Notes under the pieces: model-generated
What the model was told of the DNA's origin: nothing
What the model saw: the letters and a program-made list of their open reading frames with translations, nothing else
Databases searched by the model: none
NCBI RefSeq assembly: GCF_014397115.1
Contig: NZ_CP060720.1
Coordinates: 2,372,001-2,436,000 of the forward strand
Length of the DNA stretch: 64,000 bases
Source of the DNA: Vagococcus carniphilus
Lineage (GTDB): Bacteria > Bacillota > Bacilli > Lactobacillales > Vagococcaceae
Direction of reading: 5' to 3'
Made by a program: the position numbers and the translations under genes
Shown: positions 1-64,000 of the stretch, in pieces
Position numbering within the stretch: position 1 is the stretch's first letter
How the letters are laid out: every line of letters begins with the position of its first letter

Positions 1-857
1 CAACCATTTTGAGCTGCTGCTTTTACCATTGAATACTCTCCACTTACGTTATAACAAATAATCGGAGCATCTGTTTTAGTTTTAGCTTCTTTTACCACAT
101 CAAGGAAAGACATACTTGGTTTAATAATAAACATGTCTGCTCCTTCTAAAATATCACTTTCCAATTCACGCATTGCTTCACGTCCATTAGCTGGATCCAT
201 TTGATATGTTTTTCTATCACCAAATTTAGGTGCACTATCAGCTGCTTCTCTAAATGGTCCATAAAAACTTGAAGCATATTTAACTGCATAAGACATAATC
301 GGGATATCAGAAAAACCTGCTTCATTTAATCCTTCTCTTATCGCATAAACAAAACCGTCCATTGCATTTGATGGTGCAATAATATCAGCACCACTTTCAG
401 CTTGACTGACAGCTGTTTTTACTAGTAACTCTAAACTTTCATCATTTTTAATCACGCCATCTTCAACAACTCCACAATGACCATGATCTGTGTATTCACA
501 AAGACAAGTATCCGCAATGACTAAAATATCTGGGTATTTTGCTTTACTAATACGAATGGCTTCTTGAACGATTCCGTGATTGTGATACGCCTGTGTTCCT
601 ACTTCATCTTTATGATCTGGAATACCAAATAGGAGAATTGACTTAATTCCCAACTCATTTAATTCATCCAATTCTTTACTAAAATCTTCTAGAGTATATT
701 GAAAGATACCAGGCATTGAGCTAATCTCTTTTGTTTCTCCTGATTCAACAACAAACATCGGATAAATTAAATCAGTTAATAATAAATGATTCTCTCTAAC
801 CATATCTCTCATATATTCTGATCTTCTTAGTCTTCTATGACGCATAAATTTTTCCAT
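1..857 (-). CDS. hemB: Porphobilinogen synthase (delta-aminolevulinic acid dehydratase), 3' end cut by window edge
   Basis: Condenses two 5-aminolevulinate molecules to porphobilinogen in the cytosol. About 285 residues are visible, and the C-terminal ~35-40 residues expected for this family (about 325 aa) lie beyond the left edge. Family hallmarks seen are the N-terminal [18 protein letters not shown] stretch, the Cys cluster in [15 protein letters not shown], the active-site [18 protein letters not shown] segment with Schiff-base Lys, and FIIKPS. ATG at 855-857 follows AAGGAGATAGAG and sits just after the hemD stop. It is the last visible gene of the B12/heme operon and supplies the same pyrrole to heme and corrin. 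Confidence 0.97.
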
Positions 858-858
858 T

Positions 859-1575
859 TTACTCTATCTCCTTCATTACTTCTTGATACAAGTGAGCCAT
901 ATCATAGACTTCCGCTTGTTTAAAAACTTGTTCATTTGAGGCTTCAACCGCTTTTGTTGTAATTGGTCCGATTGAGTAGATTTGCCACTGTGACAAATCA
1001 ACTTGTTCTTCTTTTGCCACTTCATAAAAATGATGCCAAATACTCGGGCTTGAAACCATCACATCTTTAATTCTATTCTCTTGAAAGACTAATTTCAATG
1101 CCTTTCTAGATTGTTCTGGAAAGATGGTTTGATAAATATGTTTTTCAATAACATGATGATGATGATTCTCTAGCTCTTTTGGAATAATATTTCTTGCTAG
1201 TACACTATTAGGTAAAAAAATAGTTTGATCTTTTTTTTCCTGATTCAGCTCTAGCCATTCCTGACTCATACATTCTGCAACCGCATGAGTTGGTTGAAAA
1301 TCAACTTTGAGTCCTCTTTTAAGTAATGCCTCTGTTGTTTTATTTCCAATCGAAGCAATCTTATACTTAGTTAAATCGAACCGGTTATCTAAAAATTTGA
1401 CCGTATTAGCACTTGTAAAAAAGACCCAATCAAAAGACTCCTCCTCCAATTGCCATTCTACAGGAACAGTGGTAATAAGAGGAATCTCTTTAATCAACAT
1501 CTCTTTTTTTAAAAATTGTTGCTTAATAACTTCCGGGCATGAGTGTTCCCGTGTGTAAAGGATTGTTTTTAACAT
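859..1575 (-). CDS. hemD: Uroporphyrinogen-III synthase (stand-alone)
   Basis: Closes hydroxymethylbilane to uroporphyrinogen III with inversion of ring D. The 238-residue product has the usual length, and shows the [21 protein letters not shown] and [12 protein letters not shown] segments typical of the two-lobed HemD fold. The family is poorly conserved, so position in hemA-hemC-hemD-hemB order carries much of the assignment. ATG at 1575 is preceded by GGAGTG at good spacing and lies inside the 3' end of hemC, a 53-base overlap suggesting coupled translation. A second HemD domain is fused to CobA at 10312-11739, so this function is duplicated in the operon. Confidence 0.9.
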
Positions 1576-2500
1576 AAGTTTGACACTCCTTAATTAATCT
1601 GTCAGCACCCTTTTCCTTCAGTAATTCACCTAATTGTTTTCCAGCTTGAATTGGGTCTTGATCTTGACAAATTTCTCGAATCATTTCAGTCCCGTTGTAG
1701 TTAGAAATCATGCCTTCAACAACGACATTTCCTTCTTCCACTTTAGCAAATCCACCAATTGGGAAAGTACAACTACCATCCATCGTCCGTAGAAAAGCTC
1801 TTTCAGCTTCTACAGCTATTCTAGTGTCTGAGTCATCTAGTGAATTCAGAATATCTAAAACTTCTGTATCCTCTTTACGACACTCAAGAGCAAGTGCGCC
1901 TTGACCAATTGCTGGTAAGCATTCTTTATCTGATAAGACATGGAAAAAGACGTCATCTTGAGCAACTTCTAATCTTTGAATACCTGCATGAGCTAATAAG
2001 ATAGCATCATATCTACCTTCAACTAAGCGTTTAATTCGTGTATCAATGTTTCCACGAAGAGGTAGTATTTCTAAATCTGGTCTTATTTTAAGTAGTTGAG
2101 CTTGTCGTCTTAAACTACTTGTTCCAACTTTAGCTCCTTTAGGTAAATTCTCTAATGTTTGATCCTTAACTCGAGTAATCAAACAGTCATGTGGGCTTTT
2201 TCTTTTTAACGTACAGCCTATGACTAACTCTTCTGGTATTACAGTTGGTAAATCTTTAAGACTATGGATAGCAATATCAATTTCATTTTCCATTAGTTGA
2301 TATTCTATTTCTTTTACAAAAGCTCCCTGTCCACCAATTGAAGTTAGACTTTGATCTCTTAAACGGTCTCCCTTTGTTACTATTTCAATTAATTCTAATT
2401 CTCTGTCAGGGTATTTTGCTTGAATTTCTGCCATAGCTTGTTTTGTTTGTGTTGTTGCTAACTGACTTCCTCTTGTTCCTACTCGAATCTTACGCTTCAC
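1523..2500 (-). CDS. hemC: Hydroxymethylbilane synthase (porphobilinogen deaminase)
   Basis: Polymerises four porphobilinogens to hydroxymethylbilane. The product shows RVGTRGSQLATTQT at the N terminus, HSLKDLPT with the catalytic Asp, GTSSLRRQAQL and GNIDTR cofactor-binding segments, and DGSCTFP whose Cys (about residue 244) carries the dipyrromethane cofactor. An ATG at 2506 sits only one or two bases after the GAGGAG ribosome site, while the GTG at 2498-2500 is seven bases away, so I take the GTG; the difference is two residues. It overlaps hemA by about ten bases. Confidence 0.95.
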   Translation of the reverse strand: MKRKIRVGTRGSQLATTQTKQAMAEIQAKYPDRELELIEIVTKGDRLRDQSLTSIGGQGAFVKEIEYQLMENEIDIAIHSLKDLPTVIPEELVIGCTLKRKSPHDCLITRVKDQTLENLPKGAKVGTSSLRRQAQLLKIRPDLEILPLRGNIDTRIKRLVEGRYDAILLAHAGIQRLEVAQDDVFFHVLSDKECLPAIGQGALALECRKEDTEVLDILNSLDDSDTRIAVEAERAFLRTMDGSCTFPIGGFAKVEEGNVVVEGMISNYNGTEMIREICQDQDPIQAGKQLGELLKEKGADRLIKECQTYVKNNPLHTGTLMPGSY

Positions 2501-3776
2501 GCTCATTCTCCTCTTCTAACTGAATACCAAAAATTCGTTTAAATAACGCAATATCATAAGCAGCATTTTCTTCTGTTGATAGTTCTTTAATTTCTCGAAT
2601 TGGTGTTCTTAATGCTTGATTCACAATACTCTTCATGTGTTTTCTAATAATTTTAACTTCACGATCAGATAAGTCTGGTAACTTACTTTGTAAACTATTA
2701 AGAGCATTTTCTTCTGCTTCTAACGTTGTACGGCGAAGTTCCTTAATCGCTGGAATAATTCCTAATTGTTTTTCCCACTCTTCAAATTCAGACACAGCAG
2801 TATTAACTTCATCTGCAACTTGAAGCATGATTTCTTCACGTCTTTTAGCATTTTGATTAATTCTTTCACTGATGCTATCAACATTATACAAGGTAACTTC
2901 TTCAATCAATTGACAGTGAGGATTAATGTTACGTGGAACCCCTAAATCAAATAATAATAATGATTTTTCAAAAGTCACTTCTGACAACAAATCTTTTGTA
3001 ATAAAAGAATGTTCCGTTGAAACAGCAGATATTAATATATCCGCTTGATCCAAATGATTTGTCAATTCACTTAAGGGATGACAATTAGTTGTAAGAGATG
3101 ATAAAGACGCTATTTTTTCAGCATTTTCTACTGTTCGATTAAAAATAGTTACTTCTCCGACATTAAAATTATCTAGATTTTTAAGAACCAATTGACTCAT
3201 TTGACCTGCACCAACTACAAATAAATGCTTGTCTGACAAATCTTGACATTCTTCTTTAGCAATCTGCAAAGCAGAATGACTTAATGAGGCAGATGAATCA
3301 TTAAATTTATATAAATGATGCATTTTTTTTGAAAAACTAATCATCTCATTAAATAACTTATTGAAAATTGTTCCCGTTGTTCCTGCTTGTTGTGCTTCAA
3401 GAAAACTTGTTTTTAATTGACCTAGAATTTGAGTTTCTCCAAGAACGGCTGAATCTAATCCACAGCCTAATCTAAAACAATGAGTCAAGGCTTCATGACC
3501 TTCTTTAAATTCTAAATAATTCGATAGTTCTTCTGCTTCTACTCCAAAAAAATCGGCTAAAAAGTGTTTAGTATAATATTTACCAGTATGTAACTGGTCC
3601 ACAACTACATAAATTTCAGTTCGATTACAGGTACTAATAATGACATTTTCTAAAACACTTTTTGTTTGAAATAATTCTTTATTCGCTGCTGTGATATCTT
3701 GATTAAGAAAAGTAACTTTTTCTCTTAATCTCACTGGCGTATTTTTATAAGTTAATCCGACATATAAAACGTGCAT
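2490..3776 (-). CDS. hemA: Glutamyl-tRNA reductase
   Basis: Reduces glutamyl-tRNA(Glu) to glutamate-1-semialdehyde with NADPH, the committed step of C5 tetrapyrrole synthesis. The start is ATG at 3774-3776 (MHVLYVGLTYK); upstream in-frame codons do not match the family. Residues 48-56 read STCNRTEIY with catalytic Cys50. Later come the VLGETQILGQ tRNA-recognition segment, the VVGAGQMS nucleotide-binding loop and a C-terminal dimerisation helix region. At 428 aa it has normal length. hemL (glutamate-1-semialdehyde aminotransferase) is not in the window and may lie beyond the left edge. Confidence 0.97.
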   Translation of the reverse strand: MHVLYVGLTYKNTPVRLREKVTFLNQDITAANKELFQTKSVLENVIISTCNRTEIYVVVDQLHTGKYYTKHFLADFFGVEAEELSNYLEFKEGHEALTHCFRLGCGLDSAVLGETQILGQLKTSFLEAQQAGTTGTIFNKLFNEMISFSKKMHHLYKFNDSSASLSHSALQIAKEECQDLSDKHLFVVGAGQMSQLVLKNLDNFNVGEVTIFNRTVENAEKIASLSSLTTNCHPLSELTNHLDQADILISAVSTEHSFITKDLLSEVTFEKSLLLFDLGVPRNINPHCQLIEEVTLYNVDSISERINQNAKRREEIMLQVADEVNTAVSEFEEWEKQLGIIPAIKELRRTTLEAEENALNSLQSKLPDLSDREVKIIRKHMKSIVNQALRTPIREIKELSTEENAAYDIALFKRIFGIQLEEENEREA

Positions 3777-3789
3777 AACTTTTGACTCC

Positions 3790-4224
3790 TTATTTGTTTT
3801 CCAACCATTCTTGCAATTCAATTCTTGTTTTTTTAGCAACTAGAGGCGATGCCCCTTCTGTTGATATCCCGATTTTTAACCCATCGTGTTTAATCATCGA
3901 CATATTATAAAACTCAGATATTTCTTTATTACTTACAACATTTACAATTTGAGAAGGTAGTGCTTCTTCTAATATTTGTTCATTTAATGGTTTATCATCT
4001 GTACAGGCAAAAATTAATGAAGCTGAAGGAAAAATATCTCCTGTTTCATATTTTTTTTGAATCCACGTGACTTTTGTCGCATCAATTCCTTCATCAAGAG
4101 TTGGACTAATAATGGTAATGATAGCTTCTTCGCTAATTAGTCCTTTGACTTTTCTAGCAGCAATCTTTCCTCCCCCAACGATTAATACTTCTTTATTCTT
4201 TAGATTTACTGTTATTGGATACAC
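3790..4224 (-). CDS. Precorrin-2 dehydrogenase (Met8/CysG-N/SirC type)
   Basis: NAD-dependent oxidation of precorrin-2 to sirohydrochlorin, the substrate of the cobaltochelatase CbiK encoded in this operon. The product is about 144 aa with MYPITVNLKNKEVLIVGGGK at the N terminus, a Rossmann GGGKIAARK at residues 17-25, and ACTDDKPLNEQI, as in the N-terminal domain of CysG and Met8. I chose GTG at 4222-4224 because AGAGGTG precedes it at good spacing and family members begin at this point. There is no C-terminal methyltransferase domain; that activity is in CobA-HemD. It overlaps the adenosyltransferase gene upstream by about 30 bases. Confidence 0.9.
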   Translation of the reverse strand: MYPITVNLKNKEVLIVGGGKIAARKVKGLISEEAIITIISPTLDEGIDATKVTWIQKKYETGDIFPSASLIFACTDDKPLNEQILEEALPSQIVNVVSNKEISEFYNMSMIKHDGLKIGISTEGASPLVAKKTRIELQEWLENK

Positions 4225-4798
4225 GTTTTTCACCTCTTGAAAAGACTTTTGGACTATTTTGATAATCAATTTCTACTTCACCTGACTGAGAGTTTATCCA
4301 TCTTGCTAGAACAAAAAAATAATCAGATAAACGGTTTAAAGCAATCAACACTTCTTGGTTGACGTCTTCCTGTTCATCAACCAGAAAAACCACGCAACGT
4401 TCTGCTCTTCTTGTAACGGTTCTAGCCATTTGAATACAACTAGCAAATGGAGTGCCTCCTGGTAAAATGAATTTATTGATTTTTGGACACTCTGCCCAAT
4501 ACGCATCAATTCGTTGTTCTAACCATGTTGCTTTATCCCCTGTTACTTTATAAGGTCTCATCTCTTTTTTTGGAACTGCTAAGTCACTAGAGCAATCAAA
4601 AATCAATTGTTGTACTTCAATCAATTCAGGTTTTAAGTCTTGATGAGCTTCATCAAGTAAAGAAATGGCATGTCCAAGTAAAGAACATAATTCATCTGTT
4701 GTTCCATAAGCTTCAACACGAGGATGGTATTTTTTTACCTTTTCACCACCAACAAGCTTAGTCATTCCTCTATCTCCGCCTCGAGTGTAAACTGCCAT
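4193..4798 (-). CDS. PduO-type ATP:cob(I)alamin adenosyltransferase
   Basis: Transfers 5'-deoxyadenosyl from ATP to Co(I) corrinoid to make coenzyme B12 or its precursors. The N terminus TRGGDRGMTKLVGGEKVKK and the later RTVTRRAERCVVFL and LNRLSDYFFVLAR motifs are the ATP- and corrin-binding signatures of PduO-type enzymes. ATG at 4798 follows GAGGAGGAATAAA. It lies two bases after cbiP, so it probably serves de novo synthesis. A second PduO-type enzyme at 39377-39940 lies in the eut block. The 201-aa length is normal. The extended C-terminal tail overlaps the dehydrogenase start. Confidence 0.93.
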   Translation of the reverse strand: MAVYTRGGDRGMTKLVGGEKVKKYHPRVEAYGTTDELCSLLGHAISLLDEAHQDLKPELIEVQQLIFDCSSDLAVPKKEMRPYKVTGDKATWLEQRIDAYWAECPKINKFILPGGTPFASCIQMARTVTRRAERCVVFLVDEQEDVNQEVLIALNRLSDYFFVLARWINSQSGEVEIDYQNSPKVFSRGEKRVSNNSKSKE

Positions 4799-4799
4799 T

Positions 4800-6299
4800 T
4801 TATTCCTCCTCAGATTGATTCACAATCTCATAAATTTTTTCCATATCTAAGCTTTCTCTTAATGAGTCTGCTAATTTATCATATTGCTCAGCTTTAAAAT
4901 CTTTATATTCCTGAGTGATATGATTTAAAGGTTCTAACCCTTTATTTTTTCTGACTTTATTTAAGAAATCACGTCTAAACTCACTGCCATCAAACACGCC
5001 GTGCAAGTAAGTTCCGTATACTTTACCATCTTCACTAACGGCACCGTCTAAACGATCAACTTCTTTATTATTCTCTGTTGTGATGTGAGCAAATGGTTCC
5101 ACGCCTTTTAAAGTCGTTTCTCCCATATGTATTTCATACCCTGTTACTTCAAGCACATCTCGTTTTCCTTTAACTTGAGCAGTCACTTTTGTTTCCAGCA
5201 TCGTTGTTTCAACTGGTAGAAGACCTAATCCTTTCGTTGAACCTGTTGAAGATTCGACTTGATTTGGATCAAATAATTCTTCTCCTAGTAATTGATAGCC
5301 GCCACAAATACCAAAAATATAAGTACCCTTTTGTCTTAGCAACTTGATTTCATTAGCTAAGCCGCTTTCTTCTAAGTAAAGACTATCTTCAAGTGTGTTT
5401 TTACTTCCAGGAATAAGTAGAACATCTGGATTTCCAATCACATCCCCTGGAAACACATATCTTAATGACACATCAGGTTCTAACTCTAGACTATTAAAGT
5501 CAGTGAAATTAGAAATTTTACTTAAAGAAACAACTGCCACATCAAGCTCTTTATTATTATCATAATGACGATTAACATTTTTTAAAGCGACGCTATCTTC
5601 GTCTTCAATTTTGAAATCACCATAAGGAATCACACCTAAAACTGGTACATTGGTTAATTTTTCAATCATCTCTAAACCAGGTGTTAATAAAGCTTTATCG
5701 CCTCTGAATTTGTTAATAATAACGCCTTTAACACGAGCTCTTTCTTCCGGCTCTAACAACTCGATTGTGCCATAAATTGATGCAAACACACCACCGCGAT
5801 CAATATCAGCGACTAAAACAACAGGTGCATCAGCTATTCTAGCCATTCCCATATTAGCAATATCACGGCTATTTAAATTAATTTCTGCTGGACTACCAGC
5901 ACCTTCAATGACAATTACATCGTTTTCTGCCCCTAATTCTTGATACAACTCAGAAATTTTTCCACTTAATGTCGGTTTAAATTCATGGTATTCAACAGCG
6001 TCCATGTTATCTAAAACTTTTCCATTAAAAATAACTTGAGATTTTCTATCTGAAGTTGGTTTTAATAGCACTGGATTCATTCTTACATCAGGTTCTTTTC
6101 CCGCTGCTTCAGACTGAAAAACTTGTGCTCTTCCCATCTCATGTCCCGTTAAGGTGATATAGGAATTAAGTGCCATATTTTGTGACTTAAAAGGAACAAC
6201 TTCTAATCCATCTTGATAAAAAATTCGGCATAGACCTGCCACTAAAATACTCTTACCAACATCTGACGCTGTTCCTTGAATCATAATACTTTTAACCAT
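4800..6299 (-). CDS. cbiP: Cobyric acid synthase
   Basis: ATP- and glutamine-dependent amidation of adenosylcobyrinic a,c-diamide at four side-chain carboxylates (b, d, e, g). The 499-aa product begins IMIQGTASDVGKS (P-loop-like), has the DIDRGGVFASIYGT segment of the dethiobiotin-synthetase fold, and a C-terminal class I glutaminase domain with nucleophile Cys in FGICGGYQLLG and His in YGTYLHGVFD. I set the start at ATG 6297-6299 after GGGGGATAAG; the 15 upstream in-frame residues do not fit the family. It is separated from cbiO by only four bases. Confidence 0.97.
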   Translation of the reverse strand: MVKSIMIQGTASDVGKSILVAGLCRIFYQDGLEVVPFKSQNMALNSYITLTGHEMGRAQVFQSEAAGKEPDVRMNPVLLKPTSDRKSQVIFNGKVLDNMDAVEYHEFKPTLSGKISELYQELGAENDVIVIEGAGSPAEINLNSRDIANMGMARIADAPVVLVADIDRGGVFASIYGTIELLEPEERARVKGVIINKFRGDKALLTPGLEMIEKLTNVPVLGVIPYGDFKIEDEDSVALKNVNRHYDNNKELDVAVVSLSKISNFTDFNSLELEPDVSLRYVFPGDVIGNPDVLLIPGSKNTLEDSLYLEESGLANEIKLLRQKGTYIFGICGGYQLLGEELFDPNQVESSTGSTKGLGLLPVETTMLETKVTAQVKGKRDVLEVTGYEIHMGETTLKGVEPFAHITTENNKEVDRLDGAVSEDGKVYGTYLHGVFDGSEFRRDFLNKVRKNKGLEPLNHITQEYKDFKAEQYDKLADSLRESLDMEKIYEIVNQSEEE

Positions 6300-6303
6300 T
6301 AAC

Positions 6304-7107
6304 TTATCCCCCAACTCTTGAATTTTTATAGAATGAGTCCTCATCTTTATAAAGAGGAATATCTAATTGTTGATGCATTTTAACCAACCAAGGTTGTTCC
6401 AACTTAGCATCAAGTAATAATTCTCTATCTAAAAATATTTTATCTTTCGTTCCTTCTAAAATAAGGGAACCTTGTTTAATGACATAAAAGTACTCACATA
6501 CTTCATACATTAAATCCATATCATGACTTGATAGGATTACTTTTTTATTTTCTGAAATTAATCGCTTAATAATTTCAATCATATGTCCTCTACCAGCAGG
6601 ATCTAGTCCTGCGGTTGGCTCATCTAACAAAATCCATTCTGTCTCTAGAACAATCACACTTGCAATGGCTACACGTTTTTTTTGACCATAGCTCAAATAT
6701 TGAATTGGTTTATTTCTTAAATGTTGAATGTCTAACAAGTCAAATGCTTTATTCATCCTCCTAGCAATCTCATCTTCTGAAACAGCTAAGTTCTTCAAGG
6801 CAAATGCCACATCATCTTCAACGATTGAATAAAACATTTGCTGTTCAGGTTCCTGAAAAACCATTCCTACATTTTTACGAAATTCAGTTAAACTTTTCTT
6901 CTTATAATCTAACTCTTTTTCATTAAAAATAATCTTTCCTTTTGTTGGCTTTAATAGACCAACAATCGTTTGAAATAAAGTAGATTTTCCTGAACCATTG
7001 GCTCCTATGATACCGATTGGTGTATTCGTATCAAACGTCATACAAATATCATTTAATACCTGATTTTTCTTATCATAAGAAACACAAACATTTTCAATTT
7101 TTAACAT
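6304..7107 (-). CDS. cbiO: Cobalt ECF transporter ATPase CbiO
   Basis: ATP-binding subunit powering the CbiMNQ cobalt importer at the inner face of the membrane. Walker A GANGSGKST, Q-loop FQEPEQQMF, signature LSYGQKKRVAIA and Walker B WILLDEPTAGLDP are all intact. ATG at 7107 is chosen because AGAAGG precedes it and MLKIENVCVSYD is the usual N terminus. It follows cbiQ by 14 bases. A single ATPase gene is typical of CbiMNQO, in contrast to the paired EcfA/EcfA' of shared ECF modules. Confidence 0.96.
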   Translation of the reverse strand: MLKIENVCVSYDKKNQVLNDICMTFDTNTPIGIIGANGSGKSTLFQTIVGLLKPTKGKIIFNEKELDYKKKSLTEFRKNVGMVFQEPEQQMFYSIVEDDVAFALKNLAVSEDEIARRMNKAFDLLDIQHLRNKPIQYLSYGQKKRVAIASVIVLETEWILLDEPTAGLDPAGRGHMIEIIKRLISENKKVILSSHDMDLMYEVCEYFYVIKQGSLILEGTKDKIFLDRELLLDAKLEQPWLVKMHQQLDIPLYKDEDSFYKNSRVGG

Positions 7108-7121
7108 AATTAAACCTTCTT

Positions 7122-7802
7122 TCAATCTAGAGGAAAATCGCCATTAAAAAACTTCATCTCAAGAGCTATCATCATTTGTTTATACCTAGCCATACTTTGA
7201 ACAAATAACACTCTAAATAATAATCCAAGAGATTGATAACTTGTTCTTAACGTTTGATAACCAAATCGAATGTTTTGAGACTGATGAATTAGAAGCATCT
7301 CATCCAGTAAAATAAAAATAAAACGATACATCAACATAGTAATTTCAATTAAGTAGCTTGGCAGATGACACTTTCTCAATACCAGTAAAATTTGATTGAA
7401 AGGCACACTCATTGAATAAAAATAGGTACAAGCTAAACAACCAAACGACCTAAAAAAGAGTTTATATCCCATCATTAAAGAGGCTTCATTAGCTCCAATA
7501 TATCTCCCAAATAAGTGAGCTGAAAAAATCAGCTCACTTTTTGAGTTTGATATTGTTAAAATAATTGTTATGAAACTAACTAGTAAAAAAGGTAATGGAA
7601 CTAATAACCACTTTAAGTATCGTCTAACTGATATTTGTGCCGTATAAATGGTTGCAATTCCGATAACTATAATACCTATCATTTGAAAAATAGGCGGCAG
7701 AGCAAACATATAAACAAGCAAAAGCAGATAGCAAATTGACTTAGCAACTGGTGAAACATCCCTTAATTTACTTTCATAAGCAATCTTATCAATCAATAAC
7801 AT
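7122..7802 (-). CDS. cbiQ: Cobalt ECF transporter transmembrane subunit CbiQ
   Basis: Integral membrane coupling (T) subunit of the cobalt importer. The 226-aa product has several hydrophobic segments (about residues 20-75, 105-125 and 150-165) and a charged C-terminal region with the MARYKQMMIALEMKFFNG coupling-helix type sequence that contacts CbiO. It overlaps the end of cbiN by 14 bases, in the conserved M-N-Q-O order. Confidence 0.94.
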   Translation of the reverse strand: MLLIDKIAYESKLRDVSPVAKSICYLLLLVYMFALPPIFQMIGIIVIGIATIYTAQISVRRYLKWLLVPLPFLLVSFITIILTISNSKSELIFSAHLFGRYIGANEASLMMGYKLFFRSFGCLACTYFYSMSVPFNQILLVLRKCHLPSYLIEITMLMYRFIFILLDEMLLIHQSQNIRFGYQTLRTSYQSLGLLFRVLFVQSMARYKQMMIALEMKFFNGDFPLD

Positions 7803-8085
7803 TTTTATTTTTACCTTTATTAAAGCCTATAACATAAGCGATAATAGCTGCTCCAATACTTCCTTGAAGCGTAAATAATAAACTTTCTATTTCCCCACTT
7901 TTTGGTTCGATTAATGGCTCAAACCAAGGTTCATAATCTGGTTGAATTTCAGTAATCATTTCTTCTGCTGCACCATCTGAACCTTCAAATTCACCTTTTG
8001 GTTGTAGTAAAAGTGCTCCAATCACTAATACAACAATAGCAAGAAGCATGATAATGTTAGCTTTAGTTTTACTATTTTTTTTCAT
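7789..8085 (-). CDS. cbiN: Cobalt transport accessory protein CbiN
   Basis: Small membrane protein that stimulates Co(II) uptake by CbiM. The 98-aa product has two membrane segments (about residues 10-27 and 70-88) around an acidic outside loop with EPWFEPLIEPKSGEIESLLF, the conserved CbiN core. ATG at 8085 follows GGAGGAA, and the gene overlaps the cbiM stop by four bases. Confidence 0.95.
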   Translation of the reverse strand: MKKNSKTKANIIMLLAIVVLVIGALLLQPKGEFEGSDGAAEEMITEIQPDYEPWFEPLIEPKSGEIESLLFTLQGSIGAAIIAYVIGFNKGKNKNVID

Positions 8086-8816
8086 CGTAAAATTCCTCCT
8101 TGTTCTTTCAGGCTAGAAGTTAATAAGTTATAGATAACAACAGTTAATAAGCCTTCAGCAATACCAATTGGAATTTGAGTAAATAAGAATACTCCCATGA
8201 ATTTAACAACAGCTCCCATAATACCTGTACTTGGATCTGGGAAGACAATACCTAATTGAATAGAAGTCATCAAGTAAGTTGCGATATCAGCAATAAATGC
8301 ACACATGAACAAACTAACTGATTTACTAGTATTCATTTTTTTACAAAGTTGATAAACACCATAACCGACAAAGGGTCCAACAACTGCCATAGAAAATGCA
8401 TTAGCACCTAATGTTGTAATTCCCCCATGAGCTAAGAACAAAGCTTGGAAAAGTAAACAAATAGTTCCTAAAACACTAATAACAGCTGGCCCAAAAATAG
8501 CAGTTCCTAAACCAACACCAGTTGGATGAGAAGTTGATCCTGTTACTGATGGAATTTTTAAAGCGGATAAGACAAAAATAAGTGCACCACTCAAGGCTAA
8601 TAAAACTTTGTTTTGTTTATCAGCTTGAACAATTTTTTTCATTTGCATCAATCCATAAATGAAGAATGGTGCAAAAGCAACATACCAAAAAATACTCCAA
8701 CCAACTGGTAAAAAACCTTCCATAATATGCATTGCATGTGCTTCTTGCGGTAATATCGTTACTAACATGGCAACAAGAACTAGTCCCATTGCTAACTTTT
8801 TCATTAATTTTTTCAT
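8082..8816 (-). CDS. cbiM: Cobalt ECF transporter S component CbiM
   Basis: Substrate-binding membrane subunit for Co(II). A signal peptide of about 28 residues ends in AHA, and the mature chain would begin MHIMEGFLPVGW; the new N terminus with its His is the known metal ligand of this family. Later membrane segments include the GSTSHPTGVGLGTAIFGP loop with a further conserved His. The product has 244 aa, and ATG at 8816 follows AAAGGAG. With cbiN, cbiQ and cbiO it forms a complete cobalt importer inside the riboswitch-controlled B12 operon. Confidence 0.96.
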   Translation of the reverse strand: MKKLMKKLAMGLVLVAMLVTILPQEAHAMHIMEGFLPVGWSIFWYVAFAPFFIYGLMQMKKIVQADKQNKVLLALSGALIFVLSALKIPSVTGSTSHPTGVGLGTAIFGPAVISVLGTICLLFQALFLAHGGITTLGANAFSMAVVGPFVGYGVYQLCKKMNTSKSVSLFMCAFIADIATYLMTSIQLGIVFPDPSTGIMGAVVKFMGVFLFTQIPIGIAEGLLTVVIYNLLTSSLKEQGGILR

Positions 8817-8830
8817 CGTACTAATCTCCT

Positions 8831-9535
8831 TTATATTTTTCTTGTTTTATAGACAATAATTGTTGAAAAATATGAAATTCGCTCAGTTTCATCAAGGTCT
8901 TCTAAGCCCATTATTATTTTTTCATCTTCCATTGATGCATTACTAATTAATACAGAAGAAGCTAATAAACCTTTTTCTTCCAATAATTTTTTGATTTTTG
9001 GAAGTTCAATTGATACTTTCATAATAATGACTGTAGAAAAAGTTTCTAAAGCTGTGTTTATAACATTTTCACTTGCGGTTGCTGGAACAACTGAATAGGT
9101 TTCTTCATCCATGACAAGAGGAATCTGTAAAGCATTTGACATACTACAGAATGAAGAAATGCCAGGAATTGTTTCCGTTTCAATATGATCTGATAATCTT
9201 TCTAGTAAATAACTATAAGTGCTATACACCATAGGATCTCCTAAAGTTATAAAACCAACGTTTTTGCCAGCTTTAACTTCCTCTAAGATTTCATTTGCAA
9301 TATCATTCCAAGCATTCTCTTTTTCAGATAAATCATTGACCATTGGAAAATGACGTTGCTTGATTTCTAATGTTTCGGGTAAATAAGGAGAAACGATTGA
9401 TAATGCCAAACTCTTCCCTTTTTTCTTTGGTTCTGGTGTATACAGACAATCAATCATCTCTAAAGTTTTTTTACCTTTGACGGTCAAAAGTTCTGAATCA
9501 CCAGGCCCTGTTCCGATTCCATAAAATTTAGCCAT
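8831..9535 (-). CDS. cbiL: Cobalt-precorrin-2 C20-methyltransferase
   Basis: SAM-dependent methylation at C20 of cobalt-factor II in the anaerobic corrin pathway. The 234-aa product shows the tetrapyrrole methylase motifs YGIGTGPGDSELLTVKG (residues 4-20), FITLGDPMVYSTYSYL and ETIPGISSFCSMSN. The YSTYSY segment is characteristic of the CbiL/CobI branch. ATG at 9535 overlaps nothing and follows GAAGGTGG. Confidence 0.94.
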   Translation of the reverse strand: MAKFYGIGTGPGDSELLTVKGKKTLEMIDCLYTPEPKKKGKSLALSIVSPYLPETLEIKQRHFPMVNDLSEKENAWNDIANEILEEVKAGKNVGFITLGDPMVYSTYSYLLERLSDHIETETIPGISSFCSMSNALQIPLVMDEETYSVVPATASENVINTALETFSTVIIMKVSIELPKIKKLLEEKGLLASSVLISNASMEDEKIIMGLEDLDETERISYFSTIIVYKTRKI

Positions 9536-10312
9536 TTATTCACCACCTTCAATAACTTTTTCAGCATGTGCTAAAAACATATTTTGGATTTTAGGATATT
9601 CTCCCATTCCTTTAAGAATTGGTTCAACCACAAAACCTTCCTTAGTTAATTGTGATTTCCAAGAATCCTCTTCATCTGAGGCCATATCATTTGTTGCATG
9701 GTCTCCTGCTACTAACATAAATGGATGTAAGTAGACTTTTTCAATGTTTGCTTCTTTTAATTTTTCAACCACTGTATCTACACCTGGGTAACTTTCTACT
9801 GCACAGATATAAACTGGGTCTTTATATAGCATATGGTCAAGACAAGCATATGCAGTAAATGCTGCATGATGTGTGCCGTGTCCCATTAAAACAACTGCTT
9901 CATTTTCTTTTAATGGTTGTGCTAAATCACGTAACCATTCAACAATTTCTTCATAATCTTCAAATTCAGTCATTAAAGGTTTTCCAACTTTAATCACATC
10001 AAAATCATTTTTAAAGTGTTGCGCTTGATGGAAAGCTTTTGAATATTCACTACCATTAATCACGTGTAAAGGTTGCATAAATACTTCTTTGTAACCTTTT
10101 TCTTTTAATTCAATCATTAACTGATTAACAGTCGGAATTTTAACGCCTTCATTTTCTTTAATTTTTTTGATAACCATGTTAGATGTGAAAGCTCTAAAGA
10201 CATCACATTCAGGGAATCTTTCTGCCATTCTTTTTTCAACAGCTTCGATTGTTTTTTCTCTTGTTTCTTTGTAACTTGTTCCAAAACTTACTACGATTAA
10301 TGCTTTTTTCAT
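9536..10312 (-). CDS. cbiK: Sirohydrochlorin cobaltochelatase CbiK
   Basis: Inserts Co(II) into sirohydrochlorin, committing it to B12. The 258-aa product begins KKALIVVSFGTSYKETREKT and contains VVLMGHGTHHAAF and YLHPFMLVAGDHATNDM; the two conserved His-bearing motifs are the metal and porphyrin ligands of the CbiK class II chelatase fold. No signal peptide is present, unlike periplasmic CbiKp forms. Its start overlaps the cobA-hemD stop by one base, which suggests translational coupling. Confidence 0.96.
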   Translation of the reverse strand: MKKALIVVSFGTSYKETREKTIEAVEKRMAERFPECDVFRAFTSNMVIKKIKENEGVKIPTVNQLMIELKEKGYKEVFMQPLHVINGSEYSKAFHQAQHFKNDFDVIKVGKPLMTEFEDYEEIVEWLRDLAQPLKENEAVVLMGHGTHHAAFTAYACLDHMLYKDPVYICAVESYPGVDTVVEKLKEANIEKVYLHPFMLVAGDHATNDMASDEEDSWKSQLTKEGFVVEPILKGMGEYPKIQNMFLAHAEKVIEGGE

Positions 10313-11739
10313 TACATTTCCTCCTCAATAATTTTGTCCAATACACTCTCAAAGCTTGGGTTTTCAGATTGAATAACTGGTATTTCTTGTGTTTCAAAAA
10401 TCTTAGCTGTAATAGCACCCATCACAATGATTTTTTTATTTTTAAGCATATCTTTATTTTCTTTTCCTAAGTCTTTAAGGAAATAGTGAGCTGCCTTAGA
10501 ACTTGGTAAAAAGAAATAGTCAGCTTCTGAAAATTCATTTTCTGGAATGACTGGTGAAGTTACTTCAAAAGGCACATAAGAATCAATAGTTGGATTTAGT
10601 TGTTCCAATTGATTCACATAGCTCTTCTCACCGATAAATAACGTTTTTTCTAAGTTATCTTTTTCAAGTTGATAGTCACTTAAAACAGCGTATGTTTCTA
10701 TTGGTAGTATCCCTAATTTTTTTACAGCTAGTTCTGTGTGATGACCTATTGTGACAAAATCCACATGTTGTAATTGACGGATATCTTGATTCATCTCTTG
10801 CAACTTACCAACAAAAAATGACACACTATCAGCATCTAGGAACACTAATCTTTCTTTATTTTCTAAAGAAAATATATCAGTCATTTCCTTTTTAATTAAT
10901 TTAGGTAATTCAAAAACTGAAGCTCCCGCATCAATTAAACGATGATACATATTTTTCTTACATGTATGTGGTAAAACGATTCGTTTGCCAAATAGCGGTC
11001 TACTTTCGTAAAAGTTCAAATAATCTCTTTGAGTTACGACATCACCCATAACAATCAAACTTGGTGAAGTCATTTTTTCTTCTTCAGCAATTTGACAGAT
11101 AGTTTCAAGTGTTCCTGTAACTGTTTTTTGATCTTTTCTAGTTGCCCAACGAACAATCGCTACTGGTGTTTCTTTATTTTTTTCATGTTTCATTAATTCT
11201 GACGTAATTGTTTGGAGTTCAGACATTCCCATTAAAAAAACTAATGTTCCTTCTGTCTTAGCTAAAACATCCCAATCCAATTGATTATCTTCAGATTTCA
11301 AATGACCTGTAATCACATGAAAACTTGAAGCAAAATCACGATGAGTAATTGGAATTCCCGCATAAGCCAGACCTCCAATAGCAGAAGTAATACCAGGAAT
11401 CACTTCAAAGATTAACTCTTCTTCAATGATTCTCTTGCCTTCTTCACCACCACGACCAAAGACATAAGGGTCGCCACTTTTTAAGCGAACAACTCTTTTT
11501 CCTTCCTTGGCTTTTTCAATAATTAAATTTTCAATTTCTGATTGTGGGACTTTATGATGTTTAGGTTTTTTACCCACATCAATTAATTCACACTCATCAG
11601 AACAATAATTAAGTAAATCTTGATTGATTAATCGGTCATAAAAAACAGCATCTGCTTCTTGTAATTTTCTGACAGCTTTGACTGTTAGTAACTCTGGTTC
11701 ACCAGGTCCTGCGCCAATTAATGTTATTTGACCTCTCAC
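10312..11739 (-). CDS. Bifunctional uroporphyrinogen-III C-methyltransferase / uroporphyrinogen-III synthase
   Basis: A CobA-HemD fusion of 475 aa. Residues 1-245 are a SUMT domain (TLIGAGPGEPELLTVKA, DAVFYDRL, VVRLKSGDPYVFGRGGEE, EVIPGITSAIGG, FLMGMSEL) that makes precorrin-2. Residues about 250-475 have the two-lobed HemD pattern (GKRIVLPHTCKKNMYHRL, VTIGHHTELAVKKLG, YFFLPSSKAAHYF, IVMGAITAKIFE). The start is GTG at 11737-11739 after GGAGGAATATAA. The operon also has stand-alone hemD, so the fusion may dedicate uroporphyrinogen III to corrin synthesis; that role is inference. cobA-hemD fusions are known in Firmicutes. Confidence 0.95.
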   Translation of the reverse strand: MRGQITLIGAGPGEPELLTVKAVRKLQEADAVFYDRLINQDLLNYCSDECELIDVGKKPKHHKVPQSEIENLIIEKAKEGKRVVRLKSGDPYVFGRGGEEGKRIIEEELIFEVIPGITSAIGGLAYAGIPITHRDFASSFHVITGHLKSEDNQLDWDVLAKTEGTLVFLMGMSELQTITSELMKHEKNKETPVAIVRWATRKDQKTVTGTLETICQIAEEEKMTSPSLIVMGDVVTQRDYLNFYESRPLFGKRIVLPHTCKKNMYHRLIDAGASVFELPKLIKKEMTDIFSLENKERLVFLDADSVSFFVGKLQEMNQDIRQLQHVDFVTIGHHTELAVKKLGILPIETYAVLSDYQLEKDNLEKTLFIGEKSYVNQLEQLNPTIDSYVPFEVTSPVIPENEFSEADYFFLPSSKAAHYFLKDLGKENKDMLKNKKIIVMGAITAKIFETQEIPVIQSENPSFESVLDKIIEEEM

Positions 11740-12485
11740 TTATATTCCTCCAAGCATTTATAAAGTTCCGCTGTATCATTAAAGAGTTTTGGATAATCAA
11801 TATCCTCTCTTGCGATTACTACACAAGGAATTCCCATTTGATGACATGCTTCAATTTTTTCTAAAATACCGCCAGCGATACCACTTTCTTTTGTGATCAT
11901 CACTTTAGCACCGTTTTTAGTCATCAATGCCTTATTCATTTCAACTGAAAAAGGACCTTTGATTCCTTCAATTTGATGAGCTTGAAAGCCTAATTTTTCA
12001 GTTTCAATTAGCACTTCAGCCGTTGGTAAAATACGAGCAACAATATCTTCAAAAGAAACGTTATCTCTGAAAAACTTCAGCGTTTTACTTCCAGTTGTTA
12101 GATAAATCGTTCCAGAGATATTTTCATTTACCCACTGGCAAGCTTCTTCATTACTAGAAACTTTTACCGCATGTTCTAAATTCACACGAGGTCTTTCATA
12201 TCGAACATAAGCTACACCGGCTTCTTTTGAAGCAGCAATTGCTGTTTTTGATACGATAGCTGCAAATGGATGTGTTCCGTCTAGAATAAGTGACACGTTA
12301 TGGTCAAGAACAAATTGCTTCATTTGTTCTTGATCCATACGTCCCTTAGTTATTTTTTTTACTTTTTTTTCAGCTAATTGCTCTCCATAATCAGTAACAA
12401 CTGAGAAACAAACATCGTAGCCACTGCCTTCAAGCGTTTCAGCAATTTTTAAACTATCAGATGTGCCACCTAAAACTAAAATCAT
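11736..12485 (-). CDS. cbiJ: Cobalt-precorrin-6A reductase
   Basis: NAD(P)H-dependent reduction of the corrin macrocycle at the precorrin-6A stage. The 249-aa product shows the N-terminal ILVLGGTSDSLKIAETL nucleotide-binding segment, DGTHPFAA and VMITKESGIAGG, all typical of CbiJ/CobK. It overlaps its upstream (cbiH) and downstream (cobA-hemD) neighbours by four bases each. Confidence 0.94.
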   Translation of the reverse strand: MILVLGGTSDSLKIAETLEGSGYDVCFSVVTDYGEQLAEKKVKKITKGRMDQEQMKQFVLDHNVSLILDGTHPFAAIVSKTAIAASKEAGVAYVRYERPRVNLEHAVKVSSNEEACQWVNENISGTIYLTTGSKTLKFFRDNVSFEDIVARILPTAEVLIETEKLGFQAHQIEGIKGPFSVEMNKALMTKNGAKVMITKESGIAGGILEKIEACHQMGIPCVVIAREDIDYPKLFNDTAELYKCLEEYK

Positions 12486-13207
12486 AAAGAATAACCTCTA
12501 GGTGTTAACATACGTCCATTAGAAACATAAGTCTCTTTATTTCCAACAATAACTACAGTTGTCATATCAACTAAAGTTTCGTCTAAATCTTTAATTGTTG
12601 TGATGATCATCTCTTCTTTAGGACGACCAACATCTTTAGCAAGACCAACAACCGTATCTTCACTCTTGTATTGTTTCATAATATCTAAAGCTGTTTTCAA
12701 ATGATGAGGTCTACCTTTACTTCTTGGGTTATAAAGACAAATAACAAAGTCAGCAGATGAAGCTGCGTGTAATCTTTTTTCAATCATTTCCCAAGGTGTC
12801 ATTAAGTCACTTAAACTAATGTGACAAAAATCATTCATTAAAGGGGCACCTAAAAGTGCTGCTCCACCAATACTTGCTGTGATTCCAGGAACAACTTTCA
12901 CCGGAATATCAATATTTTGTTTATGCATTAATTCTAAAATTAAACCAGCCATGCCATAAACGCCTGCATCTCCACTAGAAATAACAGCAACATCTTTTCC
13001 TTCTACTGCAATATCAATTGCTTTTTGACATCTTTCAACTTCTTGGCGCATGCCATTATGTACTAGCTCTTTGCCTTTAACTAAATCTTTTACTAATTTC
13101 ATATAAGTAACGTAACCTACAATCACTTCTGAATTAATAATAGCTTCTTTAGCCTCATAAGATAATTGCTCATGTCCACCTGGTCCTAATCCTACTACGT
13201 ATAACAT
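12482..13207 (-). CDS. cbiH: Cobalt-precorrin-3 C17-methyltransferase
   Basis: SAM-dependent C17 methylation with ring contraction in the anaerobic route. The 241-aa protein has YVVGLGPGGHEQLS, VAVISSGDAGVYGMAGL, KVVPGITASIGGAALLGAPLMNDFCHISLSDLMTPW-like segments and FVICLYNPRSKGRP, the diagnostic CbiH/CobJ sequence. ATG at 13207 follows AGGAAAGGA. The family's role in ring contraction is established; here it is assigned by similarity. Confidence 0.95.
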   Translation of the reverse strand: MLYVVGLGPGGHEQLSYEAKEAIINSEVIVGYVTYMKLVKDLVKGKELVHNGMRQEVERCQKAIDIAVEGKDVAVISSGDAGVYGMAGLILELMHKQNIDIPVKVVPGITASIGGAALLGAPLMNDFCHISLSDLMTPWEMIEKRLHAASSADFVICLYNPRSKGRPHHLKTALDIMKQYKSEDTVVGLAKDVGRPKEEMIITTIKDLDETLVDMTTVVIVGNKETYVSNGRMLTPRGYSL

Positions 13208-13211
13208 ATTG

Positions 13212-14252
13212 TCATTCCTTTCCTAATGCGAACGTCACACCATTATGCCCATATCTTTCTGTTAAGACATTACCACCTGTTGCGTAATCTGCTGATGATA
13301 CTGCAACATTACCAATTCCAACAATGGATTTAACAAACTCAGATTGAGGATATTTCAATGATGATGGTTCTAACTCTTCTTTAGTATATGTATCAAAAGG
13401 AACTTCTAGCTCTTGAGAAAATTCGATAATCCCTTTTTCATTCTTCTTTAAATCTATGCTTACAATTTGTTTAATACTTCGTTCATGAATTTGATGCATC
13501 TGGCTAAAAACTTTAAACTCTTCACTGATCGTTGACAAAGGCGTATCTCTTTTAGCGCCCATTCCTAAAATAAACTCTTTAGGAACCACTTGATAGCAAT
13601 TACTTGGAAGTTTGTCAAACTGTTTAGTTGAAACCACAATGACTGCTTCAAAACTATTCGTTACCTCACTCGTTAATTGGGTGATTTTTTCCAAACCTCT
13701 TAAGTCGGTTACCCGATTATCTTCATCATATAAACCAACTTTTTTATGAGTCGCTAATAAGTAGTTGATATGTTTAGTTGTCTTTTTAAAATCGTCATAC
13801 CATCCATTTATTTTTTTTGCCATCACATCAATTGCTGTCACATTTTGAACATCCGTTGCAGTTGTAATAACTGCCTGAGCATTCATCACCTGAGCTAATT
13901 TTTCAGTCAATTCATTACCACCACCGATATGTCCAGACAATAAACTAATCGCAAATTGTCCTTTTTCATCCATGACAACAACTGCTGGATCATAGCGTTT
14001 ATCTTGAATTAACGGAGCTAAATGTCTTACCACAATTCCCGTTGCCATAATACAAATTAACGCATCATAAGTTTCAAACAACTCCTTAAATCCTAATTTA
14101 AACTGTTGTTCTTTATAACTTTCTGATTCATTCTCAATATTTTTTTCTAGCCCGTATAAATCTACTGAAGTGTCATTCAAATGATGTTTAATTTTTTTAC
14201 CAAGTTCATAACTTCCTTTGGTAAGTGTTAAAACAGCAATTTTTTGCTCCAT
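13212..14252 (-). CDS. cbiG: Cobalt-precorrin-5A hydrolase
   Basis: Opens the delta-lactone of cobalt-precorrin-5A and releases acetaldehyde. The 346-aa product has both CbiG parts: an N-terminal domain with LICIMATGIVVRHLAPL and the core SLLSGHIGGGNELTEKLA, and a C-terminal domain with FILGMGAKRDTPLSTI and the terminal GNVLTERYGHNGVTFALGKE. Its ATG follows a weak ribosome site and overlaps the cbiF stop, so it is probably translated by coupling. Confidence 0.95.
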   Translation of the reverse strand: MEQKIAVLTLTKGSYELGKKIKHHLNDTSVDLYGLEKNIENESESYKEQQFKLGFKELFETYDALICIMATGIVVRHLAPLIQDKRYDPAVVVMDEKGQFAISLLSGHIGGGNELTEKLAQVMNAQAVITTATDVQNVTAIDVMAKKINGWYDDFKKTTKHINYLLATHKKVGLYDEDNRVTDLRGLEKITQLTSEVTNSFEAVIVVSTKQFDKLPSNCYQVVPKEFILGMGAKRDTPLSTISEEFKVFSQMHQIHERSIKQIVSIDLKKNEKGIIEFSQELEVPFDTYTKEELEPSSLKYPQSEFVKSIVGIGNVAVSSADYATGGNVLTERYGHNGVTFALGKE

Positions 14253-15010
14253 TACTCTGCATCACGAAATTCATGTTGGAATTCTGCATCATATAATTTT
14301 GAATAATAAAATTCTTCTCCTAAGAAATCTCCAACCATGATTAAAGCAGTTTTAGTAATATCAGCTTCATTAACTTTATCCGCAATATTTTCTAATGTGC
14401 CAACCACTTTTTTCTCTTCTGGCCATGTTGCTTTAAAGATAACTGCAGCTGGTGTTGTTTCAGGATAGCCACCTGCAACAAGCTCCTCAACCACTTTATC
14501 AACTGATTGAACTGATAAGAAAATAACCATTGATGTTCTATGTTGTGCGTAAGAACGAATGCTTTCTCTATCTGGTACTGGTGTTCTACCAGCCATTCGA
14601 GTAATAATCACACTTTGAGAAACTTCTGGTACAGTATATTCAGCACCTAAACTTGACGCTGCACCTAGGAATGAACTAACACCTGGTGTACAAGTAAATG
14701 GTAAATCACGTTTATTCATCTCTTCAATTTGCTCACGAATAGATCCATAAATTGAGAAATCTCCTGTTTGAAGGCGGACAACTTCTTTACCAGCTTTAAT
14801 ACCGCGCTCCATTGCATCAATAATTTCTTTTAACGTCATTGAGGCACTATCTAGAATTTCGCAATCTTCGTTACAATAAGTTAATAATTCTGGGTTTACT
14901 AATGAGCCTGCATAAATAACCATGCCAGCCTCTTGTAATAAACGATACCCTTTTAATGTAATCAAATCTGTTGCTCCTGGACCTGCTCCGACAAAATGTA
15001 CTTTAACCAT
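14252..15010 (-). CDS. cbiF: Cobalt-precorrin-4 C11-methyltransferase
   Basis: SAM-dependent C11 methylation. The 252-aa product begins [18 protein letters not shown] and contains [31 protein letters not shown] and [28 protein letters not shown]-type sequence, typical of CbiF/CobM. ATG at 15010 follows AGAAGGAAAG and lies immediately after the cbiT stop region of the upstream gene. Confidence 0.95.
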
Positions 15011-15568
15011 TTACTTTCCTTCTTTCTTTGCTTCTATAATAATAACTGGGTTTAGAGGTTTAAAATAATGCCCTGACCCTAGTTTTGTTCCATTGCCTAC
15101 TTGAACTTGAACCGTTTCATAAGATATGTCATTGTCTTCAAACCATTTAAAGGCAACTGTGGCATTTTCAAGTAAGATAAAATTCAAGACCAAAGAACCA
15201 CCTGGTTTTAAATGGTCAAAACTCCAACTTAAAATATCTTCTAAATTACCGCCACTACCGCCAACAAAAATACTGTCAAAGATTTCATCCATATCTAGTG
15301 GTGCTTTTCCTTGAATGACTTCTAGATTTTCTACGCCAAATTTGGCTTTGTTTTCCAAAATCAACTCAACAGCAATATCCTTGGTTTCGATTGCTGTGAC
15401 TTGAAGATTTGGATACTCAACACACGCTTCAATGGAGATACTACCTGTTCCTGCTCCAATATCTAAAAATCGTGTTGCTTCTTTTAAATTTAATTTAGCC
15501 AAACTAATCGTTCTTATCTCTTCTTTTGTCATAGGAACTTTTGATCTGACAAATAAACTATCCTTCAT
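15011..15568 (-). CDS. cbiT: Cobalt-precorrin-6B C15-methyltransferase (decarboxylating)
   Basis: SAM-dependent methylation at C15 with decarboxylation of the acetate side chain. The 185-aa class I methyltransferase shows the SAM-binding LDIGAGTGSISIEA motif and DSIFVGGSGGNLEDIL, the family signature. It is stand-alone here; in many bacteria CbiE and CbiT are fused as CobL. It overlaps cbiE by 11 bases. Confidence 0.95.
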   Translation of the reverse strand: MKDSLFVRSKVPMTKEEIRTISLAKLNLKEATRFLDIGAGTGSISIEACVEYPNLQVTAIETKDIAVELILENKAKFGVENLEVIQGKAPLDMDEIFDSIFVGGSGGNLEDILSWSFDHLKPGGSLVLNFILLENATVAFKWFEDNDISYETVQVQVGNGTKLGSGHYFKPLNPVIIIEAKKEGK

Positions 15569-16166
15569 CTAATAACACCACCACATTCATATTAAACGCT
15601 TCATCTGGCACATTGGACTCATTAAATTTTCTAATGCGTTCCTCGGGATAACTTAAATTCTCCCCAATAAAAATTGTACGCTTTAGTCCGCGTTTCTTTA
15701 TTTCCTCTGCTAATTGATATGGTCCAATTTTACTATCTGTTACTAAAGCAACTTTTGGTAACAAAAGAATCACATCATAGTTTGGCTCTTTTCCATGACT
15801 ACTTGTAAAAAAAGTGTCATTCATGGAGAGTTTTAATTGACTAAACATATATTGCATTGAACTAATACCTGGAATAATACGCACATCTTGTTTATCAAAC
15901 TTTGCGGTCATCCAATTACCTATTCCGTAAAGAAGTGGCTCTCCTGACGCTAATACAACGATTCTTTTTTCCATATTAGACGTTAAAAAGATTTCCAATT
16001 CACTTAATTTTTTAGGTAAAACTTTTTTTTCACCTTGAAACTCTTCCGGAACTATTTCTAATTGACGACTGCTTCCTATCACAATATCTGATTGATTAAT
16101 TTCTTCCAATACACGATTGAGCAATAGAGACGTCTCTCCTGGTCCGATTCCTGTAACAGTAATCAT
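15558..16166 (-). CDS. cbiE: Cobalt-precorrin-7 C5-methyltransferase
   Basis: SAM-dependent C5 methylation. The product has ITVTGIGPGETSLL at the N terminus, VVLASGEPLLYGIGNWM and IIPGISSMQYMFSQL, as in CbiE. TGGAGGA lies one base from an ATG at 16172 but seven bases from the next in-frame ATG at 16166, so I use the latter, giving about 202 aa. The overlap with cbiD is four bases. Confidence 0.93.
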   Translation of the reverse strand: MITVTGIGPGETSLLLNRVLEEINQSDIVIGSSRQLEIVPEEFQGEKKVLPKKLSELEIFLTSNMEKRIVVLASGEPLLYGIGNWMTAKFDKQDVRIIPGISSMQYMFSQLKLSMNDTFFTSSHGKEPNYDVILLLPKVALVTDSKIGPYQLAEEIKKRGLKRTIFIGENLSYPEERIRKFNESNVPDEAFNMNVVVLLDEG

Positions 16167-17287
16167 TTCCATTCCTCCATTAACTCTTTAATTGGTTTAG
16201 TAGAAGATAAGAGGCCTGTTTTAGAAGAAAATAAAACAACATCTACTTTTACTTTAGGATCTCGGTATTTTAATAATTTTTCACTACGGAATTTTATTTT
16301 GTCTGCAATGATTTGGTATACACCTTCATAACCTGTTTCACTGATAATGTCTCCAGCAGCCTCTGTTGTTAGACATTTTGAAACACGCTCTAAATCAGGT
16401 ATTGGCATTCCCATTAAGGCAAGATTAGCTACTAAGATTTCTGCTCTAGCATCTGCATCTTTACTGTGGGTTGAAAAAATACCCGCAGAAACTTTAATTA
16501 ATTTACCTAAATGACCAATCATGAGTACTTCTTCAAATCCAATTCGTTGGACTTCTTTTAGGACATAACCAACAAAATTACTCATCGAAACTATTTTAGT
16601 TTCATCAATCATCATTTTGTTAACGGCAAAATCTTCACCATAATTACCTGGGCTTAAAACGATTTTTTCAAATCCTTGTTTTTTCTTCATTTCAAGTTCA
16701 ATTGAAATAGCTGCTTTCCAACTATCCTCAGACATTGGCGTAACAATTCCCGTTGTTCCTAAAATCGAGATACCACCAATAATACCTAAATTTCGATTCA
16801 TCGTTTGTTTGGCTATTTCATAACCTTCTGGTGCAAATATCAAAATATCCGCACCTCGAGATTCTCCTAACATTTTACGAATATTATCACCAATCATTTT
16901 TCTTGGCTTAGGATTAATCGCAGGCTTTCCAATTGGTACTAATAATCCTTCTTGAGTCACTCGGCCAATTCCTTCGCCACCTTCTATCGTAACTTCAGTA
17001 TCGTCTCTTAAAGTTACTTTTGAATAAATCAGCATGCCATGAGTTGCATCGGCATCATCGCCACCATTTTTTCTAACAGAAGCAATAGCTGTTTTATCAT
17101 CCACTCGTTCGATTGATTCGATTGGAATTCTAATTTCTTTATCTACAGGAGATAAGACAACAACTTCTTCACACTCTTCTTCATTCAACAAAAGATGTGT
17201 CGCTGCAACAGATGCTGCCGTTGCGCAAGAACCAGTTGTATAGCCTTTTCTCATTTTTTTACCATTAACATAAACAAATTCTTCCAT
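16163..17287 (-). CDS. cbiD: Cobalt-precorrin-5B C1-methyltransferase
   Basis: Methylates C1 in the anaerobic corrin pathway. The 374-aa product has the CbiD landmarks RKGYTTGSCATAASVAAT, KNGGDDADATHG, GIGRVTQEGL, INPKPRKMI and GILGTTGIVTPMSEDSW-like sequence. This family marks the anaerobic (early cobalt insertion) route, which agrees with CbiK and CbiG here and with the absence of CobG and CobNST. Confidence 0.96.
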   Translation of the reverse strand: MEEFVYVNGKKMRKGYTTGSCATAASVAATHLLLNEEECEEVVVLSPVDKEIRIPIESIERVDDKTAIASVRKNGGDDADATHGMLIYSKVTLRDDTEVTIEGGEGIGRVTQEGLLVPIGKPAINPKPRKMIGDNIRKMLGESRGADILIFAPEGYEIAKQTMNRNLGIIGGISILGTTGIVTPMSEDSWKAAISIELEMKKKQGFEKIVLSPGNYGEDFAVNKMMIDETKIVSMSNFVGYVLKEVQRIGFEEVLMIGHLGKLIKVSAGIFSTHSKDADARAEILVANLALMGMPIPDLERVSKCLTTEAAGDIISETGYEGVYQIIADKIKFRSEKLLKYRDPKVKVDVVLFSSKTGLLSSTKPIKELMEEWK

Positions 17288-17289
17288 TT

Positions 17290-17937
17290 TTATTCCACAT
17301 CCAATTGATAAAGAATCGCATTAATAATAGCTGCTGCGACGTTACTTCCGCCTTTTCTTCCTCTAGCAACAATTGCTGGAATGTCACTTTCAAATAATTC
17401 TTCTTTTGATTCTGCTGCTCCAACAAATCCAACTGGAGCACCTACTACTGCTTTTACTTCTAATTCTTTACTACTAACCATCTCTAGAATTTTGTAGATA
17501 GCAGTTGGTGCATTACCAATAACAAATATTTTATCTCCTTCTAGAGTACTAGCGTGCTCAACAGCTGCCATTGAACGAGTAATTTGTTTTTCTTTTGCAA
17601 TCTTAACTACCTCAGGATCAGAAATGAAACATTTATAAGAGATATTTAGTTTATCCAATACACGTTTATTAATACCACTTAATGCCATTGTTGTATCTGT
17701 ATAGATAGTTCCTCCTCCATTTTTAAAGAAAGATGTCATAGCATCAATCACATCATGTGTAAATTGTAGATTTTCTAAATAGTCAAAATCTGCACTTGTA
17801 TGAATAGCGCGTTTAATAATCATTTCTTCCATTTTATTATTAAATTGATAATCAGGATTAATTTCATCAATCGTATCTTGGATAATCACAAAACTTTCTA
17901 CTTCAATTCCTTTTGGATCTTTCATATAATTCATCAT
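17290..17937 (-). CDS. cbiC: Cobalt-precorrin-8 methylmutase
   Basis: Moves a methyl group from C11 to C12 to form cobyrinic acid. The product shows KRAIHTSADFDY with the catalytic His, VDAMTSFFKNGGGTIYTDTTMALSGI, VGAPVGFVGAAESKE and ARGRKGGSNVAAAIINA. Several start codons are clustered (GTG 17946, ATG 17937 and 17934). AAGGAAAG lies closest to a functional distance from ATG 17937, giving 215 aa. The difference does not affect any known active-site residue. Confidence 0.94.
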   Translation of the reverse strand: MMNYMKDPKGIEVESFVIIQDTIDEINPDYQFNNKMEEMIIKRAIHTSADFDYLENLQFTHDVIDAMTSFFKNGGGTIYTDTTMALSGINKRVLDKLNISYKCFISDPEVVKIAKEKQITRSMAAVEHASTLEGDKIFVIGNAPTAIYKILEMVSSKELEVKAVVGAPVGFVGAAESKEELFESDIPAIVARGRKGGSNVAAAIINAILYQLDVE

Positions 17938-17964
17938 ACATATCACTTTCCTTTTTTTTAATTT

Positions 17965-18921
17965 TTAAAAGCCTTTTATTACAAGTGAAACTATTGAAAA
18001 TATAATCAATCCGATACTAGAAGAACCATACAATAATAAATTCATTCTTAAAATATCGTGACCATCTACTTCTTTTAACGGTTCTCCAATGGTTGGTTTA
18101 TAAATTTCTACACCATGATAAACATGGCTGCCACCCAACTGAATACCTAGAGCACCTGAAGCCGGAGCTTCCAAATAACCACCATTTGGACTTTTATGAT
18201 TTTTTCGATCTCGCCAGCCGATTAAAAATGTTTGCTTAGGATTCATATTAAGTAAAATACTGCTAAGTCCTAAGAGTAAAAAACTAATTCGAGCTGGAAA
18301 TAAATTCCATAAATCATCCATTTTAGCTGATACATAACCTATTTCTTTATAATCAGGTGTCAAATAGCCCACCATCGAATCTAATGTGTTAACTGCTTTA
18401 TATGCCATTGCTAATGCCGGACCACCTATAAATAAAAAGAGCATCGGTGCAATCACACCATCTGATGTATTTTCAGCAATCGTTTCGATAGTTGCCTTAG
18501 CAATTTCTTCTTCAGTTAATTGGCTGGTATCTCTACCAACAATCATTGCCACTTGTCCTCTTGCTTCTTCAAGTGTTCCTTCTTCTAACGTTTTAGCAAT
18601 TTTCTTTCCTTCTGTTGCTAAACTCTTAGTCGCAAGAGTCGTATAGGCTAGATAAATAAAAACAATATGTCCGATGTACGTATTAAGTCCATAGGCTATT
18701 TTTAAAATGGCCCAGGTGGTTCCATAAGCAAGTAATACTGTACTTAGCCACAGAACACCACCCATCACATATTTCTTTTTTGAACTTAAGGTTTTTGGTA
18801 TCCATTTTTTTTGAAAAAAACTAATGTAATTTCCAATAGCCTTAATAGGATGAGGCCAATGATACGGGTCTCCAAGTATTAAATCTAAGATAAAAGCGAG
18901 TAATATCAACACAAGCTTCAT
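17965..18921 (-). CDS. cbiB: Adenosylcobinamide-phosphate synthase
   Basis: Attaches aminopropanol (or its phosphate) to adenosylcobyric acid at the membrane. The 318-aa protein has multiple membrane segments, DLILGDPYHWPHPIKAIG at the N terminus, TIAENTSDGVIAPML, AVNTLDSMVGYL and APASGALGIQLGG, all CbiB hallmarks. It is paired in the operon with PduX and CobD, which make aminopropanol phosphate from threonine. Confidence 0.96.
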   Translation of the reverse strand: MKLVLILLAFILDLILGDPYHWPHPIKAIGNYISFFQKKWIPKTLSSKKKYVMGGVLWLSTVLLAYGTTWAILKIAYGLNTYIGHIVFIYLAYTTLATKSLATEGKKIAKTLEEGTLEEARGQVAMIVGRDTSQLTEEEIAKATIETIAENTSDGVIAPMLFLFIGGPALAMAYKAVNTLDSMVGYLTPDYKEIGYVSAKMDDLWNLFPARISFLLLGLSSILLNMNPKQTFLIGWRDRKNHKSPNGGYLEAPASGALGIQLGGSHVYHGVEIYKPTIGEPLKEVDGHDILRMNLLLYGSSSIGLIIFSIVSLVIKGF

Positions 18922-20291
18922 TACTTGTCACCCTCAGTAGCAATTGTTTCTAACAAATGATGAACAAACTCTTCACTTTGGAAAAAGTGCAAATGTAGGT
19001 AACTAGCAAACGTATTGCGTTTTTGATAGCCACCTTCCCAAGAGGAAACGACTTCACCATCTCTATTTTTTTCCATAGTCATCATGGTAGGTTCTTTTGT
19101 TTCAAAAGTTGAATGATGAAATTCATGTCCATAGATTTTTTCACCTTTTTTACCAACCAAAGTGTCCTCTTTTAAAATGCCGTAACAATAACCAAATCTT
19201 TTTAAACGAGACGTCATCTGACTTTCACCTTCAAAGACTCCAACCATCGGAAACGCTTTCTCTTCAATTTTTAACGTTTCGCCCAGATACATTAATCCGC
19301 CACACTCAGCAAGAATAAATTTGTTGTTTTCAAAAGCTTCAAAAATAGCTTCCCTCATGACGCTATTTTGTGATAGTTCATCAGCAAATTCTTCTGGATA
19401 ACCTCCACCAAAATAATAAGCATCTGCTTCAGGTAATTGCTTATCTGTCATCGGACTAAAATAAGTTATTTGTACGCCACAATCTTCTAATAGTTCTAAA
19501 TTATCTGGATAATAAAAATGAAAAGCATCGTCTTTAGCAATAGCTAATTTAATTGGTTTCTCTTTTCTATTTTGTTTAAAAGGATAAATTGGTTTTTCCA
19601 TTTGAACGTCTTCTAAGTCATTTAGTAAACTTTCAATGTCTACTGTTTTCTCAATTGAATCAGCAATCAAATGAATCTTTTCCATCACATCATCTATTTC
19701 ATTATCAGGTACTAAACCTAGTTGTCTTGATGGTAAAGCAAACGCTGGATTTTTAGGAATATAACCATAAACCTTTGTTCTCGTGTATTTTTCAATAGCG
19801 CCTTTTACTAAAGAATAATGATTTTCAGAAGCAATATTATTAATAACAACTCCCATAATATTTAACTCTTCATCAAACTCTTCAAAACCTTTAACAACAG
19901 CAGCAATTGAAGTCGAAGCAGATTTCCCATTAACCACTAGGATTACTGGACAGTCTAGTTGTTTGGCTACTGACGAACTAGAACAAGAATCCTTGTCAAT
20001 ACCAAAGCCATCAAATAATCCCATAACTCCTTCAATGACTGATACATCTGATTCATATGCTGCCTTTTCAAATAAATAATTCAAAACTTTTTTATCTCTA
20101 ACTAAAAAGCTGTCTAAATTCCTAGATGGATTTTTAGTTATGCGGCTATGATACTTGGTATCAACATAATCAGGTCCTACCTTGAAAGGTTGAACATTAA
20201 GACCTCTTCTTTTTAAAATTTCAAGTAAGCCTAAAGTAAATGTTGTTTTCCCTGAACCACTAGAAGCAGCTCCAATTAATATTTTTTTCAT
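18921..20291 (-). CDS. cbiA: Cobyrinate a,c-diamide synthase
   Basis: Glutamine-dependent amidation of the a and c carboxylates of cobyrinate. The 456-aa product has ILIGAASSGSGKTTFTLGL (P-loop) at the N terminus and a C-terminal glutaminase domain with nucleophile Cys in ILAECGGLMYLGE and EFHHSTFE. Start at ATG 20289-20291 is set by AAAGGGTGG eight bases upstream; a GTG nine bases further out is less well placed. Only one base separates it from the pduX stop. Confidence 0.96.
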   Translation of the reverse strand: MKKILIGAASSGSGKTTFTLGLLEILKRRGLNVQPFKVGPDYVDTKYHSRITKNPSRNLDSFLVRDKKVLNYLFEKAAYESDVSVIEGVMGLFDGFGIDKDSCSSSSVAKQLDCPVILVVNGKSASTSIAAVVKGFEEFDEELNIMGVVINNIASENHYSLVKGAIEKYTRTKVYGYIPKNPAFALPSRQLGLVPDNEIDDVMEKIHLIADSIEKTVDIESLLNDLEDVQMEKPIYPFKQNRKEKPIKLAIAKDDAFHFYYPDNLELLEDCGVQITYFSPMTDKQLPEADAYYFGGGYPEEFADELSQNSVMREAIFEAFENNKFILAECGGLMYLGETLKIEEKAFPMVGVFEGESQMTSRLKRFGYCYGILKEDTLVGKKGEKIYGHEFHHSTFETKEPTMMTMEKNRDGEVVSSWEGGYQKRNTFASYLHLHFFQSEEFVHHLLETIATEGDK

Positions 20292-20292
20292 T

Positions 20293-21171
20293 CTAACCAC
20301 CCTTTTGCTGTTGGAGTCCTTTATAACAAGAGCTATATACCTTCAATTTTTGATAATAAGTTGTCACTTGATTATCTTCCAATACCCGTTTAATTGTTTC
20401 TACCTCAGTTAAATCTCTTAGTAAAATACCGATTACTGTTCCACTATGAGCAACATTTACACCAATACAAGAGTTGAACGTGCCACTTAATTCAACTATT
20501 GTTTCAAAGAAAGGTTTAGGTAAAATTTCTTGATTTAACTTGGCACTTTTTAGTGCGGCTTGTCCTAATTTTTCTAGACTTTTTTCTTTGACTGCTACTC
20601 TATAAAGGTTATGAACTCTACTAAAAGATTTAGCTTGTTTTTTTAAAAGCTCGTCATTTGCTTTAGTATGAAAAGCCTCTGTATTCAATTCTTCTTTTGG
20701 TTCTAACATCAAAACATAAAAGTTTGGCTGCCAGCCTGTTTGTTCAATGAAGTTGGCACCTCTTGAGTCAAACATCGTTAAAGAATTAAAAAAACTACTG
20801 TCAGTTGCTTCAATTGACGTGCATATTCCAGCTATTTTTTCTAACGTCATTGGTTTTTTATAATATAAACTTGCTGCATATATGCTAGCTGCCATATCTG
20901 CCGTACTACTTGCCATGCCTTTTGACACAGATAAAGATGAAGAGATACTTAGTTTTACTTCATCCTCACTAGATATCTCTAAATCAGCTAGTGTTGCCTC
21001 AAGTGCTTTTCTTGATTTCTCACCTGCTTGATTAACTGCTCCTTGATCACTTGTGATTGTCGCTACAGAAAACATATTTATGCCACAACTAACTAGACGA
21101 AACTCATCTTCAACATACCCTTGAATTAATTCACCACATGTTCCAGGACAACTAACTATGACTTTTGCCAT
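20293..21171 (-). CDS. pduX: L-threonine kinase (GHMP family)
   Basis: Phosphorylates L-threonine to L-threonine-O-3-phosphate for the aminopropanol arm of B12. The 292-aa product begins KVIVSCPGTCGELIQGYVED and has the GHMP ATP loop SVSKGMASSTADMAAS. Its position between cobD (which decarboxylates the product) and cbiA supports the role. It overlaps cobD by about 20 bases. Confidence 0.92.
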   Translation of the reverse strand: MAKVIVSCPGTCGELIQGYVEDEFRLVSCGINMFSVATITSDQGAVNQAGEKSRKALEATLADLEISSEDEVKLSISSSLSVSKGMASSTADMAASIYAASLYYKKPMTLEKIAGICTSIEATDSSFFNSLTMFDSRGANFIEQTGWQPNFYVLMLEPKEELNTEAFHTKANDELLKKQAKSFSRVHNLYRVAVKEKSLEKLGQAALKSAKLNQEILPKPFFETIVELSGTFNSCIGVNVAHSGTVIGILLRDLTEVETIKRVLEDNQVTTYYQKLKVYSSCYKGLQQQKGG

Positions 21172-22234
21172 AAAAATACCTCTCTAGAGCTTCTACTAAT
21201 TTTTCATTTTCCTCACGCGTTCTAACAGCTATTCGGTAATAGTTACCATCAAGCCCTTTATAATTAGAACAATCTCGAATTAAAATATTCATTTCTATCA
21301 ATGCTTTTTGTAAATCCACAGTTGATAGATATTCAAAAAAGATAAAATTGGCTGAACTTTTAACTAGTTTTAATTCGGTAAATTTAGTTAATGAAGACTC
21401 TAAAAACAAGCGTTCCTTTTCTACATAGCTCAATGTTTCAGCTAAATATTGTTTATCTTTAAGTGACTCTCTACCAGCCATATCAGCAAAGCAATTAATT
21501 CGCCAAGGAATAGCATTACTTTCTAAGTCATCCATCATATGAGAATTATCCGTTAATAGATAGCCTAACCGAAGACCTGGAATGGCAAATATTTTTGTTA
21601 ATGAGCGTAAAATAACTAAATACTCATTTCCTCTCAACTCAGTTGTTAGAGATTCTTTTTCATCCACAAAATCCATAAAAGCTTCATCTATAATCAAATA
21701 AATCTGATTGTTTTGACAAAATTTTGCAAGTTTGATCATTTCTTCTTTTTCAATTATCGTACCAGTAGGATTATTAGGATTACATATACAAAGTGTATCT
21801 ACCTTTTCTTCTTGGATTTTTATCATTAAATCAGTTGTATTTACTTTAAAATCATTGTCTTTTGTTTTAAAATACACAATATTTGTTTTTTGGTGAGCAA
21901 ATGCATCTTCGTATTCTGAAAAAGTTGGAGCCAACACTAGAAGCTGCTGACTTTTTAAAATATTAGCCAAAGAATAGATAACTTCAGCTGCTCCATTTCC
22001 TAAAAAAATATTCTCTGGCGTTAATGAATGATAGTTAGCAATTTCTTTTTTTAATTCTGTGTATCTTAAATCTGGATAATGTAGAATTTGATCTGTATTT
22101 TCTTTCAACACTTTTAATAAGTTCTCTGATAACCCTAACGGATTAATGTTGGCGCTAAAATCAATAATTGACTTTTCAGATAAATGATAGATTTCAGCTA
22201 TTTCTTTAATGTTTCCCCCATGAAGTCCTGCCAT
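21152..22234 (-). CDS. cobD: Threonine-phosphate decarboxylase
   Basis: PLP enzyme that converts L-threonine-O-3-phosphate to (R)-1-amino-2-propanol phosphate. The 360-aa class I/II aminotransferase-fold protein starts MAGLHGGNIKEIAEIY, a CobD-specific N terminus that separates it from HisC, and has IDFSANINPLGLS, FLGNGAAEVIY, CNPNNPTGTII and SLTKIFAIPGLRLGY with the PLP Lys. It overlaps pduX. Confidence 0.94.
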   Translation of the reverse strand: MAGLHGGNIKEIAEIYHLSEKSIIDFSANINPLGLSENLLKVLKENTDQILHYPDLRYTELKKEIANYHSLTPENIFLGNGAAEVIYSLANILKSQQLLVLAPTFSEYEDAFAHQKTNIVYFKTKDNDFKVNTTDLMIKIQEEKVDTLCICNPNNPTGTIIEKEEMIKLAKFCQNNQIYLIIDEAFMDFVDEKESLTTELRGNEYLVILRSLTKIFAIPGLRLGYLLTDNSHMMDDLESNAIPWRINCFADMAGRESLKDKQYLAETLSYVEKERLFLESSLTKFTELKLVKSSANFIFFEYLSTVDLQKALIEMNILIRDCSNYKGLDGNYYRIAVRTREENEKLVEALERYFYGKSHS

Positions 22235-22237
22235 AAC

Positions 22238-22753
22238 TTAATTCCCCTTACCACTGTTTTGAACAATAGAAAAATTTTTGATTTTTTCTGGTAAAACAGC
22301 ATAAACAATTTCTGTTAAAAATAAGTTAACTAATGTTGCTATAGTCAACGGTACAAACAAAACGAAAACCAATTGTTTCAAAATTGGGTAAAGGATTAGT
22401 AAATCTAAAGGAACATTAATTAGATATGCCGCTATAATCGAAGCGACTTTTGATAGTACCGGTCTGTCGCTCCATTTGTTCCTTATGTAACCGTATACAA
22501 ACATACAAACCATCATTAAGGTTGCTATAATCAAATGGACAGGTAGTGTGCTTGGAAAGCCAGCAAAAAGTGCAGAAAACATGTGTCCAAAGAAAGCTAC
22601 TACCATCCCCATCGCAGGACCTAAAATAATAGTTGATAAAAATGCAGGAAATGAGTCCAGGGCAATCGATCCAAGTATCTTAATGTTTCCTCCTAGAATA
22701 CTAAGTGCGATCATTAGTGCTACGATTGTTAATTTTCTTGTTTTTGTTGTCAT
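22238..22753 (-). CDS. ECF transporter S component, CblT-like (corrinoid precursor uptake)
   Basis: A 171-aa membrane protein with about five or six hydrophobic segments, a short basic N terminus (MTTKTRKLTIVALMIAL) typical of ECF substrate-capture subunits, and DSFPAFLSTIILGPAMGMVVAFFGH. It is the first gene after the cobalamin riboswitch. CblT-family S components associated with B12 genes are known in Firmicutes and are thought to import alpha-ribazole or related lower-ligand precursors. The specific substrate here is inference from context. No cblS-like kinase is adjacent, and the energising EcfAAT module is not in the window. Confidence 0.75.
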   Translation of the reverse strand: MTTKTRKLTIVALMIALSILGGNIKILGSIALDSFPAFLSTIILGPAMGMVVAFFGHMFSALFAGFPSTLPVHLIIATLMMVCMFVYGYIRNKWSDRPVLSKVASIIAAYLINVPLDLLILYPILKQLVFVLFVPLTIATLVNLFLTEIVYAVLPEKIKNFSIVQNSGKGN

Positions 22754-22778
22754 TTTTCTTACTCCTTTTTTAATAAAT

Positions 22779-22826
22779 TAAAAAAAACACAAACCATCAT
22801 TCAATCGATTGATGTTTTGTGTTTTT
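22779..22826 (-). terminator. Riboswitch expression platform: intrinsic terminator before cblT-like gene
   Basis: On the minus strand AAAACACAAAACATCA pairs with TGATGGTTTGTGTTTT (15 of 16 positions) around a ten-base loop and is followed by a U run. It lies about 25 bases before the first gene and downstream of the cobalamin aptamer, so it is the likely off-state terminator for the whole B12/heme operon. Confidence 0.85.
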
Positions 22827-22904
22827 GTATGGTTAAACCAGCAAGAATAAGTTTTAATATAAAACTAGCTGATAACAAAAAACAATTTCCCGATAGAATC
22901 ATTT

Positions 22905-23060
22905 TTTCTTTTCAGCTTGGATATCCTGACTTAGCATCACCCATATCTTCTTACCTTCCCAAAACAATTACAGTTTTAACAGTGGTATAACAAGAAGTAT
23001 GTCCGCTTTACAGTAGAATGGGTCTGTCGAGGTTTTTCACCTCATTCCCCAATGCTGAAA
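22905..23060 (-). promoter_or_regulatory. Cobalamin riboswitch controlling the cbi/hem operon
   Basis: On the minus strand I see the aptamer landmarks in order: GGGGAATGAGGTGAAAAACC, the CGACAGACCC segment, CTGTAA, ACCACTG, GGGAAGG and a B12-box-like GATGCTAAGTCAGGATATCC. It is followed by the terminator at 22779-22826. The B12 box is a variant of the usual consensus. No other gene lies between it and the CblT-like gene. High coenzyme B12 would be expected to reduce expression of all 26 downstream genes. Aptamer limits are approximate. Confidence 0.88.
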
Positions 23061-23193
23061 AATTAATAATTAAAATGTGAACATTAATAATTTCTACATT
23101 ATCAATGGTATAACAATTAGGCAAGTTTTTCAATAATAAATTAGAACTTTGTGAAATTTTTTCTCAATTATTATCAAACTCCAATCAAAAAAC

Positions 23194-23655
23194 CTAATTA
23201 TCTATTTTTTTCATCATAATATATTCAGCAATTGTTGGCATATAGGCAGACTCGACTTTTCCAATCTCTTTATACCCAACACTTTCATATAACTCTTTTG
23301 CTCGATAATTAAAATCGCCAACCATTAAAGTGATTTTTGATTTGTTTAAACTTCGACCAATTGCTTCATAAACTCTTAGTAAAAAGGAGCCTAGCCCTTG
23401 ACCTTGATATTCTTTTTTAACACCAATTAAGGCTAAATAAGGGTATTCGTGAAAGAATCCATTCTCTTCAATCCACATAACAGCAATAATTTCCCCGGAT
23501 TGTGAGATGGCTCCCCAAAGCTCATTCTTTCTAATACCAGTTTTTACCCAATCAAGAACTTGACCATTATAAGCTTTGTTCAATTCGTCGTCTTTAAAAA
23601 TCGCCAAACATTCTTCTAATCGAGAAGCAGGAATTTTTTTTACTTCTGAAATCAT
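23194..23655 (-). CDS. GNAT-family N-acetyltransferase at the end of the eut set
   Basis: A 153-aa acetyltransferase with the acetyl-CoA-binding motif KKEYQGQGLGSFLLRVYEAI (residues about 78-97) and the C-terminal AKELYESVGYKEIG. Substrate is unknown. It begins 24 bases after eutJ with its own AAAAGGTGAG site, so it is probably co-transcribed with eut. It might acetylate a small amine or protein linked to ethanolamine metabolism, but context alone cannot show this. No clear terminator follows it before the cobalamin riboswitch. Confidence 0.85.
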   Translation of the reverse strand: MISEVKKIPASRLEECLAIFKDDELNKAYNGQVLDWVKTGIRKNELWGAISQSGEIIAVMWIEENGFFHEYPYLALIGVKKEYQGQGLGSFLLRVYEAIGRSLNKSKITLMVGDFNYRAKELYESVGYKEIGKVESAYMPTIAEYIMMKKIDN

Positions 23656-23679
23656 CCATGCTCACCTTTTTCTCTTATC

Positions 23680-24510
23680 TTATTGTTTGCTTGCTATAGC
23701 AATACCAATAGGTGTAACAAACTGTGGATAATCCGGACGTTTAACGTCTTTTCCTAAATACTTAGAAAAAACCGCAGCAAATTCATCAAAATAACTAGCT
23801 CCTCCTACAACAAACAAAGGTTCAACTGGATATTCTGATAAGAATTGTTTTGTAATATCAGCCATCTTATCAACAACTGGTTTAATAATCATGAAAGTCG
23901 TCTTTTCTTGTTCACGATCTCGTTTAATCAGTTCCGCTTCTTTAACAGATACCTTATGATATCCTGCAAGAACAAGAGACATATGTGTGCCTCCTGTTGG
24001 TTCATCCATGGTCTCAACAGCTTTGAAATTTTCAATAATACTAATTCCCGTTGTGCCGCCTCCCACATCAATAACTGCGCCTTTATCAAGATTAAGCAGA
24101 CAAGCTGCTGCTGATGGCTCATCAACAACAGTTGTCACTGTTAATCCTGCTGATTCTAAAACGTTAGAGACTACTTTATAATCGTTTCCCAGAGTTCCTG
24201 GTGGTACTGCTGTTGCTGCCTCAGTTAATTCAACACCTAAAACCTCTTCAGCTTCTTGAACTAATCGAGTCACAATCTGAACTGCCTCAATATAATTGAC
24301 TACAAGTCCATCTCGAACAACCTCAGCAAATTCAAAACTTCCATATACTGGATTATTTTCTTCATCTAGGATAGCTAAAACGATTGAAGACGTTCCTAAA
24401 TCGACTCCTACTTTCAAAGATCCTTTCTTATCAAATGGGTTATGCTTTTTAGTATTTACAATATCATTAAATGCTTTTAATGTTTTGTTTACGTCTTTTA
24501 AATCAACCAT
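23680..24510 (-). CDS. eutJ: Ethanolamine utilisation chaperone-like protein EutJ
   Basis: A 276-aa actin/Hsp70-fold protein with LKVGVDLGTSSIVLAIL (phosphate 1 loop), GAVIDVGGGTTGISI (phosphate 2) and VGGASYFDEFA. EutJ is carried by many eut loci and is thought to help assemble enzymes or the shell, though its precise role is not established. The product lacks the long substrate-binding half of DnaK. It follows eutQ by 20 bases. Confidence 0.93.
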   Translation of the reverse strand: MVDLKDVNKTLKAFNDIVNTKKHNPFDKKGSLKVGVDLGTSSIVLAILDEENNPVYGSFEFAEVVRDGLVVNYIEAVQIVTRLVQEAEEVLGVELTEAATAVPPGTLGNDYKVVSNVLESAGLTVTTVVDEPSAAACLLNLDKGAVIDVGGGTTGISIIENFKAVETMDEPTGGTHMSLVLAGYHKVSVKEAELIKRDREQEKTTFMIIKPVVDKMADITKQFLSEYPVEPLFVVGGASYFDEFAAVFSKYLGKDVKRPDYPQFVTPIGIAIASKQ

Positions 24511-24530
24511 AATATCCTCCTAAAATCTTC

Positions 24531-24986
24531 TTATTGTGATGCCCAGTCAGCTGGGTAGGTAACGTAGACGAATCTAGCGTCTCCTTCAACTGAGAATTGG
24601 ATACTACTGCTTTTTGGAATAAATAAAATTTCTCCAGGTCCAGCAGATATTTTACGGCCATCAACAATAACAGTTAATGTTCCTTCTATAATATAGTCTA
24701 CTTCATCATACTCTAAAGTCCAATCAAAAGTTGTATCTTTCATTACCATTAGGCCACAACCTAAACGAGGACTTTCTTCTAAAGTAACTAAATCTTTACA
24801 GTAAACCACATCAGATGGTGTACCCGTATCTAAACGATCATTTTCATCTACTTCAAGTAATGGCAATTTTACAGATAAAACACCACTTGGGTCAACATTT
24901 TTAGTAAATTGTGATAATGAAGACATTTTTTCCATTAATACTTGACGAACTACATCTTCAATAATATTTTTTTGATTTTCATCCAT
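24531..24986 (-). CDS. eutQ: Cupin-domain protein EutQ
   Basis: A 151-aa protein whose C-terminal half is a cupin (DWTLEYDEVDYIIEGTLTVIVDGRKISAGPGEILFIPKSS in shortened form: DYIIEG, AGPGEILFIPKSS). EutQ has been reported to have acetate kinase activity and to aid microcompartment assembly in Salmonella. The N-terminal ~30 residues form an amphipathic helix (NIIEDVVRQVLMEKM), a possible encapsulation peptide. It shares its ATG with the eutH stop region. Confidence 0.92.
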   Translation of the reverse strand: MDENQKNIIEDVVRQVLMEKMSSLSQFTKNVDPSGVLSVKLPLLEVDENDRLDTGTPSDVVYCKDLVTLEESPRLGCGLMVMKDTTFDWTLEYDEVDYIIEGTLTVIVDGRKISAGPGEILFIPKSSSIQFSVEGDARFVYVTYPADWASQ

Positions 24987-26095
24987 TATTTACTCACCTC
25001 AGCAACAACTTCTTCTTTTTTAGTTGTTTTATTTGAAATAAAGATTGCTACAAAAATAGCTGTAATACCTCCAACTAATTTACCAACAATCATTGGGAAG
25101 ATCATTTCTTTAGCCACTCCAGCTGTAAATCCTAAGTGGTCTCCTAATACGAATGATGCTGATACAGCAAATGCCACGTTAATGATTTTTCCACGTGCAT
25201 CCATGTCTTTCATTGTTTGGAACATAGCAATATTGTTTGCTAAAGTAGCAATTAAACCAGCAGCTGCTGTCTCGTTAATTCCTAATACTTTACCTAAGCC
25301 TAATAATGGTTTTTTGAAGACTCTTGTAATAACTTCAACCAATACAAATGCTCCAGCAAGTGTTAAAGCAATACCACCGACAACTTCAATACCTTCAGAA
25401 ACTGGTGCAATTCCTTCAATAACTGTGATACCTACTAATTGTTGTAAAGCACCTAAAATTAAACCAATAATAGCAACAATGACAATACCTTTACCAAAGT
25501 AAGTAAAACCTTTAATCATTTTTTCTGGAGCTAGCAGTAATCCCACCATAACTAATACAGCAACGATTACGATTGGAATCAAGTTTTTAACAATCATCAT
25601 CACATCAAAACCAGCAATAAGACCACTAACAAATGCCCCAACAGGAATTGTAACCATACCTGATAAAACACCCGTTGCTAAATATTTGTGATCTTCTTTT
25701 TGAATAATTCCTAATGATACTGGAATTGTAAATACAATAGTAGCACCCATCATAGCACCTAAAATAGTTCCGGCAAAAAGACCAGCTTCTGGTGTTTGAG
25801 CCATTTCCATTGCTAACGTGTAACCACCCATATCATTTGCTAAAAGTGTTGTAGCAAACATAGCAGGGTCAGCACCTAATGCTGTATAAAGTGGTACAAC
25901 AATTGGTTGTAATACTTTAGCTAAAATCGGTGCTAATGTGATAATCCCGACCATAGATAGAGCTAGAGAACCCATTGCCATGATTCCTTCTTCAAACTGG
26001 TGTCCAATTTTAAACTTGTTTCCTAAACAGTAGTCAATTCCCCCGACAACCATGAAGAACGCAATAATATACATAATAATTTCATTAATACTCAT
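24986..26095 (-). CDS. eutH: Ethanolamine permease EutH
   Basis: A 369-aa membrane protein with about ten hydrophobic segments, DYCLGNKFKIGHQFEEGIMAMGSLALSM-type N terminus and LANDMGGYTLAMEMAQ, typical of EutH. It imports (protonated) ethanolamine when uncharged diffusion is limiting. ATG at 26095 is preferred to a TTG one codon upstream because it sits nine bases after GGAGGTAGC. The last residues are charged and probably cytosolic. Confidence 0.95.
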   Translation of the reverse strand: MSINEIIMYIIAFFMVVGGIDYCLGNKFKIGHQFEEGIMAMGSLALSMVGIITLAPILAKVLQPIVVPLYTALGADPAMFATTLLANDMGGYTLAMEMAQTPEAGLFAGTILGAMMGATIVFTIPVSLGIIQKEDHKYLATGVLSGMVTIPVGAFVSGLIAGFDVMMIVKNLIPIVIVAVLVMVGLLLAPEKMIKGFTYFGKGIVIVAIIGLILGALQQLVGITVIEGIAPVSEGIEVVGGIALTLAGAFVLVEVITRVFKKPLLGLGKVLGINETAAAGLIATLANNIAMFQTMKDMDARGKIINVAFAVSASFVLGDHLGFTAGVAKEMIFPMIVGKLVGGITAIFVAIFISNKTTKKEEVVAEVSK

Positions 26096-26140
26096 CAATT
26101 GCTACCTCCTAATATCCCTCTAACTTTTTAATGTTTTTCA

Positions 26141-26413
26141 TTATTGATTGTTTCTTTCGACAGAATCAATAATTCCAACAATCGCAGCATCAACTGGAGT
26201 GCCAGGAGATTCAAGTGCAATTCGGGCTGATCCACCTGTTGTCACCAATACTAAGTCACCAAAACCAGCACCTTCAGTATCTGCTGCAACAATTGTTTTA
26301 ATAGTTTCTTCATTGGTTTCATCTTCAATATCTACCAAAAGAAACTTCAAACCATTTAAATGTTCATTTTTACGGGTTGCCCAAAGACTTCCTGACACTT
26401 TTCCAATTAACAT
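26141..26413 (-). CDS. eutN: BMC vertex protein EutN (CcmL family)
   Basis: A 90-aa pentamer-forming shell vertex protein: MLIGKVSGSLWATRKNEHL, KFLLVDIED, AADTEGAGFGDLVLVTTGGSAR and VDAAIVGIID match the EutN/CcmL family. Pentamers cap the vertices of the shell. It lies between the eut-specific 201-aa protein and eutH. Confidence 0.96.
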   Translation of the reverse strand: MLIGKVSGSLWATRKNEHLNGLKFLLVDIEDETNEETIKTIVAADTEGAGFGDLVLVTTGGSARIALESPGTPVDAAIVGIIDSVERNNQ

Positions 26414-26415
26414 AA

Positions 26416-27021
26416 TTACTCCTCTTTTCTCGCATAATTTAGCTGCAATTGTTGTTCTCTTATATAATCTTTAGCTAATGGTGTAATAATCGTTCCTTTT
26501 TCAACTTCAAAAACGGTCACACCTTTAGCAACTTCTTTTTGTAAGTACTCCATAGTCCAAGCTTTGGAAGTTGTCTTAGTTTTAGTTGATTTAGTTTCGA
26601 TGGTAATAAATTGTGCACCAAATCTTACCCATTGTTCTTCACACGACTTGACATGAGCTTTCATACCGTAGGGACTATCCTGCAAAAGAGTCGCGTATTC
26701 TTTTGCTCCATTTAGTACAAAGACTGGTTTCTTATTTAATAACGCATCTAAAATTTCACGGTCTTCATCTGTAGTAGGTAACATATTGGAGATCCCGATT
26801 AATCTCTCTAGAGTTAATTCAGTTAGTACAACACCTGAACTCGCTTCGATTGAAGCTCCTTCTACATAATCATATTCTTTCAAAAAGAGAGCTAGTTCTT
26901 CTGTTTTCTTACCGTAAACTTTTATTTGTTTGGCTAAATCATCAAAAATTTCAGGAACTTCACCAAGTTTTTCTAAAACCTTTTGAGTAACTAATTTTAC
27001 TAATTCTTCAATGTTATCCAT
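26416..27021 (-). CDS. Firmicutes-type ethanolamine utilisation protein of unknown function
   Basis: A 201-aa protein that I match by context and general character to the uncharacterised eut protein family found in non-proteobacterial eut operons (TIGR02536 type); this assignment is from memory and not a search. It begins MDNIEELVKLVTQKVLEKLG, an amphipathic helix that could be an encapsulation peptide. The middle carries LFLKEYDYVEGASIEASSG, and the end VEKGTIITPLAKDYIREQQL resembles the ITPSAKGFL segment of the EutT-like protein at 27704. ATG at 27021 follows ACAGGTG. It overlaps eutD by eight bases. Confidence 0.7.
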   Translation of the reverse strand: MDNIEELVKLVTQKVLEKLGEVPEIFDDLAKQIKVYGKKTEELALFLKEYDYVEGASIEASSGVVLTELTLERLIGISNMLPTTDEDREILDALLNKKPVFVLNGAKEYATLLQDSPYGMKAHVKSCEEQWVRFGAQFITIETKSTKTKTTSKAWTMEYLQKEVAKGVTVFEVEKGTIITPLAKDYIREQQLQLNYARKEE

Positions 27022-27667
27022 GGTTATCACCTGTTTTTTTAATAATTGTTCCTCTAATACCTTTTCTGTAACCACATGCATTTGCTTCATCGTAATCAAT
27101 ATGCATAAATGTTGCAAAATTAGAGTGGATACGAATAACCACATCATCAAAAATCAGAGGTCTTTCACCATTGATTTTTACTTGAACAATTTCTCCATGG
27201 GTTACACAAAAACGTTCCGCATCTTCTAAAGTTAGATGAACATGACGTTTAGCTATGATTAAACCTTTTGAAATTCTCAAGCTTTTTACACCATTCATTA
27301 TCAAAATACCTGGTGTCTCAGAAATATGACCACTCTGTCGAACAGGAACTTTAATTCCTAACGTTAGAGCATCTGTTCCAGATACCTCAACTTGAGTTTC
27401 TTGACGTTCTGGTCCAAGTATTATCACATTTTTTAAGGTGCCTTTAGGTCCAACTAGATTAATTCGTTCTTTACATATAAATTGACTTGGTTGTGATAAA
27501 TCTTTAGCTTTTGTTAATTGGTAGCCTTTTCCAAATAGAGCATCGATATCTTGTCGAGATAGATGAACATGTCTTTCAATAGCTTCAACTTCAACACCAA
27601 GTTGGGATTGAACTCTTCTAACTACTTCTCTAACAATATCGTTTATATCTCCAGTTGCTATTTCCAC
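27014..27667 (-). CDS. eutD: Phosphate acyltransferase EutD (PduL type)
   Basis: Converts acetyl-CoA and phosphate to acetyl phosphate and recycles CoA inside the compartment. The 217-aa product has the PduL duplicated layout with two metal-ligand motifs, ERHVHLSRQDIDALFG and KRHVHLTLEDAERF, and shows none of the Pta-type sequence. Start is GTG at 27665-27667 after GGGAGGGATT. The first ~20 residues (EIATGDINDIVREVVRRVQ) look like an encapsulation helix. With EutE it leads to ATP by acetate kinase. Confidence 0.9.
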   Translation of the reverse strand: MEIATGDINDIVREVVRRVQSQLGVEVEAIERHVHLSRQDIDALFGKGYQLTKAKDLSQPSQFICKERINLVGPKGTLKNVIILGPERQETQVEVSGTDALTLGIKVPVRQSGHISETPGILIMNGVKSLRISKGLIIAKRHVHLTLEDAERFCVTHGEIVQVKINGERPLIFDDVVIRIHSNFATFMHIDYDEANACGYRKGIRGTIIKKTGDNHG

Positions 27668-27703
27668 TCTGAATCCCTCCCTTATTTATTTAATCATGAA
27701 ATA

Positions 27704-28342
27704 CTACTTATTCATTAGTGATTGAATATATAAAGGAAGCTTGGTTTCAAGCTCTACTAAGTCTTCTCTTAAACTAACACCAAAACCATTACTAAAACGA
27801 GTAACTGTTTCACAACAAACATCTTCACATAAAAGAGATAAACGAGATAATTCTAAATAACTTTCTTCCATTTCAAAATTAATCTCTATTTCTTCAGTTT
27901 CTGTTACGTGAGATAGATAACTTGTATTCACCCAATTACCCTGGGATAAACTTTCCAACACATCATCGATTGTTTTCAAAACAATTTGAAGATCATCTTT
28001 TAAGTTTTCTTTTTCAAGTTTTTCTAACGCTTTTTGTGTTTTTATAACTTCTAGTTTAAAAAGAGACCATTGAATACGAATTTTTTTAAGTGGATAAGTT
28101 TCAACCGGTTGACTATCTTTTTCAGTCACTTTAGTTACCTCATCAACTGGTAATTCATCTTCGCTAGTTGTTGTATCTTCTTGATGTAGCTTAGGGGAAC
28201 CTTCGATGATAACGTTAATGCCTCGATCAGTTAAAAAACCTTTTGCAGAGGGCGTTACAATAGTTCCTTTAGCTATTATCATTTCCGTTAGATGCTCTTT
28301 TTTTAGTAATCGTCGAACATCACTTTCAGTTAAAACGGCCAC
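27704..28342 (-). CDS. EutT-related corrinoid adenosyltransferase-like protein
   Basis: A 212-aa protein beginning AVLTESDVRRLLKKEHL, with GTIVTPSAKGFLTDRGI, both close to the N-terminal domain of EutT. The C-terminal half is predicted helical and has a LCEDVCCETVTRF Cys cluster near the end. The HX11CC-type iron motif known for EutT is not obvious to me. Since a PduO-type enzyme lies at 39377, this may be a diverged or helper form. GTG at 28340-28342 is chosen for AAAAGGGTG at good spacing; upstream residues do not fit. Confidence 0.7.
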   Translation of the reverse strand: MAVLTESDVRRLLKKEHLTEMIIAKGTIVTPSAKGFLTDRGINVIIEGSPKLHQEDTTTSEDELPVDEVTKVTEKDSQPVETYPLKKIRIQWSLFKLEVIKTQKALEKLEKENLKDDLQIVLKTIDDVLESLSQGNWVNTSYLSHVTETEEIEINFEMEESYLELSRLSLLCEDVCCETVTRFSNGFGVSLREDLVELETKLPLYIQSLMNK

Positions 28343-28429
28343 GATAACACACCCTTTTCTTTGATAAAAGGGTATATTCATACAGACATATACCCTTTCA
28401 CACTCTTTATTTTTAAACTAGTTTGTTAA

Positions 28430-28708
28430 TTAACCAATTTTTGGTAAGATTTCGTCAACTTCTGAATGAGGACGAGGAATTACGTGAACTGATAATAATT
28501 CTCCAACACGTTCAGCAGCTGCTGCTCCAGCGTCTGTTGCAGCTTTAACCGCACCAACATCACCACGAACCATAACTGTTACTAATCCGCCACCTACTTG
28601 TTCTTTACCAATTAAAGTAACGTTAGCAGCTTTAACCATAGCGTCTGCTGCTTCGATAGCTCCTACTAAACCTTTTGTTTCGATCATTCCTAATGCATTT
28701 GCGTTCAT
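28430..28708 (-). CDS. eutM: BMC-domain hexameric shell protein EutM
   Basis: A 92-aa single BMC-domain protein ([46 protein letters not shown]) forming hexagonal tiles of the shell facet. The sequence is of canonical EutM/PduA type and size. It lies between eutE and the EutT-like gene. Confidence 0.96.
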
Positions 28709-28766
28709 AATAATGTTCCTCCTAATATTTTATGTATAATTTATTTTAATATAATTAAAACCAAGT

Positions 28767-30263
28767 TTAAAGTTTTTCTAATACGGCTTCAACAATTTTA
28801 TTGATTAAGTCGTCTTTAGAAGCTGATGTTGCTGTTGGTGTTGATACTGAACAAGCTGTTGAAGAATTTTCAACTAAGTTAATATCTTCACCACGTAATT
28901 CGTCTAACTCACGCATACCGTAAGCAACACGACGAACGTTGAATAAGTTTTCTGGGCTGATGTTATCAGATGTTGAACTTCCACCAACAGCTCCACAACC
29001 TAATGTTAAGGCTGGGTTAATGTTAGTTGAAGCACCGATACCACCTAAAGTACCAGGAGTGTTAACTAATAGACGAGAAACAGGTTTTCTTAAACCAAAT
29101 TCTCTTACAATGTTTTCATCTTCTGTATGAATTACCATTGTGTGTCCTGCACCTTCATTTGTCAAGATTTCAATACATAACTCGCAAGCTTCTTGCCAAG
29201 TTTTTGTTGTATAGAAAGCTAAGATTGGTGCTAATTTTTCTCTAGAATAAGGAACTTTCATTCCAACACGTTCTTCTTCAGCGATTAATACGCGAGTGCC
29301 TTGTGGGAATGTTAATCCTGTTAATTTGCTAATTGCTTCAATTGATTTACCAACAATTTGTGGGTTCATTGTTCCATTAGCACGCATGATGAATTTTTCT
29401 AAAATTTGAGCTTCATCTTTTGTTAAGAAGTAAGCATTTTGTTTTTTGAATTCTTCAACAACAGCTTGTCTACTTGCTTCTTCAACTACTACAGATTGTT
29501 CTGAAGCACAGATTGTTCCGTTATCAAATGTTTTTGAATCCATAATATGTTTAACAGCTTTTGAAATGTTTGCTGTTTTTTCGATAAATGCTGGACCGTT
29601 ACCAGGACCTACACCAATTGCAGGTGTACCAGAAGAATAAGCAGATTTAACCATTGCAGATCCACCAGTAGCTAAAATTAATTTAGTCATATCATGTTTC
29701 ATTAATTCAGCAGTTCCTTGCATAGTTGGTTTTGTCATAACGCTAATTGCGCCAGCAGGACAACCTTCTCTAACTGCAGCATTTCTAATAATATCAACTG
29801 TTTCTTTAATACATTTTAAAGCAGTTGGATGTGGAGAAAATACAATACTGTTACCAGCTTTGATTGAAATTAAAGCTTTATAGATAACTGTTGAAGTTGG
29901 GTTTGTTGAAGGAATAATCCCTGCAACTACACCAACTGGTACAGCGATGTCTGTTACTTTGTTTACTGTATCGTCTTTTACAACACCTACAGTTTTCATA
30001 TCTTTAATACTATCCCAAACAGCTTTAGAAGCGAATGAATTTTTGACTACTTTATCTTGCCAAATTCCGAATCCTGTTTCTTCATTTGCCATTTTTGCTA
30101 ATTTAATTCTGTTATCGTATGCTGCAGCCATCATTGCTTTACAGATATTGTCAATTTTTTCTTGAGAAAAAGTTGCTAATTCTTTTTGAGCTTCAGTTGC
30201 ATCATTTAATAAATTACGTACCTCTTGAATCGATACTAGATCTTTATCTACTACGTTTACCAA
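28767..30263 (-). CDS. eutE: CoA-acylating acetaldehyde dehydrogenase EutE
   Basis: Oxidises acetaldehyde to acetyl-CoA with NAD and CoA inside the compartment. The 498-aa product has IIPSTNPTSTVIYKALISI, GPGNGPAFIEK and the catalytic Cys in DNGTICASEQSVV. Start is TTG at 30261-30263, set by AGGAGGG nine bases upstream. The C-terminal tail, after a Ser/Thr/Ala-rich linker, reads SKDDLINKIVEAVLEKL, an amphipathic helix suited to be an encapsulation peptide; that function is inference. Confidence 0.95.
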   Translation of the reverse strand: MVNVVDKDLVSIQEVRNLLNDATEAQKELATFSQEKIDNICKAMMAAAYDNRIKLAKMANEETGFGIWQDKVVKNSFASKAVWDSIKDMKTVGVVKDDTVNKVTDIAVPVGVVAGIIPSTNPTSTVIYKALISIKAGNSIVFSPHPTALKCIKETVDIIRNAAVREGCPAGAISVMTKPTMQGTAELMKHDMTKLILATGGSAMVKSAYSSGTPAIGVGPGNGPAFIEKTANISKAVKHIMDSKTFDNGTICASEQSVVVEEASRQAVVEEFKKQNAYFLTKDEAQILEKFIMRANGTMNPQIVGKSIEAISKLTGLTFPQGTRVLIAEEERVGMKVPYSREKLAPILAFYTTKTWQEACELCIEILTNEGAGHTMVIHTEDENIVREFGLRKPVSRLLVNTPGTLGGIGASTNINPALTLGCGAVGGSSTSDNISPENLFNVRRVAYGMRELDELRGEDINLVENSSTACSVSTPTATSASKDDLINKIVEAVLEKL

Positions 30264-30276
30264 AATTTATTCCCTC

Positions 30277-30729
30277 CTATTTTTTATTTGTTTTCGGTTT
30301 TTTTTTCGTATTTTTTTCTTTTTTAACGTCTGAGTTTTTCTTCTCAGTTTTAGCTGGTTCAGGTTTTACTTCTTTAACTTCAGTTACTTCTTCTTTTACT
30401 GGTTCTGGCTTAATTTCTTCAACTTTATTCGGTTTTGACGCTTGTTTTTTCTTTACGCTTTCCATAACCATTTTAGCTGTATCTTCAGCCATACGAGGAA
30501 TAACGTGACTAGAAAGTAAACAATTAAGATTTTCAGCAACAGCTGTAGCTGAGTCAACAGCTACTTTAACTGCAGCAACATCTCCAGTTAATTGAATAGT
30601 TGTTTGACCACCTTTAATAACTTCAGCATTTAAAAGAACGACATCAGCAGTTTTTAAAGCGGCATCAGCAGCAGCTACTGCCCCTAAAAAACCTTTGATT
30701 TCGACTAAACCTAGTGCTTCAATTTTCAA
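30277..30729 (-). CDS. BMC shell protein with charged C-terminal extension (EutM/EutK-like)
   Basis: Residues 1-90 are a BMC domain (EALGLVEIKGFLGAVAAADAALK, GGQTTIQLTGDVAAVKVAV, SHVIPRMAED). Residues 95-150 form a Lys/Glu/Pro-rich tail of low complexity ending in a run of Lys. Such tails occur in EutK- and PduK-like shell proteins, but the helix-turn-helix domain of enteric EutK is absent. The basic tail could bind nucleic acid or enzymes; this is inference. Start is TTG at 30727-30729 after AAGGAGGTAG. Confidence 0.85.
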   Translation of the reverse strand: MKIEALGLVEIKGFLGAVAAADAALKTADVVLLNAEVIKGGQTTIQLTGDVAAVKVAVDSATAVAENLNCLLSSHVIPRMAEDTAKMVMESVKKKQASKPNKVEEIKPEPVKEEVTEVKEVKPEPAKTEKKNSDVKKEKNTKKKPKTNKK

Positions 30730-30762
30730 TTCGGCTACCTCCTTTTAAATATTAATTAATGA

Positions 30763-31419
30763 CTAATATGATTTTGGATTAGCCGCCACTGATTGAACAG
30801 CTTGAGCAAATGCATCACATGCTGCTTGACAAGCTGATTGACTACCTGTTAATAACCCACCAGCAAAGTTTGTTTCTGATGGAGGACCATAAAAGGCTGC
30901 AACTTCAACATCAGCTGCTTTAATTGCTGCATCAAGTGCATACATTGCTTCAATCGGTGGTGCGATTAAGTAAGCTAATGATTCGCCTTCTTTAATACCA
31001 GCTTCTTTTGATAAATGAGTACCTGTTCTAGACACTAAATGTGCATAGTAAGGAATGCTATCATCTTCATTAGCACTGATAAATCCTGGGCTGTTTTCAA
31101 TTTCATAAACGATTACGTCTAAGCCGCTTTTAACTTCAGCAGGGTTTGGTCCAGCAATAATACCGATAACTTCACCAGCTAATTTTGTACTAGCACTTCC
31201 AGCACCAGCGTAAAGACTACGAGCATAAACAACATCAACAACAGCTTTTTTAGTTGCTTCATCTAAAGCAACATAAGTAACATCATCGCAATCCCCAGTT
31301 ACTAAACCTAAACTGCGGTGCTTTGTTGGATCTAAGTTTAACGCTTTAGCCATTCCAGCATCAACGTTGGAAATAATTTTAACGCTAAGTACATTAGCTC
31401 CTAATGCATCATTAATCAT
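30763..31419 (-). CDS. eutL: BMC tandem-domain shell protein EutL
   Basis: A 218-aa trimeric shell protein with two BMC domains and gated pores. Markers are DPTKHRSLGLVTGDCDDVTYVALDEATK-type N terminus, VIGIIAGPNPAEV, SRTGTHLSKEAGI and FYGPPSETNFAGGLLTGSQSACQAACDAF-type C terminus (all in standard EutL positions). It follows eutC by 26 bases. Confidence 0.96.
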   Translation of the reverse strand: MINDALGANVLSVKIISNVDAGMAKALNLDPTKHRSLGLVTGDCDDVTYVALDEATKKAVVDVVYARSLYAGAGSASTKLAGEVIGIIAGPNPAEVKSGLDVIVYEIENSPGFISANEDDSIPYYAHLVSRTGTHLSKEAGIKEGESLAYLIAPPIEAMYALDAAIKAADVEVAAFYGPPSETNFAGGLLTGSQSACQAACDAFAQAVQSVAANPKSY

Positions 31420-31445
31420 GAATATTTCCTCCTATTTTTTAAAAA

Positions 31446-32357
31446 TTACTCAGATTCTTTTAAATCGATACCTGATTTTTTCTTATCAATGATATTTTTA
31501 ATAATTTCAGCGATATAAGCACCCGCTTCAACAGCTGGTGTACCACCTTTATGAATGTTAGAAATAACTGTACGTCTAGCTTCTGGCATTCCAACAGTTG
31601 GTTTGTAAGCTAAGTAAGCACTCATAGATTCAGCAGTAACTAAACCAGGTCTTTCACCGATTAACATACATACACAATCAGCATCAGTTAACTCACCGAT
31701 TTCATCCATTGCTCCAACACGACAGTATTTAACAAAGATTGGTGTATCAAAATCAAGATCAAACATTTTTAAACCTTGTTTAATTGAAGGAAGAATTTCT
31801 TTAATGTTAGCCCCAACTGCAGCTGAACTTAATCCGTCACCAACGATAATTTGAACTTTAGCACCACGAGTTGTGTTATTTTTAATAATCGCTTGATTTT
31901 CTTCGTCAAATTGACGTCCTAAATCTGGGCGTGTCACATACTCATCTTTATCAGTACATTTAGTAACGACTGATGTGAATCCCATTTCTTCTACTAATTC
32001 TTCAGGAACATCAGAGAATACAGCATCTTGTGCAGCTGCATGGTCTGCTCTAAAACGTAGCATTGATTGTGTTTTATAACGAGGTCCTGAACGCCATAAA
32101 CCTAAACGAGCAGGTGTAAATGACTTCATTCTCAAATACCCTTCTTCGTCTTTAGCATTTGGAATTAAAAATTGTTTTCTGATATCCACTTCTGTAATAT
32201 CAGGAATAAATCCTTCTTCAATGTCAGAGTTTGACATTTCTTGTGTTACTTGGTTTTGAACATTAGCAACGACTTCAGCAGGTGTTGCTTGACCTTCTTT
32301 TCCAGCCATTTCAGCTAAGACAGATTCAATAAGTGTCTTTAGATTTTTTTCATCCAT
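31446..32357 (-). CDS. eutC: Ethanolamine ammonia-lyase small subunit
   Basis: Small subunit of the coenzyme B12-dependent lyase that splits ethanolamine to acetaldehyde and ammonia. The 303-aa product has an N-terminal helix and a low-complexity linker before the core (a probable encapsulation region), then [40 protein letters not shown] and LIGERPGL, all typical. It pairs with eutB just upstream. Confidence 0.97.
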
Positions 32358-32375
32358 TGTTATGTTTGACCTCCT

Positions 32376-33743
32376 TTACTTTTTAAAGAAAATTGATGCG
32401 TCACCAGCGATTTCAGTTAAGCGACCATCTTCCATAAGTCCCATTTTTTCCATCCATTTTTCAAATTCTCTTGTTGGACGTTTGTTCATTAAATGACGTA
32501 ATGTTGCTGTTTCATGGTAACCAGTTGTTTGGTAGTTTAACATGATATCATCACCATGAGGAATACCCATGATAAAGTTAACATTAGCCATGTTTAATAA
32601 TGCAGCTAAGTTTTCAGCATCATTTTGGTCAGCTTTCATATGGTTTGTGTAACATACGTCACATCCCATTGAAATTCCTGAAAGTTTACCCATGAAGTGG
32701 TCTTCTAAACCAGCTCTGATAACTTGTTTTGAATCATATAAATACTCAGGTCCGATGAATCCAACCACTGTATTAACCATAAATGGATCAAAGCGTTTAG
32801 CAAATCCATAACAACGAGCTTCCATTGTTACTTGGTCAGCACCGTAGTGAGCATCAGATGATAACTCAGAACCTTGTCCAGTTTCAAAGTACATAACGTT
32901 TGGTCCAGCAACCGCACCAGTTTCTAAAGCTAAAGCTTTAGCTTCTGCAATATCAGTTCCATTAAAACCAAAAGCTGTATTCCCTTTTTCAGAACCAGCA
33001 ATAGATTGGAATACTAAACCAGTTGGTGTTCCTTTTTTCATTGCTTCAATCTGAGTTTTAACGTGAGCTAGCACACATGTTTGAGTTGGAATTTCCCACT
33101 CATTTTTAACTTCTTCAAATTTATTTAAAATACGCATAACACTTTCAGTTGAATCATCTACTGGGTTAAGTCCTAATACCGCATCCCCAATACCATATGA
33201 TAAACCTTCTAATAAAGAAGCAGTAATACCATCGATATCATCAGTTGTATGGTTAGGTTGTAAACGTACAGATAAACGACCAGGTTCACCGATTGTAGTG
33301 TTTGCTGTTTTGATAACAATAATTTTTTGAGCTGCATAGATTAAGTCCATATTAGACATTAATTTAGTAACAGCAGCGATCATTTCAGATGTTAAACCAC
33401 GACCAATTTGTTTAATCTCATAGTCATTTGTTTTGAAGTCTAAGATGTATTCTCTTAGTTCTTCAACTGTCCAGTTTTTGATTTGCTCGTACATTCTCTT
33501 ATTGACATCATCAATAATAATACGAGTAACCTCATCTTCTTCGTAAGGCACTACTGGGTTGTTGTACAAATCTTTTAATTGTAGTTGTGCAAGAACAACT
33601 TTTGCAGCAACTCTTTCTTCAGCAGATGTTGCGGCAACGCCAGCTAACGTGTCTCCTGATTTTACTTCGTTGGCTTTAGCAAGTACTTCTTTAACAGATT
33701 TAAATTCGTACGCTTTACCAAAAAGTCTGGTTTTTAAAATCAT
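32376..33743 (-). CDS. eutB: Ethanolamine ammonia-lyase large subunit
   Basis: Catalytic TIM-barrel subunit of ethanolamine ammonia-lyase. The 455-aa product matches family length, with LAGVAATSAEERVAAK, VRLQPNHTTDDIDGITASL, FQSIAGSEKGN, FETGQGSELSSDAHYG and GCDVCYTNHMKAD. ATG at 33743 follows AAGGAGGAA. The enzyme needs adenosylcobalamin, which matches the B12 operon downstream and the riboswitch in the eut control region. Confidence 0.98.
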   Translation of the reverse strand: MILKTRLFGKAYEFKSVKEVLAKANEVKSGDTLAGVAATSAEERVAAKVVLAQLQLKDLYNNPVVPYEEDEVTRIIIDDVNKRMYEQIKNWTVEELREYILDFKTNDYEIKQIGRGLTSEMIAAVTKLMSNMDLIYAAQKIIVIKTANTTIGEPGRLSVRLQPNHTTDDIDGITASLLEGLSYGIGDAVLGLNPVDDSTESVMRILNKFEEVKNEWEIPTQTCVLAHVKTQIEAMKKGTPTGLVFQSIAGSEKGNTAFGFNGTDIAEAKALALETGAVAGPNVMYFETGQGSELSSDAHYGADQVTMEARCYGFAKRFDPFMVNTVVGFIGPEYLYDSKQVIRAGLEDHFMGKLSGISMGCDVCYTNHMKADQNDAENLAALLNMANVNFIMGIPHGDDIMLNYQTTGYHETATLRHLMNKRPTREFEKWMEKMGLMEDGRLTEIAGDASIFFKK

Positions 33744-33804
33744 CTTTATTTTTCCTCCTTAAAGGGATATTTATTTACCTTAGTTTCAGCACTAAGCGCC
33801 TCCG

Positions 33805-35238
33805 CTAATTAAAAATCAATGTTTTTACTACAACTGGTAGAACACTACCATTAGCTACTGGCATTCCAATATCGATGTAATCTCCATTTTCAACTTTAAC
33901 ACTGTCAATACAAACAAATGGATAATCTTTTGGTAGAACACTGTGTAAACATTGTCCTAATGCTTTCGCCATATCTTGTTGGACACTTACAACTAAAGGT
34001 TCATTTCTTTTTATAATTGGTTCTAAACCTTTAGCGATTGCTTCTGCGTAGTCCAACACACGTTGAAATGTCGGGTTTTTCTCCCCTTCAATTCCTAAAG
34101 CAATATTTTGAAATTCTTGTTCCAATTGATACCATTGCATTTTCTTCTCAATAGCATCTGCCAATTCATCCCTAGAGCCTTGTTCATCTTGACTTGATAG
34201 TTTTAAAATTGGCATATTTTTAATTGGTAAGATTTCTTCTTTATAGGTAATCGTACTACCACTAATATCAGCTGTATGAGAACCTGCTCCTACTACTGTA
34301 GCTCGAATCGTTTCAACCGACTCTATCACTTCAATTTCGGAAACTAATTTAGAATTAGCAATACCATTTCCTAGTAATAAACCAATGTCTCCATATTGGA
34401 ATGGATCCATATAAAGATCTGAATGAATACAATCTGCCACTCCACCTGAAAATGAAATAGCTTCTATTTTTCGATTGAAAGATAAACCTTTATTAGTAAT
34501 AATCTCTTCATAATAAGGACTTGGTTCACCGAGTCCAACACTATTTTCAAGAACGTTTACCATAATTTTAATGATAGGTGTCAACTCTTCAACACTTGTT
34601 CTTTGACCTAATGATATTGGAAGATTTTCCTTACGAATAATTTCTTTAATCTTAGGTGCTATATATTTAATTTCTTTAGTTGTTTGATCAACTTTAATTA
34701 ATCTTCCACCAATATCTAGACAACCTGTATCAAATACTTCATCATCATAGAACAAGGCTAAGTTAGTTGTTCCCCCACCTATATCTAAGTTAACTACTGT
34801 TGTGTGTTTTTCTTTTGAATAGGTTTGAGCACCTGCACCACGCCCAGCAATTATACTTTCTAAATCAGGACCTGCTGTTGCTACAACGAAATCCCCAGCA
34901 TAACCACTTAAAGCTTGTAACACATTGCTTGAATTTTCTTTTCTTGCTGTTTCTCCAGTAATAATGACAGCCCCAATTTGAATATCCTCTTTGGAGATAC
35001 CTGCCTTTTCATACTGATTTTTAACAAAATTTTCGATGGCTTTTACATCAATTAAATTATTTTCCAAAATTGGTGTAAAAATAATGTCACTTTTAAAGAC
35101 AACTTCTTTATCAGTAATTGTAATTCTTGGAATTGTAAAAGAAGATGCCATGTTTTTAATATATAACTTAGAAATAATCATTTGAGTTGTTGATGTTCCT
35201 AAGTCAATTCCGACACTTAATACTACTTCTTCCGACAT
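33805..35238 (-). CDS. eutA: Ethanolamine ammonia-lyase reactivating factor EutA
   Basis: ATP-dependent reactivase that removes damaged cobalamin from EutBC. The 477-aa actin-fold protein has SVGIDLGTSTTQMIISKL, NLDIGGGTTNLALF and FSGGVADCI. ATG at 35238 follows GAAGGAGTG. It is the first gene after an ANTAR-type antitermination leader (35268-35346), as in E. faecalis where a EutV site precedes eutA. Confidence 0.96.
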   Translation of the reverse strand: MSEEVVLSVGIDLGTSTTQMIISKLYIKNMASSFTIPRITITDKEVVFKSDIIFTPILENNLIDVKAIENFVKNQYEKAGISKEDIQIGAVIITGETARKENSSNVLQALSGYAGDFVVATAGPDLESIIAGRGAGAQTYSKEKHTTVVNLDIGGGTTNLALFYDDEVFDTGCLDIGGRLIKVDQTTKEIKYIAPKIKEIIRKENLPISLGQRTSVEELTPIIKIMVNVLENSVGLGEPSPYYEEIITNKGLSFNRKIEAISFSGGVADCIHSDLYMDPFQYGDIGLLLGNGIANSKLVSEIEVIESVETIRATVVGAGSHTADISGSTITYKEEILPIKNMPILKLSSQDEQGSRDELADAIEKKMQWYQLEQEFQNIALGIEGEKNPTFQRVLDYAEAIAKGLEPIIKRNEPLVVSVQQDMAKALGQCLHSVLPKDYPFVCIDSVKVENGDYIDIGMPVANGSVLPVVVKTLIFN

Positions 35239-35267
35239 TCAGTCACTCCTTCCTCACAAAATTATAT

Positions 35268-35318
35268 AAAAAGACACTTAAAATAACCCTGATACTCAGG
35301 ATTCTTTTAAGCGTCTTT
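35268..35318 (-). terminator. Conditional terminator in the eutA leader
   Basis: On the minus strand AAAGACGCTTAAAA pairs with TTTTAAGTGTCTTT over 14 positions; the inner bases also fold (AATCCTGA with TCAGGGTT) and a U run follows. Its 5' arm overlaps the second ANTAR-type hairpin at 35309-35322, so the two structures are mutually exclusive. This matches the known EutV antitermination mechanism. Confidence 0.85.
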
Positions 35319-35346
35319 GCTTTTTTTATTCAAACTACCTTGTTTG
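35309..35346 (-). promoter_or_regulatory. ANTAR-type dual hairpin (EutV binding site) upstream of eutA
   Basis: Minus strand: hairpin P1 at 35331-35346 is CAAAC-AAGGTA-GTTTG; after eight bases P2 at 35309-35322 is AAGC-AAAGAC-GCTT. Both six-base loops have A at position 1 and G at position 4, the conserved feature of ANTAR targets. P2 overlaps the 5' arm of the following terminator. EutV binding is therefore predicted to allow read-through into eutA and the structural genes. Confidence 0.85.
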
Positions 35347-35353
35347 AAATCTA

Positions 35354-36769
35354 TTAAATTTTAAAAGAAAAATAAGTTGATGTTCCTGTTCGACTTGAGA
35401 TAATTTTTAACTTACCTCGCAATTTATCTTTAACATAACTTGTAACGATTTTTAATCCTAAACTATTACTCTCAGATTTTTCTGTGTTATAGCCAGATCC
35501 ATTATCCTTAATAACAACAGACACCATGTTATCTTCAAGTTTTTCAACATCGACTTTAATTTGGTTGTCTTGATTTTCTGTTAAAAAACCATGTTCAAAA
35601 CTGTTTTGAATTAACTCATTAACAATCAAGGCAACTGTTACTGTCTTATCACTATCCATTCGAATAGTCGGGTCAATATTTTTTTCAATTTGGACTTTTT
35701 TATTATCTAAAAAAGCTCGATTACAGTTAGAAATAGTTAAATCCAAAACCTCGATTAAGGAGACATCATTATCCACTTTCCTCGATAATAATTCATGAGT
35801 TGCTGAGATTGCTAAAATTCTATTTTCACTTTCTCTCAACAATTTAACGACTTCTTGATTACTTGACCTTCTTGATTGTATTCTCAGTAAAGAAACAATA
35901 CTTTGAAGATTATTTTTTACACGATGATGAATTTCTTTGATTGCCACCGATTTTTCTACAATCTCAACTTCACGATTATAAATTTCGGTTTTATCATGCA
36001 GAATCATAGTAAACATGCCAGTTTTTTTATCAAAGAAACGTTTCATTTGAAAGTGAGAACTTCCAAATACTATTTCTTTTTTACTAACATTTTTCCATTT
36101 TTCTGTATCTTTTAAATAAATCAATTGTTCAAATGTTGTTGTGTCTAATGAAAGATTGTCATAGTGAAGACCAATTATTTTTTCAATATAACCAAAATGG
36201 AAATAGTAACTATTTGCCACATCGTTATTCATAATCAAGTAACCATCTTCATCAAATATTAAAATCGCTTCATCAAGATTATCCATCAATGTACTATAGA
36301 ACAATGAAGTTGTATCAACAACTTTCATGTTATTCGCAGCAACATTGTTTGATCCTTCGCTTCTAATTTCTTTTACTGGAAATTCCACAATTAATACTCC
36401 AATTGTTTTTTGATTATTTCGTAACGGAAAAACTTTTTGCCTAATCCACTGGTTCTCTTGCGTCTTTGCAAGAAGCCCTTCAGTAATTAGAGCTGTTTCA
36501 AACGTTCGATAAACACCTGGTTCATTCAATCGTTTAGCAATTTTTCCTACTACATTATCTTTATAAATGGAGTCATTATCTTTTGGTGGACGATGGTAAA
36601 CAACAACTGCTTCATCTGTTACATCAGATAAGATATCAATAAAAACATCTTCTTCTTGATACCGATTTGTTTCTTCGATTTTTCTAGCTTCTTTTATCAG
36701 CTCATCAATATCAGAATCACTTAAACTTGAATACTTATGGCTTAACTCGTAAATATTCTTATCAATCAT
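35354..36769 (-). CDS. eutW: Ethanolamine-sensing histidine kinase EutW
   Basis: A 471-aa kinase that phosphorylates EutV. It has an N-terminal sensor part (residues 1-140), a PAS-like region (about 155-265), a HisKA_2-type phosphoacceptor helix with IKEIHHRVKNNLQS (His281/282) and a C-terminal ATPase domain (LIVNELIQNSFEHG, VVIKDNGSGYN). No membrane segment is visible, so it is cytosolic. In E. faecalis the homologue responds to ethanolamine. It overlaps eutV by eight bases. Confidence 0.95.
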   Translation of the reverse strand: MIDKNIYELSHKYSSLSDSDIDELIKEARKIEETNRYQEEDVFIDILSDVTDEAVVVYHRPPKDNDSIYKDNVVGKIAKRLNEPGVYRTFETALITEGLLAKTQENQWIRQKVFPLRNNQKTIGVLIVEFPVKEIRSEGSNNVAANNMKVVDTTSLFYSTLMDNLDEAILIFDEDGYLIMNNDVANSYYFHFGYIEKIIGLHYDNLSLDTTTFEQLIYLKDTEKWKNVSKKEIVFGSSHFQMKRFFDKKTGMFTMILHDKTEIYNREVEIVEKSVAIKEIHHRVKNNLQSIVSLLRIQSRRSSNQEVVKLLRESENRILAISATHELLSRKVDNDVSLIEVLDLTISNCNRAFLDNKKVQIEKNIDPTIRMDSDKTVTVALIVNELIQNSFEHGFLTENQDNQIKVDVEKLEDNMVSVVIKDNGSGYNTEKSESNSLGLKIVTSYVKDKLRGKLKIISSRTGTSTYFSFKI

Positions 36770-37334
36770 TAGCCATCACTAGCATTTCTGCTACATCAAT
36801 CATCGGACAACGTTTATCCATACTTAATTTTCGAATTTGCTTGTAAGCAGCTTCTTCATCAATCGATTGATTCGCCATTAAAATTCCTTTGGCCTTTTCA
36901 ATCACTTTTCGCTGCTCTAATTTTTCGGATAATTTATCTACATTTTTTTCGAGTTTACTAACTTCTTTTCCCTTAGTGATTGCGACTTCCACCATAGGAA
37001 TAAAAGATTTTTCATCTAAAGGTTTGACTAAGTACCCTGAAGCTCCAAAGCCCATTGCTTTTTCACGATGATTAACATCGCTATATGCTGTAAGCATTAA
37101 TATTGAATTAGCTAATTTTTCTGACATAATTTTTTTACCGGCATTCAAACCATCTAATAATGGCATTTGAATGTCCATAATAACTAAATCTGGTTGATGT
37201 TTTTTAGCTAGTTCAATTGCTTCAAAACCATCTGCAGCTTCGCCAACTACATCATAATTTTCCAATTCTAGCATATCTCTCAAGTCAACTCTTGTAAGAG
37301 GTTCATCATCCACAATGATAATTTTTCCTTTCAC
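36762..37334 (-). CDS. eutV: ANTAR-domain response regulator EutV
   Basis: RNA-binding antiterminator of the eut system. Residues 1-120 form a receiver domain with IIVDDEPLTR, phospho-acceptor Asp54 in LVIMDIQMP, and LMLTAYS and VKPLDEKSF. The C-terminal ANTAR domain has KVIEKAKGILMANQSIDEEAAYKQIRKLSMD-type sequence (key: AKGILM, Y, ROI-like KLSM). GTG at 37332-37334 is chosen because GGGAG lies eight bases upstream and MKGKIIIVDDEP is the family N terminus. Its RNA targets are visible in this window at several leaders. Confidence 0.95.
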   Translation of the reverse strand: MKGKIIIVDDEPLTRVDLRDMLELENYDVVGEAADGFEAIELAKKHQPDLVIMDIQMPLLDGLNAGKKIMSEKLANSILMLTAYSDVNHREKAMGFGASGYLVKPLDEKSFIPMVEVAITKGKEVSKLEKNVDKLSEKLEQRKVIEKAKGILMANQSIDEEAAYKQIRKLSMDKRCPMIDVAEMLVMAND

Positions 37335-37377
37335 GAGCCTCACTCCCACCTTTTTTAATTTCACTTTTTCAAAACGT

Positions 37378-37722
37378 CTATGTTTTGGTAACTTTAGTGA
37401 TAGAAAAACCTAACGTTTCTTCTAAAAACCGAAGAACAGCTATAAATGCTTCTTCCATTGCTGATAAATCTCCTGTTAAAACCACTGTTCCACTAAATCG
37501 GTCAACAAAGCCTACTTCAACATCACCGGCTTTAAGAGCTGTATCAACAGCAATAATAGTTGCTTCACTAGGTGTAATGGTTAGAATCCCTATAGCACTC
37601 TGTCCATCATTGATAATACCTAATTTATCGTAGCTATCTTGATTAGGATTAGCTAAAATGTGGGCCATCGTGACTTGTTTTCCTGGAACATATTCTTGGA
37701 TTAATCGTTGTTTCTCTTCCAA
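37378..37722 (-). CDS. eutS: BMC shell protein EutS (first copy, next to eutVW)
   Basis: A circularly permuted single BMC-domain shell protein ([59 protein letters not shown]). I set the start at TTG 37720-37722, six bases after AGGGGG, giving about 114 aa and a canonical N terminus; a GTG seven codons upstream is possible. A second, diverged eutS lies at 40409-40753. Confidence 0.93.
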
Positions 37723-37743
37723 GCTGCTCCCCCTTTCACTCAC

Positions 37744-37799
37744 TCAATTTAATAGAACTTAATGTTCTACCTCAATTATAGCGTAAAAACTAATCTAGT
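37744..37799 (-). promoter_or_regulatory. Probable promoter for eutS-eutV-eutW
   Basis: On the minus strand a good -10 box TATAAT lies about 35 bases before eutS in the gap after eutG; the -35 region (TTAAAC at 17-base spacing) is weak. A small hairpin TAGAAC-ATTAA-GTTCTA follows, but I see no U run or ANTAR-type loop, so this promoter would give basal levels of the regulators. Confidence 0.5.
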
Positions 37800-38912
37800 T
37801 TAAAATAATTTTGAAACAATTTGTCTAACATCTTCTTTAGTAGGTGTTTTTGGATTAGTTTTAGTTGTTGGATCTAATAATGCTTCCTCACTAATTGTTG
37901 CTAAATGAGGAGTTACATCATCTTTTGTAAATCCAGCATCTATAAAGTTAGCTGGCATATTTAACTTCGCTCTTAATTCAGTGATGCGATTAACTAAACT
38001 TCTAACTGCCACTTTACCTTTAGAGTTAGATAAACCTTGTTTTCTAGCTAACGTTGCGTATCTTTCTAGAGCTCTTTGATTCTCATTACTATTATATTGT
38101 ACGATAGATGGTAACAAGATACCATTAATTCGACCATGTGCTAAATGTAATTTACCACCTACAGTATGTGCAATTCCGTGACATAAACCAAGAGAAACTT
38201 GATTAAATGCAAGACCTGCTAGACATGAAGCATAATGAACTTTTTCTCTTGCTTCGCTATCTTTTCCATCAACATAGGCTCTTTCTAAATACTCAAAGAT
38301 TAACTCCACAGCTTTTTCTGCTAAAGCATCAGAGAAGTCAGTTGCTTCTGTTGATACATAAGCTTCAAGGGCATGTGTTAAAACATCCATACCAGTATCA
38401 GCTGTAATAGTTGGAGGTACTGTTTCAACAAGACGTGAATCTAAAATAGCAATATCTGGTTGTAACAAGTCATCCACTAATGGATATTTTAAATTTTCTT
38501 TTTTATTTGTGATAACTGAAAAGTCTGTTACTTCTGAACCAGTACCACTTGTTGTTGGAATGATAACTAAAGTTACTTCTTTAATAATATCTAATTTCAT
38601 TCCCATTAATTTAATCGCTTTGGCTGCGTCAATCGCAGAACCTCCACCAAGAGCAACCATAACACTTGGATTAAACTTGCTTAGCTCTTCTACTCCACTA
38701 ACAACGTTTTCAATTGTTGGATCAGGAACGATGTCCGTGAAGATAGCGTGTTCGTTTGAATCGTTTATGTTACTTGTTACGAAATTAATCATGCCTGATT
38801 CAACCATGAAATTATCAGTAACAACACATATACGTTCGTTTTGAAAATCGTTTAATTTTGTTAAAGCATCTGTACCAATATAAATATCTGTACCGAATTT
38901 TACTTGCTTCAT
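37800..38912 (-). CDS. eutG: Iron-containing alcohol dehydrogenase EutG
   Basis: Reduces acetaldehyde to ethanol and regenerates NAD in the compartment. The 370-aa product has GTDIYIGTDALTKL, ALGGGSAIDAAKAIKL, IPTTSGTGSEVTDFSVI, and the metal-ligand segments DVLTHALEAYVS and GLCHGIAHTVGGKLHLAHG. ATG at 38912 follows GGAGGTG. It lies directly downstream of the riboswitch/terminator region at 38931-39345, as EutX lies before eutG in E. faecalis. Confidence 0.92.
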   Translation of the reverse strand: MKQVKFGTDIYIGTDALTKLNDFQNERICVVTDNFMVESGMINFVTSNINDSNEHAIFTDIVPDPTIENVVSGVEELSKFNPSVMVALGGGSAIDAAKAIKLMGMKLDIIKEVTLVIIPTTSGTGSEVTDFSVITNKKENLKYPLVDDLLQPDIAILDSRLVETVPPTITADTGMDVLTHALEAYVSTEATDFSDALAEKAVELIFEYLERAYVDGKDSEAREKVHYASCLAGLAFNQVSLGLCHGIAHTVGGKLHLAHGRINGILLPSIVQYNSNENQRALERYATLARKQGLSNSKGKVAVRSLVNRITELRAKLNMPANFIDAGFTKDDVTPHLATISEEALLDPTTKTNPKTPTKEDVRQIVSKLF

Positions 38913-38930
38913 TTTTCCACCTCCGATAAT

Positions 38931-38989
38931 AAAAAAAGCCACCAAAAAAAATTCCTTAAATAAGGATTCATTCGGTAGCGTCATTGCCA
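38931..38989 (-). promoter_or_regulatory. eutG leader: ANTAR-type hairpin overlapping a terminator
   Basis: Minus strand: the hairpin TGGC-AATGAC-GCTA (38976-38989) has a six-base loop with A1 and G4. It overlaps the 5' arm of a terminator in which GCTACC pairs with GGTGGC (38931-38979), with an inner TCCTT/AAGGA stem and a following U run. It ends just before the eutG ribosome site. I could not find a clear partner P1 with short spacing; the AAAGGG hairpin of the preceding element is the nearest candidate. Confidence 0.65.
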
Positions 38990-39009
38990 ACTATTATATT
39001 TTAGAAAAC

Positions 39010-39073
39010 AAAAAAGGCAAGGACAGCACCCCTTTGTGCTACAACCTACCAGAAGTAAGTATCTCCATTTGCC
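39010..39073 (-). promoter_or_regulatory. EutX/Rli55-like ANTAR hairpins with terminator, downstream of riboswitch
   Basis: Minus strand: ACTTAC-TTCTG-GTAGGT (39044-39060; five-base loop, so an imperfect P1) is followed at once by GTAGCAC-AAAGGG-GTGCTGT (39023-39042; loop with A1 and G4). A terminator formed by GGCAA..GGA with TCC-TTGCC and a U run (39010-39073) encloses both. With the cobalamin aptamer upstream this matches the EutX and Rli55 sRNAs, which sequester EutV when B12 is absent. Confidence 0.72.
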
Positions 39074-39149
39074 ATTTGTTTTATCAAAACACAAATCGTT
39101 GTGTTTATTCAGTATCCAATTATGGTGATTACTGTTAAATAAAACAATA

Positions 39150-39345
39150 GGTTAAATGTTAGAACTTCTTACTGTATTTATTCTCTAACTACCACTGTTT
39201 TGCCTCGAAACAGTAATTACCATGTCGTTAATTATTAGAAAGACCTGACTTAAAGCTTACGCTTATTACAGTGGCGGGACCGTCTTGGAATTTCACCAAA
39301 GTTCCATCTAAAAAATAACATTTCTCAATCTATAGCCCGATTCTA
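39150..39345 (-). promoter_or_regulatory. Cobalamin riboswitch of the eut locus
   Basis: Minus strand: a textbook core, GGAACTTTGGTGAAATTCC, then CGGTCCCGCCACTGTAA, then a B12 box AAGTCAGGTC, flanked by CGGGCTATAGATTG. It is closer to consensus than the one upstream of the cbi operon. It lies between the adenosyltransferase gene and eutG, with the ANTAR hairpins and terminator downstream. Aptamer limits are approximate. Confidence 0.9.
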
Positions 39346-39376
39346 TCATACTTATTTTTTTATTTCAATGTTTTTT

Positions 39377-39940
39377 TTAATCATTGTAAAAAACTTGGCT
39401 ATTTCTTCTGTAGCTTACATCCATTCTGTTTTCTCGATAGTTAACTAATCTTGCAGCAGCAAAGAAATAATCAGATAATCGATTTAAAAATTTTAAAACT
39501 TCAGGATTGATTTCGCCTTCTAAACTCGCTGCTACAACAATTCGTTCAGCTCTTCTTGCGATTGTTCTTGCAAAATGAAGTTCACTTGCAACTGGATCTC
39601 CACCAGGGATAATAAATTCAGTAATTGGTGGTGGTGAAGCTAAGTATTTATCAATACAACTTTCTAACCACTCAATAGATTCTGCACTTGTTCGATATCC
39701 TTTTGTGCTATTTGGTGTCGCCATATCAGTTCCACAATCAAATAGAATTTGTTGAATTTCACCTAAATCTTTTTTGACATCAATGCTACTTTTCATATGA
39801 CTAACAATAATCCCAATAAAAGAATTTAATTCATCAATTGTTCCGTATGCTTCCACACGGTTAGAACATTTCTTTACTTTTTCGCCACCAATAATACTAG
39901 TTTCACCTTTATCTCCTGTTTTAGTATAAATCTTTGCCAT
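39377..39940 (-). CDS. PduO-type ATP:cob(I)alamin adenosyltransferase (eut-associated)
   Basis: Makes adenosylcobalamin for ethanolamine ammonia-lyase. The 187-aa product has AKIYTKTGDKGETSIIGGEKVKK, RTIARRAERIVV and LNRLSDYFFAAARLVN, the PduO-type signatures. It is distinct from the copy in the B12 operon (4193-4798) and fills the place of EutT in other eut operons. Its ATG overlaps the eutP stop by one base. Confidence 0.93.
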   Translation of the reverse strand: MAKIYTKTGDKGETSIIGGEKVKKCSNRVEAYGTIDELNSFIGIIVSHMKSSIDVKKDLGEIQQILFDCGTDMATPNSTKGYRTSAESIEWLESCIDKYLASPPPITEFIIPGGDPVASELHFARTIARRAERIVVAASLEGEINPEVLKFLNRLSDYFFAAARLVNYRENRMDVSYRRNSQVFYND

Positions 39941-40383
39941 TATTCATCCTCCTCTTTTCCTAAAAATTTAAGCAATTCTTCTATTCCTTTATCATCATAA
40001 GAAGACACATGAAAAATCTCTCTTGCTCCAGCATTTTTTAATGCATGTGCCGCACGATTAACCTCTTCTTCACTGTTTGCTTTATCAATTTTCGTTACAA
40101 CACCAATAACGGGTTTTGAAAACATGGAAGCAAATGCTGGTGGAAATGTATTAAATGACTCATCAACACTTTGAAGAAGACCAATATAGTCCACACTGCT
40201 TGAGGTAACTTGTAGCGCGCTATAAAACTGGCGTCTTTGGATAAACTCTCCTGGTGTATCTACTATAAAACGATTGGATTCAATCGCTTGGGTTTTTGAA
40301 TAGACAATTTCGTGTCCTTCTAAACGTTGGGTTAATGTTGTTTTCCCTGTTCCAACAGCACCAACAAACATTATTTTTTTCAA
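39940..40383 (-). CDS. eutP: Ethanolamine utilisation GTPase-like protein EutP
   Basis: A 147-aa small P-loop protein: MFVGAVGTGKTTLTQRL (Walker A), FIVDTPGEFIQR and VVTKIDKANSEEE (NKxD-like). EutP/PduV proteins are linked to BMC function and EutP has been reported to have acetate kinase activity in Salmonella. It follows the second eutS by 25 bases. Confidence 0.92.
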   Translation of the reverse strand: MKKIMFVGAVGTGKTTLTQRLEGHEIVYSKTQAIESNRFIVDTPGEFIQRRQFYSALQVTSSSVDYIGLLQSVDESFNTFPPAFASMFSKPVIGVVTKIDKANSEEEVNRAAHALKNAGAREIFHVSSYDDKGIEELLKFLGKEEDE

Positions 40384-40408
40384 TCAATTCACCTGCTTAT
40401 TTTATTAC

Positions 40409-40753
40409 TTACGATTTGGTTATTTTTGCTGTAGAGACATTCAACATATTTCTTAGTGTATCACTAACAGCTTCAATTGCTGCTTCCACTGCCATCACAT
40501 CACCGGCAATAACTAAAGTTCCACTAAATCTATCCATGAAAGCCACTCTAACATCTGCTGCTTTGACAGCAACATCTGAAGCCACAATAGCTGCTTCTCC
40601 TGGCGTAATAGTCAGAATTCCCAATGCTTGTTTATCATAGTCATGTAAACCAACTTTAGCGTAAACACGGTCATCTGGGTTCGCAATAATATGTGCAATC
40701 GTTATCTGACGACCTGGCACCGATTCTTGAATAATTCTATTTTTTTCATTCAT
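40409..40753 (-). CDS. BMC shell protein EutS/PduU-like (second copy)
   Basis: A 114-aa circularly permuted BMC protein, NRIIQESVPGRQITIAHIIANP, GILTITPGEAAIVASDVAVKA and VAFMDRFSGTLVIAGDV. It is clearly related to but diverged from the eutS at 37378. Two EutS/PduU-type shell proteins in one locus would allow mixed hexamers or alternative shells. It lies 24 bases after the oxidoreductase gene, in the same transcript. Confidence 0.92.
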   Translation of the reverse strand: MNEKNRIIQESVPGRQITIAHIIANPDDRVYAKVGLHDYDKQALGILTITPGEAAIVASDVAVKAADVRVAFMDRFSGTLVIAGDVMAVEAAIEAVSDTLRNMLNVSTAKITKS

Positions 40754-40777
40754 TTTTATGACCTCTATTTTCTTAAT

Positions 40778-41893
40778 TTAAAATTTATATAAATACCAAT
40801 CTGGAGAAGATTCAATTCCCTTCCAAAGATTTCTTGGTATGTTCAACTTTTGTCTTAACTGCCAGTCAATTCCTGTACTTGGAAGTTCAATCAATTCTCC
40901 CTGTTGTATCTTTTTTGCCCAATCAGGAGTAAAAACAAAGGGTCTACAAGCTGATACTAAATCAGAAAACTCTAACGCTTCTTCCACTTCTTCAGATTGT
41001 AGTAAGTTACCACAACCAACTAGAGGTGTTTTTTCAGCAAATCTCTTCAATAATCTCAACAATTCGATTTTTTGTCCGTTAATCTCTTTTTTTTCTAAGG
41101 CATTAGAGCTCGTTATGTGAAGATAATCCAAACCTTTATCATCCAACATTTTTAAAACACCAAGCGCTTCTTTGAATGAAGCATCTCTTTCTTCTTGAGT
41201 TCCTAAAAAAGCGTCTTCTAAAGAAATACGAACACCTAAAGCGAAAGGCTTTACTTGATTCATTGCAACAACTTCTTTTATTTGATCAATTAATACTTCT
41301 AAAAAACGTAATCGATTCTCAAGAGGTCCACCCCATTTATCCTCTCTTAAATTCCAAGTTGGCATTAAAAATTGATTGGGTAAGTAGGAGTTAGCTGCAT
41401 GAATCTCTACTCCATCAAATCCTGCTTTCATCGCACGTAAAGTTGCCTCTTTATAAGCCAAAATAATTTGTTCGATTTCTGAATCTGTCAACTCACGATA
41501 TTCTTTTCCTTCTGTTAAACGACTGGAAGTTTGGCTCACGCACACAGGTTTAAAATGTTCAACCTGACCTTCTGCCATTGCCCCTCCATGGTAAAGCTGT
41601 AAAAATATTTTAGTATCGTTTTGCTGAATGACGCGAGGTAACTCTTTTAAACTTTCAATATAATGATCATGGCTAACGCTTAAATTATTTCCATAAGATT
41701 TGCCCTCTTGATCAACATAAGCTGATGCTATAACAATAGCCCCTACATCCCCAGTTCTTTGGGCAAAAAAAGACAACTCATCTTTTGTTACTTTACCATC
41801 TGGCGCGTCTTCCATTGTAGAGATAGGAGCAAACACTAATCTATTTTTCAGTGTTACACCCGATTGTAATTGAATAGGTTCACTAGCTCGCAT
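40778..41893 (-). CDS. Old-Yellow-Enzyme-family NADH:flavin oxidoreductase
   Basis: A 371-aa FMN-dependent TIM-barrel oxidoreductase: LKNRLVFAPISTMEDAPDG, LQLYHGGAMAEG, AGFDGVEIHAANSYLPNQFLMPTWN and the C-terminal SACRPFVFTPDWAKKI. It corresponds to the single-domain type, without the Fe-S/NAD half of 2,4-dienoyl-CoA reductase. The substrate is unknown; an aldehyde-derived enal is possible but unproven. ATG at 41893 follows GGAGGAG. An ANTAR-type leader precedes it, so it is probably the first gene of the ethanolamine-induced set. Confidence 0.9.
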   Translation of the reverse strand: MRASEPIQLQSGVTLKNRLVFAPISTMEDAPDGKVTKDELSFFAQRTGDVGAIVIASAYVDQEGKSYGNNLSVSHDHYIESLKELPRVIQQNDTKIFLQLYHGGAMAEGQVEHFKPVCVSQTSSRLTEGKEYRELTDSEIEQIILAYKEATLRAMKAGFDGVEIHAANSYLPNQFLMPTWNLREDKWGGPLENRLRFLEVLIDQIKEVVAMNQVKPFALGVRISLEDAFLGTQEERDASFKEALGVLKMLDDKGLDYLHITSSNALEKKEINGQKIELLRLLKRFAEKTPLVGCGNLLQSEEVEEALEFSDLVSACRPFVFTPDWAKKIQQGELIELPSTGIDWQLRQKLNIPRNLWKGIESSPDWYLYKF

Positions 41894-41910
41894 GTTACTC
41901 CTCCTTAAAT

Positions 41911-41949
41911 AAAAAAAGGCACAAAAAGATGAATGTCTTTTTTGCGCCC
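41911..41949 (-). terminator. Conditional terminator in the oxidoreductase leader
   Basis: Minus strand: GGCGCAAAAAAGA pairs with TCTTTTTGTGCC around a CATTCA loop and is followed by seven U residues. The 5' arm overlaps ANTAR-type hairpin P2 at 41942-41955. It lies about 20 bases before the start codon. Confidence 0.87.
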
Positions 41950-41977
41950 TTGCAATTAAACCCACTTCATCGTGAGT
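41942..41977 (-). promoter_or_regulatory. ANTAR-type dual hairpin upstream of the oxidoreductase/eutS2/eutP set
   Basis: Minus strand: P1 at 41960-41977 is ACTCAC-GATGAA-GTGGGT (loop with G4 but G rather than A at position 1). After four bases P2 at 41942-41955 is TTGC-AAGGGC-GCAA (loop with A1 and G4). P2 overlaps the terminator arm. The layout equals the eutA leader, so EutV control is predicted. Confidence 0.78.
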
Positions 41978-41996
41978 ATTTGGTCAATTTTTCACC

Positions 41997-42025
41997 ATTA
42001 TATCAAAAATTAAAGATATCGTCCA
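41997..42025 (-). promoter_or_regulatory. Promoter for the oxidoreductase-led eut transcript
   Basis: Minus strand: TGGACG, 17 bases, TATAAT. The predicted start near 41990 leaves a leader of about 97 bases that contains the ANTAR-type hairpins and terminator. Confidence 0.65.
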
Positions 42026-42058
42026 CCTTCCATCTTTCAGACTTTGTTAAATATGAGG

Positions 42059-42075
42059 TTGATAATCATTATCAA
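42059..42075. promoter_or_regulatory. Fur-type operator (7-1-7 palindrome) between divergent eut and pduS promoters
   Basis: The sequence TTGATAATCATTATCAA contains TGATAAT-C-ATTATCA, an exact match to the 7-1-7 consensus used by Gram-positive Fur. Differences from PerR and Zur consensus at the outer positions favour Fur. It lies 26 bases upstream of the pduS -35 box and about 33 bases upstream of the opposite -35 box. Confidence 0.7.
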
Positions 42076-42100
42076 CTATGTTCATTTTTTAACATTTTAA

Positions 42101-42129
42101 TTGATTTCACAGTAGATAAGGCTTACAAT
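42101..42129 (+). promoter_or_regulatory. Promoter of pduS-pduT
   Basis: TTGATT (42101-42106), 17 bases, TACAAT (42124-42129). The start codon is about 45 bases from the expected transcription start, and I see no terminator or ANTAR hairpin in this leader, unlike the divergent side. Confidence 0.75.
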
Positions 42130-42181
42130 TGGACATGACAATGGCGTCTACATTACAAAATTTATAATTGTAGGTGATAAA

Positions 42182-43534
42182 ATGTTATTAGAAAAAATTC
42201 ACAAATCTGGAATTGTCGGTGCTGGTGGTGCCGGTTTTCCAACCGCTAAAAAAATGAATGCAAAGGCTGAGTATCTAATCATCAATGCCGCTGAATGCGA
42301 ACCTTTGCTAAAAACTGACCACTATGTCATGAAACATTTTGCCGAAGAATGTATCAAGGCCATTACTGAAGTTGGAAAAATGGTAGAATGCGAAAAAATT
42401 GTTATCGCAACAAAAGACTACTACCACGAAGAAATTGCTTGCTTAGAGTCTGCAATAGAAAATCAAAACGCTCCTATCACAATTCACAAGATGAATAATT
42501 TTTATCCTGCTGGTGATGAGCAAGTTATGGTTTTTGAAGTAACCGGAAGAACTGTTCCGCCAACTGGTATTCCGCTACAAGTTGGTTGTGTTGTTTCAAA
42601 CATTACAACAATGCTTAATGTTTACGAAGCAATGGAACATGACAAACCTGTTACTGAAAAATTAGTTACAATTACTGGAGCTGTTAATAAACCAACTATG
42701 GTTTTAGTTCCTGTTGGGACTCCTTTTTCTACTTGTTTAGAATTAGCAGGCGGTACTCCTCTTAAGCAGTTCATCTTTTTAAATGGTGGACCAATGATGG
42801 GTAAGATTGGTAACCATAACAACTTTAACGATCAAGTCGTAACTAAAACTACTTCTGGAATCATTATCCTAGAAGAAAAAGAGTATCTCTATCAATTACA
42901 CGAACGTCAAATCAATCAAATCATTACTCAAGCTAAAGCTGCCTGTATTCAATGTCGATTATGTACGCAACTTTGTCCAAGATATCAGATTGGGATTCCG
43001 CTACATCCTCATCAGGTTATGAGACATTTAGCTACTAGTGATGTCCCTGATGATATTGATGATGATCCAGTTTGGAAACAAGCTATCCTATGTTGTGAAT
43101 GTGGTATCTGTGAGGTTATTGCTTGTCCGATGTCTCTATCACCTCGTCAAGTTAACATTTATGTTAAACAACGATTGGCTGAAAAAGGCATTCGCTACCA
43201 ATATAATGGTGAAGAATTAATCCCACAACCAATGAGAGAATATCAAAAAACGCCACCTAAAAATATCTTACTTAAAATGGGACTAGAAAAATATGTTAAC
43301 AATGATCTTTCTGAGTTAATTACTCATGAAACGGAAGAAGTATTTATTCCATTAAAAATGCATATTGGCGCTCCTTGTAAGTCTGTTGTTAAAAAAGGCG
43401 ACAGAGTTGAAAAAGGACAATTAATTGCTGATATTGATGAAGGTAGTTTAGGCGCACCAATACACGCAAGTATTTCAGGTGAAGTCCTATGTGTGAGTGA
43501 CTCTCTAATTCAAATTAAAAAGGATGTGGCTTAA
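42182..43534 (+). CDS. PduS-like (RnfC-related) Fe-S flavoprotein, cobalamin reductase candidate
   Basis: A 450-aa protein with KSGIVGAGGAGFPTAKKM (NADH/FMN site of the RnfC/Nqo1-type fold), INAAECEPLLKTD, a SLBB-like middle region, two 4Fe-4S motifs (CIQCRLCTQLCPRYQIGIP and CCECGICEVIACPMSL) and a C-terminal lipoyl-like domain. PduS reduces corrinoid Co for adenosyltransferases in propanediol compartments. Here it would serve EutBC by supplying Co(I), or shuttle electrons across the shell with PduT. ATG follows GTAGGTG. Confidence 0.9.
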   Translation: MLLEKIHKSGIVGAGGAGFPTAKKMNAKAEYLIINAAECEPLLKTDHYVMKHFAEECIKAITEVGKMVECEKIVIATKDYYHEEIACLESAIENQNAPITIHKMNNFYPAGDEQVMVFEVTGRTVPPTGIPLQVGCVVSNITTMLNVYEAMEHDKPVTEKLVTITGAVNKPTMVLVPVGTPFSTCLELAGGTPLKQFIFLNGGPMMGKIGNHNNFNDQVVTKTTSGIIILEEKEYLYQLHERQINQIITQAKAACIQCRLCTQLCPRYQIGIPLHPHQVMRHLATSDVPDDIDDDPVWKQAILCCECGICEVIACPMSLSPRQVNIYVKQRLAEKGIRYQYNGEELIPQPMREYQKTPPKNILLKMGLEKYVNNDLSELITHETEEVFIPLKMHIGAPCKSVVKKGDRVEKGQLIADIDEGSLGAPIHASISGEVLCVSDSLIQIKKDVA

Positions 43535-43536
43535 TC

Positions 43537-44091
43537 ATGGAAATAGATACATTAGGATTTTTAGAATTAAATAGTATTGCTAAAGGAATTGAAGCAGTTG
43601 ACTATATGTTAAAAGTCGCAGAGTGTCAGTTGATTTCAGCTAAAGCTAGCTGTCCTGGTAAATACTACATTATTATTTCAGGTCGCGTGGATGCTGTGAC
43701 GCAATCTATTGAAGAAGGAACACGAATTGGTGGTATGCATATTGTAGGAAAACTAATCATTCCTCGTATCGACCCTCAAGTTGTTCGTGCTATCAATATG
43801 ACTCATGTACCAGATAACGCTCGAGCAATTGGGGCGATTGAATACTATTCAGCAGCAGGCTCTATCGTTGCCGCAGATTTTGCGGTTAAAGCTGCTAGTG
43901 TTGACTTAATTAGTTTACAATTAGCAACTGGAATTGCTGGAAAATCTTTTGTTGTTCTTACTGGTGACGTGGATGCGGTTAAAGCTGCCGTTGAAGCTGG
44001 TGTTGAAGGGGCAAAAGATGAAGCGATGATTATTAATCATATCGTTTTACCAAACCCTAGAAAAGAATTAATTGATAGTTTAGTCTTTTAA
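43537..44091 (+). CDS. PduT-like tandem BMC shell protein with Fe-S site
   Basis: A 184-aa tandem-BMC trimer protein: domain 1 IDTLGFLELNSIAKGIEAVDYML, domain 2 RAIGAIEYYSAAGSIVAADFAVK. Cys39 in KASCPGKYY matches the pore-lining Cys that coordinates a 4Fe-4S cluster in PduT. It starts two bases after pduS, supporting the idea of an electron conduit across the shell. It is followed by a strong terminator. Confidence 0.9.
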   Translation: MEIDTLGFLELNSIAKGIEAVDYMLKVAECQLISAKASCPGKYYIIISGRVDAVTQSIEEGTRIGGMHIVGKLIIPRIDPQVVRAINMTHVPDNARAIGAIEYYSAAGSIVAADFAVKAASVDLISLQLATGIAGKSFVVLTGDVDAVKAAVEAGVEGAKDEAMIINHIVLPNPRKELIDSLVF

Positions 44092-44097
44092 AATAAA

Positions 44098-44136
44098 AAT
44101 GACATAACCGAAAAAATCGGTTATGTCATTTTTTTA
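44098..44136. terminator. Bidirectional terminator after pduT
   Basis: AAATGACATAACCGA and TCGGTTATGTCATTT form a 15-pair stem with a short A-rich loop, with a U run on the plus strand and A run (U on minus) upstream. It separates the eut/pdu locus from the convergent helicase gene. Confidence 0.9.
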
Positions 44137-44213
44137 ATATCTATTTGGTATTGATAAAGCATTGAAGTTGGAGACAAGCTCTTTGGTATAAGAGTGGGAG
44201 GGTTGATTGAATA

Positions 44214-46349
44214 TTATATCTCATTGTTAAGTAACTGCTCTATTTCCTCTAAATAAATTAAAGTTTGAGGTAAATTCAGACAATTTTCTATAACATAGTT
44301 AACTTGTATATCAAAAGGTAGCAGTTTCTGATATTTAATATTAGACATATGTTTATTGACCAAAGTAGGGTTATTTATTAAATAATCTACTAATACTTTT
44401 TTACTCCATACAAATTCTTTTGTTCTTTGAACTATTCTTTTTAAAGAATCTGGAATAATGTCAATAAATAGGGACATCTTGTTATCGTTATATTCAATTA
44501 GTTCATTAGCATAAATTATACTAAATAAAATCTGTAGGGTATAATTTATTTTAGTTCCTGCAAAAGTCCGAAAAGCTATTCTGTCATTTAAATAAATAAC
44601 AAACGGATTTGTTAAAGATAGTTGCTGTGCCCTCAACTGAGTGAGTCCTTCTTGAACTTCACTATTTAAACTATCAATCCAATCAATATCCTTGATTAAA
44701 GCCAACATTTCATTAGCTAATAAATGACTAGTCTCACCTCCTAGTGAGAAGAATTTAGGAGGCTTCCCATCGTTTGCTGGAAGTACTATAATTTTTTTAT
44801 TTTCATGATTAATCTCTTTAATTTTCCAAATTTTAGCACCCAATAGAATATTGCTATCTATCTCCAAAAATATATCTAGAGGTATTTCACCAATTTTTTT
44901 GACATCACTGAAAACACTATAGTTACTAGGCGTACTAAATTGAGAAAAGAAACGTCCCATAGTCAACAACGGTTCTGTAGCAACTCCAGTAATAAATTCT
45001 TCTCCAATCGACTCTATAAACTCTTCTTCTAAAAGATGAGTTACTATTTTTTTTATTTCCTCATCATTCAACCAGTTCCAATTTTTAAATTGCTGATTTA
45101 AATGAAACACAGTTTGTTTTTTTAATCCTGAATGCTCCAATAACATAGCTAATAACTGATGAGCAAATAAATCATAAGGCTTACTGGGACCATCTAATCT
45201 TTCTATTTCACTTCTTTCATACAAGGAAATCGCGGCTAATCCTTTTAATAAATCAAAAGGAGTCGTTGCAATGAAATGTAAAATACTTTTTTTCGTTTTT
45301 CGCCCACTTCTTCCCAACCGTTGACCTAAACTTGAAACTGAATAAGGTGCGTTATATTGTACAATACTATCAACTGCTCCAATATCAATCCCCATTTCCA
45401 AAGTCGATGTACAACAAATTGTAAATAATTGATTCTTAGCTGTTTTAGCAAAATTTTCAACATCTATTCTTGAATTTTTAGTTAATGATGAATGATGAGC
45501 AAAATAATTAACCGTTGAATTGTTCTTTTTTGCTTTTTTATTTAAATCAACTGATATAGATTCAACCAAACCTCGAGAATTTGGAAATATCAGCATACTT
45601 TCTTGCTGAGAATATTTATAAATTGCCTCAATACTTTTTTCTGATTTTCTTTGATCATTTTCAATAAAAAAATCTCTTGTTACTTCTAAATCATTTTTTG
45701 TCCGATCAATCAAAATATTAGTATCTTTATTATTTTTAAAATAGCTTTTGACTAATAAGCTATCTTCTGTATTTAGTGTTGCTGACATGCCAATATAGCG
45801 TGGCTCCTTCAGCATATATCTTTGGCATCTTTCAAGCATTGATTTTAGATGTAATCCTCGATTGCTATCTAAAAAACCATGAATTTCATCCACCAGAACC
45901 CATTCAACTCCCGCAAGTAAATATTGGGCTTCTTCTTTTCGTAAAGTTAGCATCGCTTCTATTGACTCAGGCGTTATCAAAAGAATTCCACTAGGTTTTT
46001 TTAATAATTTTCTCTTTTGTGCACTAGGAGCCTCACCGTGCCATCTTGTTACATTGATATTTAAATAATCACATAAATCAGACATTCGTTTAAATTGATC
46101 ATTAATTAAAGCAATAAGAGGTGATATATATATGATTTTTATTCCTTTGTCAAAATCATTTACTTTATTAATCGCTGGTAAAAAAGCTGCTTCTGTTTTA
46201 CCAGAAGCAGTCGGTGCACATAAAATTAAATTATTATCTGTTTTAGTCACTTGTTGAATAGCCGCTACTTGTATCTTAGTTAGCTCCTGCCATTTTTGAT
46301 CGTAAATATACTCTTTGATTTCTCTTTTTAATAAACTAAAAGAATCCAT
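44214..46349 (-). CDS. Lhr/BrxHI-like superfamily 2 helicase
   Basis: A 711-aa DExH helicase: TKIQVAAIQQV (Q motif), CAPTASGKTEAAF (I), YISPLIALINDQF (Ia), LVDEIHGFLDSNRG (II), IGMSATLN (III), ICCTSTLEMGIDIGAVD (V) and SLGQRLGRSGR (VI). The C-terminal ~300 residues are family-specific. DEIH and the Lhr-like arrangement match helicases found in BREX type 2 and related systems. It follows the ATPase gene by two bases and is the last gene of the cassette. Codon use is AT-rich compared with flanking operons. Confidence 0.88.
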   Translation of the reverse strand: MDSFSLLKREIKEYIYDQKWQELTKIQVAAIQQVTKTDNNLILCAPTASGKTEAAFLPAINKVNDFDKGIKIIYISPLIALINDQFKRMSDLCDYLNINVTRWHGEAPSAQKRKLLKKPSGILLITPESIEAMLTLRKEEAQYLLAGVEWVLVDEIHGFLDSNRGLHLKSMLERCQRYMLKEPRYIGMSATLNTEDSLLVKSYFKNNKDTNILIDRTKNDLEVTRDFFIENDQRKSEKSIEAIYKYSQQESMLIFPNSRGLVESISVDLNKKAKKNNSTVNYFAHHSSLTKNSRIDVENFAKTAKNQLFTICCTSTLEMGIDIGAVDSIVQYNAPYSVSSLGQRLGRSGRKTKKSILHFIATTPFDLLKGLAAISLYERSEIERLDGPSKPYDLFAHQLLAMLLEHSGLKKQTVFHLNQQFKNWNWLNDEEIKKIVTHLLEEEFIESIGEEFITGVATEPLLTMGRFFSQFSTPSNYSVFSDVKKIGEIPLDIFLEIDSNILLGAKIWKIKEINHENKKIIVLPANDGKPPKFFSLGGETSHLLANEMLALIKDIDWIDSLNSEVQEGLTQLRAQQLSLTNPFVIYLNDRIAFRTFAGTKINYTLQILFSIIYANELIEYNDNKMSLFIDIIPDSLKRIVQRTKEFVWSKKVLVDYLINNPTLVNKHMSNIKYQKLLPFDIQVNYVIENCLNLPQTLIYLEEIEQLLNNEI

Positions 46350-46351
46350 CG

Positions 46352-47680
46352 CTAAATTACCTCAATTTCGTCGTCTAAGTTATCTTGATCTTTTTCAATA
46401 GGAAGTCTATCTTTACCAAATTTTTGTAAAATTAAAGAGGTATTATCCTCACTAGGATTTTGCCTTATCAAATCTAAAATTTCAATAAAATCTTTAATAA
46501 CCGCTCTTGGAGTTAAAAATTCATCTGCTCCAGGACGATTTAACTGCTCCTCCATGTAAAGCTGAATTTCTGAATAAGAAAGGATAATTTCAGTTTGATA
46601 ATGAATATTATAAATAGAAATTAAATATTCTAATAGAGTAAATATCTCTTCGTTAGTTAAAGGTTTTAAAGGTAATACTGTTCTATTAGTATTTATCAAT
46701 TTAGAATCCATAGCTTTTTCATCACCAAGTCTTGTTTTTAAAGCTCCGTAGCTCGCTAAACCTCGATATTCATCGAAAACCGTTCGGCGTGTTGCACCAA
46801 AATTAATAAATAAATATTTCACTGTATTGGACTTACACTCATTATATATATTAAGAATCTTTTCATAATTTTTTTCCCTTGATTGCTTAACTGGTAATTT
46901 ATAAAGATTAACTGCTTCATCAAAATTGATTACTAATCCAGCATATCCCAAACTCGCAAATAGTTCAGACAAATTTTTTAAAGCCTCATACCAGTTATCA
47001 TCATTAATAATTTTACTAATTCCTAACTCTCTTTTGGACTCTGTTTTTGTTTCAATATCTCCTCTTATCCATCTTAAAGCTTTTAATTTTAATAATCTAT
47101 CTTCTAAAACCAATCCCTCATAATATTTAACAATAGCTTGTCCTAATTCAAAAGATATTCCAACTGATGAAAATGAAGTTGTTACATCTAATATTTTATC
47201 AGTCATTTTTTTCTGATAGTCTACTGAAAAAATAGCTTGCGTTGAAACGTTTTCTTCGTTTGCAATAATACTTGCTAACTGATATAACCACTCTTCTAAA
47301 ATGGTATTCAATGCGTTCCCATCTTGAGAAGTTTGCAACACAATGTTATCAACAATTTCACTATACAAAGCCTTTGCTTTACCATCAGAAGCATAAAATC
47401 TTCTAGTCGGTGTTAAATCTATAGTTGAGACAACAAAGTTTTTTTGAAGAGCTATAGATTCAATTGTCCTTAACATAAAACTTTTCCCACTACCAAAGTC
47501 CCCCACCCAAAAGCGAATATCACTATTACCACTTGAGACATTTTCTAAAATCCCCATTACTTCAGTTACTTCACTACTCCTACCAACTAATAAATGTCTA
47601 ATTCCTCTAATTGGTACGACTCCTGCTTCTAAAGCACTAATAATATTGTTGGCTTCTTTTTTATTTACCTTACTTTTCAT
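46352..47680 (-). CDS. BREX-type ATP-binding protein (BrxD/DUF2791-like)
   Basis: A 442-aa P-loop ATPase. ISALEAGVVPIRGIRHLLVGR is a characteristic N terminus for this family, followed by Walker A WVGDFGSGKSF (residues 60-67 at the core) and STIDLTPTRRFYASDGKAKALY. A Walker B-type GLVINFDEAVNLY lies mid-protein. The family occurs in BREX and in helicase-linked defence-like cassettes; a loading or motor role for the partner helicase is inference. It overlaps the TerB-domain gene by about 11 bases. Confidence 0.87.
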   Translation of the reverse strand: MKSKVNKKEANNIISALEAGVVPIRGIRHLLVGRSSEVTEVMGILENVSSGNSDIRFWVGDFGSGKSFMLRTIESIALQKNFVVSTIDLTPTRRFYASDGKAKALYSEIVDNIVLQTSQDGNALNTILEEWLYQLASIIANEENVSTQAIFSVDYQKKMTDKILDVTTSFSSVGISFELGQAIVKYYEGLVLEDRLLKLKALRWIRGDIETKTESKRELGISKIINDDNWYEALKNLSELFASLGYAGLVINFDEAVNLYKLPVKQSREKNYEKILNIYNECKSNTVKYLFINFGATRRTVFDEYRGLASYGALKTRLGDEKAMDSKLINTNRTVLPLKPLTNEEIFTLLEYLISIYNIHYQTEIILSYSEIQLYMEEQLNRPGADEFLTPRAVIKDFIEILDLIRQNPSEDNTSLILQKFGKDRLPIEKDQDNLDDEIEVI

Positions 47681-49904
47681 TCTCGATTACCTCCTTAGCA
47701 AACTCTACATAATATGAATCAATTATTACATAATCCTCTTCTATTAATAACATTTGATCACCTAATACTTCATAAAACTCCTGGTTAATTTCTTTTAAAA
47801 ACATATTCAACATTACTCCATTGTTTTTGGCTAATAATTCTACTTCAGAGATGGATAATTTTTCACTTTTTGTTAATTGAGAAATGAGCTGAATTGCTTG
47901 TTTTGAATAGTCTGATTCATTTTTATCAGTTTTATTTTCTATTTGATTTGACTGAAGTAATTCTTTTGTTACAACAATTTCACTAAAATCTTCTGATTCG
48001 CCCAAAAATAGATCTAAACTATTAATAGTCTCAGTTAATTCTTTTTTTGAATTTTCAATTTGATTTCTATCTAAATTTACTTTTTTTCTCAATGGATTTT
48101 TTAGTTTAAGTAAATAAGATACTATTTCTAATGACAAAGGTTCTTTTAGTTTTACCTGCTCTTCAAATAGAATCAAATTATCAGGATAAATATACTCCTC
48201 AATTGCCTTCTTTAAACTCATTGTCATTTTCTCGTTTCTAGCTATCTCAAAACAAGAAATCAATTTTAAATCTGTATTATTAGTATTTTTTTGTAATAGT
48301 TTTAGTGCTTTTAAATAATCAGTTGCCTCTTGTTCTTTAATCAAAAGTTGACACCAGAAATCATCATTTTCATGTATAAGTATATATTCAGAAATAACAT
48401 TAGCATTTTTAGCGCTCGAATTGTATAAATTAGTCAACAGCATCTCCTTAACTTTTTTAGTTCTGTTTTGCTTATACGAATTAAGAACCTGCGTTATATT
48501 CTCCCTTACAGTATTAGGAACAAACAAATCTACTAAGTGATGTGCTTCACTTACATTTAATCTGAGTGTATAACTTGTTTTGGGAAGACTGTTTCTAACT
48601 TCATTCTCAGATATCTTCATAAGTGCAGACATAAACTTATTTGTTCTTTCATTAAAGATGCGATCTTCTTTTTTTATTTTTTTAATACTTAATAATGACA
48701 TTTTTCCCCAATTATCCAATTGTTCTGACTCAGCTAAAATAATTTTCCAAAGGTTGAGATATAATTTAATGATTTCCAATTTTACTTCTGGTAATTCCCA
48801 TAATCTAGTTTCTCTAAAATATGTATTATTTAACAGATAAATATCTGAAGACAAAAAAGAGCATTTCTTTTGTAATTCTCCATCTTTATCCCACCAACAT
48901 TGAGTAGAAGAAGACAAAACATTATTATCTTTTTCAAATTGACTATCTGGTTTAATTTTTGTTCCCAATACTGTCTGAGCTTGAAGCCCTACCAATTGAA
49001 TCTTATCTTTCATCTTTTTACCTATTGCATCTTCTAACAGAGAATAAGAAAAAGTATTATCATAAAAATGTTTGATCGAATGGGCTACAGTTACATGACC
49101 TTCAGCAATACAGTAAAATGTATAAAGTAAATTATTATAAAAATTATTTTGTCCCCATTTATCACATACATCTAATAATGTTTGTTTATCTTTTTTTAAC
49201 TCATTATCCGTAAAATTACATAAGGTAGCATAAAGTTTTAGTGTTTCATCTTTTATTTGTTTATTTTCCATGATTACACGTTCATAAGGTATTTCAAGAG
49301 AAGATATCCAATCAATTTCACTTTGTTGTTTAGTAGCAGAAGCAGGAACTATAATTCTTTGATCCTCTATGTCAGTGATATCAATTACGCTCTCTTTTTC
49401 ACTTGGTAATTCTTCTACTTTTAATATTTTTTCACCTTCTTGAGTGACTCTTTTGATTGGTTCAGTCAATAATAAAGAGGTTTCATTTTCAACTATTCTT
49501 TTTTTATCTTGTTCCACATTAATACTCTCGTGAATAAGTTTTTGTTTTTTTATTTTCTTTTTATCATTTGAATCAGAAGTTTTAGTTCTTTTTTTTGAGT
49601 TCTTTTTCTTTAAATTCTTCCTATTAGATACGTTTTTTTTATTTGATTCTGAATAAATATTTCTTTTTAATTCAACTAAATACTCTTTACCAGCTGTAAC
49701 TAAATAAATACACCCTTCTATAAATGAATATATTATCAACAACATATATATAAGAAAAATAAATGGATTTTGAGTGAAAATTATCAATAACAGTACACTA
49801 ATAAAAATAATACCAGAAATCTTATTTTTTAAATAAAATTTTTGGTAACCTATCCAACCTAAAAAAATAGCCAACAAACCGGCTATCCATTTTTTTTTAT
49901 TCAT
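47670..49904 (-). CDS. TM2- and TerB-domain protein, membrane-anchored
   Basis: A protein of about 744 aa. Residues 1-70 are a TM2 domain (KKWIAGLLAIFLGWIGYQKF, then two membrane segments). A Lys-rich low-complexity linker follows (about 85-150). Residues about 190-230 (IDWISSLEIPYERVIMENKQ) fit a TerB_N-like start. The C terminus (LLAKNNGVMLNMFLKEINQ, GDQMLLIEEDYVIID) fits TerB_C. I used ATG 49904, where the TM2 domain begins; TTG at 49949 is an alternative. The domain calls are from pattern recognition, without profile searches. Confidence 0.72.
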   Translation of the reverse strand: MNKKKWIAGLLAIFLGWIGYQKFYLKNKISGIIFISVLLLIIFTQNPFIFLIYMLLIIYSFIEGCIYLVTAGKEYLVELKRNIYSESNKKNVSNRKNLKKKNSKKRTKTSDSNDKKKIKKQKLIHESINVEQDKKRIVENETSLLLTEPIKRVTQEGEKILKVEELPSEKESVIDITDIEDQRIIVPASATKQQSEIDWISSLEIPYERVIMENKQIKDETLKLYATLCNFTDNELKKDKQTLLDVCDKWGQNNFYNNLLYTFYCIAEGHVTVAHSIKHFYDNTFSYSLLEDAIGKKMKDKIQLVGLQAQTVLGTKIKPDSQFEKDNNVLSSSTQCWWDKDGELQKKCSFLSSDIYLLNNTYFRETRLWELPEVKLEIIKLYLNLWKIILAESEQLDNWGKMSLLSIKKIKKEDRIFNERTNKFMSALMKISENEVRNSLPKTSYTLRLNVSEAHHLVDLFVPNTVRENITQVLNSYKQNRTKKVKEMLLTNLYNSSAKNANVISEYILIHENDDFWCQLLIKEQEATDYLKALKLLQKNTNNTDLKLISCFEIARNEKMTMSLKKAIEEYIYPDNLILFEEQVKLKEPLSLEIVSYLLKLKNPLRKKVNLDRNQIENSKKELTETINSLDLFLGESEDFSEIVVTKELLQSNQIENKTDKNESDYSKQAIQLISQLTKSEKLSISEVELLAKNNGVMLNMFLKEINQEFYEVLGDQMLLIEEDYVIIDSYYVEFAKEVIENEK

Positions 49905-49987
49905 TTTCTCAAAATCATTACTTTTATATATGTATAAAAATTTTTTCAATTTACTTCACATCCATATAAATTAATAATTCCAACTCA

Positions 49988-49993
49988 ATTATA
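49988..49993 (-). promoter_or_regulatory. -10 box of a possible promoter for the TerB cassette
   Basis: Minus-strand TATAAT lies about 85 bases upstream of the TerB gene. The -35 region at 17-base spacing (TACAAA) is a poor match, so the promoter is weak or needs an activator. Confidence 0.4.
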
Positions 49994-50049
49994 TCTCATA
50001 GTAATGTTTATTTGTAGCTTATTAACCATTTTAAGTTTTTTTCCATTAA

Positions 50050-50090
50050 AAAAAGATGAAAGAAAAATATACTCTTCTTTCATCTCTTAC
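50050..50090 (-). terminator. Terminator of the glycine reductase operon
   Basis: Minus strand: GATGAAAGAAGA pairs with the complementary arm ending TCTTTCATC around an A/T-rich loop and is followed by seven U. It lies six bases past the grdD stop. Confidence 0.88.
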
Positions 50091-50095
50091 TTTTA

Positions 50096-51253
50096 TTACA
50101 AATAATCTTTTGCTAAAAGTTCTTTTGCTTTATCAATATTTTTTTCATTCACTAAAATAACAGGACCTGTACAGCCCATACCACTTTCAGCATAGACTTT
50201 ATTTTCCCAAAGAACTTCTAATGCATCATCTAAATCTAAAACATCAATACCAGAAATATCTTTTGTTACGATTTCTTTTTCTGGTTTGACAACTTCTTTT
50301 TCCGTAGATTTAGGTTTATTTTTTTGAGCTAAATTATCACAAATATCGCTTAATTTTGCCTTTTCAGCTTTAGCATATTCTTTGTGACTTACTTCTTTAA
50401 CATCACCTTTTGCTAATTCATAAGCAAATTGAAGAGCATTCGCAATAACTGGTGCACCACTTGCTCGTGAAATGATACAGACATTTTGCGTGTTTTCTGC
50501 TCCAATTCCTGGACCATATCCATAACCGACAGCTTCGTAATTTCCACCTGTTTGGTAAGCTGAAAATAGTTTCATTAATAAGTTACCTGTTAAACTATCA
50601 CAGACCATAACATCTGGTGTTCCCATTAGTAAGTCGTTACCACGCATAGTGATTGTACCGTCTGCACGTTGGCTTTTTGAAAAAGAAAATTCATAACCAT
50701 TCTCTTTTAATTCTTTTAAAGCTCGCTCCACTGTATTAGCTCCGTCAATATTTAAAATACCAACAGTTGGATCATCATTACCACAAGATTTAGCGGCTAC
50801 AATTCCATTGATTGTATTTTTCACCATCGCTTCAATTCGATTAGAACTAGTTGTTCCTGTTGTCGTCGCAATATACATTTCTTTACCTGTACTTGGTACC
50901 ACAACTCGCCCAACTGTAGAAACACCAATTGGGAAGGAATAATGAAGAGTCACACATCCTTGGATAGTTCCATCTGCTAGTAATTCTTCCATTTTTTTAT
51001 GATTATCTGCTTCACACTCTGTCACAACATGTTCAAAGTCTTCTGCCCAATCAACTTTAGTTCCAATTAAAACTACTTTAAAGTTTGCTTTATTTTTGAT
51101 TAATTGAAGTGCTTCTTTCATCACATCTGATCCATGTTCACTTCCATCAATCGTTAATCCTATTTTGACGTTATCATAATAACGTTTAGATTCTAATACT
51201 TCAGCCATTTCAATGAGGCATTCACTCATCACTTGTTTTACTGAATTTGACAT
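50096..51253 (-). CDS. grdD: Glycine reductase complex protein C, subunit GrdD
   Basis: Part of protein C, which releases acetyl phosphate from the carboxymethyl/acetyl-enzyme chain. The 385-aa product has KIGLTIDGSEHGSDVMKEAL, GTTGTTSSNRIEAMV-type TTTSSNR, VGYGYGPGIGAENTQNV and a C-terminal ESGMGCTGPVIL with a conserved Cys. The family resembles a phosphotransacetylase fold. It follows grdC with a gap of 11 bases. Confidence 0.95.
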   Translation of the reverse strand: MSNSVKQVMSECLIEMAEVLESKRYYDNVKIGLTIDGSEHGSDVMKEALQLIKNKANFKVVLIGTKVDWAEDFEHVVTECEADNHKKMEELLADGTIQGCVTLHYSFPIGVSTVGRVVVPSTGKEMYIATTTGTTSSNRIEAMVKNTINGIVAAKSCGNDDPTVGILNIDGANTVERALKELKENGYEFSFSKSQRADGTITMRGNDLLMGTPDVMVCDSLTGNLLMKLFSAYQTGGNYEAVGYGYGPGIGAENTQNVCIISRASGAPVIANALQFAYELAKGDVKEVSHKEYAKAEKAKLSDICDNLAQKNKPKSTEKEVVKPEKEIVTKDISGIDVLDLDDALEVLWENKVYAESGMGCTGPVILVNEKNIDKAKELLAKDYL

Positions 51254-51264
51254 CTATATCACCT

Positions 51265-52803
51265 CTAATCTTCTGATATTTTTTTGGCAAAATGTCGTAA
51301 TACTTCAGCCATTTCTGTTTTTACAGTTTCTTTGATTGAGTCATTACCATTGCCTTGACTGACTTCTCCAGTGTTTCTTTCTAAAATAATTGAAACACCA
51401 TCAAATAAATTAGTCATACGTCCTAAGAATAAGGAGCCTTTACCAACAATCATGGCACGGTTTTTATCACCTGTCGTTAAATCTTCAATCCCAAAGCCTA
51501 GATAAGGAACGCCACTAGGAATATGACCTTGTGTTGGTGCCCAACCAGGAATAGATTTGGCATTAACAAATGTCATTAAATCTTTTTTCTCCATTTGTTT
51601 TTTAAGAACACCAATAGCTCCAATCATTTTCAGGTTAGCTAAAGGTACATCTCCAGCTCCAGCTGGTTTAGTAATGTCTGGGTTTTGCATTTCTACTGAA
51701 TAAACATCAATATCATTAACTGTTAATCCAGCTTTTAATAGTGGATCAGCAATTAAAGCACTTGTAACAGCTTGAGGACTTGAACCGCTTGATACAGTAT
51801 GACGTCCTACAAAATCTGTTCTTAAAATTGGATGAACACCGTCATTACTACTAATAAGCGCTGCAAATCCACCTAAGACATCTTCTAAAATTGGTAAATT
51901 TTTACCAACGTGAGATTTACCATTCATTCCTAATTTAGCTGTTGCTCCACCTGCTACTAAAACAACATTCTTATAAGTTTCAGCTTTAACTAAAGAAGCT
52001 GCTGAAATTAAAGCATGAGTAGGTGCCGCACAGAAACTTCTTAAATCGCTACCTGTTGCATTAACACAACCACACATTTCAGCGATAGCTTTCGCAAAGT
52101 TACCACCACCACGTTGATTCATATCACCACAAGCTTCTTCACTACATTCAATAACGTAGTCAACATCACTTGCATCAATACCTTTTTCAGCTAGTAAATG
52201 ACGTAGTGCTAATACACCACTTGCTTTTACAACTAAGTTTTCTAACATCACATGAGCATTTAAATTCACATCAATCTCATGAGCACGCACCACACAACCT
52301 ACTAATTGGCGATCATGATATAAGCCTTCTGCTTCATGTTCATCAACTTGCTCTTTGATCCAATCAAGTTCGACACCTTCATGAATTTTCTCAGCATCCT
52401 CTTTAAATAGTTTATGATTTGATAAAGCTGTTTTAACCTCTTTAGCAAATTCTGTTTCTAAATAAACTAATTCAAAGACATCACATAATTGAAGTAAACC
52501 AAAAAATTCCATTTGAGGCATAATTTCTCCCGTTTCACTGAAACGTTTGCCTTCAACTGGTTTATCTACCCAAGGTTGTTCAATTTCTTTTAATTCTTTG
52601 TAGTTTAAATTACCAATATAAGTTTGGTTTGGGGCATAATTAACAACTTCTTCATAGCTACGAATATTGTCATAAAGTGTTTTTAAATACTCACTATCAG
52701 GGTTAGTAATTTTTTCTGTTGTTTGCGTTGTGCCGTTATGCTCAATCATATCTGGTGTATGAACTAAAACATAACTACTTCCTTTTAATACTGGAAAGTC
52801 CAT
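51265..52803 (-). CDS. grdC: Glycine reductase complex protein C, subunit GrdC
   Basis: A 512-aa thiolase-fold protein that accepts the acetyl group from the selenoprotein A carrier. It shows YVLVHTPDMIEHNGTTQ, VDYVIECSEEACGDMNQRGGGNFAK-type region (key: ECSEEACGD) and SDLRSFCAAPTHALI with a likely active-site Cys. It is preceded by a hairpin at 52829-52861 that separates it from the upstream grdA. Confidence 0.95.
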   Translation of the reverse strand: MDFPVLKGSSYVLVHTPDMIEHNGTTQTTEKITNPDSEYLKTLYDNIRSYEEVVNYAPNQTYIGNLNYKELKEIEQPWVDKPVEGKRFSETGEIMPQMEFFGLLQLCDVFELVYLETEFAKEVKTALSNHKLFKEDAEKIHEGVELDWIKEQVDEHEAEGLYHDRQLVGCVVRAHEIDVNLNAHVMLENLVVKASGVLALRHLLAEKGIDASDVDYVIECSEEACGDMNQRGGGNFAKAIAEMCGCVNATGSDLRSFCAAPTHALISAASLVKAETYKNVVLVAGGATAKLGMNGKSHVGKNLPILEDVLGGFAALISSNDGVHPILRTDFVGRHTVSSGSSPQAVTSALIADPLLKAGLTVNDIDVYSVEMQNPDITKPAGAGDVPLANLKMIGAIGVLKKQMEKKDLMTFVNAKSIPGWAPTQGHIPSGVPYLGFGIEDLTTGDKNRAMIVGKGSLFLGRMTNLFDGVSIILERNTGEVSQGNGNDSIKETVKTEMAEVLRHFAKKISED

Positions 52804-52828
52804 TTGGCAAGCTCCTTCCTTTTTAAAG

Positions 52829-52861
52829 AAAGAGGTTGAAAACTAAGTCATCAACCTCTTT
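52829..52861 (-). terminator. Hairpin between second grdA and grdC
   Basis: Minus strand: AAAGAGGTTGA pairs with TCAACCTCTTT over 11 positions around TGACTTAGTTT. Only a short broken U run follows, so it may act as a partial terminator or mRNA-stabilising/processing element, giving more GrdA than GrdC/D. Confidence 0.6.
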
Positions 52862-52872
52862 AAAATTGTTTA

Positions 52873-53343
52873 TTAATATTTTGAGTACTCTTTACGAATA
52901 CTAGATACTTCTTCAATGATATCATCCACATCTAAAACCATTTCCATCATACCGATTTGCTCTTCATAAACTGCTTCATCGACATATTCTTTGAATTCTG
53001 GTTCTACTACATGGTATACAGCTAAACCTAGCTGTTGATTGGTTAATGGACCTGCGTATGTTGGATCTCCGTTAGTGACTGTTTCGGCAGCTAATCCTCC
53101 TGCTTCACCTTCTGCTGCTCCGATTAATACCACCACATTTTCTGCGCCGTATTTATCTGCTGCATCTTTCACTCGACGTTGATTCTCTAAGTCCATTGCA
53201 CCTGCTGCCGTTCAGACAAAACATTCAGTTGAAGAAAATATTACTTCAGCTGACGTGCCTTCTAGACATGTTTCTATTGCTAAGCCTGGAATACCATCAC
53301 GGTCTCCAATGACTACAATCTTTTTGTTATCTAACAATGTCAT
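52873..53343 (-). CDS. grdA: Glycine reductase selenoprotein A, copy 1 (UGA = selenocysteine)
   Basis: 156 residues including Sec44. ATG at 53341-53343 opens [20 protein letters not shown]; the in-frame TGA at 53212-53214 sits in [13 protein letters not shown], the established GrdA Sec motif with its Cys three residues before. Reading continues to TAA at 52873. An uncorrected caller sees only the 107-aa C-terminal part. GrdA carries the Se-carboxymethyl intermediate between proteins B and C. A second copy at 56044-56514 encodes an identical protein. Confidence 0.97.
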
Positions 53344-53377
53344 CTTGCTTCCTCCTTTATTTAGTTTAAAAATATCT

Positions 53378-53701
53378 CTAGATATATTTTTTAATTAATT
53401 CTTCTATTTTTTCTTTTGTACAATCATCTTTAGCTACTTCATCAACTTTTTCGCCATTATGATAAATTGAAATAACAGGTAATCCCATTATTTTATGTTG
53501 AATACAGAAACGACGAACCTTTTTTTGTGAGGTATTAAATTTAGTGAAGTATAAAGAATCACCATATTTTTCAGAAAGTTCAACAACTGCTGGCATAATA
53601 GCTAGACAGTTCTCACACGTTTCGCCCCACCAATCAACTAAAACTGGTTTGTCTTTTTTTAATACTTCTTCTTCAAAATTATCTACTGTTAATTCAATCA
53701 T
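53378..53701 (-). CDS. trxA: Thioredoxin of the glycine reductase operon, CENC active site
   Basis: A 107-aa thioredoxin with [17 protein letters not shown]. Active-site Cys29 and Cys32 flank Glu-Asn in place of the standard Gly-Pro. Atypical CxxC thioredoxins are usual next to grd genes, where they reduce the selenoprotein with electrons from TrxB. The cis-Pro in [12 protein letters not shown] is kept. ATG follows GAAGGAG. Confidence 0.93.
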
Positions 53702-53715
53702 GATATTAGCTCCTT

Positions 53716-54681
53716 CTATGATTTAGTTAATTCTACATATTTTTGTGCTGAATGAGCAGCGGTAGCTCCGTCTCCAGCAGCTGTGATTACTTGACGTAAT
53801 GTTTTTGGTCGAATATCTCCTGAAGCAAAAACACCTGGAAGAGATGTTGACATATCTTCTTTTGTTTTAATATAGCCCCAGTCGTCTAATTCCAGAACAC
53901 CTTTATAAAGTTCAGTATTTGGAATGTAACCGATAAAGACAAAGATACCAAATGTTCCATCATCTTCATCTGCTAAGATTTCTGTTGTTTCGCCTGTTTC
54001 AGTATTTCTGATAACCATTGATTCAACTAAACCATCTCCACGAATCTCGTCAATCACTGTATTGAAAATATAATCAATTTTCGGATTTTTCTTCGCTTGC
54101 TCAATCGCAATTTCATCTGCTGTTAGATGCGGTAAGTTTTGAAGAATCGTTACTTTTCTGGCAAAGCTCGTAATAAATTCAGCTTCTTCAACCGCTGAGT
54201 TACCACCGCCAACCACGTAAACTTCTAAATCTTCAAAGAAAGCTCCATCACAAGTGGCGCAATAAGAAACACCTTTACCTTGTAAGTCTTTCTCACCTTC
54301 ACAACCGATTGGTCTAGGTTGAGCACCATTGGCACAAATGACAGCATGACTATCATAAACAGTGCCATCTGAACAGATAACACGTTTAATCTTACCTTCT
54401 AACTCAATTGATTTCACATCTTTACTTAAATGGATTTCAGCGCCATATTTAGTCGCTTGATCAGCCATTCGTTTAACTAATGCTGGGCCTGAAGGATCTT
54501 TATCATCTTTTCCTTCAATGGCTCCAGGAAAGTTAGCAATTTCATGAGTTAAAGCTATTTGTCCACCAATTTTAGTTTTTTCTAAAACAACTGTTTTCAA
54601 TCTTGCCCTGGCATTATATAAAGCAGCTGTTAAACCAGAAGGTCCACCGCCGATAATGACTACATCATAAATTTCTGACAT
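53716..54681 (-). CDS. trxB: Thioredoxin reductase of the glycine reductase operon
   Basis: A 321-aa FAD enzyme: IIGGGPSGLTAALYNARA (FAD), active-site SYCATCDGAF (Cys141, Cys144), VVGGGNSAVEEAEF (nucleotide) and FASGDIRPKTLRQVITAAGDGATAA-type C terminus (key: SGDIR, TAAGDG). Electrons pass from NAD(P)H through this enzyme and TrxA to glycine reductase. Confidence 0.95.
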   Translation of the reverse strand: MSEIYDVVIIGGGPSGLTAALYNARARLKTVVLEKTKIGGQIALTHEIANFPGAIEGKDDKDPSGPALVKRMADQATKYGAEIHLSKDVKSIELEGKIKRVICSDGTVYDSHAVICANGAQPRPIGCEGEKDLQGKGVSYCATCDGAFFEDLEVYVVGGGNSAVEEAEFITSFARKVTILQNLPHLTADEIAIEQAKKNPKIDYIFNTVIDEIRGDGLVESMVIRNTETGETTEILADEDDGTFGIFVFIGYIPNTELYKGVLELDDWGYIKTKEDMSTSLPGVFASGDIRPKTLRQVITAAGDGATAAHSAQKYVELTKS

Positions 54682-54713
54682 AACATACTCTCCTTAAGAC
54701 ACTAATCGTCTCT

Positions 54714-56015
54714 TTATTCAAATACTGTTTGTTCTTCTACTGGTGTTTGTAAAGCAACTAAAGCTTTTTTAACTAATTTCATACGTAGTTTTTTCTCTTC
54801 TACTTCATCTAAACTTGGGTTACCAAGAGGATGAGGAATAGCAATCGTTGGAACAATTCTGTTAGCTCCAACTGTTAGAGAAATAGGAACTACAGTACAC
54901 ATATGAACAACTGGAATACCTGTTTTTTCAATCTCTTTAACCATCGTTGCACCGCAACGAGTACAGGTACCTCAGGTGGATGTTAGTATAACAGCATCTA
55001 CACCATCTCTTACCAAATCTTTGGCAATTTCAGCAGCGTATTTTTTAGCGTTTGCTACAGAAGTTCCGTTTCCTACTGTTGTGTAGAAATAAGGATAAAT
55101 TTCGCCAATTTCGCCAGCTTTTTCAAGTTCTCGTAACACATCAACTGGTAAAACTCTATCAGCATCTTGGTTAGCATAGACTGGGTCGTAGCCACCGTGA
55201 GCTGTTTCATAAGTAGCATCAGTTAAATTAGACACACTTGAGATGTCATATTTACCAAATTTAGAAGCACTACTTGATTCAATATGATCAGGGTTTCCTT
55301 TAGGTACAATACCACCTGAAGTAACCAAAGCGATTTTAGCTTTTTTAATGTCTTTAACAGGTTGTCCTGGTTCAACATTATCAAATTCTGGCATTGGGAA
55401 TTCTGTTGTAAATTCTTTACCTGATAATTTGTTAACTAACATATCTACCGCACGATAAGAACCTTGATGTTCTGTTTGATAGTTTTTACGTCCTCTTACA
55501 TAATAGTTATCTTCTGCAGGACTTACTTCTTCTTTGTTTAATAATTTAAGTGCTAATTTAGCAATACCTGGAACTGCTTTTCTCATTGTTGCTGCACTGT
55601 TTCCAACTGGTACAATGTAAGCATCTTTTTTATACATATCAGTTCCTGGATTTTCTTCATAAAGACCAGTTACAGCTGGAATATTTAATTCTTCCATAAC
55701 ACCTTTTGCAACTGCCCCACAAGCCATACCATATCTTCCGGCATTAAATCCTGGTCCTGCAATTACTAAATCTGGTTTATATGAAGCAATCATTTCCATT
55801 ACTTCTTTTAAAGCTGAGTCTAGATTTTCGTTGAAGTAGCTGTCACCACAAATAACAGTTCCTACAATTTCTACATCCTCACCTAAAGCTCCTTTAAATG
55901 CTTGTCCAGGTCCTACGATTTCTGCTTTAGTCATTGGTTTGATATCTGCTTTTTCTTCTCCACCAATTCCTGCGTAGAACTGGTTAATATAATGAACGAC
56001 TCTATATTTAGCCAT
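54714..56015 (-). CDS. grdB: Glycine reductase selenoprotein B, substrate-specific subunit (UGA = selenocysteine)
   Basis: 433 residues with Sec348 at TGA 54972-54974, in ILTSTUGTCTRCGATMV, the known GrdB motif UxxCxxC. ATG at 56015 opens YRVVHYINQFYAGIGGEEKA. Further features are VGPGQAFKGALG and VIAGPGFNAGRYGMACG. Uncorrected callers split it into 347-aa and 76-aa parts. GrdB binds glycine as a Schiff base with the pyruvoyl group of GrdE and forms the Se-carboxymethyl group. Confidence 0.97.
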
Positions 56016-56043
56016 GTTCTTCCTCCTTTATATCAATTGACGA

Positions 56044-56514
56044 TTAATATTTTGAATACTCTTTACGAATACTAGATACTTCTTCAATGATGTCATCCAC
56101 ATCTAAAACCATTTCCATCATACCGATTTGCTCTTCATAAACTGCTTCATCGACATATTCTTTGAATTCTGGTTCTACTACATGGTATACAGCTAAACCT
56201 AGCTGTTGATTGGTTAATGGACCTGCGTATGTTGGATCTCCGTTAGTGACTGTTTCGGCAGCTAATCCTCCTGCTTCACCTTCTGCTGCTCCGATTAATA
56301 CAACTACATTTTCTGCACCGTATTTATCTGCTGCATCTTTCACTCGACGTTGATTCTCTAAGTCCATTGCACCTGCTGCCGTTCAGACAAAACATTCAGT
56401 TGAAGAAAATATTACTTCAGCTGAGGTGCCTTCTAGACATGTTTCTATTGCTAAGCCTGGAATACCATCACGGTCTCCAATGACTACGATTTTTTTGTTA
56501 TCTAACAATGTCAT
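56044..56514 (-). CDS. grdA: Glycine reductase selenoprotein A, copy 2 (UGA = selenocysteine)
   Basis: 156 residues including Sec44 at TGA 56383-56385. The sequence differs from the copy at 52873-53343 by only a handful of silent base changes across 471 bases, mainly in the last third and near the N terminus, and the protein is the same. It lies between grdE and grdB, its usual place in the operon. Either copy could supply GrdA. Confidence 0.97.
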
Positions 56515-56549
56515 GTCATTGCCTCCTTCATCTTAAGTTTTTTATTTTT

Positions 56550-57836
56550 TTAGTATCCTTTTGCTGATGTCTTATTAAAGCCGATTTCATTTGTAGCACC
56601 TGTGATAGCTTGAAGTTCAACTTCAATACTACCATCTTCACGTAAACTACCATCAAATCCTCCAGCTATAACATCAACATAATCTAATTGACCAATTAAT
56701 TTATCCATTGGTGGAAGAACAATAATTTCATTCGCATTTCCCCCTGTAACAACAGCATCTGCCAATGGATCAGCATCTGCTAATGATTGACTTGCGCCAT
56801 CACGACCAGCGTACTCATCTGTTACAATAACTGTTTTAATATCTTTTTCTTCAATTTTTTTACAGTTCATAATTAAGTCAGTATCAGGGTTACCAAAACC
56901 TTCTTGAGTAATAATAACGCCATCTAAACCTAAGTATTCAGATAATTTAGCTGAAAAATCACTTGATCTAACTTTATCTGCTAGATAAACTGTTTCATTT
57001 GTAATAATAACGCCCATAAAGTTAATATCTTTACCGTGACGTGCGTATAAATCATGAATAACAGGGTTATTTAAATGATGATAAGTTGTGTTTTTATCAC
57101 ATGCTGATACACAGTTACCACTTAAAACTGCTCCATCCATTACTTCTGTTGGATAAAGGATTGTTGGAATAATATGTTTTGCATCTGCACCATATACATA
57201 AGTATCATGAAGCAATCCTTGTGTTTGTAACATATAAACATATCCTACTTTTGGTAAATCTGGATATTGTTCAATTTGTTTTAATAATGGAAGTGTTTCG
57301 TAAGTTGTCACTTCATCTGGTTCAACTGTTTCTCCCAGTTTTCCTAAATAGCTTGCTACTTTAAGGCCGGCAAATCGTGCTGCCTCTTCGTAAATATGTG
57401 GATCTAATCCTTCTGTTGGTTCAATGACTAAACAAATATTATTTAATTTTGAAAATGGTGTTTGTTCTGCTCCAGGACCAGACATATCGATAATACCTTC
57501 TTGGAATCCAACGATTTTACCAACCGTCATAACAGAACAGCCTTTTAAAACATGGGTTCTGCCTTCTCCAACAATGCCCATTTTTCCAATAACGCCTGGA
57601 AAAATTTCAGCTTTTGAATCAATCTTACATCTTGGTTCAATGACATCTTTAACTGGTGTAATTCTTGTTTTATCTCCTGGTTCTGCTATTTCAATCGTAC
57701 AATTTCCAATACGATCATCTTCTAAAACCATATCAATAATCGCTTGTTCATTAATATAAAGCGTATGGTTTTCTATTTTTTCTTCATTACCTTTTATTAC
57801 TTTATCAATCTTGATGTTTCCCAGTTCTAACTTCAT
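56550..57836 (-). CDS. grdE: Glycine reductase protein B pro-protein GrdE (pyruvoyl precursor)
   Basis: A 428-aa pro-protein that is cleaved to two chains, with a pyruvoyl group formed from Cys. Asn241-Cys242 in LSGNCVSACDKNTT is the expected site and agrees with Cys242 reported for the Clostridium sticklandii protein. It contains no selenocysteine. ATG at 57836 follows AGAGGTGAG. The 100-base gap to grdX is without features that I can read, except a small GCCAT-GATT-ATGGC stem. Confidence 0.96.
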   Translation of the reverse strand: MKLELGNIKIDKVIKGNEEKIENHTLYINEQAIIDMVLEDDRIGNCTIEIAEPGDKTRITPVKDVIEPRCKIDSKAEIFPGVIGKMGIVGEGRTHVLKGCSVMTVGKIVGFQEGIIDMSGPGAEQTPFSKLNNICLVIEPTEGLDPHIYEEAARFAGLKVASYLGKLGETVEPDEVTTYETLPLLKQIEQYPDLPKVGYVYMLQTQGLLHDTYVYGADAKHIIPTILYPTEVMDGAVLSGNCVSACDKNTTYHHLNNPVIHDLYARHGKDINFMGVIITNETVYLADKVRSSDFSAKLSEYLGLDGVIITQEGFGNPDTDLIMNCKKIEEKDIKTVIVTDEYAGRDGASQSLADADPLADAVVTGGNANEIIVLPPMDKLIGQLDYVDVIAGGFDGSLREDGSIEVELQAITGATNEIGFNKTSAKGY

Positions 57837-57936
57837 TCTCTCACCTCTATAGTATTTATTTGTTTCAAACAGCTATTTAGAAATGACACACCCTTTCACT
57901 TTTTATTTTCAGCCATAATCATGGCGGATAAACTAA

Positions 57937-58317
57937 TTAAGAAACATGCATGCGTACTAAAGTGTCTTTTATTAAATAGTAATCAACAAAAGCAAAATCT
58001 TCTAATACGCGTTCAGTCCAGTTTGGACGCATTTTATTTTTCATAAACTTTTGATAAACCTCTAGGGCCTGATCAATATAGTCCAAACTTTCGATATCAA
58101 TTGCCTCACTCTTTTTGGTAGAGAGTACAATAGATTTATAGTACGTTTCATTTGGTTTAATACTTCCACTTAATGGATGTGTTAGAAGAACCATTTTTTC
58201 TTCAATGATTAATCTTTTAACCACTTCTAAAACTTCTCCGTACTCAATTTCTTCATACTGTACTGGAATACCTTCCACTTTTTCTCTTACCTTCGGATTA
58301 TTGGTTATTAGTAACAT
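57937..58317 (-). CDS. grdX: GrdX family protein
   Basis: A 126-aa protein (MLLITNNPKVREKVEG) of the GrdX family, commonly found upstream of grd genes; function unknown. Three ATG/TTG codons are near the start. GGAGG lies eight bases from ATG 58315-58317, which I use; ATG 58323 is only two bases from it. The VLLTHPLSGSIKPNETYY segment is a recognisable family core. It follows the candidate Sec-encoding short frame by about 40 bases. Confidence 0.88.
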   Translation of the reverse strand: MLLITNNPKVREKVEGIPVQYEEIEYGEVLEVVKRLIIEEKMVLLTHPLSGSIKPNETYYKSIVLSTKKSEAIDIESLDYIDQALEVYQKFMKNKMRPNWTERVLEDFAFVDYYLIKDTLVRMHVS

Positions 58318-58358
58318 AGACATTTCCTCCAAAAAAATAGTCAGACAAACAAACCAAC

Positions 58359-58493
58359 TTATTGAGCATACTTATCCAGTAAAAATGCACAACAAGCCAC
58401 CCTGTTTCTCTGACTGTTTTGATTATTAAATTGTTCCATTGAACAACCTTGTTCTTTTTCTAATTTGTGTCATGTAAAACGAATCATCATCAT
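58359..58493 (-). CDS. Candidate 44-residue selenoprotein (in-frame UGA) at the head of the grd operon
   Basis: Minus-strand frame beginning ATG ATG ATG (first at 58491-58493), MMMIRFTUHKLEKEQGC, then an Asn/Gln-rich part and VACCAFLLDKYAQ, ending TAA at 58359-58361. TGA is codon 8 (58470-58472). AAAGGGTGAG precedes the start. From 20 bases after TGA, GAACA-AGGT-TGTTC forms a hairpin with G at loop position 2, which fits the usual rule for bacterial SECIS (loop 16-37 bases from UGA). Without Sec it would be a 7-residue peptide plus a separate 26-residue frame from the ATG at 58437-58439. Function unknown. Confidence 0.5.
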
Positions 58494-58534
58494 TCTCACC
58501 CTTTCTTTTGTAAGCGTTATCTGTTTATAAGTTC

Positions 58535-58562
58535 ATAATATCACAATTAGATTTAATAACAA
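58535..58562 (-). promoter_or_regulatory. Probable promoter of the glycine reductase operon
   Basis: Minus strand: TTGTTA (58557-58562), 16 bases, TATTAT (58535-58540), about 40 bases before the candidate selenoprotein start. No glycine riboswitch is recognisable in the leader. The rest of the gap to 58764 is AT-rich and otherwise shows only the hydrolase terminator. Confidence 0.55.
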
Positions 58563-58671
58563 TATTTATTAAAAATCTCTTTCCATTTTCTTAAACAAAA
58601 AACATAATATGGTTCTATTTATTAATTTCACAAAAGAAATTATACATATTATCCACTTTTAAACTAATCAA

Positions 58672-58712
58672 AAAGAAGAGTAACACCTGTGTTGACAAGG
58701 TTACTCTTCTTT
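58672..58712. terminator. Terminator after the alpha/beta hydrolase gene
   Basis: AAGAAGAGTAAC pairs with GTTACTCTTCTT over 12 positions. On the minus strand, in the direction of the hydrolase gene, it is followed by a U-rich stretch. Confidence 0.88.
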
Positions 58713-58764
58713 AAAATTATGATAGTATTCAACTAATTAAGTATTTATTAATATGAAACTTATT

Positions 58765-59700
58765 TTAATCATTTAAAAATTGTTTCATCTCAGATACTAT
58801 TTTTTTAGACTGAGTTCTGTGTAAATAGTGTCCTCCTTCTAATTCAAAAGAAGCACCTTTATTGGCATTTTTTACTTGTTTTAAATGAAGATCTCTCCAC
58901 GTTGGAACAGTCTCAGCGTTTCCATGATCAATGAATAATAGTAAAGGAAGTGATTTAGGAAAAGTCATAGTTTTTACTTTTTCAAAACTATTATCTAATT
59001 CGATGCCTTCACTTCTCATGGATTGATTTCCTGTATTTTTAAGATTAAGCATTCGATATTGTTCGTTCTCTTCTTTTGTTAAATGAGGATACTCAAATAA
59101 TTCTGGTCTCATTTTTGTAAATAATCTTAAGACTCCACTGTAACGTAAAAAATCGATTGTCTTAGTTGGATTGCCTGGCCAAGGTTGATTAGGAACACTC
59201 GTATCTATCCCCACAAATGCTTTGACTTCATTGGGATAAGTATTAACATAATTCATTCCATAAATACCTGAGATTGAGTGTCCCATTAGAATAAATGACT
59301 CTATTTTTAATTGCGCCAAGACATAATGAATTTCTTCTGTCACATTTTCTAATGTGCGCTCTCTTTTCGTTTGACTACTTAATCCGTAACCAAATGGTTC
59401 AATCGTTATCACTTGATAATCTGATTTCAACTCATTAATTAATGGTTTAAAATCAATCCCTGGGCTTGGTGTACCGTAACCAGGTAATAGCACAATTGTT
59501 TCTTTTCCTTTACCATCAATCCTAACATTCATTTTTCCATCGTACACATCTATTTTCTGACCATAATCTTTTATCTTTTTAGTTTCTTTTGACAAAGCTA
59601 TTTGATTAACTGTAGCTGTCACAAGTAAGGCAACAACGATAATCCCTACTATAGCTAACACAATTCTAAGAAACCATTTACCTATTTTTTTTATTGTCAT
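58765..59700 (-). CDS. Membrane-anchored alpha/beta hydrolase
   Basis: A 311-aa protein with one N-terminal membrane segment (about residues 10-33) and an alpha/beta hydrolase fold outside. Ser nucleophile in LMGHSISGIYGM, the oxyanion segment LLPGYGTPSPG, a late Asp in FIDHG and His in EGGHYLHRTQ complete a plausible triad. Substrate unknown. ATG at 59700 follows GAGGAG; upstream residues are not needed. Confidence 0.85.
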   Translation of the reverse strand: MTIKKIGKWFLRIVLAIVGIIVVALLVTATVNQIALSKETKKIKDYGQKIDVYDGKMNVRIDGKGKETIVLLPGYGTPSPGIDFKPLINELKSDYQVITIEPFGYGLSSQTKRERTLENVTEEIHYVLAQLKIESFILMGHSISGIYGMNYVNTYPNEVKAFVGIDTSVPNQPWPGNPTKTIDFLRYSGVLRLFTKMRPELFEYPHLTKEENEQYRMLNLKNTGNQSMRSEGIELDNSFEKVKTMTFPKSLPLLLFIDHGNAETVPTWRDLHLKQVKNANKGASFELEGGHYLHRTQSKKIVSEMKQFLND

Positions 59701-59821
59701 TTTTTCTCCTCTTCCACCCAAAACATTCTTTGGTATGTTTCACAATACTGAAAATTTGAAAAAAAGTCAACAAAAAAAGTTTGAAAGACAATATTTCTAT
59801 TATCTCTCAAACTTTTACTTA

Positions 59822-60508
59822 TTAATCTACAGTCAGCGTTTCTCCTACTGCCATCACTTGCCCAATGCCTTCAGGTAATAACGCCACAAACTCATTTGGG
59901 TTTTGTTTTATTACCGGAAACGTATTGTAATGAATTGGGACAACTTTTTTTGCTTGGATAGTTCGACTTGCTTTGGCTGCATCTTTTAATCCCATTGTAA
60001 AATTATCACCAATTGGTAAAAAGGCCACTTCTATCTCGAAATCCTCACTTAAAAGTGCCATATCACTAAAATAAGCTGTATCTCCTGCATGATAAATTGT
60101 CTTGCCTTCAATCTCTAAAACAAAACCAGCAGGCTCACCCATATAAAGCATCTCTTTACCTAATTCATAACCAGAACTATGTTGAGAAAAAACCATTTTT
60201 ACTCGTCCAAATGGAAATTCAAAGGAGCCTCCAATGTTCATTGCGTGAGTTTTTTCAACACCATTTTTAGTTGCTAAATGAACTATTTCTGGTATTGCAA
60301 TGATAGTTGCGTCATTTTTTTTAGCAATTGAAATCATGTCACCTATATGATCATTGTGCCCATGAGTAATCAATAAATAATCTGCTTTCACATCTCTAGC
60401 TTTCAAATCCGTTAATGAATTACCTGTAATAAAAGGGTCAAATAAAAGTCGAGTGCCATCATTTGTTATGACTGAAATAACCGAATGTCCATGATAAGTA
60501 ATCTCCAT
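59822..60508 (-). CDS. UPF0173 metal-dependent hydrolase (beta-lactamase fold)
   Basis: A 228-aa protein: TYHGHSVISV, LLITHGHNDHIGDM (metal-binding HxHxDH), IYHAGDTAYFSDM and VVPIHYNTFPVIKQ. This matches the YtkL-type family of uncharacterised metal hydrolases. ATG at 60508 follows GGAGG. The gene lies just after truA. Function in the cell is not known. Confidence 0.93.
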   Translation of the reverse strand: MEITYHGHSVISVITNDGTRLLFDPFITGNSLTDLKARDVKADYLLITHGHNDHIGDMISIAKKNDATIIAIPEIVHLATKNGVEKTHAMNIGGSFEFPFGRVKMVFSQHSSGYELGKEMLYMGEPAGFVLEIEGKTIYHAGDTAYFSDMALLSEDFEIEVAFLPIGDNFTMGLKDAAKASRTIQAKKVVPIHYNTFPVIKQNPNEFVALLPEGIGQVMAVGETLTVD

Positions 60509-60533
60509 TGCTAAAACCTCCACTTTCTATGAA

Positions 60534-61271
60534 TTAATAAGTTACGCTATCTAAGAATAAAGCTTGAGCTGGAACTGTTTTACCAGCATCTCTTCTTACT
60601 TTTTGTTCAAAAATATCATCAATAACGGATACTTCTAATGTTCCATCACCAATTTCTAACAAGGTTCCCATAATAATACGAACCATATTATATAAGAAGC
60701 CGTTTCCAACAAATGTAAAATGCAACATCCCATTTTCTTCTTCAACCGTTATACTATCAATAGTTCTTGTTGTTGATTTCTTAGATTTTTTAAGTGAAGA
60801 GAAACCTAAAAAGTCATGAGTTCCTACTAATTTTTCACACGCTTCATTCAAGCGGTCTAAATCCAATTTTTCCACATAATGATAGCTATGATGATGATCA
60901 AATACAGAAGGTACACGATGATTCCAAACATAGTAGCTATATTGTTTTTCTTTTGCATTATATCTTGCATGGAATCTTTCCGGTACTTCCTCAATTTCCT
61001 TAATCACAATATCTTTAGGAAGATAGTAATTTAAATAGTCTTGCATTTCTAATAATGACATAGTTGATTCTGTTTTAAAGTTTGCTACTTGCCCTCTACT
61101 ATGAGCACCTGCATCTGTTCGACCAGAACCAATAATCTCTACTTTTTCTTCCGTCATTTTTTCAATAGTCGTTTCAATTTTTCCTTGGATCGTTTTATCT
61201 GAATCACCAAGTCTTTGCCATCCTGAATAGCGGCGACCATCGTATTCAACCGTTAATTTAATATTTCTCAT
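60534..61271 (-). CDS. truA: tRNA pseudouridine(38-40) synthase TruA
   Basis: Isomerises uridines 38-40 in the tRNA anticodon arm. The 245-aa product has LTVEYDGRRYSGWQRLGDS, catalytic Asp53 in GSGRTDAGAHSRGQVA, RFHARYNAKEKQYSYYVW and FVGNGFLYNMVRIIMGTL. In many Firmicutes ecfA/ecfT genes precede truA; they do not here. ATG follows AGGGGA. Confidence 0.97.
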   Translation of the reverse strand: MRNIKLTVEYDGRRYSGWQRLGDSDKTIQGKIETTIEKMTEEKVEIIGSGRTDAGAHSRGQVANFKTESTMSLLEMQDYLNYYLPKDIVIKEIEEVPERFHARYNAKEKQYSYYVWNHRVPSVFDHHHSYHYVEKLDLDRLNEACEKLVGTHDFLGFSSLKKSKKSTTRTIDSITVEEENGMLHFTFVGNGFLYNMVRIIMGTLLEIGDGTLEVSVIDDIFEQKVRRDAGKTVPAQALFLDSVTY

Positions 61272-61377
61272 GTCTTTATATTCCCCTTTAGTTTTAAGTC
61301 CAGCATCCTAATCAATACCTTGTTAACTCATTGTAACAAAAAATGAGTCAAAAGGATTGTCTAAATTAATTGAGACC

Positions 61378-61492
61378 ATTCAATTAGGAAAAATTTGTTG
61401 GATGCCTTCTTCAAAAGTGATTTTCTTTTTTAGAATCCATTGTTGCTTTTATCTTGCCTTAGCTAATGAATCTGTGTAATATTTGGCTACGC
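61378..61492. repeat. Degenerate repeat, left copy (with 63601-63713)
   Basis: About 115 bases that resemble 63601-63713 in the same orientation. Shared parts include AATTAGGAAAAA, TTGTTG, CTTCTTCAAAA, TTTTCTTTTTTAGAA and TGTAATATTT. On the minus strand both read FEEGIQQIF near the same point before a stop, so they look like remnants of one gene family end. No intact gene is present in either. Confidence 0.6.
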
Positions 61493-61688
61493 ATCTTTAA
61501 AATATCTAATGTTTCCTGAAAAATTATTTTCATTTCTTCCTTATATTGCTAGTAATGTAAAAGACTCGTCTAATGTTAGTTAGTCGAGTTAAATAGTTGA
61601 TTAGCATGAAAATTATTATTCTTATTTAGTTTATATCCTTTGAAGAAGATATATTAGTATTATAATTTACTAATAGGGAGGTGTTCTT

Positions 61689-61856
61689 GTGGATAAAAAA
61701 GATTGGTTAAATTCAGGATTTTATTTAGCACTTATTTTGATAATTAGTTTTTGTATGAACCTCACGTCAAATTTATTATATCAATTTGGGATAGCTCTTA
61801 TTGGAGCAGTAATCGGAAACCAAGTTCACAAAGCATTTATAAAACCAAAACTTTAG
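61689..61856 (+). CDS. Small membrane protein, 55 aa
   Basis: GTG at 61689 follows GGGAGGTG, and the frame runs 55 codons to TAG. The protein has one charged N terminus (VDKKDWLN), two hydrophobic stretches separated by a short turn (about residues 11-24 and 31-43), and a basic tail (HKAFIKPKL). It resembles the frameshifted small protein at 62960-63174 in style. Function unknown; not listed by most ORF finders because of size. A terminator follows. Confidence 0.6.
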   Translation: MDKKDWLNSGFYLALILIISFCMNLTSNLLYQFGIALIGAVIGNQVHKAFIKPKL

Positions 61857-61866
61857 TTAGTCCCTA

Positions 61867-61902
61867 AGAGAAAAGCCTTCAGATATTATTCTGAGGGCTT
61901 AA
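61867..61902. terminator. Terminator between the small membrane gene and the YbaK gene
   Basis: AAGCCTTCAGA and TCTGAGGGCTT form an 11-pair stem (one G-U pair) around TATTAT. On the minus strand it is followed by a U-rich stretch, so it mainly serves the deacylase gene; it lies between convergent genes. Confidence 0.8.
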
Positions 61903-62375
61903 AAATCAATATAATTAACTTCGTTTTCACAATTTTTAATAACGTCTATCAAATCATATGTTTCTAAAAACACAGTACTAGTATTTACGTTAGGATGAAC
62001 ACCAATGATACTATTCCTAAAATATGAATCAATGAACACCTGGACATTACTATCTTTATTATTTATAACTCCTAAAGGGGTTACAGCTCCTTTTTCTAGC
62101 GATAAAAACTTATTTAAATCATTCTCAGAGCAAAAACTTAATGCTCTTGAAGTGATTAATTCTCTTAATTCTTTTAAATTGATATGTCTATCTTCCTTAA
62201 CAACTATTAAGTAGTAATTTCTTTTTTTATCATCACGAATAAATAAATTTTTCGCAATTTTTTCAGAATTAGGCAGATTTAATGAATTCATTTCTTCAAT
62301 TGTATAGATGGCAGGATGTTTAACCAATTCAAATTTAATACCTAATGCTTTTAACTTGTCTATTACATTATTCAT
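61899..62375 (-). CDS. YbaK-family aminoacyl-tRNA deacylase (ProX/PrdX type)
   Basis: A 158-aa trans-editing domain protein that hydrolyses mis-charged tRNA, probably Ala- or Cys-tRNA(Pro). It has FELVKHPAIYTIEEM, AKNLFIRDDKKRNYYLIVVKED, LEKGAVTPLGVIN with the conserved Lys and GVTP-type motif, and FRNSIIGVHPNVNT. The substrate is not certain. PrdX-type members sit near proline reductase genes in Clostridia; a link to the glycine reductase locus is unproven. ATG follows GGGAGGAG. Confidence 0.85.
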   Translation of the reverse strand: MNNVIDKLKALGIKFELVKHPAIYTIEEMNSLNLPNSEKIAKNLFIRDDKKRNYYLIVVKEDRHINLKELRELITSRALSFCSENDLNKFLSLEKGAVTPLGVINNKDSNVQVFIDSYFRNSIIGVHPNVNTSTVFLETYDLIDVIKNCENEVNYIDF

Positions 62376-62489
62376 ATAAATTCTCCTCCCAAAAAATAAT
62401 TGTGTTAATCAAACATTATAAATAATTGAAATAAAACAAACAAATTTTATCAATAATAGTAGGAATAACTGAGTTAAAAATATGATTCG

Positions 62490-62820
62490 TTTCTCCAAAT
62501 TTCACCTCGACAATTATCAAATCCATTTTCTTAAAAAAACTTCTTTATTTTTTAAGCTTCAGTCAACTGGTGTTCATCGACTAAGCTCCCTATACCTTGT
62601 TGTCGATATTCATCATGTACTATGATATCTCATGTTGTAGCCCTATACCATATATATATCTAAAACCAATTAACCTATTATTTTCATTTCTTAACTACAC
62701 TAGAAGTTACATCGTTCAAAAAGTAATGAATAGTCTGAACCCCTTCTATCCCAACTAATCCTTTATCTTAAACCTGAAACTCCTTCATCAAGGATGATAC
62801 CGTTAATACTAATAGAAACA
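62490..62820 (-). pseudogene. Decayed GNAT acetyltransferase
   Basis: On the minus strand the frame reading IVHDEYRQQGIGSLVDEHQLTEA carries the acetyl-CoA-binding motif of GNAT enzymes, with in-frame stops both before and after. Nearby frames hold matching fragments of the fold (upstream part in one frame, downstream part KKMDLI in another). No intact open frame covers it. The 62376-62959 gap otherwise holds only AT-rich sequence. Confidence 0.6.
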
Positions 62821-62959
62821 TGACTTATAAACACACCTCGAAAAGTATTATTTTTTTCATTAACTATAAATTATTCAGGTAATTACTGGTTAACATAACT
62901 GATAATTATACTAAATTAATTTATCAGTGATATAATATATTATACGAGGAGTGATTATC

Positions 62960-63174
62960 ATGGATAAAAAAATTATCAAAGGATTAGGATTTTTTTAATT
63001 TTAATAGCATGTATTATTCTTTTAAGTATGAATAATTTTATATTTCCAATAATAGAAGATGGATCAATAGACACTGGAGAATACTATTTAAGAATTTTTA
63101 TTAACGCACTAAGGTTTATAGTATTAGCAATTATTTCAAGTTCTATAGGTATTAAATTGTTATTTAAAGACTAG
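62960..63174 (+). pseudogene. Frameshifted small membrane protein gene (homopolymer T tract)
   Basis: ATG at 62960 follows ACGAGGAGTG. It reads MDKKIIKGLGFF and hits a stop inside a T7 run (about 62990-62996). With one added T the frame continues LILIACIILLSMNNF and on to TAG at 63172-63174, giving a 71-aa protein with two membrane segments. The single-base change could be a mutation, a phase-variable switch or a sequencing error. Confidence 0.65.
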
Positions 63175-63491
63175 GTTAACATTGTAAAATTTAACCCAAG
63201 AAATTGATACATCAAGAATTCAAACTGCTACTTTGTAAATTCTTATTTTATTTTCTTAGTGAATTTTTATCACTTTCAATTAATCAAACTACCTCACCGA
63301 TCAAAATTTAGTTCTATCCGTTCAATCCATTGTCCACTCATCTTATCTAAAAAACTTAGAAACATCCTCTAACAATTCAATTTGTCAATCTTATTTTTGG
63401 TTTTGGCTACTTACTCCAGCATATGAATTTTATAATAATTCAATGCACAACTTAAATATCTTGTTCTGATTTACTTTAATTATAAAAAAAT
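63175..63491. other. Non-coding or decayed sequence
   Basis: No open frame longer than a few dozen codons and no clear regulatory motif. Short minus-strand fragments resemble coding sequence with many stops, so it may be remains of a gene. Confidence 0.4.
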
Positions 63492-63541
63492 AAAACTAGT
63501 GATGAGTAATCAGCTTCTATGATTATTCACCACTAGTTTAA
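63492..63541. terminator. Hairpin (AAACTAGTGATGAGTAATC / GATTATTCACCACTAGTTT)
   Basis: Two near-complementary arms of about 19 bases around a short loop. On the minus strand an A/T-rich stretch with T runs follows, so it may terminate the flippase gene whose stop is 180 bases upstream. Confidence 0.6.
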
Positions 63542-63600
63542 CTCACAGTAATTAGTTTGCTTTTCAATTTCAATATAAGATGTTCTGTGTACACTAATCG

Positions 63601-63713
63601 TTTCAATTAGGAAAAAATTTGTTGAATCCCTTCTTCAAAAATAGTTTTCTTTTTTAGAAACCATAGTTGTTTCTATCTGCTTTAGCAAATACATTTCTGT
63701 AATATTTAGCTAA
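63601..63713. repeat. Degenerate repeat, right copy (with 61378-61492)
   Basis: See the left copy. Small indels alter the frame, and here a sixth T changes IFPN-stop to IFS-stop on the minus strand. It lies directly downstream of the truncated flippase gene. Confidence 0.6.
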
Positions 63714-63721
63714 TTCCTAGA

Positions 63722-64000
63722 TCACCTGCTTTTAAAAGCTAGGTAATACTTTTTAGCTGTTTTTCTAAAAACAATAATTCCATAAACAAATACTCCAATA
63801 CTTGCAATAATACTGGAGTAAAGAAGACTGGATAACCATGAATCTATATTGAAAAATTGTTTTAAACTTTGAGCAAAAATAAAACAGATAATTCCCATTA
63901 CAAAACTTCCTATAAGCACTCTAGTAATATTTGAACGAACATAATATAACGGCATTATTCTATATTTAGTTGTTAATCTCTTATAGGCTAATACCGTTAC
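63722..64000 (-). CDS. Polysaccharide flippase-like membrane protein, C-terminal end (cut by window edge)
   Basis: The frame is open to the right edge, giving 92 visible residues. VLIGSFVMGIICFIFAQSL and LLYSSIIASIGVFVYGIIVF form two membrane helices with a short basic tail, as at the C terminus of Wzx/MurJ-type flippases. ATG at 63955 is probably internal. The identity rests on pattern and is uncertain without the rest of the gene. Confidence 0.5.
   Translation of the reverse strand, partial: VTVLAYKRLTTKYRIMPLYYVRSNITRVLIGSFVMGIICFIFAQSLKQFFNIDSWLSSLLYSSIIASIGVFVYGIIVFRKTAKKYYLAFKSR

What the first reader, a model, noticed from the sequence alone, without database searches (positions are those of the whole stretch)
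58359..58493. Candidate new small selenoprotein at the head of the glycine reductase operon
Seen: a 44-codon frame with a ribosome site, ATG triplet, in-frame UGA at codon 8 (FTUHK), sense codons for 36 more residues including a VACC motif, then UAA. A stem-loop (GAACA-AGGT-TGTTC) lies 20 bases after UGA with G in the second loop position, as bacterial SECIS elements require. It is the first frame after the probable operon promoter, in an operon that already decodes UGA three times. Inference: it could be a Sec-level sensor (a leader whose read-through reports selenium supply) or a small redox protein. I do not recognise it as a described family. Chance absence of stops over 36 codons is not negligible in this AT-rich DNA, so the SECIS and context matter more than length.
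Basis: partly seen in the sequence, partly recalled or inferred. Interest (0 to 1): 0.72.

Follow-up and report, generated by a model that had tools for sequence, protein, structure and literature searches.

The report
Selenium-sensing leader of glycine reductase operon
The short stretch before the glycine reductase genes looks like a built-in selenium switch: a tiny reading frame with a UGA codon that can be read past only when selenocysteine is available, laid over a hairpin that would otherwise stop transcription of these selenium-dependent enzyme genes.

Summary
The frame is real: 44 codons on the minus strand, in-frame UGA at codon 8, a SECIS-like hairpin 15 nt later, then UAA. It leads a glycine reductase operon. 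Related leaders precede grdX in 7 of 9 genomes of the window's family that carry grdX. Each has a short frame, an in-frame UGA, a hairpin at 12-15 nt with compensatory changes, and a frame open for 31-65 more codons. In six of seven that frame runs over the 5' arm of a strong hairpin before grdX; four have a clear T-tract. The post-UGA peptide is not conserved, and a one-base indel shifts the frame between near relatives, yet it stays open. Proposed mechanism: with selenocysteyl-tRNA and SelB, ribosomes pass UGA and keep the terminator open, so the operon is on; otherwise release at UGA lets it form. Of 28 best-scoring grdX loci elsewhere in the phylum sample, 20 have a glycine riboswitch. Ten text searches listed no precedent. 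All evidence is comparative; blind genome-scale detection of held-out leaders failed.

The parts
58535..58562 (-). promoter-like site TTGTTA-16-TATTAT with TG before the second hexamer
   Evidence: consensus scan only; TGTGATA..AT also seen in L004 and L005
58499..58504 (-). AAAGGG, Shine-Dalgarno-like sequence of the leader frame
   Evidence: read
58359..58493 (-). leader frame of 44 codons with UGA at codon 8, then UAA
58470..58472 (-). in-frame UGA, proposed Sec codon
   Evidence: UGA in 7 of 9 family grdX leaders
58441..58454 (-). SECIS-like hairpin GAACA-AGGT-TGTTC
   Evidence: covariation over 11 sequences
58430..58447 (-). alternative hairpin GTTGTTC-AATG-GAACAAT that excludes the SECIS; its pairs are unchanged in own, L004 and L005
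58339..58415 (-). 77-nt terminator-like hairpin, -34.9 kcal/mol
58331..58338 (-). T-tract ATTTTTTT after the hairpin
58326..58330 (-). GGAGG, ribosome site of grdX
   Evidence: read
57937..58323 (-). grdX, first gene under the leader (start at 58323 or 58317; the listed TTG at 58332 lies in the T-tract)
   Evidence: NF038093, 129.2 bits; start read
56550..57836 (-). GrdE-type component B subunit
   Evidence: best model NF040793, below its cut-off
56044..56514 (-). grdA, selenoprotein A, with in-frame UGA
54714..56015 (-). grdB, glycine reductase selenoprotein B, with in-frame UGA and SECIS_4 match at 54934-54971
   Evidence: TIGR01917 above cut-off
52873..53343 (-). second grdA copy, with in-frame UGA

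Best explanation
A selenocysteine-dependent attenuator. A ribosome starts a leader frame just after the promoter and meets an in-frame UGA with a SECIS hairpin. If selenium, tRNA-Sec and SelB suffice, it inserts Sec and goes on through the 5' arm of a terminator-like hairpin, which cannot form while occupied, and RNA polymerase proceeds into grdX and the glycine reductase genes, two kinds of which (grdA, grdB) themselves need Sec. If not, release factor frees the ribosome at UGA, the hairpin and U-tract form, and transcription stops before grdX. The peptide is a by-product. Shown by sequence: the frame, UGA, hairpin, spacing, covariation, the open frame over the terminator arm, and tRNA-Sec and SelB in the genome. 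Inferred: Sec insertion here, termination at the hairpin, and the direction of control (on with selenium). Control of grdX translation by the same readthrough could act in addition.
For: 7 of 9 family genomes with grdX have the leader, in three genera by handle. UGA-to-stem spacing is 15 nt in 6 of 7 and 12 in L008; G at loop position 2 in 10 of the 11 aligned leaders (column 25); 4 of 5 stem pairs change on both sides over those 11, 92.7% of cells paired against 32.7-52.7% when slid. Post-UGA frame open 36, 35, 31, 43, 57, 32 and 65 codons, the longest of the three frames in 7 of 7. It covers the 5' arm of a hairpin of -24.9 to -41.3 kcal/mol in 6 of 7; z -3.4 to -8.0 for the five of these folded with shuffles. 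A one-base indel between own and L004/L005 leaves the frame open. tRNA-Sec above cut-off in 31 of 46 genomes: all 26 order-sample genomes with grdX and 5 of 20 others. SelB wing in 14 of 18 searched, the same 14 that have tRNA-Sec. In G025 the selB frame ends 15 nt before the leader frame (sequence, SelB match). In E. coli, Sec recoding is 30-40% in vivo and efficient recoding needs sufficient selenium (PMC4513850, abstract and passages).
Against: No expression data. Single-locus shuffle P for the open frame is only 0.013-0.10, and own, L004 and L005 are not independent. L009's hairpin is weak (-12.1) and L006 and L008 have poor T-tracts; the simple terminator scan listed none here. UGA recoding is slow with a long pause (PMC4513850), so polymerase might pass the terminator before the ribosome arrives. 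The SECIS stem is weak (-2.5) and in the own clade competes with a -5.9 kcal/mol hairpin. No Rfam SECIS match. In L008 the loop G is at position 2 only in a 6-nt loop reading. Leader absent in L007 and L010. A model built without genus g7 did not list the g7 leaders genome-wide; locally L011 was the top hit (E 0.038), L009 came fourth (0.66, behind two chance-like hits) and L008's leader was not found. In four of six relatives from two other families the frame closes 2-4 codons after UGA.
Confidence: 0.68

Rival explanations
1. Readthrough controls translation of grdX rather than transcription: the ribosome that passes UGA opens the large hairpin beside the grdX ribosome site, or terminates on the grdX start and re-initiates.
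For: The Sec frame ends 4 nt before (L011) or 13 nt into (L008) the grdX match start; in L029, of another family, the frame also ends inside the start of grdX; the own T-tract abuts the GGAGG of grdX.
Against: Own, L004, L005 and L011 have strong hairpins followed directly by T-tracts, the form of an intrinsic terminator; own, L004, L005, L006 and L009 frames stop 29-73 nt before the grdX match start.
Confidence: 0.17
2. A functional small selenoprotein (redox or otherwise) encoded first in the operon.
For: Open frame after UGA in 7 of 7 leaders; a Cys nine residues after U in 6 of 7.
Against: No conserved peptide after UGA; total length runs from 38 to 78 residues; a one-base indel shifts the frame between own and L004/L005. 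L004-L005 differences after UGA fall 3, 9 and 8 on codon positions 1, 2 and 3, not mainly on position 3 (the far end of that comparison runs past an indel). The Cys codon lies in the hairpin's own 3' arm and is missing in L008. No second copy in the own genome at E up to 1.
Confidence: 0.06
3. SelB with Sec-tRNA acts by binding the hairpin, as reported for the SECIS-like element of E. coli selAB (content recalled; the paper is not held), without need for readthrough.
For: In L021, L023, L026 and L027 the UGA and a SECIS-like hairpin are kept although the frame closes 2-4 codons after UGA.
Against: In the seven leaders of the window's family the frame stays open over the region before grdX, which binding alone would not require.
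Confidence: 0.06
4. An ordinary short upstream frame ending at UGA; the hairpin and open frame are chance.
For: Frame openness is weak at single loci; the motif is not detectable blind at genome scale.
Against: 9 of 26 loci against 0.08 expected (post hoc criterion); 1 of 70 window ORFs; stem covariation.
Confidence: 0.03

Closest known systems
Ribosome-mediated attenuators such as pyrBI and trp (recalled; trp-type described in passages of PMC5373646)
   Same: A leader frame before a terminator hairpin, with ribosome position deciding whether the terminator forms.
   Different: The sensed event is recoding of a stop codon by Sec. Shortage would cause release, not stalling, so supply switches the operon on, the opposite sense of amino-acid biosynthetic attenuators.
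SECIS-like element of the E. coli selAB leader (Thanbichler and Bock 2002; title seen in a reference list, content recalled)
   Same: A SECIS-type hairpin in a 5' leader used for gene control linked to SelB.
   Different: Here the hairpin follows an in-frame UGA of a leader frame and lies before a terminator-like hairpin.
Glycine riboswitch (RF00504, RF03166) upstream of grdX
   Same: Same slot before grdX: 5 of 5 genomes of family f3 and 20 of 28 best-scoring loci of the phylum sample.
   Different: Aptamer for glycine; no match in the window stretch or, at gathering score, in the other 8 grdX loci of the window's family.
Bacterial selenoprotein genes with SECIS (grdA, grdB here; fdhF recalled)
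   Same: UGA followed by a hairpin with a loop G; grdB in the window matches SECIS_4.
   Different: The leader's product is not conserved.

Membership tests
Bacterial SECIS element | In-frame UGA with a hairpin shortly downstream, G in the apical loop (criteria recalled) | tested here: met
   15-nt spacing in 6 of 7 family leaders and 12 in one; loop G in 10 of 11 aligned.
Bacterial SECIS element | Match to a curated SECIS model | tested here: not met
   only grdB matches (SECIS_4); the leader has none at E up to 1. The curated models are few, so this weighs little.
Bacterial SECIS element | Sec machinery in the genome | tested here: met
   tRNA-Sec 67.2 bits, SelB wing, UGA-containing grdA and grdB. 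SelA and SelD were not searched.
Bacterial SECIS element | SelB binding and Sec insertion | not testable with these tools
   Needs experiment.
Ribosome-mediated transcription attenuator | Translated leader frame after a promoter | tested here: inconclusive
   SD-like sequence and promoter-like site seen; translation not shown.
Ribosome-mediated transcription attenuator | Terminator hairpin plus U-tract before the first gene, overlapped by the frame | tested here: met
   -34.9 kcal/mol and ATTTTTTT in own. The simple scan (loop 3-8 nt) listed none.
Ribosome-mediated transcription attenuator | Competing antiterminator structure | tested here: inconclusive
   None evident in the predicted folds, no dedicated search made; pyrBI-type attenuators do not need one (recalled).
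Ribosome-mediated transcription attenuator | Expression responds to the sensed compound | not testable with these tools
   Needs experiment.
Small selenoprotein family | Conserved peptide after U | tested here: not met
Glycine riboswitch | RF00504 match upstream of grdX | tested here: not met
   (window 50000-64000, E up to 1).

The most novel reading that the evidence does not exclude
A class of gene-control leaders whose signal is the recoding event itself: successful Sec insertion at a leader UGA keeps a terminator open, so that a selenoenzyme operon is made only when Sec can be inserted. In the window's family it sits where many other Bacillota have a glycine riboswitch, and a second, shorter form exists in relatives such as Aerococcus.
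Probability: 0.6. Interest if true: 0.87.

Novelty: new variant of a known kind. Interest (0 to 1): 0.78.

Why it matters
If true, bacteria sense whether selenoprotein synthesis is possible by testing, in a leader, whether a UGA can be decoded as selenocysteine. That would add stop-codon recoding to the events that ribosome-mediated attenuators read, explain how a costly selenoenzyme operon could avoid futile truncated products, and give a compact selenium reporter. It also shows one operon slot filled by different control RNAs in related lineages.

Tried and rejected
Small redox selenoprotein: set aside because the peptide after UGA is not conserved and an indel shifts its frame between close relatives.

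Other leaders of this kind in Sec-decoding genomes: model R1 on 31 genomes listed its 11 training sites (E 1.2e-4 to 0.361) and nine other hits at E 0.078-0.452, much like the 9 hits (best E 0.049) in 10 genomes without tRNA-Sec above cut-off. The nine were inspected: three had no TGA at the expected place, five had at most 12 open codons after it, and one (L138, G025) had 24 open codons before and 23 after UGA; it was not followed further.

Leave-out test: model R2, from 8 of the 11 leaders without genus g7, did not list the g7 leaders genome-wide; in 18 loci L011 was top (E 0.038), L028 second (0.087, unrelated place), L009 fourth (0.66), and L008's leader was not found. The g7 assignments therefore rest on position and frame as well as on the motif.

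A first strict scanner hit 2 of 48 named loci and missed L034, the V. humatus leader. It was replaced by a looser criterion set after seeing the leaders, so that count is post hoc. Without the open-frame demand 15 of 26 loci qualify against 0.71 expected; these include L015 and L025, which I take as false.

More distant grdX loci: 0 of 28 phylum-sample loci and 1 of 27 named loci (L076, taken as chance, not followed) meet the criterion. Of the 89 phylum-sample genomes with a match only the loci handed out were examined. A Sec-style leader in L007, L010 and L016: none seen.

Ten literature searches over open PMC papers listed no Sec attenuator. I saw listings with titles and starts of abstracts (several capped at 12 rows), and passages of six papers. 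Most subscription papers are not held.

Full report
Observation. The frame is on the minus strand, 58493 to 58359: MMMIRFTUHKLEKEQGCSMEQFNNQNSQRNRVACCAFLLDKYAQ*. Three ATGs follow an AAAGGG; UGA is codon 8 (58472-58470); GAACA-AGGT-TGTTC is 58454-58441. A promoter-like site with TG before the -10 lies at 58562-58535 (6 sites found in that stretch against 4.1 expected, so weak on its own). The next gene is grdX (NF038093, 129.2 bits), probably from 58323. It is followed by a GrdE-type subunit (best model NF040793, below its cut-off), grdA, grdB (TIGR01917, above cut-off), a thioredoxin-reductase-like gene, trxA, a second grdA and a component C beta subunit. Both grdA copies and grdB contain UGA. 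The frame has no second copy in the own genome at E up to 1.

What was missed. Downstream of the SECIS the frame enters a 77-nt hairpin, 58415-58339, -34.9 kcal/mol, z -7.4 against dinucleotide shuffles, followed by ATTTTTTT and then the grdX ribosome site. The hairpins were chosen as the best in their region, so z is inflated. This is the form of an intrinsic terminator, though the simple scan listed none. The frame's UAA (58361-58359) lies in the 3' half, so a ribosome that passes UGA would occupy the whole 5' arm.

Relatives. grdX was found in 9 of 29 held genomes of the family, 26 of 395 in the order sample, 89 of 398 in the phylum sample, 10 of 76 of a second family, all ten already seen, and at 48 named loci. 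Upstream of grdX in the window's family, 7 of 9 have the leader: own, L004 (V. fluvialis), L005, L006 (V. humatus), L008 (V. allomyrinae), L009, L011. L007 (V. elongatus) and L010 (V. acidifermentans) do not (names by contig match). The UGA is codon 7 to 16, depending on the start chosen; the stem begins 15 nt after it in six and 12 nt in L008. The loop is AGGT, CGGT, GGTT or AGTT in six; in L008 it is GTTG, or GGTTGC if read as a 6-nt loop.

Stem. On 11 leaders (the seven plus L013, L026, L027, L029), 92.7% of cells pair, 4 of 5 pairs have changes on both sides, covariation is 0.396 against 0.258 shuffled (3 of 500 reach it), and slid versions pair at 32.7-52.7%. L021 and L023 were left out of this alignment because their hairpin is degenerate.

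Frame. After UGA the frame is open for 36, 35, 31, 43, 57, 32 and 65 codons (own, L004, L005, L006, L008, L009, L011) and is the longest of the three frames in all seven. Single-locus shuffle P is 0.097, 0.083, 0.10, 0.019, 0.019, 0.065 and 0.013; own, L004 and L005 are not independent, and the filter already required 12 open codons. Between own and L004/L005 a one-base gap lies between SECIS and terminator, so the same nucleotides (AACAGTCAGAGAAACA) are read in another frame, yet all stay open. What is kept is nucleotide features and openness, which argues for translation through the region rather than for the peptide.

Hairpins before grdX. Own -34.9, L004 -33.2, L005 -31.9, L006 -24.9, L008 -31.5, L009 -12.1, L011 -41.3 kcal/mol. 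Own, L004 and L005 are followed by ATTTTTTT and L011 by a T-run; L006 and L008 have weak tails (TATTTCGT, TTATTTCC); L009 is weak altogether. In the alignment of own, L004 and L005, 4 of 61 predicted pairs over the leader change on both sides, 2 of them inside this hairpin.

Chance. The criterion (start with SD-like sequence, at least 5 codons, UGA, SECIS-like hairpin, at least 25 open codons) was written after seeing the leaders. It hits 9 of 26 Lactobacillales grdX upstream regions against 0.08 expected from 2000 shuffles each; one of the nine, L015, lies in a glycine riboswitch. Without the open-frame demand it is 15 of 26 against 0.71, including L015 and L025, which I take as false. In the window 1 of 70 upstream regions of ORFs of 100 aa or more qualifies, this one; elsewhere 0 of 28 phylum-sample grdX loci and 1 of 27 among L054-L080. 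A blind test was less kind: model R2, made without genus g7, did not list the g7 leaders genome-wide; locally L011 was top (E 0.038), L009 fourth (0.66) and L008's leader not found.

Sec machinery. tRNA-Sec is above cut-off in 31 of 46 genomes searched: all 26 with grdX and 5 of 20 others (the tool's control genomes gave 5 of 14 above cut-off). The SelB wing is in 14 of 18 searched, exactly the 14 with tRNA-Sec. In G025 (L009) the selB frame ends 15 nt before the leader frame (sequence; SelB match). G022 and G023 have a SelB match within 5 kb of grdX on the same strand.

What occupies the same place elsewhere. A glycine riboswitch precedes grdX in the five f3 genomes (L015, L018, L022, L024, L028) and in 20 of the 28 loci L083-L110, which are among the best-scoring of the phylum sample. 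None was found in the window stretch or, at gathering score, in the other 8 family loci. Six loci of two other families (L013, L021, L023, L026, L027, L029; L021 and L023 have the same sequence as two named Aerococcus loci) have a short frame ending in an Arg codon, then UGA-CC and a SECIS-like hairpin, 54-76 nt before the grdX match. In L013 and L029 the frame continues into grdX; in L021, L023, L026 and L027 it closes 2-4 codons after UGA, so the same mechanism cannot hold there. Five (L014, L017, L019, L020, L025) have another conserved leader without an Rfam match at gathering score.

Mechanism. The simplest account is attenuation by ribosome occupancy: Sec insertion lets the ribosome cover the terminator arm; release at UGA does not. 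Selenium supply would switch the operon on. E. coli data support the sensor step: recoding is 30-40% and needs sufficient selenium (PMC4513850, abstract and passages). The same paper notes slow recoding with a long pause, a kinetic difficulty unless polymerase also pauses. In the own clade a second hairpin, GTTGTTC-AATG-GAACAAT (58447-58430, -5.9 kcal/mol), excludes the SECIS (-2.5); it could make Sec insertion depend on SelB capturing the SECIS early. That is inference.

Prior work. Ten searches of open PMC text listed no such attenuator; only listings and passages of six papers were seen. The E. coli selAB SECIS-like control is recalled; its title was seen in a reference list and the paper is not held. 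In C. difficile, CcpA is reported to bind a site within grdX (PMC3510511, passages).

Verdict. Observation confirmed; the sensor reading is supported, the protein reading is not. Confidence 0.68 for Sec-dependent attenuation, with translational coupling as the main rival.

Noticed in passing
L014, L017, L019, L020, L025, upstream of grdX: A conserved, apparently structured leader right after the -10 element (AAGAAC..AAGGANAGTGCG..CC / GG..TTTGTTCTT ... GCACTAGYGTC..GAGGTGAAA, possible AGTGC/GCACT pairing) with no Rfam match at gathering score; a candidate new control RNA for glycine reductase.
   Followed up: no
58520-58507 (-): A cre-like sequence (ATAACGCTTACAAA) between the predicted transcription start and the leader frame; similar sequences in L004 and L005. 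The consensus is recalled, not tested.
   Followed up: no
52873-53343 and 56044-56514 (-): Two grdA copies in one operon with equal family scores and identical translations on both sides of the UGA.
   Followed up: no
58447-58430 (-): A hairpin that excludes the SECIS, its pairs unchanged in own, L004 and L005, with an in-frame ATG around its loop.
   Followed up: partly
L013, L021, L023, L026, L027, L029: Short leaders ending in an Arg codon followed by UGA-CC and a SECIS-like hairpin 54-76 nt before the grdX match; in four the frame closes 2-4 codons after UGA.
   Followed up: partly
G015, G017, G019, G024, G026: Family genomes with tRNA-Sec and SelB but no grdX match; their selenoproteins were not looked for.
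   Followed up: no
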